39,319 nt of DNA from an uncultured Clostridia bacterium (GTDB lineage Bacteria > Bacillota > Clostridia > Oscillospirales > Acutalibacteraceae): NCBI GenBank assembly GCA_946186245.1, contig CAMHMN010000021.1, positions 1-39,319 on the forward strand, read 5' to 3'. Made by a program: the position numbers and the translations under genes. Below, piece by piece: positions 1-39,319 of this stretch (positions are counted from its first letter, which is position 1; the number at the start of each line of letters is the position of its first letter). The notes beneath the pieces were generated by a model. It was not told the DNA's origin. It worked only from the letters and a program-made list of their open reading frames with translations, and searched no databases.

Positions 1-1529
1 CCTACTGGACGGATCAGGACGGCAACAAATTCCTGAATGCCAATACGGAAAATCCTATTGATTCCATTTACGACGAGACCAGTCCTCTCGGCGATCATGT
101 CTGGGGCGAATGGCTGGTGACACGGGAGCCGACCTGCGGCGAATCCGGTGAAAAGAAGCACACCTGCTCGGAGTGCAATACTTTTGAGACAGAACCGATT
201 GATCCCGATCCGACCAAGCATTCCCTGACGCATCACGAAGCGGTCGCCGCGACCTGTACCGCCACCGGTACGAAGGAAAACTGGGAATGCTCGCTCTGTC
301 ACAAGCGATTCAGTGACAACGCGGGCACCGTAGAACTGACAGACCTGACAGCCGTTGCCCTGGGTCACGAATGGGGCAGCGAAGCATGGAATTGGGCAGC
401 CGATTACAGCAGCGCTTCCGTCACTCTGACCTGCGGCAGATGCCATGCGGAAAAGACCTTGACCGACAACGCGCCGCATATCGGGACAGTCGTGTCGCAG
501 CCCACCTGTACCGAAAATAAGGTGGTGCGGTATGTTGCCAATGTGCAGGACGATGAAGACGACAGCGTTTTCTACTCCGCCACTTCCGTCGACGTCGAAG
601 TGGCAAACACCGCTCTCGGTCACACATGGGGAAATTGGGTGACTGATAAGGAACCCACCTGTGAGAAGCCCGGAGAGAAGCATGAGGAATGCGCCGTTTG
701 CCACGAAAAACGCAGCGAGCATACCGAAGTCGAAGCCCTCGGTCACAACTGGGGCGAGTGGGAAGTAACGACCCCCGCGACGTGTGAAGAAGCAGGCGAG
801 GAAACGCGCACCTGCACCCGTGACGCAAGCCACAAAGAAACCCGCGAAATAGCCGCCCTCGGTCACAACTGGGGCGAATGGACGGTGACAAAAGAAGCCA
901 CCGAGACCGAAGCGGGCGAGGAAGAGCGTGTTTGCCAGAACGACCCAACCCATAAGGAAACCCGCGTAATTCCCGTCATCCTCGTAATCAAGGTAACCGA
1001 AGGCGGCGGCACGCACGAGATAAAGAAGGACGGCGATCTGAACTTCAGATTCTTAATTGACAATCATGACAGTGAGACATTTGATGCGTTTAATGCCGCT
1101 CTTGAAGACGACTCCATTAAAGACGTTGTAACCGTCAGTGGAAAGAACTATTCGAAGACGCTTACCAACACCGAGTATAAAGCCGAATCCGGTTCGCTCA
1201 AACTGACGCTCACAAAGGCCTATCTTGACACCCTCAAGCCGGGCGATTACACCGTTACCGTGAAGTTCAAATTCAGCGGTTCCGTGTACGAAAGTTCATC
1301 GACTTTCAAAATAGCCTCCTCCGGCGGCAGCAATCCCGGCACCGGCGAAGACATCATGATCATCGGTTCAATGTTGATACTGTTCATCCTGTCGCTGTCC
1401 GTCCTGACGTATATGGCGTTTACCGACAAGCTCTTCCGTGCGAAGCTGCTGGCTGTTCCCGCGGGCATCACATCCTTCTTCTCCCGCAGCGACGCGAATA
1501 ACAACGGCTCTGACGATCATGAATCATAA
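1..1529 (+). CDS. Cell-surface repeat protein, 5'-truncated by window edge
   Basis: The reading frame is open from base 3, so the gene starts upstream of the window and only its C-terminal ~509 residues are visible. It carries four to five degenerate ~40-residue repeats built around L-G-H-x-W-G-x-W, followed by T-C-x(3)-G-x(3)-R/H-x-C and a C-x-x-C pair or a degenerate form. They start near bases 87, 357, 614, 739 and 859. A beta-rich domain follows (about bases 990-1310), then a Gly/Ser linker containing N-P-G-T-G-E and one hydrophobic helix (about 1354-1420). NPGTGE resembles NPxTG-type sortase signals seen in Clostridia, but about 40 polar or charged residues follow the helix, longer than a normal sorting tail, so simple membrane anchoring is equally possible. 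The Cys-rich repeats are common in clostridial surface proteins and their ligand is unknown. A strong terminator follows. Confidence 0.85.
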   Translation, partial: YWTDQDGNKFLNANTENPIDSIYDETSPLGDHVWGEWLVTREPTCGESGEKKHTCSECNTFETEPIDPDPTKHSLTHHEAVAATCTATGTKENWECSLCHKRFSDNAGTVELTDLTAVALGHEWGSEAWNWAADYSSASVTLTCGRCHAEKTLTDNAPHIGTVVSQPTCTENKVVRYVANVQDDEDDSVFYSATSVDVEVANTALGHTWGNWVTDKEPTCEKPGEKHEECAVCHEKRSEHTEVEALGHNWGEWEVTTPATCEEAGEETRTCTRDASHKETREIAALGHNWGEWTVTKEATETEAGEEERVCQNDPTHKETRVIPVILVIKVTEGGGTHEIKKDGDLNFRFLIDNHDSETFDAFNAALEDDSIKDVVTVSGKNYSKTLTNTEYKAESGSLKLTLTKAYLDTLKPGDYTVTVKFKFSGSVYESSSTFKIASSGGSNPGTGEDIMIIGSMLILFILSLSVLTYMAFTDKLFRAKLLAVPAGITSFFSRSDANNNGSDDHES

Positions 1530-1621
1530 TCAACCGGGTTTGAGAACGATTTCGATTTTAAGATTTTCATCAAGGCGCAAGACGAAAACCACACAAAGAA
1601 AAAGTTGATATGAAAAATTCA

Positions 1622-1658
1622 GGGTCTGTCGTGCCCAAAGTGTGACAGACCCGTTTTT
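1622..1658 (+). terminator. Rho-independent terminator after the surface protein
   Basis: A 9-bp perfect stem (GGGTCTGTC at 1622-1630, GACAGACCC at 1644-1652) with a 13-nt loop is followed by GTTTTTC. It lies about 90 bp after the stop of the surface protein gene. Confidence 0.9.
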
Positions 1659-1715
1659 CGGTTATAGGTGTAAAAAATGGCTCGTTTTAGATAATAGAAT
1701 AATACGATCCTCTGT

Positions 1716-1744
1716 TTGACAACAGTTCGAATCTATGATAAAAT
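1716..1744 (+). promoter_or_regulatory. Sigma-A type promoter for the 226-aa membrane protein
   Basis: TTGACA (1716-1721) and TAAAAT (1739-1744) are separated by 17 bp, upstream of the gene starting at 1821. Confidence 0.7.
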
Positions 1745-1763
1745 GAATACAGGTCGAAAGTAT

Positions 1764-1785
1764 CCATGATCACCCCATGATCACC
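1764..1785 (+). repeat. Perfect 11-bp tandem repeat in the leader (possible operator)
   Basis: CCATGATCACC occurs twice head to tail (1764-1774 and 1775-1785), between the predicted transcription start and the ribosome binding site of the gene at 1821. Each copy contains TGATCA, a 6-bp palindrome. It could be a repressor or activator site; nothing in the window identifies a binding protein. Confidence 0.5.
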
Positions 1786-1820
1786 CTGAAACTATAGCAA
1801 AAGAATTGGAGGAAAATAAA

Positions 1821-2501
1821 ATGAGAGAATTCTTGTTGACGATCTGTCCTGTAGCAATCTGGTGCATAGTGGCGTTGGAAACGCTGATTGCTATATTTTT
1901 GTTCCGATCGGCAAAACAAAGCAAACTGACCATCGGTTTTTGTTCAGGGATTCTGACCCTTGGTCTGATTCTGGATGCTGCTATCATCGGCATTGGTGCG
2001 ATCCTGCCGATGAATGTTTTATCTTCTGTCAGCCCTGTACGTTTTATCGCGCATGGTCTGCTGATTCCGCTGATTTTCCCCATTTGCGCCTATGCGCTGA
2101 AACTTAAGAAACCAGTCCTTATAGCCGTGTGGATTTTTACCGGTCTTCTTATGATCGGTGGAGTGGCGCAGGCGTTGGCAACCGCACTGGAACCGCGTGA
2201 GATGGCCGGTGTAATTCGCTTTGCCGCAGGGTCAGCCACCCCGGGTTGGGCGACTGCCATCAGCAGCATATTATCCTTTGGCACTGTGATTCCGATGATG
2301 ATTTGCGGAATCATCGTGTGGATCAGACAGAAGAACCCTCATCTGTTCCTATCAGCATTTCTGATGTTCGTATTTTCGGCATTGGGACCGGCCACCGGAA
2401 ACAGCGATCTGATATTCTTTATCAGTATGTTTGGCGAGCTTCTGATGGTGCTGTTTCTCTATTTTTGCGGTCGCAGATTGTCTGCTCAGAGTAAAGATTA
2501 G
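1821..2501 (+). CDS. Multi-pass integral membrane protein, function unknown
   Basis: This 226-residue protein is almost entirely hydrophobic, with about seven predicted membrane helices separated by short polar loops (for example R-S-A-K-Q-S-K after helix 1 and R-Q-K-N-P-H before the last pair). I recognise no family motif. The ATG at 1821 is chosen because GGAGG (1808-1812) lies 8 nt upstream; the in-frame TTG at 1806 would overlap that site. It has its own promoter (TTGACA-17-TAAAAT), a tandem repeat in the leader and a terminator directly after the stop, so it is a monocistronic, probably regulated gene. Seven helices and no enzymatic motif would suit a sensor or small transporter, but this is a guess. 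Confidence 0.8.
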   Translation: MREFLLTICPVAIWCIVALETLIAIFLFRSAKQSKLTIGFCSGILTLGLILDAAIIGIGAILPMNVLSSVSPVRFIAHGLLIPLIFPICAYALKLKKPVLIAVWIFTGLLMIGGVAQALATALEPREMAGVIRFAAGSATPGWATAISSILSFGTVIPMMICGIIVWIRQKNPHLFLSAFLMFVFSALGPATGNSDLIFFISMFGELLMVLFLYFCGRRLSAQSKD

Positions 2502-2534
2502 TTTTCATTCGCTTCCTATTACGCGCATAACAAA

Positions 2535-2586
2535 ACCAGCCGTCCGTGAGAGCATTTTCTTCTTCCCACAGACGGCTGGTTCTTTC
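2535..2586 (+). terminator. Terminator after the 226-aa membrane protein
   Basis: A 10-bp perfect stem (ACCAGCCGTC 2535-2544, GACGGCTGGT 2571-2580) is followed by TCTTTCTC. The loop is long (26 nt) and may fold further. Confidence 0.75.
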
Positions 2587-2690
2587 TCATTGTGTGACAA
2601 GATAATTACGTGAATGGTTAGTTTATTTCTTGCAGTGGAAAAGGAGAAAAACATGACAAATCTATTATTTTTCCTTGCCGCACCATAACC

Positions 2691-2720
2691 CACCGGCATC
2701 TTTTTTGTACTCCCCTTCCA
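2691..2720. repeat. Left arm of an imperfect direct repeat flanking the TA locus
   Basis: These 30 bases match 3494-3521 (28 bases) with two substitutions and one 2-nt indel. Both arms share CAC-GGCA, TTTTTTGTACT and CCCTTCCA. On the minus strand similarity continues weakly into GTTATG. The arms bracket the antitoxin and broken toxin, so they may be copies of an intergenic repeat or the footprint of an insertion or deletion. Confidence 0.6.
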
Positions 2721-2765
2721 GACTGTCCAACATTGTGGAAAGATGATGGACGACAGTTTTTTGTA

Positions 2766-2787
2766 TTTGCAATAGTAAAATTGCAAA
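2766..2787. promoter_or_regulatory. Inverted repeat, candidate RelB/DinJ-type operator
   Basis: TTTGCAAT and ATTGCAAA form a perfect 8-bp inverted repeat with a 6-bp spacer, 8 bp upstream of the antitoxin promoter -35. A further ATTGCAA overlaps the -35 itself. Ribbon-helix-helix antitoxins typically autorepress through short inverted repeats at this place; assignment as the operator is inference. Confidence 0.5.
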
Positions 2788-2794
2788 CAAATGA

Positions 2795-2823
2795 TTGCAA
2801 TTGAAATCTTGAAGTGGTATAAT
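2795..2823 (+). promoter_or_regulatory. Promoter of the antitoxin gene
   Basis: TTGCAA (2795-2800), a 17-bp spacer and a perfect TATAAT (2818-2823) with an extended -10 TG (2815-2816). It starts transcription about 20 bp before the AGGAGG ribosome site of the antitoxin. Confidence 0.8.
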
Positions 2824-2852
2824 CATATTGAATCAAGGAAGGAGGTATGTAT

Positions 2853-3146
2853 ATGTCAAACACCTTAGTTCAATTTCGTGCGGAAGAAGCATTTCGATTA
2901 AAAGCAGCGAGTATTTGTGAGAAGTTAGGTATTGACCTGCCAACCTATCTTCGTATGTGTATGTCGAGATTAATTCAGGAAAACGGCATTCCGTTCAGCA
3001 TGAAGCTTGATGAAGGAGTAGAAAACAAAGGAATCAAAGCAATGAAAGCGGCAAGCCGCATTGCTGATGAAAACGGTATTCCGGATACGACATTGGATGA
3101 AATCAACGCGGAAATCGAGGCAGCCAGAAAGCAGGAAGATAAATAA
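2853..3146 (+). CDS. RelB/DinJ family antitoxin
   Basis: This 97-residue protein begins with a ribbon-helix-helix module: a short strand (T-L-V-Q-F-R-A), a helix containing L-K-A-A-S-I-C-E-K-L-G-I, then D-L-P-T-Y-L-R-M-C-M. The segment G-I-P-F-S-M-K is typical of RelB/DinJ antitoxins. The charged C-terminal tail (about residues 55-97) would be the toxin-binding part. The ATG at 2853 sits 7 nt after AGGAGG; the ATG at 2847 lies directly against that site and is less likely. The gene is intact and has a strong promoter, but the toxin that should follow is truncated (see 3142-3561), so it may persist as an orphan antitoxin or a regulator. Confidence 0.85.
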   Translation: MSNTLVQFRAEEAFRLKAASICEKLGIDLPTYLRMCMSRLIQENGIPFSMKLDEGVENKGIKAMKAASRIADENGIPDTTLDEINAEIEAARKQEDK

Positions 3147-3561
3147 AACACTATGCATTGACGAATATCGCACCGTTTTGCTCAGACCCAAATTCCACTT
3201 TACGAATGATATTGTGGAGGATGTAATTTTGGAGCTGGAACGGCTTGGTATTTATATTGACGCTGAAAGCATTGAAAAGGATGAGTTTCCCGATCCGAAG
3301 GATATAGTCATTTATGAAGCAGTAATGGAAGAACGCATATCGGGAGGGGCATGCCTTGTAACCGGAAGCATCAAATATTTTCCCACAGAGCCCTTTATTG
3401 TCACTCCGCGTGAGATGATTACGATTATTTCTTCCGAAACACAGGATAGTAATCGAGCAATCATTTGTCCTTTTCGTTTTCAGCTTCATAACTCACAGGC
3501 ATTTTTTGTACTACCCTTCCAAGGCCAAAATCCTGTCGTCGAACGTCGATGGGATTTATGA
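3142..3561 (+). pseudogene. PIN-domain toxin remnant, truncated at both ends
   Basis: Bases 3142-3429 encode the C-terminal two thirds of a COG1569-type PIN toxin: C-I-D-E-Y-R-T-V-L-L-R-P-K-F, then E-F-P-D-P-K-D, a L-V-T-G-S-I-K-Y-F-P motif and T-P-R-E-M-I-T-I-I. The N-terminal roughly 35-40 residues, which carry the first catalytic Asp (D-T-N motif), are missing. Homology begins exactly at the antitoxin stop, and no start codon lies in frame except inside the antitoxin gene. After T-P-R-E-M the frame continues into about 44 unrelated residues that overlap the right direct-repeat arm, so the natural 3' end also seems lost. From family knowledge, loss of the first acidic residue abolishes PIN nuclease activity. 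A sequencing or assembly error at 3140 cannot be excluded. Confidence 0.75.
3494..3521. repeat. Right arm of the imperfect direct repeat flanking the TA locus
   Basis: This is the partner of 2691-2720. It overlaps the abnormal 3' extension of the PIN remnant. Confidence 0.6.
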
Positions 3562-3596
3562 CTTGTATTATTTTTTTTTAGTTTTCATATATTCCT

Positions 3597-3612
3597 GCTG
3601 ACGCCTGCGTCA
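3597..3612. repeat. Short inverted repeat
   Basis: CTGACG and CGTCAG are separated by CCTG. No T-run follows, so it is not a typical terminator. The surrounding 3562-3802 interval holds no gene I can support. Confidence 0.35.
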
Positions 3613-3802
3613 GTGAGAAGACATTAAGACTGAAAAATGAATCATTTTTTTGTTAATCGCACAGCAATCTCATAAAACAGGGCTGATTTTATGAAGGAAA
3701 CTATTTTGATAGTAAAATTAATTGATTTTGGTGCAAGGATCGTAAAAATCACCGCACTTTTTGGAAAACCAGGTACGAAGCCGGAAGGGAGCTGCTGAGA
3801 AA

Positions 3803-4699
3803 ATGGAATACACAGAAATACTGAGAATACTGTCAGGCCCGCTGATCGGTGCGGTGATAGGATACTTTACCAACATGATAGCGGTGAAGATGCTGTTTTA
3901 TCCCAAAAAGGAGATCCGTATCTTTGGTCGCAGACTTCCACTGACCCCCGGCGTGATTCCAAAGGGACGTCCCCGCCTGGCCAGCGCCGTAGGAGAGGTG
4001 ATAGAGAAGCATTTGCTGACCAAGGAGGACATCACGGAGCATCTGCTGTCCGAGAAAGCCGAAAAAACGGTTGCGGATGCGGTTGTGGAGAAGCTGTCCG
4101 GAAATGTCAGAGAAGAACTGATTTCCCTGTCCCGTACGGACAGTACCTCTTATGAGCAGAAAAGAATGAAGTTGATCAACGCGTTAAGCGTGCAGATTGT
4201 CGGGGCATTGGAGTCCTCAAATGCTACCGAAACGGTCTTGACGGCAATGGCGGATGCACTAAAGGAAAAATACAGTTATACCCCTCTGGCACTGGTGGTG
4301 AATGAAAAAACAATCAGCAAGATCATGCAGCCCACAAAAGAAATGCTGGACAGAATGATCAGTGAAAACGGCACGCAAGCAATCATTCCTGTACTTGACG
4401 GCAAGCTGGGTGAAGCAGAAGCACATTCGGGGCTGCACCTTCTGGCGCAGTTTGACATCGACGAACAGTCGGTGAGAAGCGCGGTGATCCAGGCCTATCG
4501 GAATTTGGTCGTTCAGAGCGTGGATGTCATATTGAAAAGCGTCGACATATCCTCTCTGGTCGAAGAAAAAATCAACGCTATGCCCATAGACGAACTGGAA
4601 CGGTTGGTGCTGGACGTCATGAAAAATGAGCTGAACGCGATCATCAGTCTCGGGGCGCTGATTGGCTTTGTTCTCGGGCTGGTGAATCTGTTCATATAG
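3803..4699 (+). CDS. DUF445 family membrane protein
   Basis: The 298-residue protein starts with the DUF445 signature: a first helix G-P-L-I-G-A-V-I-G-Y-F-T-N-M-I-A-V-K-M-L-F, then L-T-P-G-V-I-P-K-G and R-L-A-x-A-V-G at about residues 45-65. The middle (about 80-275) is a long amphipathic helical region rich in Glu and Lys. It ends in a hydrophobic helix, L-G-A-L-I-G-F-V-L-G-L-V-N-L-F. This N- and C-terminal anchoring around a helical stalk is the family pattern (B. subtilis YheB and relatives); the biochemical role is unknown. ATG 3803 is chosen over the in-frame TTG at 3761 because a GGAAGGGAG-type site at 3783-3791 precedes it and the family motif begins nearby. A strong terminator follows. 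Confidence 0.85.
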   Translation: MEYTEILRILSGPLIGAVIGYFTNMIAVKMLFYPKKEIRIFGRRLPLTPGVIPKGRPRLASAVGEVIEKHLLTKEDITEHLLSEKAEKTVADAVVEKLSGNVREELISLSRTDSTSYEQKRMKLINALSVQIVGALESSNATETVLTAMADALKEKYSYTPLALVVNEKTISKIMQPTKEMLDRMISENGTQAIIPVLDGKLGEAEAHSGLHLLAQFDIDEQSVRSAVIQAYRNLVVQSVDVILKSVDISSLVEEKINAMPIDELERLVLDVMKNELNAIISLGALIGFVLGLVNLFI

Positions 4700-4730
4700 C
4701 GTGCGGATACGAAACAACGGTAAAAAAATG

Positions 4731-4776
4731 ATCCCCTGACGGTCAGGTATCATTCCGAACCGTCAGGGGATTTTTT
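4731..4776 (+). terminator. Terminator after the DUF445 gene
   Basis: A 13-bp perfect stem (ATCCCCTGACGGT 4731-4743, ACCGTCAGGGGAT 4759-4771) is followed by TTTTT. It lies 31 bp after the DUF445 stop. The minus-strand gene at 4889 points toward it, but the minus-strand flank (CATTTTTTTACC) also has a T-run, so it may work in both directions. Confidence 0.9.
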
Positions 4777-4888
4777 GATAATTGTCAAGCCGTCAAAAGC
4801 AGCTTGGTTGATTTCATGAATACACGACCGCCGTTGAGAGAATGAGGCGGTGAGCATTCAAAATGATAATCTGGAAAAACCTGAAAAA

Positions 4889-5461
4889 TCAGTCGACAAT
4901 GACCTCGCCCTCGACGTGACCCGCGCAGCCTGCCGCGTTGGACTCGTCGGTGTCGATGTGCATGGCAGCGGCGTAGCTGGGGCTGACTCTGACCACGACG
5001 TCGCCGAAGGTAGTGGTTCTGTCGGCGGTTTCGATTTTAACCGAAACGACCTGGCTGTCCTTCACGCCGAACTTCTCAGCATCCTCAGGGGTGAAGTGAA
5101 TGTGTCTCTTAGCAGCGATCACGCCGTTTTCGAGAGTGACCTCACCTGCGGGTCCTTTGATGACGCAGCCGGGTGTGCCTTCGAGATCGCCGGATTCTCT
5201 GACGGGAGCAGCGATGCCGATCTTGCGTGCATCAGTGAGAGAAAGCTCGACCTGTGAAGCCTTGCGTGTCGGGCCGAGAATGGACACATTGGGCATAACG
5301 CCCTTAGGTCCGACGATGTCAACACGTTCGTTGCTGGCGAACTGACCGGGCTGGGAAAGATCCTTTTTCTTGGTGAGCTGATAGCCCTCGCCGAAGAGAA
5401 CCGCGAGATGCTCGTCTGTCACATGGACGTGGCGTGCCGAAGTTTCAACTAATACCTTCAT
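4889..5461 (-). CDS. pduL: Phosphate propanoyltransferase, PduL type
   Basis: This 190-residue PduL-type phosphotransacylase (EC 2.3.1.222 or 2.3.1.8 activity) interconverts acyl-CoA plus phosphate with acyl-phosphate plus CoA. The zinc-binding pattern of both beta-barrel halves is present: S-A-R-H-V-H-V at residues 8-14 and K-R-H-I-H-F in the second half, plus the C-terminal M-H-I-D-T-D-E segment. An intervening V-E-L-S supplies the usual Glu. The start at 5461 has CAGGAG 9 nt upstream and places S-A-R-H-V-H next to the N-terminus, so there is no N-terminal encapsulation peptide. With no microcompartment genes nearby this is probably a housekeeping enzyme making acetyl- or propionyl-phosphate for acetate or propionate kinase, which is not in the window. 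Confidence 0.92.
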   Translation of the reverse strand: MKVLVETSARHVHVTDEHLAVLFGEGYQLTKKKDLSQPGQFASNERVDIVGPKGVMPNVSILGPTRKASQVELSLTDARKIGIAAPVRESGDLEGTPGCVIKGPAGEVTLENGVIAAKRHIHFTPEDAEKFGVKDSQVVSVKIETADRTTTFGDVVVRVSPSYAAAMHIDTDESNAAGCAGHVEGEVIVD

Positions 5462-5546
5462 CTGAAAAATCTCCTGTTTTAAAAAATTTGCATAGCCTGT
5501 CCGTCGAAAATGGAAGAGCAATGCATGGGTACAAATGTACACTCTT

Positions 5547-5575
5547 ATTTTAAACCTAAATGCTTCCAAATTCAA
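5547..5575 (-). promoter_or_regulatory. Promoter of pduL
   Basis: On the minus strand TTGAAT (5575-5570), a 17-bp spacer and TAAAAT (5552-5547). The leader of about 80 nt contains a GTAC-AAAT-GTAC palindrome (5530-5541) near the predicted start of transcription. Confidence 0.65.
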
Positions 5576-5605
5576 CCTGTTTTTACATATTTTTATTATT
5601 TCTTG

Positions 5606-5634
5606 TTGAATTTAATAAAAAAATATGATACAAT
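5606..5634 (+). promoter_or_regulatory. Promoter of the GT4 glycosyltransferase
   Basis: TTGAAT (5606-5611), a 17-bp spacer, TACAAT (5629-5634). Transcription would start near 5641, which rules out the in-frame TTG at 5638 as a start. It is divergent from the pduL promoter 31 bp away. Confidence 0.7.
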
Positions 5635-5676
5635 GAATTGAAAAATTATCCTGTGAGAGGGGTTAATGATAATAGA

Positions 5677-6888
5677 ATGAAAAAGCTGACAGTCGGATTG
5701 TTTAACGATTCATTCCCGCCGAACATTGACGGCGTTGCCAATACCGTGGTGAATTACGCACGGATTATTCAGGAGAAGTACGGCAGGAGCGTGGTTGTCG
5801 CTCCGAAATACAAGCATGTGGTGGACGATTATGACTTCAAGGTCATACGCTACCAGTCGCTTCCGACCGACAAGACGAGAATCCGCTATCGCACGGGTAA
5901 TCCTTTCTCCATCAACGCGTTGCGGAAGGTGTCAAAGGAAAATCTCGATCTCATACACTGTCACAGCCCCTTTACAGCCGCCATGCTGGCGAAAAACGCC
6001 AATCCCCGTCACAGGCTGCCTGTCGTTATGACGTATCACACCAAGTTTGACGATGATATCGCCTTCACGGTCAAGAATAAATCGCTCCGGAAGATGGCCG
6101 GCGCGATTGTGGTGAACAGCTTCAACTATGCAGACGAAGTCTGGACGGTGAGCCATGGCTGCGCCAAATCCCTTCGCGCATTGGGCTATCAGGGCGATTA
6201 CCGCGTGATGGTCAACGGAGCCGACATCACACTGGAACCGGCTTCGGACGAGATCATGCGCAAGGTGCAGGCGGATACCGGCTATCATTCGGGCGAGCTG
6301 GTCTTTATGTACTGCGGCAGAATGCAGTGGTACAAGGGCATCAAGATTATACTCGATTCGCTGGTCAAGGTGAAGGCAGCGGGAGTGCGTTTCCGGATGA
6401 TATTTGTCGGTGGCGGCTACGAGCTGGAGGATATCAAGACCTACGCCCGCAAGGTCGGTCTGATGAACCAGACCCTCTTTACCGGACCGATTTATGACCG
6501 TGCGCTGCTCAAGGGATATTTCACCCGCGCGGATCTTTTCCTGTTTCCCTCTACCTATGACACCGCGGGTCTGGTGGTCATGGAAGCGGCAGCCTGCCGC
6601 ACACCCAGTGTGCTGATCAAGGACAGCTGTGCTTCGGAGATCGTCACCGACGGACGCAACGGCTATATCAGCGAAGAGAACGCCGATTCCTTCGCGGCGA
6701 CCATACAGAGCGCGATCCACGACAGAAGCTCTCTGGCGCAGACAGGCGAGATTGCCGCAAAGGAAGTCTACCTGTCGTGGGAGGATTCAGTTGCCATCGC
6801 CTACAAGCGCTATGAGGAAATTTACGACGAATGGGCTTCCTTCGGACCAATACGCCGCAACAGCCTGAAGAAAAAAGACGACGAATGA
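5677..6888 (+). CDS. GT4 family glycosyltransferase (GT-B fold)
   Basis: The 403-residue protein has both Rossmann halves of a retaining GT-B enzyme. The N-terminal acceptor half contains D-S-F-P-P-N-I-D-G-V-A-N-T-V at residues 11-24 and H-C-H-S-P-F at 94-99. The nucleotide-sugar half has Y-C-G-R at 212-215, V-G-G-G-Y at 244-248 and P-S-T-Y-D-T-A-G-L-V-V-M-E-A at 291-304. In the usual E-x7-E motif the first Glu is Asp295 here, while Glu303 is kept. Such enzymes typically glycosylate lipids or envelope polysaccharides at the cytoplasmic membrane face; donor and acceptor cannot be read from sequence. ATG 5677 is chosen because the family motif begins within ten residues. The best Shine-Dalgarno site, GAGAGGGG at 5655-5662, is better placed for a 4-codon ORF (5666-5680) whose stop overlaps this start. 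Confidence 0.9.
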   Translation: MKKLTVGLFNDSFPPNIDGVANTVVNYARIIQEKYGRSVVVAPKYKHVVDDYDFKVIRYQSLPTDKTRIRYRTGNPFSINALRKVSKENLDLIHCHSPFTAAMLAKNANPRHRLPVVMTYHTKFDDDIAFTVKNKSLRKMAGAIVVNSFNYADEVWTVSHGCAKSLRALGYQGDYRVMVNGADITLEPASDEIMRKVQADTGYHSGELVFMYCGRMQWYKGIKIILDSLVKVKAAGVRFRMIFVGGGYELEDIKTYARKVGLMNQTLFTGPIYDRALLKGYFTRADLFLFPSTYDTAGLVVMEAAACRTPSVLIKDSCASEIVTDGRNGYISEENADSFAATIQSAIHDRSSLAQTGEIAAKEVYLSWEDSVAIAYKRYEEIYDEWASFGPIRRNSLKKKDDE

Positions 6889-6911
6889 GACGGACGCAAA
6901 GGAATAACATC

Positions 6912-6960
6912 AACGGCTGCACCTTTTGGGAAAGAAATCCCGAAACGGTGCAGCCGTTTT
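6912..6960. terminator. Shared terminator between convergent genes
   Basis: A perfect 12-bp stem (AACGGCTGCACC 6912-6923, GGTGCAGCCGTT 6947-6958) is followed by TT and GCG. The stop codons of the flanking convergent genes are 24 bp and 6 bp away, so it probably serves both. Confidence 0.85.
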
Positions 6961-6963
6961 GCG

Positions 6964-8244
6964 TTAGTCTGAGGATTCAATTGTGCCCGCGTCGAGTCGT
7001 ATCATTTTGACATAGACCACCCGTTTTGGGGTTGCCTCGGAGACGGAAATGCGGTAGCCGCTGAATTCCACGCCCTCGCCGACCGAAGGAATCTTGCCCA
7101 TGCGTTCGGTGAGCCAGCCGCCGATGGTGACGGCTTCGGTGTTCTCGTCCTCCTGGATCTCCAGCATTTCAAAGACCTTGCTGAGAGAAGCGATACCCGA
7201 AACGATGTATCCTCCGTCGTCGCAATGCTCGATTTCGCTGATGATCTCGTCATTTTCGTCCCAGATTTCGCCCACCAGCTCTTCCAGAATGTCTTCCAGC
7301 GTAATGATGCCCACCGTTCCGCCGAATTCGTCAATGACGACCGCCATGTGGCACCTCGCGTGCTGGAAGATTTTCAGCAGCTCGGAGATTTTGGTGTTCT
7401 TGGGAATATACTCCACCGAAATCAGCATGGAGGGGATGTCTACCGTCTTGTCGAAATACATCTTCTCGTAAAAATCCCGTTCATGAAGGATTCCCACAAT
7501 GTTGTCGATGGTACCCTTGTAGACGGGAATGCGGGAGAAGTGGTTGTTCTTGAAGATCGAGGCGAATTTTTCCGGCGGTGTGGAGATTTCCGCCGCCAGA
7601 ATGTCAACGCGGGGCGTGAGAATGTGTACCACTTCAAGGTCGCTGAATTCAATGGCGGAACGGATCAACTCTCCCTGGTTCTCGCCGATGCCCCCTTCGT
7701 TCTGGGCTTCATCGACAATGGTGATCAGCTCGTCGTCGGTAATCGCCCCGCCTCCCTTCACGTCAATCAGCCTGGAAATGAGCTTTTTCCACTGGGTGAA
7801 AATCCAGTTGATGGGCGTGAGCAGCGTCTGCAATACCGAGATGAAGGGCGCGGAGAACATCGCGAAGCTCTCGGGAACTTCCTTTGCAATGCTTTTCGGT
7901 GTGATCTCGCTGAAAATCAGCAGCAGCACGGTCATGACCAGGGTGGAAATCGCCGCGCCGGCATCCCCGAAGAATGAAGTAAACAGCAGGGTGGCAATGG
8001 AAGAAGCGGCGATATTGACGATGTTGTTTCCGACCAGCACGGTGGAAAGCAGCTTGTCAAAATTCTCGGTGAGTTTGAGCGCACGGGAAGCCTTTTTGTT
8101 TCCGTCGGAGGCCATATTTTTGAGGCGTATCCGGTTCACACCGGAAAAGGCGGTTTCCGTCGCGGAAAAATACGCCGAAAAGATAATGAGCAGTACCAAA
8201 GATAGTATGCTTGCATATGTGGATTTCATGTCGTTATTATTCAT
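6964..8244 (-). CDS. DUF21-CBS-CorC_HlyC membrane protein (CNNM/TlyC family)
   Basis: The 426-residue protein has the three-part CNNM-like layout. A DUF21 membrane domain (about residues 10-190) starts with S-A-Y-F-S-A-T-E-T-A-F-S and contains a S-E-I-T-P-K-S-I-A-K-E motif. Two CBS domains (about 205-325) begin near V-V-H-I-L-T-P-R-V-D-I and include V-V-I-D-E-F-G-G-T-V-G-I-I-T-L-E-D. A C-terminal CorC_HlyC domain (about 345-420) contains G-G-W-L-T-E-R-M-G-K-I-P. Relatives are linked to Mg2+ efflux or homeostasis (CNNM, B. subtilis MpfA), with CBS domains sensing adenine nucleotides; the older name hemolysin is misleading. GGAGG at 8248-8252 precedes the ATG by only 3 nt, so a start at the ATG at 8229 is an alternative. 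Confidence 0.92.
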   Translation of the reverse strand: MNNNDMKSTYASILSLVLLIIFSAYFSATETAFSGVNRIRLKNMASDGNKKASRALKLTENFDKLLSTVLVGNNIVNIAASSIATLLFTSFFGDAGAAISTLVMTVLLLIFSEITPKSIAKEVPESFAMFSAPFISVLQTLLTPINWIFTQWKKLISRLIDVKGGGAITDDELITIVDEAQNEGGIGENQGELIRSAIEFSDLEVVHILTPRVDILAAEISTPPEKFASIFKNNHFSRIPVYKGTIDNIVGILHERDFYEKMYFDKTVDIPSMLISVEYIPKNTKISELLKIFQHARCHMAVVIDEFGGTVGIITLEDILEELVGEIWDENDEIISEIEHCDDGGYIVSGIASLSKVFEMLEIQEDENTEAVTIGGWLTERMGKIPSVGEGVEFSGYRISVSEATPKRVVYVKMIRLDAGTIESSD

Positions 8245-8282
8245 TAACCTCCCGATCAGTCTGAAGTGTGAATTTCATTTTT

Positions 8283-8311
8283 ATTTTATATCATTCCCAC
8301 TGATAATGCAA
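8283..8311 (-). promoter_or_regulatory. Promoter of the DUF21/CBS gene
   Basis: On the minus strand TTGCAT (8311-8306), a 17-bp spacer, TAAAAT (8288-8283). Confidence 0.65.
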
Positions 8312-8381
8312 CCGATATTTTGAAAAAGCCGTTGATTTTTGTGATGGACAGGACTTCTTGCCGTCATTCAAAAAATAGGTG

Positions 8382-8410
8382 TTGAACCAAACGCATAAAT
8401 GGAGTATAAT
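8382..8410 (+). promoter_or_regulatory. Promoter of the ABC exporter operon
   Basis: TTGAAC (8382-8387), a 17-bp spacer and a perfect TATAAT (8405-8410). Transcription would start near 8417. Confidence 0.8.
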
Positions 8411-8453
8411 AAAAAATAACACATCTATCACAAACGCGGGGATGGTTGAAAAA

Positions 8454-10205
8454 ATGTACAAATTACTCCGATTCTTAAAAGACTACAAAAAGGAAAGCAT
8501 TCTGGGACCGCTCTTCAAGCTGCTGGAGGCTTCGTTTGAGCTGCTGGTGCCGCTGGTGGTGGCTGCCATCATCGACAAGGGCATCGGCGGCGCGGACAGG
8601 GGCTATACCGTGAAAATGTGCCTGCTGCTGACAGGACTGGGCGTGGTGGGACTCATCAGCTCGGTCACCGCGCAGTTCTTTGCCGCCAAAGCCGCCGTCG
8701 GTTTCGCCGAGAAGGTGCGGCACGCGCTGTTCAAACACATTCAAAGCCTTTCCTATTCGGACATTGATTCCCTCGGCACTTCTACGCTTGTCACCCGCAT
8801 GACCAGCGACATGAACCAGGTGCAGTACGGGGTGAATATGACGCTGCGTCTGCTGCTGCGTTCGCCCTTCGTGGTGTTCGGCGCGATGATCATGGCCTTC
8901 ACGGTGGACGCGAAGGCGGCGCTGACCTTCGTCGTGACCATTCCGCTGCTGTCGGTAGTGGTGTTCGGCATCATGCTGGTCTGTATTCCGCTCTACCGCA
9001 AGGTACAGGAGAAGCTGGACGGCGTGCTGCTTTCCACCCGCGAGAATCTCACCGGCGTGCGCGTCATCCGTGCCTTCTGTAAGGAAGAAGAAGAAACGCA
9101 GCGCTTTCTCGATCGCAATGAAGCCCTCACCGACGCGCAGAAGTTCGTCGGAAGGATCTCCGCGCTGATGAATCCCGTCACGCTGGTGATCATCAACGGC
9201 TCGATCATTGCGCTGATCTACATCGGCGCACTGCGGGTGAATCAGGGAATCATCACCCAGGGCGCGGTGGTCGCACTCTACAATTATATGTCGCAGATCC
9301 TGGTGGAATTAATCAAGCTCGCCAATCTCATTATCAGCGTCACCAAATCCATCGCCTGCGGCAACCGCATTGAGTCGGTGCTGGAAATCCAGCCTTCCAT
9401 GACCTTCCCAAGTGAAGCAGAAGCGAAGCAGGGCGATTCTTCCTGCGAATACACTGTTGAATTCCGACACGCCGACCTGCGCTACGGAACATCCAATGAA
9501 AACGCGCTGACGGACATCGACTTCCGCGTAAAGAGGGGAGAGACAGTGGGCGTCATCGGCGGCACCGGTTCCGGCAAAAGCTCGCTGGTCAATATGATTC
9601 CGCGTTTCTACGACGCCTTCGCCGGCGAGGTGCTGGTGGACGGGGTGAACGTCAGGGAATACACCCGCGGCGCACTCCGTGAGAAGGTAGGAATGGTGCC
9701 ACAGAAGGCGGTGCTTTTCAAAGGCACGATACGGGACAATATGCGCTGGGGCAATCCCGGCGCTTCGGACGAGGAAATCCATGCCGCCATTGCCACGGCG
9801 CAGGCATCCGAAGTGGTGGCGGGCAAGCAGGGGGGGCTGGATTATGTGATTGCCCAGGGCGGAAAGAATCTGTCGGGCGGTCAGCGGCAGCGATTGACCA
9901 TTGCACGTGCCCTCGTGAAAAAACCGGAAATCCTGATTCTTGACGACAGCGCGTCAGCACTGGACTTCGCGACCGACGCGGCGCTGCGCAAGGCAATCAA
10001 GGCAATGGAAGGCAGTCCGACGGTCTTCATCGTGTCGCAGCGAGCCGCTTCCATCGCCCACGCCGACAGAATCATCGTCCTCGACGACGGAAAGATCGTC
10101 GGCATGGGGAAGCACGATGCGCTTCTGGAAAGCTGCGAAGTCTACCGCGAGATTTACCATTCCCAATTCAGCACCGAGAAAAACGGGAAGGAGGGTGCGA
10201 AATGA
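8454..10205 (+). CDS. Type IV ABC exporter half-transporter with degenerate ATP site
   Basis: This 583-residue protein has an N-terminal six-helix permease domain (about 1-315) and an ATPase domain. Walker A is G-G-T-G-S-G-K-S-S (about 366-374), the signature L-S-G-G-Q (about 473) is canonical, but Walker B reads I-L-I-L-D-D-S, with Asp in place of the catalytic Glu, and the switch reads V-S-Q-R, with Gln in place of His. This is the pattern of the degenerate subunit of heterodimers such as BmrC, LmrC or TM287. The partner at 10202 has the complementary residues and overlaps by 4 nt. Together they should export a drug-like, lipid or peptide substrate across the cytoplasmic membrane. The start at 8454 is preferred (GGGGATGG 8438-8445 upstream); 8442 is possible. 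Confidence 0.93.
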   Translation: MYKLLRFLKDYKKESILGPLFKLLEASFELLVPLVVAAIIDKGIGGADRGYTVKMCLLLTGLGVVGLISSVTAQFFAAKAAVGFAEKVRHALFKHIQSLSYSDIDSLGTSTLVTRMTSDMNQVQYGVNMTLRLLLRSPFVVFGAMIMAFTVDAKAALTFVVTIPLLSVVVFGIMLVCIPLYRKVQEKLDGVLLSTRENLTGVRVIRAFCKEEEETQRFLDRNEALTDAQKFVGRISALMNPVTLVIINGSIIALIYIGALRVNQGIITQGAVVALYNYMSQILVELIKLANLIISVTKSIACGNRIESVLEIQPSMTFPSEAEAKQGDSSCEYTVEFRHADLRYGTSNENALTDIDFRVKRGETVGVIGGTGSGKSSLVNMIPRFYDAFAGEVLVDGVNVREYTRGALREKVGMVPQKAVLFKGTIRDNMRWGNPGASDEEIHAAIATAQASEVVAGKQGGLDYVIAQGGKNLSGGQRQRLTIARALVKKPEILILDDSASALDFATDAALRKAIKAMEGSPTVFIVSQRAASIAHADRIIVLDDGKIVGMGKHDALLESCEVYREIYHSQFSTEKNGKEGAK

Positions 10206-11941
10206 GCCCCGAAACCAAAAGCACAATCAAAAAAGTGCTGCAATACATCGGCGTTCACCGCTTTCAGCTGGCGGCCTCGATTGTATTCGCCGGCGCTTCT
10301 GTGGCCCTGACGCTGTGGATTCCGCTGCTGATCGGCCGAGCCATCGACTGCATTATCGACGCGGGAAAGGTGGATTTTGCGCTCATCAAAGGCTATCTGC
10401 TCAAAATCGCGATTGCGGCGCTGGCGACAGCCCTTCTTCAATGGCTGATGAATACCGTCAACAACAAGATCACCTTCGAGGTGGTGCGGGACATCAGGGA
10501 CGAGGCATTCCGCAAGATTGAAAAGCTGCCGCTGGGCTACATCGATTCCCATTCTTACGGCGAGACGGTGAGCCGCGTCATTGCCGATGTGGATACCTTT
10601 GCCGACGGACTTCTGATGGGCTTTACCAATTTATTCACCGGCGTTGTCACGATCCTCGGCACGCTGGTGTTCATGCTGCTGCTTCACCCCGGCATTACGG
10701 CGGTTGTGGTGATTATGACGCCTATCTCGCTGTTTGTCGCTAAATACATCTCGACGCACACCCATGACATGTTCAAGCTGCAATCCGAAACGCGCGGACA
10801 GCAGACCGCTTTCATTGACGAGATGGTGAACAATCAGAAGGTGGTGCAGGCATTCTGCCATGAGGACGAGAACATGACGGAATTTGACGAAATCAACGCC
10901 CGCCTGTCGAAATACTCCCTCCGCGCCACCTTCTTTTCCTCGCTCACCAATCCCGGCACCCGTTTCGTCAACAATATCGTGTATGCCGCCGTTGCCCTGG
11001 TAGGCGCGTGTGCGGCTATCAACGGCAGCATCACCGCGGGCATTCTTTCCTCCTTCCTCAGCTATGTCAATCAGTACACTAAGCCCTTCAATGAAATCTC
11101 CGGCGTGATCACCGAGCTGCAAAACGCCCTGACCTGCGCCGGAAGAATCTTTGAGCTGATCGGGCAGCCGGCGCAGGTGAGTGACGAAGGCAATCCTGCG
11201 CTTGAATCGGTCAGGGGAGAGGTAGCGCTCAAGGATGTTTCCTTTTCCTATGTACCGGAAGTCAGCCTGATCGAGCATCTGAATCTGAATGTCCGCCACG
11301 GAAAGCGGGTCGCCATTGTGGGACCCACCGGCTGCGGCAAAACGACCCTGATCAACCTTCTCATGCGGTTCTATGACGTGAATGAAGGAAGCATTTCGGT
11401 GGACGGCAGCGACATCCGCGAAGTGACCCGCCACAGTCTGAGAAAGAATTACGGCATGGTGCTTCAGGAAACATGGCTGAAGAATGGCACTGTCCGTGAG
11501 AATCTCTGCATGGGCAAGCCGGACGCGACCGAAGAGGAAATGATTACGGCAGCCAAGGCATCGCATGCCCACAGCTTCATCAAGCGTCTGCCGCAGGGAT
11601 ATGACACGCAATTAAGCGAAGACGGCGGCAGCCTTTCGCAGGGGCAGAAGCAGCTGCTCTGCATTGCACGCGTCATGCTCTGTCTGCCCCCCATGCTGAT
11701 TCTGGACGAAGCGACTTCCTCCATCGACACCCGCACGGAATTGAAGATTCAGGACGCCTTCGCCCGCATGATGAAGGGAAGAACCAGCTTCATTGTCGCC
11801 CACCGGCTTTCCACCGTACGGGACGCGGACATCATCCTTGTGATGAAGGACGGGCACATCATCGAGCAGGGCAATCACAGCACGCTGCTGCAGAAGGGCG
11901 GTTTTTATTCCAAGCTGTATTACAGCCAGTTCGATGGTTGA
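10202..11941 (+). CDS. Type IV ABC exporter half-transporter, catalytic partner
   Basis: The 579-residue protein has a six-helix permease domain (about 1-320) and an ATPase domain with Walker A G-P-T-G-C-G-K-T-T (about 375), Walker B M-L-I-L-D-E-A-T-S-S (about 498, catalytic Glu present) and switch V-A-H-R (His present). Its signature is L-S-Q-G-Q-K-Q instead of LSGGQ. That is what is known for TM288/BmrD-like partners: the noncanonical signature pairs with the Walker motifs of the other subunit, leaving one working ATP site. The ATG overlaps the upstream stop (ATGA), which implies translational coupling and fixed stoichiometry. No clear terminator was seen after it. Confidence 0.94.
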   Translation: MSPETKSTIKKVLQYIGVHRFQLAASIVFAGASVALTLWIPLLIGRAIDCIIDAGKVDFALIKGYLLKIAIAALATALLQWLMNTVNNKITFEVVRDIRDEAFRKIEKLPLGYIDSHSYGETVSRVIADVDTFADGLLMGFTNLFTGVVTILGTLVFMLLLHPGITAVVVIMTPISLFVAKYISTHTHDMFKLQSETRGQQTAFIDEMVNNQKVVQAFCHEDENMTEFDEINARLSKYSLRATFFSSLTNPGTRFVNNIVYAAVALVGACAAINGSITAGILSSFLSYVNQYTKPFNEISGVITELQNALTCAGRIFELIGQPAQVSDEGNPALESVRGEVALKDVSFSYVPEVSLIEHLNLNVRHGKRVAIVGPTGCGKTTLINLLMRFYDVNEGSISVDGSDIREVTRHSLRKNYGMVLQETWLKNGTVRENLCMGKPDATEEEMITAAKASHAHSFIKRLPQGYDTQLSEDGGSLSQGQKQLLCIARVMLCLPPMLILDEATSSIDTRTELKIQDAFARMMKGRTSFIVAHRLSTVRDADIILVMKDGHIIEQGNHSTLLQKGGFYSKLYYSQFDG

Positions 11942-12033
11942 ATTGTGGCAGAAGGCTTCGGATGATTGTGCAGAATCTACAAATTAGTGGCTGTGACTGG
12001 ACGTATTTTTTTATACATTAAAAAACTTGCTGG

Positions 12034-12062
12034 TTGTATTCTTATTTCAGGTGTGTTATAAT
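12034..12062 (+). promoter_or_regulatory. Promoter of the sugar transferase gene
   Basis: TTGTAT (12034-12039), a 17-bp spacer and TATAAT (12057-12062) with extended -10 TG. The roughly 90-nt leader contains ACGGAGTTGAA twice (12070-12080 and 12142-12152); the second copy supplies the ribosome site. Confidence 0.75.
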
Positions 12063-12156
12063 GAAGTTCACGGAGTTGAACTAAACACTTCTTCGTGCAG
12101 AAAAGAAGTTTATTTTGTAGGGAATGACGGAATGAAAACTAACGGAGTTGAAAAGA

Positions 12157-12978
12157 ATGTACAAGACCAGATCCGACAATGAGATAAAGAATGTCGGTCT
12201 ACCGGAGGATGAAATGCCCGAAAGCGAGATTGTCATTGAGGAAGAAATCCCCGTCTATAAGCCTACCGGTACCCCGAACAGCACGGACGATATGGAATGG
12301 GGCGATCTCACGGTGTTCGGACCTATTCTGCCTCCGGGAACGGACATGCTGAAGAATAAGCCGGTATACCGCTTTTTCAAGCGTTTTTTCGATGTGGTTC
12401 TCAGTGTGTTTGCGTTGATCGTGCTGTTTCCCTTTATGCTTTTGATCGCGCTGATTATTTTCCTCGACGATCCGCACGGAAGTCCCCTGTTTATCCAGAC
12501 CCGCACAGGCAAGAACGGCAAGGAATTCAGGCTCTTCAAATTCCGCTCGATGGTGGTCAATGCCGAAGCACTGTTGGAGGAGCTCAGAAAAAAGGGCATC
12601 TCCTTCAAGGCACCCAATGACCCGACCTACAAGGTGAAGGACGACCCGCGTATGACGCGCTTCGGGAAATTTATCCGCAAGACGAGCATCGACGAGCTGC
12701 CCCAGCTGCTCAATATTATCATGGGGCATATGAGCATCGTCGGTCCCAGACCTCCGCTTCCGCGCGAGGTCAAGCTGTACAATGAATTCACCATGCAGCG
12801 GCTGCTGATGCGGCCGGGGCTGACCTGCATCTGGCAGAGTACCCACAATCGTGACGACATTCTGTTCCCAGAATGGATGAAGATGGATGTGACCTACCTG
12901 CACGAATGCAGTTTTCTGCTGGACTGCAAGCTGATCATCAAGACCTTCGCGGTGGTTTTTACTGCCAACGGCAACTGA
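12157..12978 (+). CDS. Polyprenyl-phosphate sugar-1-phosphate transferase (PHPT family)
   Basis: The 273-residue protein belongs to the bacterial sugar transferase family (PF02397; WcaJ, PglC, WbaP), which starts glycan assembly by moving a sugar-1-phosphate from a UDP-sugar onto undecaprenyl phosphate. Present are the R-F-F-D-V-V-L-S helix entry and re-entrant hydrophobic segment (about 76-105), the F-R-L-F-K-F-R-S-M block, R-x-T-R-F-G-K-F-I-R-K-T-S-I-D-E-L-P-Q with the catalytic Asp-Glu pair, and V-G-P-R-P followed by R-P-G-L-T. About 70 acidic residues with no membrane helix precede the core, longer than PglC and lacking the four-helix part of WbaP. The start at 12157 has GGAG 9 nt upstream. 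It is monocistronic, not next to other capsule genes, so the glycan it primes is unknown. Confidence 0.92.
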   Translation: MYKTRSDNEIKNVGLPEDEMPESEIVIEEEIPVYKPTGTPNSTDDMEWGDLTVFGPILPPGTDMLKNKPVYRFFKRFFDVVLSVFALIVLFPFMLLIALIIFLDDPHGSPLFIQTRTGKNGKEFRLFKFRSMVVNAEALLEELRKKGISFKAPNDPTYKVKDDPRMTRFGKFIRKTSIDELPQLLNIIMGHMSIVGPRPPLPREVKLYNEFTMQRLLMRPGLTCIWQSTHNRDDILFPEWMKMDVTYLHECSFLLDCKLIIKTFAVVFTANGN

Positions 12979-13009
12979 TTTTTCTCAATACTGTTTTAGC
13001 AACATAAAA

Positions 13010-13046
13010 GCGGCGAGTGCCTGAATGCAGGGCCTCGCCGTTTTTC
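13010..13046 (+). terminator. Terminator after the sugar transferase
   Basis: A stem CGGCGAG (13011-13017) and CTCGCCG (13034-13040), followed by TTTTTC. Confidence 0.85.
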
Positions 13047-13062
13047 AAATCTATTCGGGACG

Positions 13063-13101
13063 AAAAAAGCTGCCTGCCTCCGTCCCCGGAAGCGGGCAGC
13101 C
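13063..13101 (-). terminator. Minus-strand terminator after the CofE-like gene
   Basis: On the minus strand a GCTGCC...GGCAGC stem with an internal bulge (arms 13069-13074 and 13095-13100) is followed by TTTTTT (13068-13063). Confidence 0.7.
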
Positions 13102-13131
13102 TGAATGGCCGAAATCCTTTGTCTGATTTTC

Positions 13132-13863
13132 TCAGCCGATCTTGCGCACGATGCAGAGAGGAGTCTGTTCGTGACCCTGACCGAGGGGGTTGTCCTTGAA
13201 GATTCTGGAATAGAATTCATCCGGAACGTCCTGCGAAGGCTTGCCGAGAATATTGACGCCGATGTCGTTGGCGTCTACCACGATAACCTGATGACCGCCC
13301 ATCTCCTCGGTGAATTTCTTTGCGGCGTCATGGGGCTTGTCGGGAGCCATCTTGGCATATCCGTTGTAGGGAGGAATGGTGCAGTCGCAGGGACCGTCGA
13401 TGGCCCTTGCGTCGGGGCCGAGAATGTTGTAGAAAACGCCGCGCTTGCCAAAGAGCTTGCAGATGCCGGAGATAATAGCGGCAAAGATGATCTTGGGACG
13501 ACCGACAGAACGGATGGCCAGCTCCATGGTTTCGGGCATGCCCAGACCGATGCCGTAGGGGGATTTGTAAACGAATTTGGTAAGGAATCTGGCCAGACGA
13601 GAGGGCTTGATATCCTCGATCTTGAAGGCACGTCCCTGGCTGATGGCGAGAATCTTCTCGCTCATGTAGATCATATCGCCGTCCTGAAGGTAGGGCTTGA
13701 CCAGCTCATTGAGCAGAGCCACGAGGTCGTCGCCGCTCTTGATAATGGGAGTCTTGACGGGATAGCGCTCAAAGCTGCCGTCGTCAGTGGTAATCACAAG
13801 GTTTTTTCCCTCGTTGGGGGTAAAGGGCATGTTCTGTACTGCTTCTTTAACTTCTTCGCTCAT
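13132..13863 (-). CDS. Coenzyme F420-0:L-glutamate ligase (CofE) family protein
   Basis: This 243-residue protein matches the CofE fold family (PF01996). It has a P-V-K-T-P-I-I-K-S-G-D-D segment near residue 35, G-D-M-I-Y-M-S-E-K-I-L-A-I-S-Q-G-R at about 61-77, G-P-D-A-R-A-I-D-G-P-C-D, and V-V-D-A-N-D-I-G-V-N near the C-terminus. In archaea and actinobacteria CofE adds glutamate to F420-0 with GTP. Clostridial relatives are common where no F420 synthesis is known, so the acceptor here is uncertain and the family name should not be read as function. ATG 13863 has AGAGG 10 nt upstream. Single gene with its own promoter (13920-13948) and terminator. Confidence 0.8.
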   Translation of the reverse strand: MSEEVKEAVQNMPFTPNEGKNLVITTDDGSFERYPVKTPIIKSGDDLVALLNELVKPYLQDGDMIYMSEKILAISQGRAFKIEDIKPSRLARFLTKFVYKSPYGIGLGMPETMELAIRSVGRPKIIFAAIISGICKLFGKRGVFYNILGPDARAIDGPCDCTIPPYNGYAKMAPDKPHDAAKKFTEEMGGHQVIVVDANDIGVNILGKPSQDVPDEFYSRIFKDNPLGQGHEQTPLCIVRKIG

Positions 13864-13919
13864 AAACACAATTCCTCTTTTCAACTTATTATCATAAATA
13901 AATCTTAATGACAATTCAT

Positions 13920-13948
13920 ATTATAAAGCCTGCAACGGTAAAATGCAA
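13920..13948 (-). promoter_or_regulatory. Promoter of the CofE-like gene
   Basis: On the minus strand TTGCAT (13948-13943), a 17-bp spacer and a perfect TATAAT (13925-13920). Confidence 0.8.
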
Positions 13949-14027
13949 GCGGCTTTGAAAGATTCGCCGTTATTCTGCAAAATATTGCTCCGAAAGTGTA
14001 TCTTTTAATATAATTCCCCAGAAATCA

Positions 14028-14897
14028 TTATCTCTTCTTCTTGAAGATAACGCCGACCACCTTGGGACCTGCGTTGACAGCGATCGCGGCGCCGATCTGA
14101 TAGAATCCGGCGGCAGGATAGCCCAGCTTGTCATACATCGCCTTGGCCAGGTCGTCGCAGACCGAACTGTCGTTGCCGTAGACAATGCAATAAGGCGTCT
14201 GCGGCTCGATTTCGGCAGCCGTCTTCTTGACGATGGTGGGAATCAGCAGCTTTTCGCCCCGCACCTTGTCCTCAGTGGTGATCACATGGTCAAAAATTCT
14301 CATGATGGGTTTGAGTCCCAGCGCGTCGCCCACGAATGCGGCGGCGGCCGGAATGCGTCCCGACTTCTTGGCGTATTTGAGCGTGTAGGGGGCAAAGAAA
14401 ACGGTGCAGTTCTCCACCCAGTTGTTGATGAAATCGACGATCTGCTCCACGGTTGCGCCGCGCTGCACCATTTTGGCGGCTTCCACAGCCGCGTATCCGT
14501 ATGCGCCGGAATAGCTTCTGCCGTCGATGGAGATAAAGCGGATTTTTCCAACCGCGTCGGGATTGTCTTCATAGAAATTGTCGGCCGCCATGATGGAATT
14601 GTTGTATGTAGCCGAGCCCTGGGCGTTGATCAGCACGCAGATGACGTCGGTAACGCCATCCTTGTACATCTCCTCGTAAACTTCCTGAAATTCAAAGGCG
14701 GTGAACTGCGAGGTGAGCGGCAGACCGTCGTAGGCTTCCATCATGGAATAAAACTTCTCGTTGCTGAAATCCACTCTGCTGACGTAGGACTTGTCGCCGA
14801 TCGCCACCTTGAAGGGAACCACCTTGATGTTGTACTTTTTTTCATGTTTTTCGGAAATGTCGCTTGCCGAGTCAGTGATGATTCTGATTTTTGACAT
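14028..14897 (-). CDS. DegV family (FakB-like) fatty-acid-binding protein
   Basis: The 289-residue protein has the full DegV fold: I-R-I-I-T-D-S-A-S-D-I at residues 4-14, then V-V-P-F-K-V, a T-S-Q-F motif near residue 63 corresponding to the family T-S-Q-P segment, and K-K-S-G-R-I at about 174-179. Family members bind a fatty acid and, as FakB, present it to the kinase FakA to make acyl-phosphate for phospholipid synthesis. No FakA (DAK2-type kinase) is in this window. The gene lies 66 bp downstream of a MarR-family gene on the same strand with no strong promoter between, so the pair is probably an operon. GGAGAGG precedes the ATG at 14897. A second DegV protein lies at 36101-36949. Confidence 0.92.
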   Translation of the reverse strand: MSKIRIITDSASDISEKHEKKYNIKVVPFKVAIGDKSYVSRVDFSNEKFYSMMEAYDGLPLTSQFTAFEFQEVYEEMYKDGVTDVICVLINAQGSATYNNSIMAADNFYEDNPDAVGKIRFISIDGRSYSGAYGYAAVEAAKMVQRGATVEQIVDFINNWVENCTVFFAPYTLKYAKKSGRIPAAAAFVGDALGLKPIMRIFDHVITTEDKVRGEKLLIPTIVKKTAAEIEPQTPYCIVYGNDSSVCDDLAKAMYDKLGYPAAGFYQIGAAIAVNAGPKVVGVIFKKKR

Positions 14898-14963
14898 TAT
14901 AATACCTCTCCTAACGTACGATACAAATCATTAATTAACCAATTACAAACCAAACAAAATAAA

Positions 14964-15431
14964 TCAATGCGCCGCGATCAGCGCTTCGGGCTCCTCGGTG
15001 AGGGAGAAGAGATTGTTGCTGATGGTAAAGAGCGTCCGGTAAAAGACCTCAAGGTCGGCTGTTGGAATAGAGCCGCTGACATATTCCAGCGCATTATCAA
15101 TCAGTCGGTCAAGGTCACGGGCGATACTCTTTCCCGCTTCTGTGAGAGTAAGTTTGTTTTTGTACTTCTGTCCGCCTCCTGAACATTTGGTGATAAAGCC
15201 TTTGTCGATAAGCTCCGACACTACGCGGGAAATCTGCGCCTTGTCCATATGACCTGCCTGGGAAAGCTCAGAGGCGGTAAGGCCTTCCTCGGTTTCTCCC
15301 AGCTGCACCATAAAGAGCACATGCGAGCTTTTGAGACCGTAGGACTGCATGATCTCGCTTTTGATCTTCTGAATGCTCTTGCATATGAGCGACATGGAAA
15401 CGTCAAACAATTCAAATCTGTTTTCCTGCAT
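14964..15431 (-). CDS. MarR family transcriptional regulator
   Basis: This 155-residue protein has a winged helix-turn-helix domain with the MarR pattern: L-T-A-S-E-L-S-Q (about 57-64), then M-D-K-A-Q-I-S-R-V-V-S-E-L-I-D-K-G-F-I (recognition helix and start of the wing), K-N-K-L-T-L-T-E-A-G (wing end), flanked by N- and C-terminal dimerisation helices. The ATG at 15431 has AAGGA 9 nt upstream. A perfect palindrome, TGTTGA-TATG-TCAACA, overlaps the -35 of its own promoter and is a good candidate for autoregulation. Because it precedes a DegV/FakB-like gene, a FabT-like role in sensing fatty-acid or acyl-ACP status is an attractive inference, but the ligand is not visible in the sequence. Confidence 0.9.
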   Translation of the reverse strand: MQENRFELFDVSMSLICKSIQKIKSEIMQSYGLKSSHVLFMVQLGETEEGLTASELSQAGHMDKAQISRVVSELIDKGFITKCSGGGQKYKNKLTLTEAGKSIARDLDRLIDNALEYVSGSIPTADLEVFYRTLFTISNNLFSLTEEPEALIAAH

Positions 15432-15492
15432 AATTGATCGTCCTTTCACGATACAGGGAAAATCATATGCTGCATCGCTGCAGCCTGTAGTC

Positions 15493-15522
15493 ATTATAGC
15501 TTAATTTTGTTGATATGTCAAC
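15493..15522 (-). promoter_or_regulatory. Consensus promoter of the MarR-DegV operon
   Basis: On the minus strand a perfect TTGACA (15522-15517), a 17-bp spacer and a perfect TATAAT (15498-15493). Such a strong promoter usually needs repression. Confidence 0.88.
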
Positions 15523-15523
15523 A
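15508..15523. promoter_or_regulatory. Palindromic operator candidate over the -35 box
   Basis: TGTTGA and TCAACA form a perfect 6-bp inverted repeat with a 4-bp spacer, covering the -35 hexamer of the MarR promoter. The size and position fit a MarR dimer site; binding is inferred. Confidence 0.7.
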
Positions 15524-15609
15524 TGTTCACAAAAAATACATATGTAAACTTCAACATCTCACCAGTCGAAATTCTATGAACAATACATAAAAACCGGCTT
15601 TTTAAAAGG

Positions 15610-15660
15610 AAAAAAGAGCCATCGCCCCGCCATTTCGATTCAATGCGGGAGCGATGGCTC
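15610..15660 (-). terminator. Terminator after the LuxR-type membrane regulator
   Basis: On the minus strand GAGCCATCGC (15660-15651) pairs with GCGATGGCTC (15625-15616), extended by C/G-rich pairing inside, followed by TTTTTTCC. It begins 4 bp after the stop codon. Confidence 0.92.
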
Positions 15661-15664
15661 ACGA

Positions 15665-17134
15665 TTATTGTTCTTCGATCAGAATATCCGGTTCGTCAGA
15701 CTGAACGACCGGTTTTTTCAGCTGATCCTCAAAATAGTTCCGAAGTCCCTCCAGATCCTCGACGTCGAATTTCCTGAGAAGATTGCGGCTCTGGGCGCGA
15801 ACGGTATTGCGCGAGAGCATCATCTTGTCGGGCAGCTGTTCCATGGTGTACCCGCCGAGCACCGAGAGGTCGAGAATGTATTTCTCGCGGTCGCTGAGCT
15901 GCATTTCTTCGGATTTGGCTATGATCAGCTCCCTGAGCAAGCGGTGATGCTCCAGACTCTCCTGCGTAAGCCCGTACTTTTTGAGCAGCGAGAATACTGC
16001 GGGAGCGCCGAAAACCAGCAGCGCGGCAATGGCGGAAAGAATAATCGCCTTGTTTTCGATGGGCAGCAGATAATTGAAGAGATCAGCGGCGAGTCTGGCG
16101 GCAATGACGCAGGCGTAGCCGAAGGTGGCGTAAAACAGCGGATGCTGTCTGTCCATAGCGAAATGGATGATGAAGATATAGGCGAAGACGGCGAAGCAGG
16201 CCTGCCCGATAAAGCTGCAAATAAGGAATACCGTCTGTTCCGCCTGTGAGAAATAGGGAAGAAAGAGGAGAATAGAGGTAAACGCCATAAAGCAAACGCC
16301 GTAAACGAAAAGCGGAGTGACCCGGTGGAATTTGACAAAGAAGGCAATGACCACGGCGGTCACGACATAGGACATATAGGTGTAAAGACCGAAATTCTTA
16401 AAGAAGGGCACATACATTTCATACCCCAATGTGTTGATCCTTCCCAGGCACATATAATAGACGAAAGCCAGCAGAAACAGCAGCCAGTAGGCGCCGGGAA
16501 TGTTGTGCATCAGAATCTTGTGAGAGGCTTCGGAATAGCTGATGATCGGCATCTGTTCTTTGGAGAATCCGGAGGAACGCACGGTGAGCAGCGCCAGCGC
16601 ACCGGAAAGGATGGCCAGCATGTAGATACCGCGCGTCATATCCAGGTAGGTATAGATGACATGATCGGCATACCTGACCAGACCGCCCAGAGCGATTCCG
16701 CCTGCCACCGCAAACAATCTGTGGCTGACCCTGATGCTCAACAGACGCGAAAAAATGGCCAGCACGCCGAATGCCGCGCAAATACCGGTGATAACGGAAT
16801 ACACGCTGAAGGAGTCAGCGTTGGTAAACGCCAGAGCGATGCCGCTTTCTGCCATCAGCACGGCGGGAACCACGCGGAAATAGCGATGGTCAAGCAATCC
16901 CTCAAAGTCCAGATGGAACATGAGAATCAGCATGACGCCGAGCGTCACAGCCAGCGACGCGCCGAACAGAATGTTTGTCACATCGTAGAGCGATGAAGTG
17001 CCGTATATTTCGAGGCTCTTTTCGCATATGAATTTGACCGTCAGATACCATCCGATAAAGCCGCCAATGCATATCGCTCCGCCAACGGAGCTTTTTGTAA
17101 AATTACCGAATGGCGATTGCGTTATTTTTTTCAC
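15665..17134 (-). CDS. Polytopic membrane protein with C-terminal LuxR-type HTH
   Basis: The 489-residue protein has about twelve predicted membrane helices (residues ~15-395), then a cytoplasmic linker and a LuxR-type helix-turn-helix at about 415-475. The latter is visible as L-S-D-R-E-K-Y-I-L-D-L, Y-T-M-E-Q-L-P-D-K-M-M-L-S-R-N-T-V-R-A-Q and L-L-R-K-F-D-V. The family form (L-T-x-R-E-x-E-V-L, S-x-N-T-V-K-x-H) is recognisable. Transporter-like membrane domains fused to LuxR HTH are best known from Eggerthella-type actinobacteria and are one-component regulators that would act from the membrane. The GTG at 17134 is chosen because GGAGGG lies 8 nt upstream; the ATG at 17173 lacks a ribosome site. 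The gene is monocistronic with its own promoter and terminator, and its target is unknown. Confidence 0.85.
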   Translation of the reverse strand: MKKITQSPFGNFTKSSVGGAICIGGFIGWYLTVKFICEKSLEIYGTSSLYDVTNILFGASLAVTLGVMLILMFHLDFEGLLDHRYFRVVPAVLMAESGIALAFTNADSFSVYSVITGICAAFGVLAIFSRLLSIRVSHRLFAVAGGIALGGLVRYADHVIYTYLDMTRGIYMLAILSGALALLTVRSSGFSKEQMPIISYSEASHKILMHNIPGAYWLLFLLAFVYYMCLGRINTLGYEMYVPFFKNFGLYTYMSYVVTAVVIAFFVKFHRVTPLFVYGVCFMAFTSILLFLPYFSQAEQTVFLICSFIGQACFAVFAYIFIIHFAMDRQHPLFYATFGYACVIAARLAADLFNYLLPIENKAIILSAIAALLVFGAPAVFSLLKKYGLTQESLEHHRLLRELIIAKSEEMQLSDREKYILDLSVLGGYTMEQLPDKMMLSRNTVRAQSRNLLRKFDVEDLEGLRNYFEDQLKKPVVQSDEPDILIEEQ

Positions 17135-17187
17135 AACCAGAACCCTCCGCGCATGAGATATAACAGGATGCATAATACATCAAGATA

Positions 17188-17216
17188 ATCATACCACAAT
17201 CGGACGGATTATTCAA
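17188..17216 (-). promoter_or_regulatory. Promoter of the LuxR-type membrane regulator
   Basis: On the minus strand TTGAAT (17216-17211), a 17-bp spacer and TATGAT (17193-17188) with an extended -10 TG. Confidence 0.7.
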
Positions 17217-17276
17217 TAAATAATGGGAGTTTTTTTCCGAAATAAAAAAAATTATTTAAAGGAATGCACAAAACAC

Positions 17277-17305
17277 TTGAATTTTTAATATAAATGTGCG
17301 ATAAT
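17277..17305 (+). promoter_or_regulatory. Promoter of the DUF1232 gene
   Basis: TTGAAT (17277-17282), a 17-bp spacer, GATAAT (17300-17305). Divergent from the promoter at 17188-17216. Confidence 0.65.
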
Positions 17306-17408
17306 AGTGATAGAAAAGACGGATGGTATTCCGTGAAAAAGGAGCTGAGTTTGCCTAATGTTTGTAAAGCTGATTCTTGCTCTATTATCATACAAAGGAC
17401 TGAGAAAA

Positions 17409-17714
17409 ATGGAAGAAAAATTCAACAAAAACGCAAATCCTGAGGCCAACGCACAGGGCGGCAAGAAGTCCGGTATGGGCTGGAAAATAGCGATGATGAT
17501 CATTCTGGCTGTGCTCGTGCTGTCTCCCATCGACGCGCTTCCTGACGTTATTCCCGTCGTCGGCTGGGTGGATGACGTCGCCTATGTCGCCGGCATGTTA
17601 GGCACGGCTGTGAGCATGCTCAAGGGCAAGAGAGCGCAGATCTCCGGAGCCACCGGCGCCCAGGGCTATATGCCTCCGATGTACAACGAAGTAAAGTCAA
17701 ACAGAAAAAAGTAA
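17409..17714 (+). CDS. Small DUF1232 (YkvA-like) membrane protein
   Basis: The 101-residue protein has a polar N-terminus of about 22 residues, then one hydrophobic helix running into the DUF1232 signature S-P-I-D-A-L-P-D-V-I-P-V-V-G-W-V-D-D-V, a second hydrophobic stretch, and a basic C-terminal tail. DUF1232 proteins occur widely as small membrane-associated proteins of unknown role. AAAGGA at 17394-17399 sits 9 nt before the ATG at 17409. An in-frame ATG at 17358 (118 residues, AAGGAG 13 nt upstream) is possible and would add a second hydrophobic N-terminal segment. A terminator follows at 17766. Confidence 0.8.
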   Translation: MEEKFNKNANPEANAQGGKKSGMGWKIAMMIILAVLVLSPIDALPDVIPVVGWVDDVAYVAGMLGTAVSMLKGKRAQISGATGAQGYMPPMYNEVKSNRKK

Positions 17715-17727
17715 GATATGACCGTTC

Positions 17728-17746
17728 CACCCGGTAAGGACGGGTG
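17728..17746. repeat. Small hairpin after the DUF1232 stop
   Basis: CACCCG and CGGGTG form a 6-bp stem with a 7-nt loop. No T-run follows on the plus strand. It may protect the transcript 3' end; the actual terminator is at 17766. Confidence 0.35.
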
Positions 17747-17765
17747 CCCAAAAAAACAAGCAATT

Positions 17766-17806
17766 AATGCGGTGTTCTCTGTATTGATGAATGCCGCATT
17801 TTTTTG
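17766..17806 (+). terminator. Terminator after the DUF1232 gene
   Basis: A 7-bp stem AATGCGG (17766-17772) and CCGCATT (17794-17800), followed by TTTTT. Confidence 0.8.
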
Positions 17807-17840
17807 GACTGTAATACATAAAGCAAGGGGAATCTGAAAA

Positions 17841-18602
17841 ATGACAATGAACAGAATTGGTACCGGTAAACTATTCCGGTGTGTGTGCGGCCTGCTGGTT
17901 GCGGCACTCATGCTGTCAGCTTCAGCCGTTTCATGCGGCAAGCCGGAGCAGATCGCAACCGGGTCGGCGTCGGAAGAATCGTATGTCTTTGAGGACGAGG
18001 AAACCGGGAAGTCGCTCCTGCGATTCCTGGACAATTACTGCAAATGGTACGCCGCCAGTCCTTACGGCGACTGGGATTTCGACTCCTCAAGAGCAGCCGA
18101 CGGGGACGGAAACATCCTGGCCTGTATTGCTTCTTCAAAACCGTGCGTTGACTGGTCACTGTACTCTGACAGAAGCATGGAGGACAGATTTGTCGAAAAT
18201 CCCTATGATCCCAGAGGCTGGGCTGCTCAATCCAATGCCTATTACGTTTTTGACGAGAAAACAGTGGAATTCATCGCGCGGGAAATATTCAACCTCAGCG
18301 AGGGTGACATTGACAGACTGGCAATCAGCGGAGAGATAAAACGGCTGTTTTACAGGCAGAACGAAAAATACTATACGATTTCGGATGATAATCTCCAGTC
18401 GCTGGTCGAGATAAGCTCTGTCTTCATCAGACCGGCAGGGGACAGATATACCGTCACCTTCATAGCAAGCGGTGTGAGCGAACAGAACGACGAGGGTCTG
18501 GTGAGGGTGGAATATCACAATTGTACCGCCGAAATGGCACTCAAGACCATTCACGGCAGGGAATATTGGACACTGTACAGATTTGACTCGAAAGAATCAT
18601 GA
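17841..18602 (+). CDS. Putative lipoprotein, function unknown
   Basis: The 253-residue protein begins with a basic N-region (R-I-G-T-G-K-L-F-R), a hydrophobic core and a lipobox-like A-V-S-C (Cys at about residue 32), which indicates export and lipid anchoring at the outer face of the membrane. The mature part is acidic, rich in Tyr and Asp, with a Ser/Glu-rich linker after the Cys. I recognise no domain. It ends in beta-strand-like segments (R-Y-T-V-T-F-I-A-S-G). AAGGGG lies 13-18 nt upstream of ATG 17841 and 17847. No clear promoter was seen between the preceding terminator and this gene. The membrane-anchored PP2C phosphatase gene follows 160 bp later with its own promoter. Confidence 0.8.
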   Translation: MTMNRIGTGKLFRCVCGLLVAALMLSASAVSCGKPEQIATGSASEESYVFEDEETGKSLLRFLDNYCKWYAASPYGDWDFDSSRAADGDGNILACIASSKPCVDWSLYSDRSMEDRFVENPYDPRGWAAQSNAYYVFDEKTVEFIAREIFNLSEGDIDRLAISGEIKRLFYRQNEKYYTISDDNLQSLVEISSVFIRPAGDRYTVTFIASGVSEQNDEGLVRVEYHNCTAEMALKTIHGREYWTLYRFDSKES

Positions 18603-18694
18603 AACAAAATAAGACAAGTTACGTGATTTGATGTTTCTATTATCATTTTGTAAGTATATTTTATTAAATATTTGTAAATCTTGCTCAAAGTTTT

Positions 18695-18722
18695 TTGTAT
18701 TTTCAAACTCATGTGTTATTAT
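18695..18722 (+). promoter_or_regulatory. Promoter of the PP2C-giant protein operon
   Basis: TTGTAT (18695-18700), a 16-bp spacer and TATTAT (18717-18722) with an extended -10 TG. No separate promoter is visible before the giant gene at 20142. Confidence 0.55.
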
Positions 18723-18764
18723 ATAACGCAGTGCATTTTTGAAAGTCAGTGGGGTGTGAGTTGA

Positions 18765-20081
18765 TTGAGCGCGGCAAACAAGATACTGATCCGTGCGGCT
18801 GCCGAATCCAATGTAGGCAACGCCAGAGGCAACAATGAGGATAATGTTTACTTCAACGGCGATTACATAACGCCCCGCAATATCAGCAGACCTTTTGCTA
18901 TCAAGACCGGCGAGTACACCGAAGTCAATATCTTTGCCGTGTTTGACGGAATGGGCCGAAACAATACAGGCTCCTTTGCCTCACTTGTCGCAGCGACACG
19001 GCTCGACGCGCTGGCCGACCGGATTTCCTTTGATCCTGACGCTACGCCGGACGACGCGGTGCTGGAATATATGCAGGACACCAACGAACTGATCCGCGAC
19101 CAGCGACGGGAAACGGGCGGAGTTCGCACCGCTTCCACCATGGCATTGCTGATCATTGAGCACGGCAACGCCCATGTATATAATGTAGGCGACAGCCGGG
19201 TATATCTTTACCGCGACAAACAGCTGGTCAAGCTGACGCGCGATCATGTAGCGGTGGAAGGACAGAAGAGCGTCGCCCTGACCGAGGAAGGCATACGCCA
19301 CGGCAGGATCACGAAATTTCTCGGCATGAACAGCCGGGAGGGCAAGATGGAGCCTTACCGCGCAAAGCCCTTTAAAGTGAAGAAGGGGGATAAATTCCTT
19401 GTCTGCAGCGACGGCGTGACCGATCAGCTGGACGAGGACGAGATCACGGTCTGTCTCGGCAAGCGCAAGGATCCCTTCGGACATACCAATGAAATCATGG
19501 CGCTGTCCATGAGCGACGACAGCGACGACAATGTATCGGCCATCGTGGTGGAAGCCATCGAGCCGGGCATTCACATCACGCAGAATATGATCATGGTGGC
19601 GATGGGCTGTCTGATTATGGCATTCGGCGTGGCAGTGGGATTTGTGTTTGGCTGGCTTGTGGGCAGCACGTCGTCGGAGTACGAGGGGCTGGAAGATTTC
19701 AATGAAGACTATATCGTCACGCCGGCCAGTAATTCGGACCTTTCGTCGGATACCCTGGAGACGAGCATGGTATCGTCCACCGTTCCGACCACCGTGCCGA
19801 ATCAGGACAAGACCAGTTCCGAAGAAGTGCAGTACACCGTCTACGGACTGACGCTGCGTCAGAACAACGACATTACCCTCAAGAGAGGAAAAAACGTGAC
19901 GCTTTCGGTGGAGATCAATCCGGACAACGTCCCGCAGAGCTATGTGCAGTGGAGCTCGGACAACGAGAAGGTTGCCACCGTCGATGAGAACGGCAAGGTC
20001 AAAGCCCTGAAGCACGGACAGGCCACTATCACCGCAAGCGCCGGAAATGTGACGGTTACCTGCCTGATACGGGTGCCGTAA
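18765..20081 (+). CDS. Membrane-anchored PP2C phosphatase with extracytoplasmic BIG2 domain
   Basis: This 438-residue protein combines a Ser/Thr phosphatase of the PP2C family (about 8-266), one membrane helix (about 274-299), a Ser/Thr-rich linker (300-355) and a bacterial Ig-like BIG2 domain (about 356-438: L-T-L-R...V-Q-W-S-S-D-N-E-K-V-A-T-V-D-E-N-G-K-V-K-A-L). Metal-binding residues look intact: N-N-E-D-N (Asp26), V-F-D-G-M-G (Asp61), C-S-D-G (Asp216) and D-D-N (Asp255). The enzyme should face the cytoplasm and the Ig-like domain the wall, so it may sense the envelope and dephosphorylate cytoplasmic targets. No ATG fits; the TTG at 18765 follows a GTGGGG site by 10 nt. The giant gene follows 60 bp downstream. 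Confidence 0.88.
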   Translation: MSAANKILIRAAAESNVGNARGNNEDNVYFNGDYITPRNISRPFAIKTGEYTEVNIFAVFDGMGRNNTGSFASLVAATRLDALADRISFDPDATPDDAVLEYMQDTNELIRDQRRETGGVRTASTMALLIIEHGNAHVYNVGDSRVYLYRDKQLVKLTRDHVAVEGQKSVALTEEGIRHGRITKFLGMNSREGKMEPYRAKPFKVKKGDKFLVCSDGVTDQLDEDEITVCLGKRKDPFGHTNEIMALSMSDDSDDNVSAIVVEAIEPGIHITQNMIMVAMGCLIMAFGVAVGFVFGWLVGSTSSEYEGLEDFNEDYIVTPASNSDLSSDTLETSMVSSTVPTTVPNQDKTSSEEVQYTVYGLTLRQNNDITLKRGKNVTLSVEINPDNVPQSYVQWSSDNEKVATVDENGKVKALKHGQATITASAGNVTVTCLIRVP

Positions 20082-20141
20082 TCAACTGAAATAACAGATT
20101 TCTTATGCAATAATTTCGCCGGATGAACGGCGATAGGAAGG

Positions 20142-23100
20142 ATGGTCGTAAAGTTGGCTTTTTTCAAAAGATTCAAACATCAGAATACGAAAAAACGCTA
20201 CGAAAATCCTGCTGTCAATCAAGCTATTGATGAAATCAACAAACGCAAGGAAGAAGAATCCGACAGCCGCAGGGGAGCGGAGAATAAGCCCGAACCCAAA
20301 AAACGCACCGCTGCGCCTTCCACCGGCAAAAAGGAAGGCTTTGCGCCTGTACTGGCGTTTGACCCGAGCGGATCCGATGTCGATCATCTGGTCTACAAGC
20401 CGGTTCAGATTCCGCCCAAAGCCACACGTTCGGAACAGTTCGACAAGGAGATGGAAAATCTCGCCGGCATATACGGTGTGGACAAGACGGAGGCGGCAAG
20501 CTATGCGGAAAGCCCTGCGCCGATTATCCCCTCCATGGCGGGGGCTTCGGATGAAAAGCCGGTTCCGGTTCGCCGTCTGCCGGGAAGCGGCGAATCGCTC
20601 GCCTTTATGGACCTCAGTGACCGCACCGATCTGCAGCCGGAGGAGATAGAGGAAGCGAGCGAAATCTTCGGCATCAAGTACCCTGCCGGTTTCCGGACAG
20701 ACCTTGTCAATTACGCAGGAAGAGAAATCGACCTCAGCGATTTCAGCCTGGTTGAGAACCTGCGCTGGAAGCACATCGAAAACGCCGCGGACATCAGCGG
20801 CATTGTCTTTCCGGCCACGATCGACACCGATTCCTTCAATTTCTACGACAGAAATATCAGCGGCTGCGATTTCAGCTCGGTCTACGGACTGCGCTGGAGG
20901 CACATTCAGAGTGCGCGTGACATAGCCGCCATCAAATATCCCGCCACCTTTGACATAGAAAACGCCGTTTTTGCCGCCAGAAATATTTCGGGCAGTGATT
21001 TCAGCCTGATCGGCAGCCTTCGCTGGGAGCATATCATGAGTGCTTCCGATATCAGCGGCATCAAATACCCGGCGACCTTCGACGTATCGGAGGCGAAATT
21101 CTATGGCAGGGACATTTCCGGCAGCGACTTCTCGCTGTGCAAGGGACTGAAATGGCAGCATATCAGCCTTGCGTCGGATCTCAGCGGCATCATATATCCC
21201 GAAAATTTTGATTACAGCGAATGCGACTTTACCGACATAGACATTTCCGGCAGCGATTTTTCCAAGGCGAACAGCCTGAAATGGAGCCAGCTTGCCAACG
21301 CCTATGATATTACCAACATCAAATATCCCTCGTGTTTCGATCCGGACAGCGCCGACTTTACCGGCAAGGACATTTCCGGAAGCAATTTCAGCCGGGTAGG
21401 AAGCCTGCGCTTTGCGCATATCAAACCCGCAAAGATCATCCGCAAGATTATCTATCCGCCTCAGTTTGATATAGACGAAGCGGATTTTACCGACCGCGAC
21501 ATCGACCGTTCGGATTTCTCGCTTCTGACCGGCTTCAACTGGGAAAGCGTCAAGCTGGCTGCGAGCAGGGATAACGTGATTTATCCCGCCGGCTTTGTGG
21601 AGCCGGTTCCCTCCGACGAAGACGTGGAAGGCGCGATGCTGATCTATCTGCTGCGGATTTACAGCCGTGTACAGCAGGACAAATTCAGCACGGAGTCATT
21701 TTATTCAGATATTACGGCGCTGTACCCCGGACTCACCGATTCGGACGCGGCGGCGCTCATTGAACGCTCGACCCATAAATGGGAGAGAGAAAACGGCGCG
21801 AAGCTGATCCGTCAGGACGCGCGATGTGCCCATACAGGGGATAAGCTGTTCATGACGAAACTGGGCTTCAAACTGCTCTATCCTGTTTGCGGCGGTGAAA
21901 GGTCGGCAGCCCTGCTGCGGGAGTCTTTCGGTGAAATAGTACGCCGACGCGAACAGGAAAAATTTGAGCAGCGGCTTTACGACCTCCAGTGCGGCAAATA
22001 CCTTTCGGCAGCGGAACTGACCGAAATAGGCTTTACCCCGGGCAAGCTGCCGCAGAAAGCGGAACTTCAGGTGGCAGTGGATAAGCCCAAGCGGGTGCTG
22101 CCCGTTCCGACCGAACTGGAAAGCATGGAAGACAATGGGCGCAGCGGCAGCCGTGTCCGCGCCGTTCCGATCACCGAGCCGCTGGTTCCGCCGGAGGTTT
22201 CGCCTCTTACCGAAATAGCGGACAAGGTGAAGGTGCGTGTCGTCCAGCTTGAACCGCCTATTCTCGCAACGGTCAAGCCGATAGATCCCGCGACGCTTCT
22301 CGCAGACAGCAAGAAGGAAGAAATACCGGAGCAGACCGAAACGCCAGAAACCCCCGAAACGCCGGAATCCACGGACGTTCCCAAAGAAGAGCCGTCCGAA
22401 GTGCCGGCTGAACCGGAGGCGGCAGAACCTGAATCGGCTGCCGAAGAAAATCCGCAGGAGCCACCCGAAACGGAAGAAACGCAGTCCGAACAGGACGAGC
22501 CGGCTGAACCCTCCGATACGTCATTCGAGCCGGTCAGCATAGAGCAGTACACCGAGCCTGCTGCGCCCGAACCGGAAAGGAGAGGCTACAGCTTCGGGGA
22601 AAGAATTGCGCCCATAGAGATTGACGATTCCCCGGCCAAGCCCGCCAAGCCCGCCGAACCCGCCGAACCCGCCGAGCCGGAATATATTCCCATTTCGCAG
22701 ACAGATCTGTTCACGGATTATCCCTCACCGCCACAGAAACCGGAACCGCCGGAAACCGATGAACCTTCTCCGGTGGGAGAGAGCATCGGCGTGCGTGAGG
22801 AAAGCTTTGAACCGGTTCAGATACGCATTGACAAGATGCGGGACAGCGCGGCGGACGAAGCGGAAGAAAAACTGCGCCGCAAAAAGCTCAGTGATGAGGA
22901 AAAAGCCATACGCACCGGCGTCATGGGAATGCTGCTCTACATAAACCAGAGCATTTCCGACTCCGATCTCACCAATTCCGAGCTGTTCAGCGAATTCATG
23001 CGGATCTATCCCGGAGCGCAGCCGAAGGAAACGGCTGCCATGGCGCAGTTCGCCGCCAATACCCTCAGCGGCATCAATGCCAAGACCCGCGCCAAGCTGT

Positions 23101-25925
23101 TTATGTTTGCCACCAAAGCGGATCCGGCGGTGAAACACAGGCTGATGGACTTTGCCCTGGAGCGTTACAGTTATAAGCTGCGTGTCGCAGAGGACGAAGC
23201 CTCCTTCCGAGACTTTTTGCAGACGCTGTCCACCACGCTCTTTGAGGAAGCCGGCGATTATGAATACACCTCCTATCTGATGTCAAAGGGCATTCTGCAG
23301 AATCCGCCGGAGAAGCGCGATGCCCATTACAAGCAGATTCCATTTGAACACGGAGTGGGCAAGGCAAATCTTTACGCCAACACCCGCTATCCCTATTACC
23401 GCACGCTGGAACAGGTCGGCTTTTTGCATTTCACCTTTGAAGCCATACGCGACAGCCTCAAAATCGAGCTGAGCGACAGCCATTACTATGAAGAGCTGGA
23501 AGATCTGGTCTATCGCAAATGCGAGCCGGTTCTTATGAAGTTTGTGGTGATTGAAACCACGATGGGTCTGCTTTATCTAGAACAAAGAACCCTGGCCGAC
23601 TGGGGCGTTGACGAAGAATTCGTCTGGCGCGCAGCCGAAAGCAACATGAAGAACACGCAGTTCAGGGCAAAATATTCCTTCAGTACCGAAGATTGCAGTC
23701 CCTTCCGATACATTCAGCATGATCTGGCCAACTATCTGCTTGCCATGCCGGAAAAGCTGAGTGAACTGGCGGAAGGCAAGGATCTGATTCTGACGGCGCC
23801 CTGCAGAGAGATCATCTATATTGACTTCTACGAGCTGTCGTCGATCAGGGAAATGCTCAGTTTCAGCGCCCACTATGACTGCACCATTCAATTGGGCGGC
23901 GATCAGTACGAACACCCCTTTACTCCGGATGTGTTTATTTATCACGCCGACGACGGTTCCCTGGAACGTGTCAACGACGAGACCTACATTCTGCTGGGCG
24001 ATTCCGTCGCAAGACGTGAAGTGCTGAAGGCAGTGCTGCCCAAGGAGATGAAGGTCGATATCGAAGCCATCGTCAAGCCCAGGACCACCGACGAAATCGA
24101 GATTACAGGCGACGATACCTATAATCTACAGGCTGCCGCCTTCACCATTCTGCGTCTTTATTCAGAGTTGAACGGCGACACCGACTACACTCTCCCGCAG
24201 AATGCGGTGATGGCAGTATTTGACGATCTGATGATATCCTTTGACGCCATTTATCCGCCGGTTCGCGGCAGGGAGCAGCCGGATCCGATGCAGCATATCG
24301 ACGACTGCGCCAGGATGGTCGCCCGCGGAGGCAAGACAGTGTGCTGGCTGCTGGTGCAGGCGATTCAGCAGCTCTGTGGGGACATCAATTACGAGACGCC
24401 CGCCAGCGCGAATATCAGACAGACCACCCTCCGCGAGATTTACGGCGACAATGCCAATGCCGTATGGCTCAACTGCGCGACGGCGACGGAATTCCGCAGA
24501 CGGTATGAAGCCGTCCGTCCATTCCATGAGATACCGGTTGCGAACCAGCATCTGACCATTCTGGACGCAAAGGTGGAAGTAGCCATGCATGCGCTGGTCA
24601 TGCTGTTCCATCAGTACGGACAGCACTACGCGCTCGGACAGGTGCGAAGACATCTCTATAAGATGATGCCTGACATCAAATTCTGCTATGAAATCAACCA
24701 GAGCGCGTGGCTTCCGACACCCGGAGACGACGTGGATGTCGATGTGCAGTCCATCGGAATGATTTTCCGGGGCTTTGACAACGCGACGCAGGAGAATATT
24801 CTCACCGGGCTTGCCAATGCCATAGGCGACCGCGACCTTGCGGAAGGCGGCTGGGGGCTGCTGTATTTCATCAAATTTGTGAAATACGCATATCTTGACC
24901 CGTCGGATATGGTAGAGAGATACTTCATCTCACGCAGCAGACTCATTCCCTCACAGAATATCTTAAAGCAGCTTTACTACAAAGATCTGAACAACGAATT
25001 CATCAAGCACATGCGCAAGTCGGGCAAACAGGTGCTGTCCGAATACGGCGACAGTTTCGAGGTAATCCGAGGCAACGCCCCCGGCGCGAACGAACCCAAA
25101 AACGGCTCGCCTGTGGACGATTTTGAAAATGTGCTGAATTTCGCCCGTGAGATCGAGCAGAAAATGAGCGGTCCCGCCGAGGAATCCTCCGAAGGCGAAA
25201 TGATAAATCTGCAGGGCAACCGTCCCATGTCCACCACGAAGCCGGATATACAGCTCCGTCAGGTGGAAAACGGATTCCTGGAAAAGCGGCTGAATTTTGT
25301 GCTCGAGCCGGTAGACGCCGCTATGGCGGATCAGCTTGTGGACGCGGCACACTTTGTCACCAAGCTCTTCCATGTGCCTGAGATAGAATTCCGCGCCAAC
25401 AACGACATCGAATGCGAGCTTCACTACGGCATTATCCGCAGCAAGAATCAGGTTATAGCGCTGCGTTCTCTGGCGTGGACGGTAGCGCAGCTGATGTACG
25501 AATCAGGGCGTGAACTGCGCGACGTGACGGATCAGGATATCTTTCGGGCGAACGATATCGTCGAGCAATGCGACCGCAACAATTACAAGAAATCCGGCGC
25601 ATTCCCGACATTGTGTTCCATGCCGGTAGACGAAGGAATGTACATTTCCGCCTATCAGGAATACATCTTCTTTGCGCAGGAACTCATGCCGGAAGTCAAG
25701 CTGGCGAGTCTGTTTTCGCTGCAGCAGGAGCTTGCGGACATTGCCCCCATGATGAAGGTTGTCTATGAAATACTGAAGAACGAGCGGCGCGACGGGCCTG
25801 TGCAACCTGGCACCGTGCTGGCCGACGCCCTCTGCGCATGGAGTGCCTACTGCTTTGCGGCAGTGGATTCCTTTGAAGTCGTCGCGGGTCCCTCCGCCTA
25901 CAGCTTCGCGCAGATCAAGAGATAA
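20142..25925 (+). CDS. Giant 43-residue-repeat protein of unknown function (1927 aa)
   Basis: I do not recognise this family. Layout from sequence: a basic N-terminus (1-65); a disordered part to about 150; eight repeats of exactly 43 residues (about 153-488) with consensus D-I-S-G-S-D-F-S-L-x3-L-R-W-x-H-I-x2-A-S-D-I-S and a G-I-K-Y-P-A-T-F half; a helical domain (494-650); a Pro/Glu/Ala-rich linker (about 725-885); and a C-terminal region (about 900-1927). A segment at 494-550 resembles one at 919-980 (L-L-x-I-Y/N...A/R-I/L-Y-P-G), suggesting an internal duplication. The stretch near 1130-1170 (M-G-L-L-Y-L-E...L-A-D-W-G-V-D-E-E-F) is weakly like DUF1444. No signal peptide or membrane helix was seen, so it is probably cytoplasmic. 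It lies 60 bp after a PP2C gene. ATG 20142 has AGGA 3 nt upstream; TTG 20154 is an alternative start. Confidence 0.88.
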   Translation: MVVKLAFFKRFKHQNTKKRYENPAVNQAIDEINKRKEEESDSRRGAENKPEPKKRTAAPSTGKKEGFAPVLAFDPSGSDVDHLVYKPVQIPPKATRSEQFDKEMENLAGIYGVDKTEAASYAESPAPIIPSMAGASDEKPVPVRRLPGSGESLAFMDLSDRTDLQPEEIEEASEIFGIKYPAGFRTDLVNYAGREIDLSDFSLVENLRWKHIENAADISGIVFPATIDTDSFNFYDRNISGCDFSSVYGLRWRHIQSARDIAAIKYPATFDIENAVFAARNISGSDFSLIGSLRWEHIMSASDISGIKYPATFDVSEAKFYGRDISGSDFSLCKGLKWQHISLASDLSGIIYPENFDYSECDFTDIDISGSDFSKANSLKWSQLANAYDITNIKYPSCFDPDSADFTGKDISGSNFSRVGSLRFAHIKPAKIIRKIIYPPQFDIDEADFTDRDIDRSDFSLLTGFNWESVKLAASRDNVIYPAGFVEPVPSDEDVEGAMLIYLLRIYSRVQQDKFSTESFYSDITALYPGLTDSDAAALIERSTHKWERENGAKLIRQDARCAHTGDKLFMTKLGFKLLYPVCGGERSAALLRESFGEIVRRREQEKFEQRLYDLQCGKYLSAAELTEIGFTPGKLPQKAELQVAVDKPKRVLPVPTELESMEDNGRSGSRVRAVPITEPLVPPEVSPLTEIADKVKVRVVQLEPPILATVKPIDPATLLADSKKEEIPEQTETPETPETPESTDVPKEEPSEVPAEPEAAEPESAAEENPQEPPETEETQSEQDEPAEPSDTSFEPVSIEQYTEPAAPEPERRGYSFGERIAPIEIDDSPAKPAKPAEPAEPAEPEYIPISQTDLFTDYPSPPQKPEPPETDEPSPVGESIGVREESFEPVQIRIDKMRDSAADEAEEKLRRKKLSDEEKAIRTGVMGMLLYINQSISDSDLTNSELFSEFMRIYPGAQPKETAAMAQFAANTLSGINAKTRAKLFMFATKADPAVKHRLMDFALERYSYKLRVAEDEASFRDFLQTLSTTLFEEAGDYEYTSYLMSKGILQNPPEKRDAHYKQIPFEHGVGKANLYANTRYPYYRTLEQVGFLHFTFEAIRDSLKIELSDSHYYEELEDLVYRKCEPVLMKFVVIETTMGLLYLEQRTLADWGVDEEFVWRAAESNMKNTQFRAKYSFSTEDCSPFRYIQHDLANYLLAMPEKLSELAEGKDLILTAPCREIIYIDFYELSSIREMLSFSAHYDCTIQLGGDQYEHPFTPDVFIYHADDGSLERVNDETYILLGDSVARREVLKAVLPKEMKVDIEAIVKPRTTDEIEITGDDTYNLQAAAFTILRLYSELNGDTDYTLPQNAVMAVFDDLMISFDAIYPPVRGREQPDPMQHIDDCARMVARGGKTVCWLLVQAIQQLCGDINYETPASANIRQTTLREIYGDNANAVWLNCATATEFRRRYEAVRPFHEIPVANQHLTILDAKVEVAMHALVMLFHQYGQHYALGQVRRHLYKMMPDIKFCYEINQSAWLPTPGDDVDVDVQSIGMIFRGFDNATQENILTGLANAIGDRDLAEGGWGLLYFIKFVKYAYLDPSDMVERYFISRSRLIPSQNILKQLYYKDLNNEFIKHMRKSGKQVLSEYGDSFEVIRGNAPGANEPKNGSPVDDFENVLNFAREIEQKMSGPAEESSEGEMINLQGNRPMSTTKPDIQLRQVENGFLEKRLNFVLEPVDAAMADQLVDAAHFVTKLFHVPEIEFRANNDIECELHYGIIRSKNQVIALRSLAWTVAQLMYESGRELRDVTDQDIFRANDIVEQCDRNNYKKSGAFPTLCSMPVDEGMYISAYQEYIFFAQELMPEVKLASLFSLQQELADIAPMMKVVYEILKNERRDGPVQPGTVLADALCAWSAYCFAAVDSFEVVAGPSAYSFAQIKR
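20598..21605 (+). repeat. Eight in-frame repeats with 129-bp (43-aa) period
   Basis: The anchor tripeptide L-R-W (or L-K-W, L-R-F, F-N-W) falls at residues 207, 250, 293, 336, 379, 422 and 465 of the giant protein, always 43 residues apart. A first, diverged copy has L-Q-P at 164. Each unit contains two pentapeptide-like turns (A-x-F-x-G-R and D-I-S-G-S-D-F-S) joined to a short helix-like R-W-x-H-I-x-x-A. No indel occurs in eight copies. Confidence 0.9.
22635..22679 (+). repeat. 9-bp tandem repeat coding Pro-Ala-Lys/Glu
   Basis: Five copies of a 9-bp unit (GCCAAGCCC twice, GCCGAACCC twice, GCCGAGCCG once) encode an A-K-P / A-E-P run in the Pro-rich linker of the giant protein. Such arrays can change in copy number by slippage without breaking the frame. 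Confidence 0.85.
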
Positions 25926-25943
25926 GTCAATTTGTTCTGTAAT

Positions 25944-25990
25944 AAAAAGTCCTTTTTCCGGATTCCGACCCGGGAAAGGGACTTTTTTTG
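25944..25990 (+). terminator. Terminator after the giant gene
   Basis: AAAAGTCC (25945-25952) pairs with GGGACTTTT (25978-25986), with T/A and CCGG/CCGGG pairing inside, followed by a T-run. It starts about 20 bp after the stop. Confidence 0.88.
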
Positions 25991-26019
25991 TGTTTGACCC
26001 AAAATCATTTATTTTCCCG

Positions 26020-26048
26020 TTGAAAAAATGACCGACAGAGAGTATAAT
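26020..26048 (+). promoter_or_regulatory. Promoter of the YfhO-HAD-NUDIX operon
   Basis: TTGAAA (26020-26025), a 17-bp spacer and a perfect TATAAT (26043-26048). Confidence 0.82.
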
Positions 26049-26092
26049 ATGACTGTGTATGAAAAATTTGCTGTGACAGAGGGCTGAGAATC

Positions 26093-28723
26093 ATGAGTAC
26101 CATCAAACGGAACGACATTACAGAAATGAAGAATACTGCACTGTGGGCGTCGCTGTCGTTTGTTCTTCCCGCCGTAGTCATGACGATGATCATGGCAATA
26201 TGCGGCATCGCTCCTTTCGGAAACAACACCCTGATCAATGACGCAAACGGGGCGTGGTTTGAGAGCTTTACGGGAATGTACAGGTCGATCGTTTCGGGAG
26301 AAGGGTTTTTTTATCGGCTGAATGTAGGCTTCGGCTCCAGCTTCTATCCGGAATTCGCTTCCGGGCTGTGTTCCCCTTTTCTGTTTTTATCATTGTTTTT
26401 CGGGCAGCGTTCGCTCGCCTCGGCCTACACGGTCATCACGATTCTCCGAACCGGAGCGGCAGGTGGATCAGTCTGGTATTTTCTGCATAAATGCACTTCT
26501 TTACGAAAAAAGATGTGCTTTGCCCTGGCCTGCGGGTATTCCCTCTGCGGCTTTGCCTGTTTTGCGGCGTATTATCCGTCTGTAGCTGACGGCGCGGTGT
26601 TTTTTCCGCTGCTGGCTGCGGGCATATTCAGCTACGTGCAGGAATCAAGACCTGTCAGGCTCTTTGTTTTCGGATTGCTCTTCTTTTTCACATGCTCCCG
26701 TCTGACTCTGCTGGGAATTCTTGTTTCCTTTTCCCTTTACGCCGCGTTCTATTTTCGCAGAGGAAGCAAACGCCAGCGCGTCTATAAGGTTTCAATGTTC
26801 GCTGCCACGCTGCTTTGTTCAGCGGCGACCAACGCCGTGCTGATCATTCCGATGTGGAGCGGTTCGGTTCATTACAAAAACGGTGTGTTTTCGGATATTC
26901 CGTCAAATGACATTCTGAGCGACCTCTGCTTCGGCGGCTACGGTACGTCGCCCGTCGGAGGAATGGGGCTCTGTCTGGCGGGACTGCTGATGCTGGGCTT
27001 TTTTGCCTTTATGTTCAACAGCAGAATCACGCTGGGAGAAAAGCTGTCCGTTGCTTCGGGCACAGCGGCTATTCTCCTGTGTCATGCGGCAGCTCCCGCC
27101 GCGAAATACGCCTTGGGATTCGGCAACGCCGGAGGGGAAGCTGTCAGCGCCGGATTCATGCTTGCGATGCTGGCGGTTTACTGTACGGCGAGGGTATACG
27201 ACGAAAGGGAAGGCTTGAAAAAATGGGGAATTCTCTGTCCGATGGCGATCTACGCCCTGCTGGCGGTTCTCTCATTTGTGCTCCGGTCGCATGACGTCTT
27301 CTCGGTCATGGCGGAGACCGGTCTGGCGGTATTGGCCTGCGCGATGTTTGTGCAGCTTTTCGTCGGCGTGGCAGAAGGAATCCGAATGACAGCCGTTACG
27401 GCAGCGGTGCTGACTCTGTTCGGCGCGGTGCATTGCGCGGGGGCGGTGGGGAGCATTCAATCCCAGGTGACGGCGGACAGTCTCAGCGATATTGCCGACA
27501 GCAGGATCAGCGCAAAGCTCAGACTGGAACGAAGCTATCTCCGTCATCATGAGGAAATACCGAGATTTTACCGCACAAGAAGCACCGACGGTGTTTCGGA
27601 CAGCGTGGATATCAACAGCAACTACGTGCAGGGGCTTACGGAATTTGCCGAAAGGCTGGGCATCATGCGCGCCTCTGCGCACGGAGGGGCGGATAACTTC
27701 ACCGAGTTTACCGACATTCTCTTTGGCATAGCGCAGACCGATTATGCATTTTACACCAAGGAAGACGCGGCGCATAAAGCCTGTTCTCCCGCCTATCTGA
27801 TCGGGAATTGGGACAACGTGCTTCCGGATGGCATGAATGCCTTTGAGCTGCAGAATTACCTTGCGGACAAGTGGTTCGGCGCAACGCTCTTTGAACCGAT
27901 AGAAGCGGCGGAGCACACGAAGGAACTGTCTTCCGAGAGCAGCCGCTACAAATGGACCTTCGGCAATGAAACCACCGTCGTCGACAAATACGTGTTTGAA
28001 TTGCCCGAGGAAATGCATCTCTATATGATGGCGCCGGACAGGGATTATTTCTACGCCATCGGCAGCGACAGCCGCAGCGATTGGCAAAAGGGCTGTGCGG
28101 GCGGCATATTCAGCCTCAGCCGTGAGGCGGGAACGGTGACCGTCTATCTGTCCGCCGACGTGTCAGAGGGAGCGCCGGAGCCGGTATTCATGACCTACAG
28201 CGGAGGCCTGGATGCATCGGTGATTCCGGAATGTGCCGATTACATTTCCTACCGTAGCAGCACGATACGGTTCCTGTTTGATGTCAATGAGGCGCAGACG
28301 GCGATCACCTCGATTCCGTTTGAGGAAGGATGGGATATCACCGTCAACGGAAAAAGCGTGAAGCCGGTCAATCTCTGCGGAGGACTGATCGGTCTGTCAC
28401 TGGAAAAGGGCGTGAATTCGATTGTCATGACCTATACGCCGCCCTACTTCCGCACAAGCCTGTGGATATCCGGCATTCTGCTGGCCGTCGGGCTATACCT
28501 GACAATCAAGGTGGAGCATGAAGCAGCCCGCCGCCGCAAGGTGCGTATGGCTTTCCGTGCCGTGGAGCTGAATATCAGCCGTATGACGGTCGATCAGCTG
28601 GAGAATGCATCCGACAGCGCCGGAACAGACGATGGGGAAGAACCGAGCGAAGAGACGCCAAGCCGCCGGAATGCATCTGAAACAACGAAAGAGAAAGACG
28701 AAAGCGAGGAAACAAATCAATGA
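26093..28723 (+). CDS. YfhO family membrane protein (GT-C-like)
   Basis: The 876-residue protein matches the YfhO family (PF09586). An N-terminal multi-helix membrane part (about 18-455) opens with the family segment P-F-G-N-N-T-L-I-N-D-A-N-G-A-W, whose Asp lies in the first outer loop. A large extracytoplasmic region (about 460-780) ends in I-P-F-E-E-G-W-D-I-T-V-N-G-K and N-S-I-V-M-T-Y-T-P-P-Y, typical of YfhO. One last helix (about 785-803) and an acidic cytoplasmic tail of about 70 residues follow. YfhO proteins of Bacillus and Listeria (GtlA) are linked to extracytoplasmic glycosylation of lipoteichoic acid from a lipid-linked sugar; that role here is inferred from family. GAGGG lies about 10 nt before ATG 26093. 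The HAD gene overlaps by ATGA. The length and tail are unusual. Confidence 0.88.
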   Translation: MSTIKRNDITEMKNTALWASLSFVLPAVVMTMIMAICGIAPFGNNTLINDANGAWFESFTGMYRSIVSGEGFFYRLNVGFGSSFYPEFASGLCSPFLFLSLFFGQRSLASAYTVITILRTGAAGGSVWYFLHKCTSLRKKMCFALACGYSLCGFACFAAYYPSVADGAVFFPLLAAGIFSYVQESRPVRLFVFGLLFFFTCSRLTLLGILVSFSLYAAFYFRRGSKRQRVYKVSMFAATLLCSAATNAVLIIPMWSGSVHYKNGVFSDIPSNDILSDLCFGGYGTSPVGGMGLCLAGLLMLGFFAFMFNSRITLGEKLSVASGTAAILLCHAAAPAAKYALGFGNAGGEAVSAGFMLAMLAVYCTARVYDEREGLKKWGILCPMAIYALLAVLSFVLRSHDVFSVMAETGLAVLACAMFVQLFVGVAEGIRMTAVTAAVLTLFGAVHCAGAVGSIQSQVTADSLSDIADSRISAKLRLERSYLRHHEEIPRFYRTRSTDGVSDSVDINSNYVQGLTEFAERLGIMRASAHGGADNFTEFTDILFGIAQTDYAFYTKEDAAHKACSPAYLIGNWDNVLPDGMNAFELQNYLADKWFGATLFEPIEAAEHTKELSSESSRYKWTFGNETTVVDKYVFELPEEMHLYMMAPDRDYFYAIGSDSRSDWQKGCAGGIFSLSREAGTVTVYLSADVSEGAPEPVFMTYSGGLDASVIPECADYISYRSSTIRFLFDVNEAQTAITSIPFEEGWDITVNGKSVKPVNLCGGLIGLSLEKGVNSIVMTYTPPYFRTSLWISGILLAVGLYLTIKVEHEAARRRKVRMAFRAVELNISRMTVDQLENASDSAGTDDGEEPSEETPSRRNASETTKEKDESEETNQ

Positions 28724-29415
28724 AGCAATACAAAGGAGTTATCTTTGATTTCAACGGCACGCTGTTCTTTGACACGGGGCAGCACGAGCAGGCGTGGAGA
28801 GAATATATCAAGGTGCTTTGCGGCAAGGAAGTCACAGAGGACGAATTCCGCTACTGCATCCACGGCAGGACAAACGCGGATATTCTGAAATACTTTTTCC
28901 ACAACGGCCTGACCGAGAGGGAAATAGAGCGTCATTCCGAGGCGAAGGAAGAAGTGTATCGCCGTCTGTGCATGAAGATGTCGGATCGCCTGCACCTTGC
29001 AGACGGCGCTTATGAGCTTCTGGATATGCTGAAAGCGGCAGGCGTCCGCATGGCGGTAGCGACTTCCTCGGGAAGAAGCAACACCCAGTTTTACATCAAG
29101 CGGTTTGATCTGTGGCGTTGGTTCAACCAGAACACCTTCATCTACAACGACGGATCCATCCCCGGCAAGCCGGAACCGGATATCTACCTGACCGCAGCCG
29201 AGGCGATCGGTCTGGAACCGTCAGAATGCATCATATTTGAGGATATGCCCATAGGCGTCGAATCGGCTGTAGCGGCGGGAGCAGGCAGAATTATCGGCGT
29301 TGCTTCCTCCCTGAGTCAGGAATTCCTCGCCTCCGTCAGCGGGGTGGAGGAAGTAATTCCCGACTATTGCGACAGCGAATTCCGCCAGCGCCTTCTTGAA
29401 ATGACAGGCAAGTGA
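28720..29415 (+). CDS. HAD superfamily hydrolase, DxN active-site variant
   Basis: The 231-residue protein resembles beta-phosphoglucomutase/phosphatase-like HADs with a helical cap inserted after motif I. Motif I reads F-D-F-N-G-T-L at residues 9-15: the nucleophile Asp10 is kept but the usual second Asp (general acid/base) is Asn12. Motif II is A-T-S-S-G-R (Thr/Ser present), motif III is P-G-K-P-E-P-D (Lys present) and motif IV is F-E-D-M-P-I-G-V. Related enzymes act on small phosphorylated metabolites such as sugar phosphates. The Asn may lower or change activity, although DFNGT forms do occur in the superfamily. The start overlaps the upstream stop (ATGA) and the NUDIX gene follows after 20 bp, so the three genes are co-expressed. 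Confidence 0.9.
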   Translation: MKQYKGVIFDFNGTLFFDTGQHEQAWREYIKVLCGKEVTEDEFRYCIHGRTNADILKYFFHNGLTEREIERHSEAKEEVYRRLCMKMSDRLHLADGAYELLDMLKAAGVRMAVATSSGRSNTQFYIKRFDLWRWFNQNTFIYNDGSIPGKPEPDIYLTAAEAIGLEPSECIIFEDMPIGVESAVAAGAGRIIGVASSLSQEFLASVSGVEEVIPDYCDSEFRQRLLEMTGK

Positions 29416-29435
29416 GAGCCTTTAGGGAGAACCAT

Positions 29436-30440
29436 ATGAAAGACGCAACACTGTGTTATCTGGAGCGTAACGGCCAATACCTGATGCTGCTGCGCAATAA
29501 GAAAAGCAACGACCCCAACGAAGGCAAATGGATCGGGGTAGGCGGCAAGCCGGAACAGGGCGAAACTCCCGAGGAATGCGCGAAGCGGGAGATTTTGGAG
29601 GAAACGGGACTCAGAGCAGCCGCACTGCATCCTTGCGGCGATGTATTCTTTTACTCCGACGTATGGGAAGATGAGATCATGCATCTTTACCTTGTGGATG
29701 ATTTTTCAGGGGAACTGAATGCCGAATGTGACGAGGGCGAGCTTTGCTGGATCGACAAGGAGCGCATCTTCGACCTCAATCTGTGGGACGGAGACAGGAT
29801 ATTTCTGCAATACATGATGAACGGCAGACGTTTTGACAGGATGGAACTGACCTATACCGGGGAACGTCTGTGCAGCTGCACGGTGGACGGTACGGCGGTG
29901 GAACTGCTGGATGTCTGCCATGAGGACGGCAGCCCTGCGGGATACATCGCTTCCCGCGATTACGTGCATTGGAAGGGTCTGTGGCATGCCACCGTGCACA
30001 TCTGGGTGGTGGAAAAGGACAAAGAGGGCAGCCCGTCGCTGCTGCTCCAGCTTCGCTCAGCCGACAGGCGGCTCTATCCCTCCTGCTGGGATATTTCCTC
30101 CGCGGGACACATTCCCGCAGGAGAGGACGCGCTGCATGGTGCAGTCCGTGAAGTGGGGGAAGAACTCGGCCTGCGGATCCGTCCGGAAGATCTTGCATAT
30201 ATCGGCACCATGAAAATGACCTATGACGACGATTACGATGAAGGCTATCACGACCGGGAATACTGCCGCCTCTATCTTCTGCGCAGGGAGGTCGATGTTT
30301 CCTCCATGAATCTGCAGGAGGCAGAAGTGGAACAGGTCATGACCATGCGCTATGACGATATTGTAAAGGCAGTGGGGGACGGCAGCCTTCACCATTGTCT
30401 GAAAATGGAGGAACTTGAATTTCTCCGTCAATTTATCTGA
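29436..30440 (+). CDS. Tandem NUDIX hydrolase (two complete domains)
   Basis: This 334-residue protein carries two complete NUDIX boxes. Domain 1 (about 1-140) has G-G-K-P-E-Q-G-E-T-P-E-E followed by R-E-I-L-E-E-T-G-L and looks like the MutT/8-oxo-dGTP group. Domain 2 (about 160-334) has G-H-I-P-A-G-E-D-A and R-E-V-G-E-E-L-G-L, with H-x-T-V-H-I-W before it, as in the IPP-isomerase-like group acting on isopentenyl or related diphosphates. Both catalytic R-E-x-x-E-E cores are intact. ATG 29436 has GGGAGA 5 nt upstream; a GTG at 29412 overlapping the HAD stop is possible. A fusion of two different NUDIX types next to a HAD phosphatase suggests a two-step clean-up or nucleotide-sugar job, but substrates cannot be read from sequence. 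Confidence 0.9.
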   Translation: MKDATLCYLERNGQYLMLLRNKKSNDPNEGKWIGVGGKPEQGETPEECAKREILEETGLRAAALHPCGDVFFYSDVWEDEIMHLYLVDDFSGELNAECDEGELCWIDKERIFDLNLWDGDRIFLQYMMNGRRFDRMELTYTGERLCSCTVDGTAVELLDVCHEDGSPAGYIASRDYVHWKGLWHATVHIWVVEKDKEGSPSLLLQLRSADRRLYPSCWDISSAGHIPAGEDALHGAVREVGEELGLRIRPEDLAYIGTMKMTYDDDYDEGYHDREYCRLYLLRREVDVSSMNLQEAEVEQVMTMRYDDIVKAVGDGSLHHCLKMEELEFLRQFI

Positions 30441-30459
30441 ATTATTCAATCATAATTGC

Positions 30460-30506
30460 CAGCCTGTTTTTGTTTCTCGGAAAGAATGAGTGGCAAAAAC
30501 AGGCTG
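30460..30506. repeat. 13-bp perfect inverted repeat before azlC
   Basis: CAGCCTGTTTTTG (30460-30472) and CAAAAACAGGCTG (30494-30506) form a perfect 13-bp stem with a 21-nt loop, between the NUDIX stop and the azlC ribosome site. No T-run follows the stem on either strand, so it is not a standard terminator. It may be an attenuator, a transcript end with T-rich stem, or an operator. Confidence 0.7.
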
Positions 30507-30534
30507 CCTACTACGGAAAGGATCATATGACAAG

Positions 30535-31245
30535 ATGAAATCCCCTTTTTCAAAAGGTCTGCTGGACGGTGTTCCCATTGCCCTGGGTTACCTGTCGGTT
30601 TCCTTCGGGTTCGGAATACTGGCCGTGCGTTCGGGACTGACGACGCTGGTGTCGGTGATGATTTCCGCGACCAATCTGACCTCGGCCGGTCAGGCGGCCG
30701 GAATCGCCATTATTGCGGCGGGAGGGTCCTTTTTTGAGATGGCGCTCACCCAGCTTGTAATCAACCTGCGGTACGGTCTGATGTCCATCTCACTGTCTCA
30801 GAAGCTCGACGACACATTCAATACTCCAAGAAGACTGCTTGTGGCATACGGAATCACCGACGAGATATTTGCCGTCGCATCAGCGCAGAAAGGGCTGCTG
30901 ACAGCACGCTACATGTACGGTCTCATTTCGATATCCACTTTTGGCTGGTGTCTTGGCACCTTTCTGGGGGCGTCTGCCGGGCAATTCCTTCCCGCGTCGC
31001 TTACCAACGCCATGGGAATTGTGCTTTACGCCATGTTTATAGCGATCGTCATTCCGCCGGCGAAAAAGAGCCGGGGCGTACTGGCAGTATCAGTCACGGC
31101 AGCACTGTGCAGTCTGCTGTTCAAATACCTGCTGCCGCAGATTTCGGGCGGTTTTGCCATCATTTTCAGCGCGGTGATCGCCGCGGTCATCGGTGCGATG
31201 GTCTTTCCCACCGCCGAAGAAGAAGCGGAGGAAGTGAAGGCATGA
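30535..31245 (+). CDS. azlC: AzlC family branched-chain amino acid exporter, large subunit
   Basis: The 236-residue membrane protein matches AzlC (PF03591): G-L-L-D-G-V-P-I-A-L-G-Y near the N-terminus, G-G-S-F-F-E-M-A-L-T-Q-L-V-I-N-L-R-Y at about 60-77, then Y-G-I-T-D-E-I-F-A and about six further hydrophobic stretches. With AzlD it forms an exporter for branched-chain amino acids or their analogues (B. subtilis azlBCD 4-azaleucine resistance). The azlD start overlaps the stop (ATGA). ATG 30535 is the first codon of the conserved part; AGGA at 30519-30522 is 12 nt away but only 4 nt before an out-of-frame ATG (30527) of a 3-codon ORF whose TGA overlaps this start. A 13-bp hairpin lies just upstream. 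Confidence 0.92.
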   Translation: MKSPFSKGLLDGVPIALGYLSVSFGFGILAVRSGLTTLVSVMISATNLTSAGQAAGIAIIAAGGSFFEMALTQLVINLRYGLMSISLSQKLDDTFNTPRRLLVAYGITDEIFAVASAQKGLLTARYMYGLISISTFGWCLGTFLGASAGQFLPASLTNAMGIVLYAMFIAIVIPPAKKSRGVLAVSVTAALCSLLFKYLLPQISGGFAIIFSAVIAAVIGAMVFPTAEEEAEEVKA

Positions 31246-31553
31246 CACTTGTGATTTATATAGCCGTAATGGCGGGAATGACCTATCTCATCAGAATGAT
31301 TCCCTTTGCCGCTTTCCGCAGGCAGATCAAGTCGCGATTCTTCCGCAGCTTTTTGTATTATGTGCCCTATGCGGTGCTGACGGCCATGACGATTCCAGCG
31401 ATCTTCTATTCGACAGGCAGTGTGGAAACGGCTGCCGTAGGAACGGCAGTGGCGCTGGCGCTGGCCTATTTTGACATGCCGCTGATTGTGGTAGCGCTGG
31501 CAGCTTCCGCGGCGGCGTTCGCGGCAGGATTTATTCTGCCCTTTCTCAGATGA
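31242..31553 (+). CDS. azlD: AzlD family branched-chain amino acid exporter, small subunit
   Basis: The 103-residue hydrophobic protein matches AzlD (PF05437): four membrane helices, with the family segment G-M-T-Y-L-I-R-M-I-P-F at about residues 12-22 and F-L-Y-Y-V-P-Y-A-V-L at about 37-46. It works only with AzlC, with which it shares an ATGA overlap. GTGAAGG lies just upstream of ATG 31242. Confidence 0.93.
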   Translation: MTLVIYIAVMAGMTYLIRMIPFAAFRRQIKSRFFRSFLYYVPYAVLTAMTIPAIFYSTGSVETAAVGTAVALALAYFDMPLIVVALAASAAAFAAGFILPFLR

Positions 31554-31571
31554 AATCTCTCATTAAATAGA

Positions 31572-31600
31572 TTGCATTTCTTTGATGATTATGGTATAAT
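31572..31600 (+). promoter_or_regulatory. Promoter of mnmA
   Basis: TTGCAT (31572-31577), a 17-bp spacer and a perfect TATAAT (31595-31600) with an extended -10 TG. Transcription would start near 31607, so the ATG at 31609 would be leaderless. Confidence 0.8.
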
Positions 31601-31650
31601 CATTCAATATGAATGAAACTCACCAAGTAAAGGCGGTTTTGATACAAAGA

Positions 31651-32700
31651 ATGAGCAAAGCAATGATAGCCATGAGCGGCGGCGTTGACAGCTCGGTTGC
31701 GGCACTTCTTACCGCACAAGGGGGCTGGGACGCGGCCGGCGTCACCATGCTGCTGACAGACGGCGCGGGCGACAGCGATATCAGCGACGCAAAAAGTGTC
31801 TGCGATCGTCTTGGAATCGCGCACCATGTTTTGGATATGCGGGAGGAATTCGACCGGGAAGTCATGCGGCGCTTTGCCGATTCCTATCTGTGCGGAGAAA
31901 CGCCTAACCCCTGCATTGTCTGCAATAAAACCGTCAAATTCGGCGGGCTGCTCAACCGTGTGCTGGAAATGGGATTTGATAAAATCGCCACGGGCCATTA
32001 CGCTTCGGTGAAATATGACGCGGGTTCGGGCAGATGGCTTCTGGTCAAGGCAGCGGACCGTTCAAAGGACCAGACCTATTTTCTCTATATGCTCAGCCAG
32101 GAGCAGCTGGCCCACATTCTTTTCCCCGTGGGAGGAATGACCAAGGCGGAAGTGCGGGAACTTGCGGAATCCAATGGCTTTGTCACCTCCCGGAAGCATG
32201 ACAGCCAGGACATCTGCTTTGTTCCCGGCGGCGATTACGTGCGTTTTCTGGAACAATATCGGGGCATTCAGCCGAGGGAAGGCAGCTTCCTCGACCTGAA
32301 CGGCAATGTCATAGGCAGGCACAAAGGCGCGGTCCGGTATACGATCGGGCAGCGCAAGGGACTGGGAATGGGATTCAACAAGCCCATGTACGTCTGCCGC
32401 AAGGATATGACCGCCAATACAGTGACCCTGGGGGATAATGCCGACCTTTTCAGCAGGAAGTTGATTGCAGGCGGCGTCTGCATGACGGCGGTATCACATA
32501 TTGACCGTCCTCTCCGGGTGACAGCGAAGGTGCGATATTCGCAGCGTGAGGAATGGGCAACCCTGGAGCAGACCGGCGAGGACGAAATCACGCTGGTATT
32601 CGATAATCCTCAGCGTGCTGTGGCACCTGGGCAGGCGGCGGTCTGTTATGACGGGGACTGTGTGATCTGCGGAGGAAGAATCATCCGCGGAGAAAACTGA
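31651..32700 (+). CDS. mnmA: tRNA-specific 2-thiouridylase MnmA
   Basis: The 349-residue enzyme thiolates U34 of Lys, Glu and Gln tRNAs, using ATP to adenylate the base and a persulfide as sulphur donor. Seen: the PP-loop S-G-G-V-D-S-S at residues 9-15, the first catalytic Cys region T-P-N-P-C-I-V-C-N-K-T-V-K-F (about 87-100), G-H-Y-A, D-Q-T-Y-F-L-Y, and the second Cys in D-S-Q-D-I-C-F (about 185-191). Y-T-I-G-Q-R-K-G-L-G and the C-terminal beta-barrel follow. Cys within T-P-N-P-C-I is an additional residue. The start at 31651 begins M-S-K-A-M-I-A-M-S-G-G; the upstream ATG at 31609 lies about 2 nt after the predicted transcription start and has no ribosome site, so it is less likely. The sulphur-relay partners are not in the window. 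Confidence 0.94.
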   Translation: MSKAMIAMSGGVDSSVAALLTAQGGWDAAGVTMLLTDGAGDSDISDAKSVCDRLGIAHHVLDMREEFDREVMRRFADSYLCGETPNPCIVCNKTVKFGGLLNRVLEMGFDKIATGHYASVKYDAGSGRWLLVKAADRSKDQTYFLYMLSQEQLAHILFPVGGMTKAEVRELAESNGFVTSRKHDSQDICFVPGGDYVRFLEQYRGIQPREGSFLDLNGNVIGRHKGAVRYTIGQRKGLGMGFNKPMYVCRKDMTANTVTLGDNADLFSRKLIAGGVCMTAVSHIDRPLRVTAKVRYSQREEWATLEQTGEDEITLVFDNPQRAVAPGQAAVCYDGDCVICGGRIIRGEN

Positions 32701-32796
32701 AGCGCGCTGAATTAATCATTTCATGCATTTTTTCTATATTTTTCAGATATATTATAGATTGTAGATTTTCACTTACAGAAGGGATGAATTGCCGCC

Positions 32797-34140
32797 ATGA
32801 TCCGCAAGGGCATTATAAGGACAATTTCATTATTATTGGCAGCCGCGGTAGTCATGGCGTATGTTACTTCCTGCGGCGGCGACAAGCCGAAGAAGCCGGT
32901 GGTCACATTCCGGATCATGTCGTGGAATGAGGATTTCAAGAACCTCATGGAAACCTATTTCGTGCCTCGTCACCCCGAGCTGATGGAAAACGTAAGGCTG
33001 GAATGGGTGACCGACGAAATCAATGTGTATCGCCGGAGTGTGCAGTGCAGACTGGCGGAAGGCGAACAGATCGACCTCTTTCTCGGAAATCATCAGATGG
33101 CGCCTTTCTTTGCCGCGGATAACAATGTGGCGGCACTCTCGCAGATCGGCATCCATGAAAAAGAGCTGGCCGATCAGTTTCACTTTACCCGCATACTTGG
33201 TTCGGACGGAAACGGCGTGCAGAAAGGCTCTGCCTTCAGTGCCGAGCCGGGCGTGCTGCTCTACCGTTCGGATTATGCGGAGAAGTATCTCGGCATAACC
33301 CATCAGGAGGAAATGGAGGAAAAGCTGTCCTCGTGGGATTCGTTTGTCGCGGTAGCACAGACGCTCAGCCAGCAGTCGGGAGGCAAAATCAAAATGCTCC
33401 CCAACAGCGCGGAGCTGTGGAAGTCAGTGGAATGCGCGATGTACGGACTTTGGCTTTCGGACGGTCAGCTATCGGTTTCCGACGACACGGTCGCACACTG
33501 GCTGAATATCGTGAGGGAACTGAATTCGATAAAAGCCTTCGCCGGCGTAAAGACGCTGGACGACGATTGGTACAGCAAGCTGGACAGCGGCGTTTTCTGT
33601 TTCTATGCCGCACCCTGGCTTTGCAGGAGCACCCCAGCGGATCGCGCCGACGTCACCACCGTCTTTTCATCCGCCAGAAGAAGCGGATCGTCCTTCGGAA
33701 AATTCAAGACCTCGCTGGCCCCGGGCGGATTCGTTTACGGCGGCAGCTGGCTTTATTGCCCCAAAAACACAGGCCATAAGGACATTGCGGCGGAGATCAT
33801 CCGTTCCTTCACCTGTGACAGGGAGTTTATGAAGCGGATGGCGCTGGCGGAAATGCAGTATGTCAATAACGCCAAGGTCTGCGATGAGCTTGCCGCGCTG
33901 AAGATACCCAATCCCCTGTTTGACGGACTGGATGTGTTTTCGGTGTATAATCCTGCGGCATCCGGGCTGGAATTTGCCGTCCCGTCGGTTTACGATGCGT
34001 CAGTCAGCGATCTGTTGTATGAGCAGGCCAAAGCATACGGCAAGGGAGACATACGGCTGCGTCAGGCCACGTATAATTTCAGGCTCAACGTATGGAAGAA
34101 GCATGAAGAAATCACATCAGAGCCGCAGAGGATAGGCTGA
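32797..34140 (+). CDS. Extracellular solute-binding lipoprotein (family 1-like), orphan
   Basis: The 447-residue protein starts with a lipoprotein signal peptide (basic M-I-R-K, hydrophobic core, lipobox V-T-S-C, Cys at residue 26). The mature protein looks like a carbohydrate-type ABC binding protein: V-T-F-R-I-M-S-W-N at 36-44, E-W-V-T-D at about 69-73, I-D-L-F-L-G-N near 92, A-E-P-G-V-L-L-Y-R-S-D-Y (hinge region), W-D-S-F-V-A-V-A-Q-T, and P-G-G-F-V-Y-G-G-S-W-L-Y later. These proteins hand sugars or peptides to a membrane permease, but no permease gene is adjacent, so it may use a distant transporter or act as a sensor. The next gene is a PASTA pseudokinase with its own promoter. No strong promoter was seen directly upstream; TATTAT at 32750-32755 is a weak -10. 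Confidence 0.85.
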   Translation: MIRKGIIRTISLLLAAAVVMAYVTSCGGDKPKKPVVTFRIMSWNEDFKNLMETYFVPRHPELMENVRLEWVTDEINVYRRSVQCRLAEGEQIDLFLGNHQMAPFFAADNNVAALSQIGIHEKELADQFHFTRILGSDGNGVQKGSAFSAEPGVLLYRSDYAEKYLGITHQEEMEEKLSSWDSFVAVAQTLSQQSGGKIKMLPNSAELWKSVECAMYGLWLSDGQLSVSDDTVAHWLNIVRELNSIKAFAGVKTLDDDWYSKLDSGVFCFYAAPWLCRSTPADRADVTTVFSSARRSGSSFGKFKTSLAPGGFVYGGSWLYCPKNTGHKDIAAEIIRSFTCDREFMKRMALAEMQYVNNAKVCDELAALKIPNPLFDGLDVFSVYNPAASGLEFAVPSVYDASVSDLLYEQAKAYGKGDIRLRQATYNFRLNVWKKHEEITSEPQRIG

Positions 34141-34218
34141 CGGATAAAAAAAGTATGACTATTCTGTTAAAAAATCATGTCAATGTTTCGTTATGAGGTT
34201 ACAGAGCCTTAATAATCT

Positions 34219-34247
34219 TTGACAATTGGAAATATATGTGGTAGAAT
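34219..34247 (+). promoter_or_regulatory. Promoter of the PASTA pseudokinase
   Basis: A perfect TTGACA (34219-34224), a 17-bp spacer and TAGAAT (34242-34247). Confidence 0.82.
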
Positions 34248-34283
34248 AAAAACAATCAGCAGGAAACTAAAGGAGAGATTTCA

Positions 34284-36026
34284 ATGGAATTCAAAGGTCT
34301 GTGCCTTGGCTGCATGAGTAATAAGGGGACTTCTATGGAGTGTCCGAAATGCGGTTATGTGGAGGGTACTCCTCAGGTTTTACCTTATCTGGAACCCGGT
34401 ACAGTGCTGAAAGAAAGATTTATCATAGGCAAGCATCTCAGTGCCAACGGAGAAGGCGTCACCTATATCGGTTATGATATCAGTGCCAACAAAAAAGTCA
34501 CCGTGAGGGAGTATCTGCCAAAGACGCTCTGCTCAAGGGTAAAGGATGATGACAACATCATCATTGCCTCCGGCAACAAGCTGGTATATCAGGATTATCT
34601 GCAGGATTTCATGGAAATAGGCAGAGCGCTCACCAAGCTGTCCAACCTGCCGTCCATCGTTCCGGTGGTCGATTTGTTTGAAGCGAACAAGACTGCATAT
34701 ATTGTCTATGAATATGTGGACGGCAAACCGCTCGATGAGATCATCAAGCGCGCCCGCAGATTCACGTGGGAGGAAACAAGGCCGTTGTTCCTTCCGCTCA
34801 TTTCCACCGTCAATTCCGCCCATTCCATAGGGCTGGTACACTTCGGCATCTGTCCGGAGAACATCATCATGACCCGAAGCGGCACATTGAAGCTGCAGGG
34901 CTTTGGCAGTCCGGACGCCCATCTTGCCGAAACAGAGCTGACCGCCGAATTCTACGACGGTTTCAGTGCCATCGAGCAGTATTCTCTCGAAGGTAAAAAA
35001 GGCAAGTGGACAGACGTTTACGCGATGTGTGCCGTACTGTTTTACGCCCTCACGGGCAAAAGACCGCCTGACGCGGTTTCCCGTTCCTATGAACCGCGGC
35101 TCAATATGCCGGCCGACGTTGCGCAGAATATTCCTACCCATGTGGTGACGGCGCTTGCGGGCGGTCTTCAGGTCAATATCGAGAGCCGCACCCATTCAAT
35201 GGAAGAACTGAAAAATCAACTGACCAATCCTGTACCGCGCAGGGCGGAACCAAAGCCGGCGCCTGCCGTTTCGCCTTCCGCTCCGTCGCCTTCCTACGGT
35301 GACAGATATGTGGATGAACCGGATTATCATGCGCCCGTGCGTTCCACGATGCCTGCCTCTTCCGGGCAGATGAACCGCACCGCCCGTGATTACGAGGAAG
35401 ATGATGACGAGCCGGAGATTTCGCCCTACAAATACGGCATCATTTCGGGTCTGATAGGATTTGTGGTCATCGGTGTCATTGCCTTGATCTGTCTGAATCT
35501 GATCGTGATTCCCATGATGAACAAGGATAACCCCCAGGAGGAGGATGACCCGGTCATTTCCGTTTCGTCACAGGTGGAAGGAAATGAGTCCGAGCCGACG
35601 GTGCTTTACAGAGTGCCCAATCTCGTCAACAAAAAATGGAGCAACGTAAACGGCAACGAGAAGTACAGCAACTTTTACATCCGTCTCTCGGAAGAGGTCT
35701 ACGATGAGAATTTCGAGGAAGGCAAAATCATTTCTCAGTCAGTGGAAGCAGGCTCTGCCGTTGCCAAGAACACCGCTATCAGCGTTGTGGTAAGCAAAGG
35801 CTCCAAAATGCGCATCGTGCCGAACATCATCGGCAAGAACGTCGAGGAAGCCTCAAAGGAACTGGAAAAGGCAGGTCTTCTGCTGGGCGATCAGGCTGAG
35901 GAATACAGCGATGATGTAGAGAGCGGCAAGATCATCCGTCTCAACGGAATCGAACCGGGTAAGAAAATACAGGCGGGCAGCATGATCAATGTGGTTGTCA
36001 GCCTCGGCAAAGAAGAAGAAGATTAA
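34284..36026 (+). CDS. Zinc-ribbon, kinase-fold, TM, two-PASTA protein (probable pseudokinase)
   Basis: The 580-residue protein has a zinc ribbon (Cys7, 10, 20, 23), a Ser/Thr kinase-like fold (about 44-315), a Pro-rich linker, an acidic stretch, one membrane helix (about 384-411) and two PASTA domains outside (about 440-506 and 507-576). The kinase core is degenerate at three key sites. The ATP-binding Lys of V-A-I-K is Arg75 (V-T-V-R-E-Y-L-P). The catalytic HRD is H-F-G (186-188), losing the Asp, although P-E-N (191-193) is kept. DFG is G-F-G (206-208), losing the Mg-binding Asp. The structural D-V-Y-A-M and S-A-I-E-Q-Y parts are intact, so the fold should form. PASTA domains bind peptidoglycan or muropeptides in active relatives (PrkC, PknB). 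AAGGAGA lies 7 nt before the ATG. It has its own promoter and a terminator and is monocistronic. Confidence 0.9.
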   Translation: MEFKGLCLGCMSNKGTSMECPKCGYVEGTPQVLPYLEPGTVLKERFIIGKHLSANGEGVTYIGYDISANKKVTVREYLPKTLCSRVKDDDNIIIASGNKLVYQDYLQDFMEIGRALTKLSNLPSIVPVVDLFEANKTAYIVYEYVDGKPLDEIIKRARRFTWEETRPLFLPLISTVNSAHSIGLVHFGICPENIIMTRSGTLKLQGFGSPDAHLAETELTAEFYDGFSAIEQYSLEGKKGKWTDVYAMCAVLFYALTGKRPPDAVSRSYEPRLNMPADVAQNIPTHVVTALAGGLQVNIESRTHSMEELKNQLTNPVPRRAEPKPAPAVSPSAPSPSYGDRYVDEPDYHAPVRSTMPASSGQMNRTARDYEEDDDEPEISPYKYGIISGLIGFVVIGVIALICLNLIVIPMMNKDNPQEEDDPVISVSSQVEGNESEPTVLYRVPNLVNKKWSNVNGNEKYSNFYIRLSEEVYDENFEEGKIISQSVEAGSAVAKNTAISVVVSKGSKMRIVPNIIGKNVEEASKELEKAGLLLGDQAEEYSDDVESGKIIRLNGIEPGKKIQAGSMINVVVSLGKEEED

Positions 36027-36040
36027 CGGATAAAACAAAC

Positions 36041-36083
36041 AGCGCCGTGCCGGATCAGATCAGATCCCGCACGGCGCTTTATT
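36041..36083. terminator. Terminator between convergent pseudokinase and DegV genes
   Basis: A 10-bp perfect stem (AGCGCCGTGC 36041-36050, GCACGGCGCT 36069-36078) with further CGG/CCG pairing, followed by TTATT on the plus strand and by TGTTTGTTTT on the minus strand. Confidence 0.85.
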
Positions 36084-36100
36084 ATTGGATAATACCTGCA

Positions 36101-36949
36101 TTACTGCTCGATATAAAGAATTCCGAGTGTATTCGGACCGCAATGGCTGTAAATGGTGCAGCCGGCTCTTGTTTCCAGCACCTCATCGAACATGCCGGAT
36201 TCCCTCGCCTGCTTCAGGGCAGCTTCCACCGGCGCCCTGTCCTCGAATGTGTGGGTAATGAATACCCGCCTGCGAACGACGTCGGGAGTAGACTCCAGTC
36301 TGTCCCTGATGTACTGCGGAATCACCTTGTCAATGTTGCCGCGGTATTTCTTGCCGACCGACATGCCGCCGTCGATTACCTCAATGCAGGGCTTGAGCCG
36401 GAGCAGATTGGCGCCGAGGGCTGCCACTCCGGAACACCTTCCGCCCTTCCAGAGAAATTCAAGGGTGTCAATCACAAAGCTGGCACGCACTTTGGGGATT
36501 ATTTCCTTCAGTTTTTCAGCGATCTCTGCTGCGGACATGCCGGATTCGATCATATCGGCGGCAGTCAGTACGATCAGCAGAATGCCGGTGGAAAGGTTGG
36601 CGGATTCCACGACGTAGATGTTATCGAGATTTTCTGCCGCGAGGCAGGCATTGGCATATGCCGAGGAAAAGCCGCTGCTGATGGTGAAAAAGAGTACGTC
36701 ATATTCGTCCGGATCCCACTGTCGGAATAATTCCTCATATTCACCGGGAGGAGCCGCAGCGGTTTTGGAAACATTTCCGGTCTGCCTGTAGTACTTCAGG
36801 ATATCGTCGGTGGAAATATCCACGCCGTCTCTGAAGCTCTTCTCGCCGAGATTGACAACAAACGGGTGTATTTCTATGTTGTATTTTTGTTGCAGCTCGG
36901 GAGAAATGTCGCAGGTGGAATCCGCGACGATTTTGATTTTCTTGGACAT
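36101..36949 (-). CDS. DegV family (FakB-like) fatty-acid-binding protein, second copy
   Basis: The 282-residue protein has the DegV pattern: K-I-K-I-V-A-D-S-T-C-D-I at residues 4-15, the ligand-side loop S-K-T-A-A-A-P-P near residue 61, I-S-S-G-F-S-S-A-Y at about 90-98, and G-G-R-C-S-G-V at about 169-175. In the family, T-S-Q-P (here T-A-A-A) and S-S-x-L-S-G-T-Y segments contact the fatty-acid carboxylate, so the ligand end differs from the DegV protein at 14028-14897, which has T-S-Q-F. Several FakB paralogues per genome with different acyl specificity are normal. AAGGTG lies about 10 nt upstream of the ATG at 36949. It lies 54 bp downstream of a GT-C-like gene on the same strand and is probably co-transcribed. 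Confidence 0.9.
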   Translation of the reverse strand: MSKKIKIVADSTCDISPELQQKYNIEIHPFVVNLGEKSFRDGVDISTDDILKYYRQTGNVSKTAAAPPGEYEELFRQWDPDEYDVLFFTISSGFSSAYANACLAAENLDNIYVVESANLSTGILLIVLTAADMIESGMSAAEIAEKLKEIIPKVRASFVIDTLEFLWKGGRCSGVAALGANLLRLKPCIEVIDGGMSVGKKYRGNIDKVIPQYIRDRLESTPDVVRRRVFITHTFEDRAPVEAALKQARESGMFDEVLETRAGCTIYSHCGPNTLGILYIEQ

Positions 36950-37003
36950 TTTTTAATCACCTTACTAAAATTTTATCATTTATACCATATCAATGCGCCG
37001 GAA

Positions 37004-38464
37004 TCAGATAAACCAGCAGCCGTATACCACACAACCGATGCAGAATGAAAGACAGATCAGCGAGGTCATCAGATAAAAGATCTGAGAAACGAAGCTGAGC
37101 TTCTTTTTGACGCTGAGCACCTTGATGCCGTTGCTGAGCATCAGCACACCGAGAACCAGGATGACAGGTACGACCCTGAAATCCATCGAATCCGCCTTAG
37201 TGGAACCGAAATTCTGAAGAATAAAGTAACCGGCAGCGCAGCCTGTCATAGCAATGAGCGTCCAGATATTCACCTTCTTTTTGGCGTCGGCTCTGGCGAT
37301 CATGCTTCCCAGCAGAGAAAGGCCCGAAATAGCGGCAGCCAAAAAAGCGATGCCAATGAATATGCGGAGCACCAGCATATCCAGTTCCACGTCCTTTTCC
37401 GTGAGATTTCCGAAAACGGAAGATTTCACCAGATAAACCCATGCGTTGGTGTCCTTGGGCGACACAAAGACCTCCATAAGCTCTTTCATGGAAAAAGAAA
37501 GGAATTTCGTGTTGAAGTCAATCGAGCCTTGCGGGTTTCCGATCAGCTGGGCAAAGCCGGGGTCCTTGCCTGCCAGAATATTCCTGACCGGATAAGCGAA
37601 ACTAAGCACAGCCCAAGCGCCGACACCGCCGATTGTCTGGACAGCAGACGAAATAATATTTGAAGCGTTCTTGCGTTTCAGAACTCTCACCAGATTAATG
37701 ATGACCAGCACCGCAATGACCGGCAGGAAAATAAGGGCGGACATATGGATCATCGTCGCCAGACCGAAGGATACGCTCATAAAAATAAAATCAAATCCAT
37801 CGGTGAAGTTGTTCCACCTGGCAAGGAAGACGATGGCGAGGCACATCACAGCGACCATAGGCGTCAGCGGGCTGATTTCTCCGCCGAGTCTGATCAGACC
37901 GGGATGGAATGCGACAATAGCGGTTCCCAGATAAACGGAAGTGTCGTTGGCTTCTATTTCACAGAGGATGTAATAGACGGCGATGGCAGCCACAATTCCC
38001 ATATATTCGGTGCATACGCGGACAATATCCAGGGCATAGGGCTGTGTGAATCCGAACATAGCCATTGAATTGTAGAGGAATCCTGCCGTGATGTGATAAA
38101 GCGGCTGGTATGTTTCGGGAAGCGTCAGGTTGCTTTGCACGTCGACAAACAGAGCATAATCCGTGCCGGACATGGGAGCCCCGGATGTGATAATCACATA
38201 GCAAAGCCGCAGGATAATGGATATGATGAGGATCACATAAATTGTTTTTCGCTCGCTGTCTGACTTTTTCCATTTGGAATACAGCAGACCGCCGATCAGC
38301 AGAACAATAAGGAACGCGGAAATAATCTTGAGCACAAGAGCGCCGAAGAAGCTGTACAGGACGTTGAACAGCAAAAAGCCCGCCGCAGTGAACATTGCCA
38401 TCCACAGATAAGCCCAGTTGTCGATGCGATTGTCTTCACGCAGCTTTTTTTTGGCCTTGGACAT
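37004..38464 (-). CDS. Multi-pass membrane protein, GT-C glycosyltransferase-like
   Basis: The 486-residue protein has about a dozen hydrophobic helices. After two helices (20-60) and a basic loop there is an I-L-R-L-C-Y-V helix, then an outer loop S-G-T-D-Y-A-L-F-V-D-V-Q (about 99-110), Y-Q-P-L-Y-H, and further helices. This resembles ArnT/PMT_2 (GT39/GT83-like) membrane glycosyltransferases, in which the acidic residues of the first outer loop act as base, here Asp102 and Asp108; assignment is by layout and is not certain. Such enzymes move sugars from polyprenyl-phosphate donors onto lipids, proteins or glycans outside the membrane. The start at 38464 is preferred (AAGGTG 9 nt upstream); 38521 lacks a ribosome site. 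It is followed at 54 bp by DegV. Confidence 0.78.
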   Translation of the reverse strand: MSKAKKKLREDNRIDNWAYLWMAMFTAAGFLLFNVLYSFFGALVLKIISAFLIVLLIGGLLYSKWKKSDSERKTIYVILIISIILRLCYVIITSGAPMSGTDYALFVDVQSNLTLPETYQPLYHITAGFLYNSMAMFGFTQPYALDIVRVCTEYMGIVAAIAVYYILCEIEANDTSVYLGTAIVAFHPGLIRLGGEISPLTPMVAVMCLAIVFLARWNNFTDGFDFIFMSVSFGLATMIHMSALIFLPVIAVLVIINLVRVLKRKNASNIISSAVQTIGGVGAWAVLSFAYPVRNILAGKDPGFAQLIGNPQGSIDFNTKFLSFSMKELMEVFVSPKDTNAWVYLVKSSVFGNLTEKDVELDMLVLRIFIGIAFLAAAISGLSLLGSMIARADAKKKVNIWTLIAMTGCAAGYFILQNFGSTKADSMDFRVVPVILVLGVLMLSNGIKVLSVKKKLSFVSQIFYLMTSLICLSFCIGCVVYGCWFI

Positions 38465-38614
38465 GAAAAAATCACCTTCCGAGAATAATAGAATAGAATC
38501 GTCAAATGCCGAATCAGACAATTAACATACTAATTTTAACATAATTTTTAACATAATTCAATATATTTTTGAGATATTCTTGAAAAATATTTGAATTCAT
38601 GCAAAGTAAGAACG

Positions 38615-38652
38615 AAAAAAGCATCTGATGTACGCGGTGATACGTCAGATGC
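38615..38652 (-). terminator. Minus-strand terminator after the decarboxylase subunit gene
   Basis: On the minus strand GCATCTGACGTA (38652-38641) pairs with TACATCAGATGC (38632-38621), with one mismatch, followed by TTTTTTCG. It lies 45 bp after the stop at 38698. Confidence 0.9.
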
Positions 38653-38697
38653 TTTACTCATTCATGAAGCTGTCCGCATTCGGGGGGGACAGGGGAT

Positions 38698-39319
38698 TTA
38701 TTTGCCGAGAACCGCAAGCAGAACGCCGGCAGCGACCGCCGAACCGATGACGCCTGCGACATTCGGGCCAAGGGCGTGCATGAGCAGGTAGTTGGAAGGA
38801 TTAGTTTCCTGACCGACCTTCTGTGAAACTCTTGCAGCCATCGGAACGGCGGAAACGCCTGCCGAACCGATAAGAGGATTGACCTTGCCTCCGGTGAAAA
38901 TGTACATCAGCTTGCCGAAGATGACGCCGAAGGCTGTGCCGAGACAGAACGCGGCAAGGCCCAGACCGACGATCATGAGCGTTTCGGCGGTGAGGAAGAC
39001 TTCCGCTCTGGCAGTGGCGCCGACGGTGGTGCCGAGGAAGATCGTGACGATGTTCATCAGTTCGTTCTGAGCCGCATCGGAAATTCTCTTGACCACGCCG
39101 CTCTCACGCATGAGGTTGCCCAGCATGAGCATGCCGACCAGCGGTGCAGCGGAAGGCAGCAGAAGGGCGACGACAATGGTGACGATGATCGGGAACATGA
39201 TCTTTTCGGTCTTGGAAACGGTGCGGAGCTGCGTCATAACCACCGAACGCTCCTTCTTGGTGGTGAGCAGGCGCATGATGGGCGGCTGGATAATGGGAAC
39301 CAGCGCCATATAGCTGTAG
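38698..39319 (-). CDS. Na+-transporting carboxylic-acid decarboxylase beta subunit, 5'-truncated by window edge
   Basis: Only the C-terminal ~207 residues are in the window. The frame stays open to the right edge (Y-S-Y before [11 protein letters not shown]), so the ATG at 39309 is internal. The family signature for OadB, GcdB and MmdB is clear: [19 protein letters not shown], later [19 protein letters not shown] and [19 protein letters not shown] at the end. This membrane subunit couples decarboxylation of biotin-bound CO2 (from oxaloacetate, methylmalonyl-CoA or glutaconyl-CoA) to export of two Na+ ions. Which acid is used depends on the alpha subunit, which is outside the window. A strong terminator shows it is the last gene of its operon. 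Confidence 0.93.

Follow-up and report, generated by a model that had tools for sequence, protein, structure and literature searches.

A phosphatase gene and a giant gene side by side

We analysed a 39,319-nucleotide stretch of an uncultured Clostridia bacterium, hereafter referred to as the window, in which a PP2C phosphatase (18765..20081, + strand) and a giant protein (20142..25925, + strand) are encoded one behind the other. The giant frame is real, and ORF calling returned the same 1927 codons counted from ATG that a previous sequence-only reading had described, although the start chosen there is probably wrong. Four codons after ATG 20142 the frame continues TTG-GCT-TTT-TTC-AAA; at two other loci (L012 and L016) the sequence surrounding the ATG is conserved, but the ATG itself does not lie in the reading frame, which opens with the TTG corresponding to 20154. 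Moreover, in 5 of 6 loci from other genera (L050, L051, L053, L054 and L055) translation from the earliest in-frame start codon gives MAFFK or MAIFK, the sixth (L052) having MAIFRK from an internal ATG. Since the ATG is out of frame in L012 and L016 and MAFFK or MAIFK starts recur elsewhere, the true start is probably TTG 20154, giving 1923 residues; residue numbers throughout keep the count from ATG 20142. Downstream of the giant, a consensus scan found a terminator-like hairpin of 18 pairs with a T run (25944..25987, + strand); such sites are hardly commoner in the stretch (11) than in shuffles (mean 10.4). One further copy of the giant (L018, 10001-15904, genome G016) contains a single internal TAG, either an assembly error or a broken copy.

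Hydropathy analysis revealed no transmembrane segment in the giant (highest 19-residue mean 1.55), and the protein is probably cytoplasmic, as proposed earlier. The whole protein had no family match in Pfam (E <= 1), NCBIfam (E <= 0.1) or PADLOC (E <= 0.01), so that its description as a protein of no recognised family holds.

The upstream protein matched PP2C_2 (6.7e-12) and Big_2 (3.8e-16) in Pfam, and its hydropathy maximum (2.5 at residue 276) indicates a putative transmembrane segment at about residues 276-300 between the phosphatase domain and a presumably external Big_2 domain. The same maximum (1.9-2.6, near residues 271-307) was present in 10/10 aligned orthologues, and PP2C together with Big_2 was found by Pfam in all nine proteins scanned, the window's and eight others. 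The catalytic motifs, which we take to include the acidic metal-binding motifs of the PP2C domain, are conserved in 10 aligned orthologues, with DS for DN in the last motif of L054. Judged by its PP2C_2 match and conserved motifs, the gene thus qualifies as a PP2C phosphatase, and it falls short of the Stp1/IreP equivalog NF033484 (116.8 bits versus a curated 230).

Upstream of the phosphatase lies a small lipoprotein-like gene (17841-18602), by eye similar to the upstream genes in L002 and L006. At 34284-36026 we observed a PASTA kinase-like protein with PASTA and kinase matches in Pfam and an N-terminal zinc-ribbon-like stretch. At what we take to be the positions of its HRD-type and DFG-type motifs it reads, by eye, HFG and GFG, and it may therefore be a pseudokinase.

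The gene pair is conserved across genera

The phosphatase stop codon lies 60 bases before ATG 20142, just as had been reported from the sequence. At all 22 giant loci with upstream sequence (L013 and L017, cut off upstream, lie outside this set), the region immediately before the giant matched the window's PP2C in tblastn on the same strand, and no giant was found regularly without the phosphatase, a point on which the earlier reading had staked its proposal. The intergenic gap ranged from 40 to 265 bases (13 loci). In the window this gap contains a promoter-like site (20086-20114, 9 of 12 bases; 13 such sites in the region versus 6.5 in shuffles), which counts against assuming a single transcript.

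We surveyed the two genes by the same procedure in two draws of 300 family genomes, in which the listed genomes agree, with at most five PP2C candidates scored per genome. PP2C matches at E <= 1e-20 occurred in 30/300 genomes, and the best ten (at least 262 bits) are exactly the ten giant-bearing genomes. Nine of these ten matches reach residue 425 or beyond; the remaining one, cut at residue 304 in G028, belongs to a gene with Big_2. The next genome, G244, scored 136 bits over residues 8-298, and this span leaves its match without Big_2. None of the weaker matches listed runs past residue 300, some of them lying in frames of 400-501 residues. The giant and this partner PP2C were both absent from 290/300 sampled family genomes.

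The pair is kept across five genera while its other neighbours vary, among them genes for an amine oxidase, MatE, a polysaccharide deacetylase, a histidine-kinase-like ATPase, a capsule protein, a mannosyltransferase and others. The conserved pair itself includes no kinase. The gene pair is real and conserved, and its repeat is unusual.

Giant matches were found in 20 of the 60 relatives searched. They comprise all 18 genomes sampled from the window's genus (in pieces in two cases), G028 from another genus and G043, whose remote match covers only the C-terminus. The last 995 residues were matched in 10/300 family genomes from five genera (the window's own and four more), and the window's own genome contains one giant match. 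Seventeen giant loci were found among genome contigs titled uncultured Ruminococcus, Clostridiales, Clostridia or Bacillota, although these loci and the genus genomes overlap and are not independent sets. Among the 17 titles, ten have the prefix RUG, presumably for rumen genomes, and two mention compartments of the goat stomach.

A 43-residue repeat under strong constraint

Residues 151-500 of the giant showed 45.9% identity to themselves at an offset of 43 and 42.8% at an offset of 86, whereas shuffles (n = 2000) averaged 6.8% at offset 43 with a maximum of 12.7%. Reading of the residues confirmed the anchors proposed earlier, spaced 43 apart from 207 to 465 (207 LRW, 250 LRW, 293 LRW, 336 LKW, 379 LKW, 422 LRF and 465 FNW). 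The first copy, at 164, is diverged. The array consists of seven full units (residues 164-464) and a half unit from 465 to about 485. On the + strand these are the diverged unit 1 (20631..20759, residues 164-206), unit 2 (20760..20888, residues 207-249), unit 3 (20889..21017, residues 250-292), unit 4 (21018..21146, residues 293-335), unit 5 (21147..21275, residues 336-378), unit 6 (21276..21404, residues 379-421), unit 7 (21405..21533, residues 422-464), the most invariant with 18/43 columns in eight orthologues, and the terminal half unit (21534..21596, residues 465-485). Of the eight exact repeats claimed before, the exact spacing stands; the copies are not identical (44% on average), and the units number seven and a half.

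In five proteins, one per genus, units were on average 44% identical within one protein, whereas a unit and its counterpart in another genus shared a mean of 55%, which suggests that the array is old and its length fixed. Residues 164-485 span exactly 322 residues in 20/20 aligned homologues, bearing out the strict period without indels. The unit consensus is about LRWxHIxxAxDIxGIxYPATFDIxNADFxGRDISGSDFSLVxx. Within it, positions 1, 6, 12, 15, 17, 21, 28, 33 and 38 are hydrophobic in 56/56 units of eight orthologues, and P18 and F38 are invariant in the five proteins from five genera. In the eight orthologues, 100 of the 322 repeat columns are invariant. Invariant residues specific to single units were found in unit 1 (D197), units 2-3 (F223, C242, Y248, A263 and T269) and units 6-7 (N415, R418, P440, I444, D455 and L462), with none in units 4 and 5 (eight orthologues); from the alignment, they are the first candidates for a putative binding face. 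The dN/dS ratio of the repeats against eight relatives (seven computable) was 0.028-0.136, a rough value, as are all those given here, because dS was mostly near or above 1.

AlphaFold predicted a solenoid for the repeats (pLDDT 89.1, pTM 0.80; 15 sequences), which, with the low dN/dS, agrees with the constrained solenoid-like structure expected from the sequence. We read each unit of the model as two coils of about 21-21.5 residues with pentapeptide-type faces and a short helix; in the middle units, predicted bridges recur at five-residue intervals along two faces of every coil.

A repeat that may lie between two solenoid classes

The units resemble pentapeptide repeat proteins (PF00805; Alr5209, QnrB1) in that every one holds pentapeptide-like A/S-D/N-F/I-x-x motifs. 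The window's repeats alone scored 19.6 bits against PF00805, narrowly missing the gathering cut-off of 20.2, while a stand-alone cousin (family f98) passed with 32.2 bits and 5/10 three-unit pieces matched at E <= 1. A sequence search of the PDB gave no match below E 0.08; its three best chains (E 0.09-0.9) include Alr5209 and QnrB1, and the best of all, 3n90, is presumably a pentapeptide repeat protein. The giant differs in its indel-free unit of 43 residues, its two short helices and its contiguous pentapeptide-like motifs, which number at most three under a loose rule, compared with 47 and 17 in two annotated pentapeptide proteins and with a defining number of eight in the excerpted text of PMC8145042. 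A strong profile hit to a known repeat family, which would have refuted the earlier reading, was not obtained for the giant, with the reservation that PF00805 comes close and the cousin passes it. Foldseek with the solenoid model found nothing at E <= 0.001 in either the PDB or a viral library, and no pentapeptide protein was among the 50 structural matches listed, which excludes nothing.

Leucine-rich repeat (LRR) proteins are built on the motif LxxLxLxxN. Compared with the LRR solenoids InlA, LRRC8 and SHOC2, the giant's repeats shared 4-10% identity among the matches listed, and no Pfam LRR family was listed for them at E <= 10, a search in which filters drop most weak matches. The repeat may occupy a place between these two large classes of solenoid. 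A knotted solenoid is the subject of PMC13123833, as far as its excerpt goes.

Several stray family matches were taken as chance, namely PF09855 Zn_ribbon_13 (24.3 versus a cut-off of 23) and the near match PF12655 spore surface protein (24.2 versus 25) in the repeats of L053, and PSI_PsaE, SRP19 and tyr_de_CO2_C, each below its own cut-off, for the repeats alone. PHROG family phrog_15350 (unknown function) matched both the window's repeats (2.1e-5) and the cousin (1.5e-4). Using tblastn, the window's repeats also matched three Caulobacter phages and the cousin one Nostoc plasmid. We rejected a phage origin, as the two proteins read, one from phage RW and the Nostoc one, are plain five-residue pentapeptide arrays without the 43-residue unit, and viral contigs scanned with the cousin and with a three-unit profile yielded no relative.

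A repeat profile matched 4/341 class genomes (the window's own, G927, G908 and G861), of which the G927 match is real and that in G861 had E 0.0036. The G908 match (E 0.0011) was discarded, its 289-residue frame showing no such repeat by eye. The three-unit profile found only the window's own genome among 289 phylum genomes. In 6/60 genomes (G927 and five relatives, from two genera of a second family) we detected a repeat protein of about 460-530 codons, the relatives matching that of G927 along nearly its whole length. The G927 spacings are 43 in 5/9 cases and 44-53 in the other four. The stand-alone 459-residue cousin (L063) shares the repeat with the giant, 43 apart in 5/9 spacings, but consists of repeats only and has several indels, and no phosphatase gene was seen nearby. 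At locus L067, no phosphatase was recognised by eye from the first 70 residues of 15 ORFs of at least 100 codons; the stand-alone repeat protein there (7808-9187) overlaps a short upstream gene by four bases at its start. As the repeat occurs elsewhere without a phosphatase nearby, only the giant, and not the repeat, is tied to the PP2C.

Domains beyond the repeats

The repeats had been described as passing into a Pro/Glu linker. Such a linker is present (P+E = 33% over residues 637-950), but it does not follow directly, as AlphaFold places a helical domain of eight predicted helices in between (21597..22049, + strand, residues 486-636, of which the domain takes up about 492-628). The acidic, Pro/Glu-rich linker (22050..22886, + strand, residues 637-915) is poorly conserved and much shorter in other genera. 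It is followed by a conserved region of unknown fold (22887..25061, + strand, residues 916-1640) and, further on, by a C-terminal domain (25314..25922, + strand, residues 1725-1927).

In eight orthologues, the invariant columns number 8/163 in the N-terminal part, 18/151 in the helical domain, 2/279 in the linker, 105/403 in residues 916-1318, 102/322 in 1319-1640, 3/84 in 1641-1724 and 39/203 in the last domain. Similarly, dN/dS was 0.026-0.064 for residues 916-1640 and 0.158-0.344 for the linker (eight relatives, seven computable). Constraint is strong on the repeats and the C-terminal regions and weak on the N-terminus and the linker.

Within otherwise variable stretches of the giant, we observed PV(L/I)(S/A)(F/Y) in 7/8 orthologues, AP(I/V)IxxM in 6/8 and (Y/F/H)(S/T)FG in 6/8 (L055 has FSFS and L054 lacks it). 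These short motifs lie at 20337-20369, 20505-20543 and 22569-22607 (residues 66-76, 122-134 and 810-822) and are possible binding or modification sites.

The start of the conserved region resembles the helical domain: the comparison with residues 918-1062 scored 39.6, against a maximum of 16.8 in 20 shuffled-column controls (30.4 for a narrower segment), with about residues 498-571 aligned to 926-988 in a possible internal duplication. Eight other segment pairs scored at or near their controls (the largest being S1-S3, 19.1 versus 15.4, and S1-S5, 17.6 versus 16.8). The AlphaFold model of residues 928-1927 had a pLDDT of 33 and is useless.

The C-terminal domain also occurs in a protein of 1213 residues from another family within the order (G043; BLASTP, 26% over 206 columns, E 6e-10). 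The profile of the domain matched 5/394 order genomes, at E 9.2e-17 and 6.1e-18 in two of them (G043 and G362) and weakly in G639 and G570, and only the window's own genome among 245 class genomes. In the G043 protein a BRCT match falls short of the cut-off (19.3 versus 21.3 bits); the protein lies in a cluster (L056, 868-14336) with UvrD-PDDEXK, an exonuclease, a WYL regulator, VWA (DUF2201) and LRR_5-BRCT. PADLOC matched this cluster mostly with generic helicase, exonuclease and WYL models (best 1.2e-60, helicase).

A proposed signalling unit

We tentatively propose, with a confidence somewhat short of even, that the two genes form one signalling unit of a receptor-like phosphatase and a dedicated cytoplasmic partner. 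The upstream protein would be a receptor-like Ser/Thr phosphatase with its PP2C domain in the cytoplasm, a transmembrane segment and Big_2 outside, where this domain may sense something at the cell surface. The solenoid, with some 15 coils in its seven and a half units, would form a rigid platform for binding, either docking to the phosphatase itself or recruiting it to a target. The conserved C-terminal part, tethered by a long disordered linker, would execute the response or pass it on. The best reading would make the giant a scaffold or substrate of this membrane phosphatase; should the C-terminal region be an unrecognised enzyme, scaffold would be the wrong word. The gene partnership is well supported, whereas we infer the mechanism, including physical contact between PP2C and giant, the membrane orientation and the direction of regulation. 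A more specific version, in which a PP2C with a Big_2 sensor and an obligate giant partner on a new two-coil solenoid, pentapeptide-like in part and LRR-like in part, would signal the surface state by dephosphorylation and not through a kinase, is rather doubtful.

In an alternative scheme the giant would be the main substrate of the PP2C: a kinase would phosphorylate its N-terminal tail or acidic linker, removal of the phosphate by the PP2C would switch the C-terminal effector, and the solenoid would bind a third partner. The conserved gene pair and the short motifs kept in disordered parts, (Y/F/H)(S/T)FG in 6/8 and PV(L/I)(S/A)(F/Y) in 7/8 orthologues, fit this scheme; given a linker with 2/279 invariant columns that shrinks in other genera, and a pair without a kinase, we consider it unlikely. 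Great length, a solenoid, a linker and conserved C-terminal regions in a protein without a transmembrane segment by hydropathy would also suit a structural spacer beneath the membrane that links envelope and cytoplasm, the phosphatase controlling only its assembly. Nothing noticed in the sequence points to polymerisation, and such a role seems clearly improbable.

Co-transcription alone can hold genes together, and with gaps of 40 to 265 bases (13 loci) the PP2C and the giant might simply share a transcript, without any direct link between their products. Retention of the pair across five genera with differing neighbours, and its joint absence from 290/300 genomes, make this very improbable. 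The idea that the repeats form a pentapeptide protein of the ordinary kind, a DNA mimic acting on gyrase, draws on the motifs in every unit, the PF00805 scores of the window, the cousin and the three-unit pieces, and the presence of Alr5209 and QnrB1 among the best PDB chains. With at most three contiguous motifs, far from the 47 and 17 of annotated proteins and from the eight given in the excerpt of PMC8145042, it is hardly credible.

Known signalling systems offer partial parallels to the proposed unit. PstP is a membrane PP2C, and the window's PP2C resembles such proteins in being a membrane protein with an external domain. The excerpt of PMC6213207 describes PrkC/PrpC-type kinase-phosphatase pairs, in which a PP2C family phosphatase likewise has a fixed partner gene. 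Compared with these systems and PstP, the window's phosphatase is paired with a giant solenoid protein instead of a kinase, and its external domain is Big_2. The SHOC2-PP1C holophosphatase, as excerpted from PMC9452295, also has a solenoid protein working with a Ser/Thr phosphatase, but serves only as an analogy, as it is eukaryotic and of another phosphatase class, and contact in the giant pair is putative.

Our literature search returned no account of the 43-residue repeats, nor one combining three of pentapeptide repeat, Ruminococcus, PP2C and Big_2, and as far as the searched literature goes the gene pair and the repeat are undescribed. About 1000 conserved C-terminal residues of the giant match no family, and the uncharacterised pair is present in every sampled genome of one uncultured Clostridia genus (18/18). 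If the two genes do form a signalling unit, they would provide a case of a bacterial phosphatase to which a giant protein is dedicated as partner, unlike the kinase-phosphatase pairs described in the excerpt of PMC6213207.
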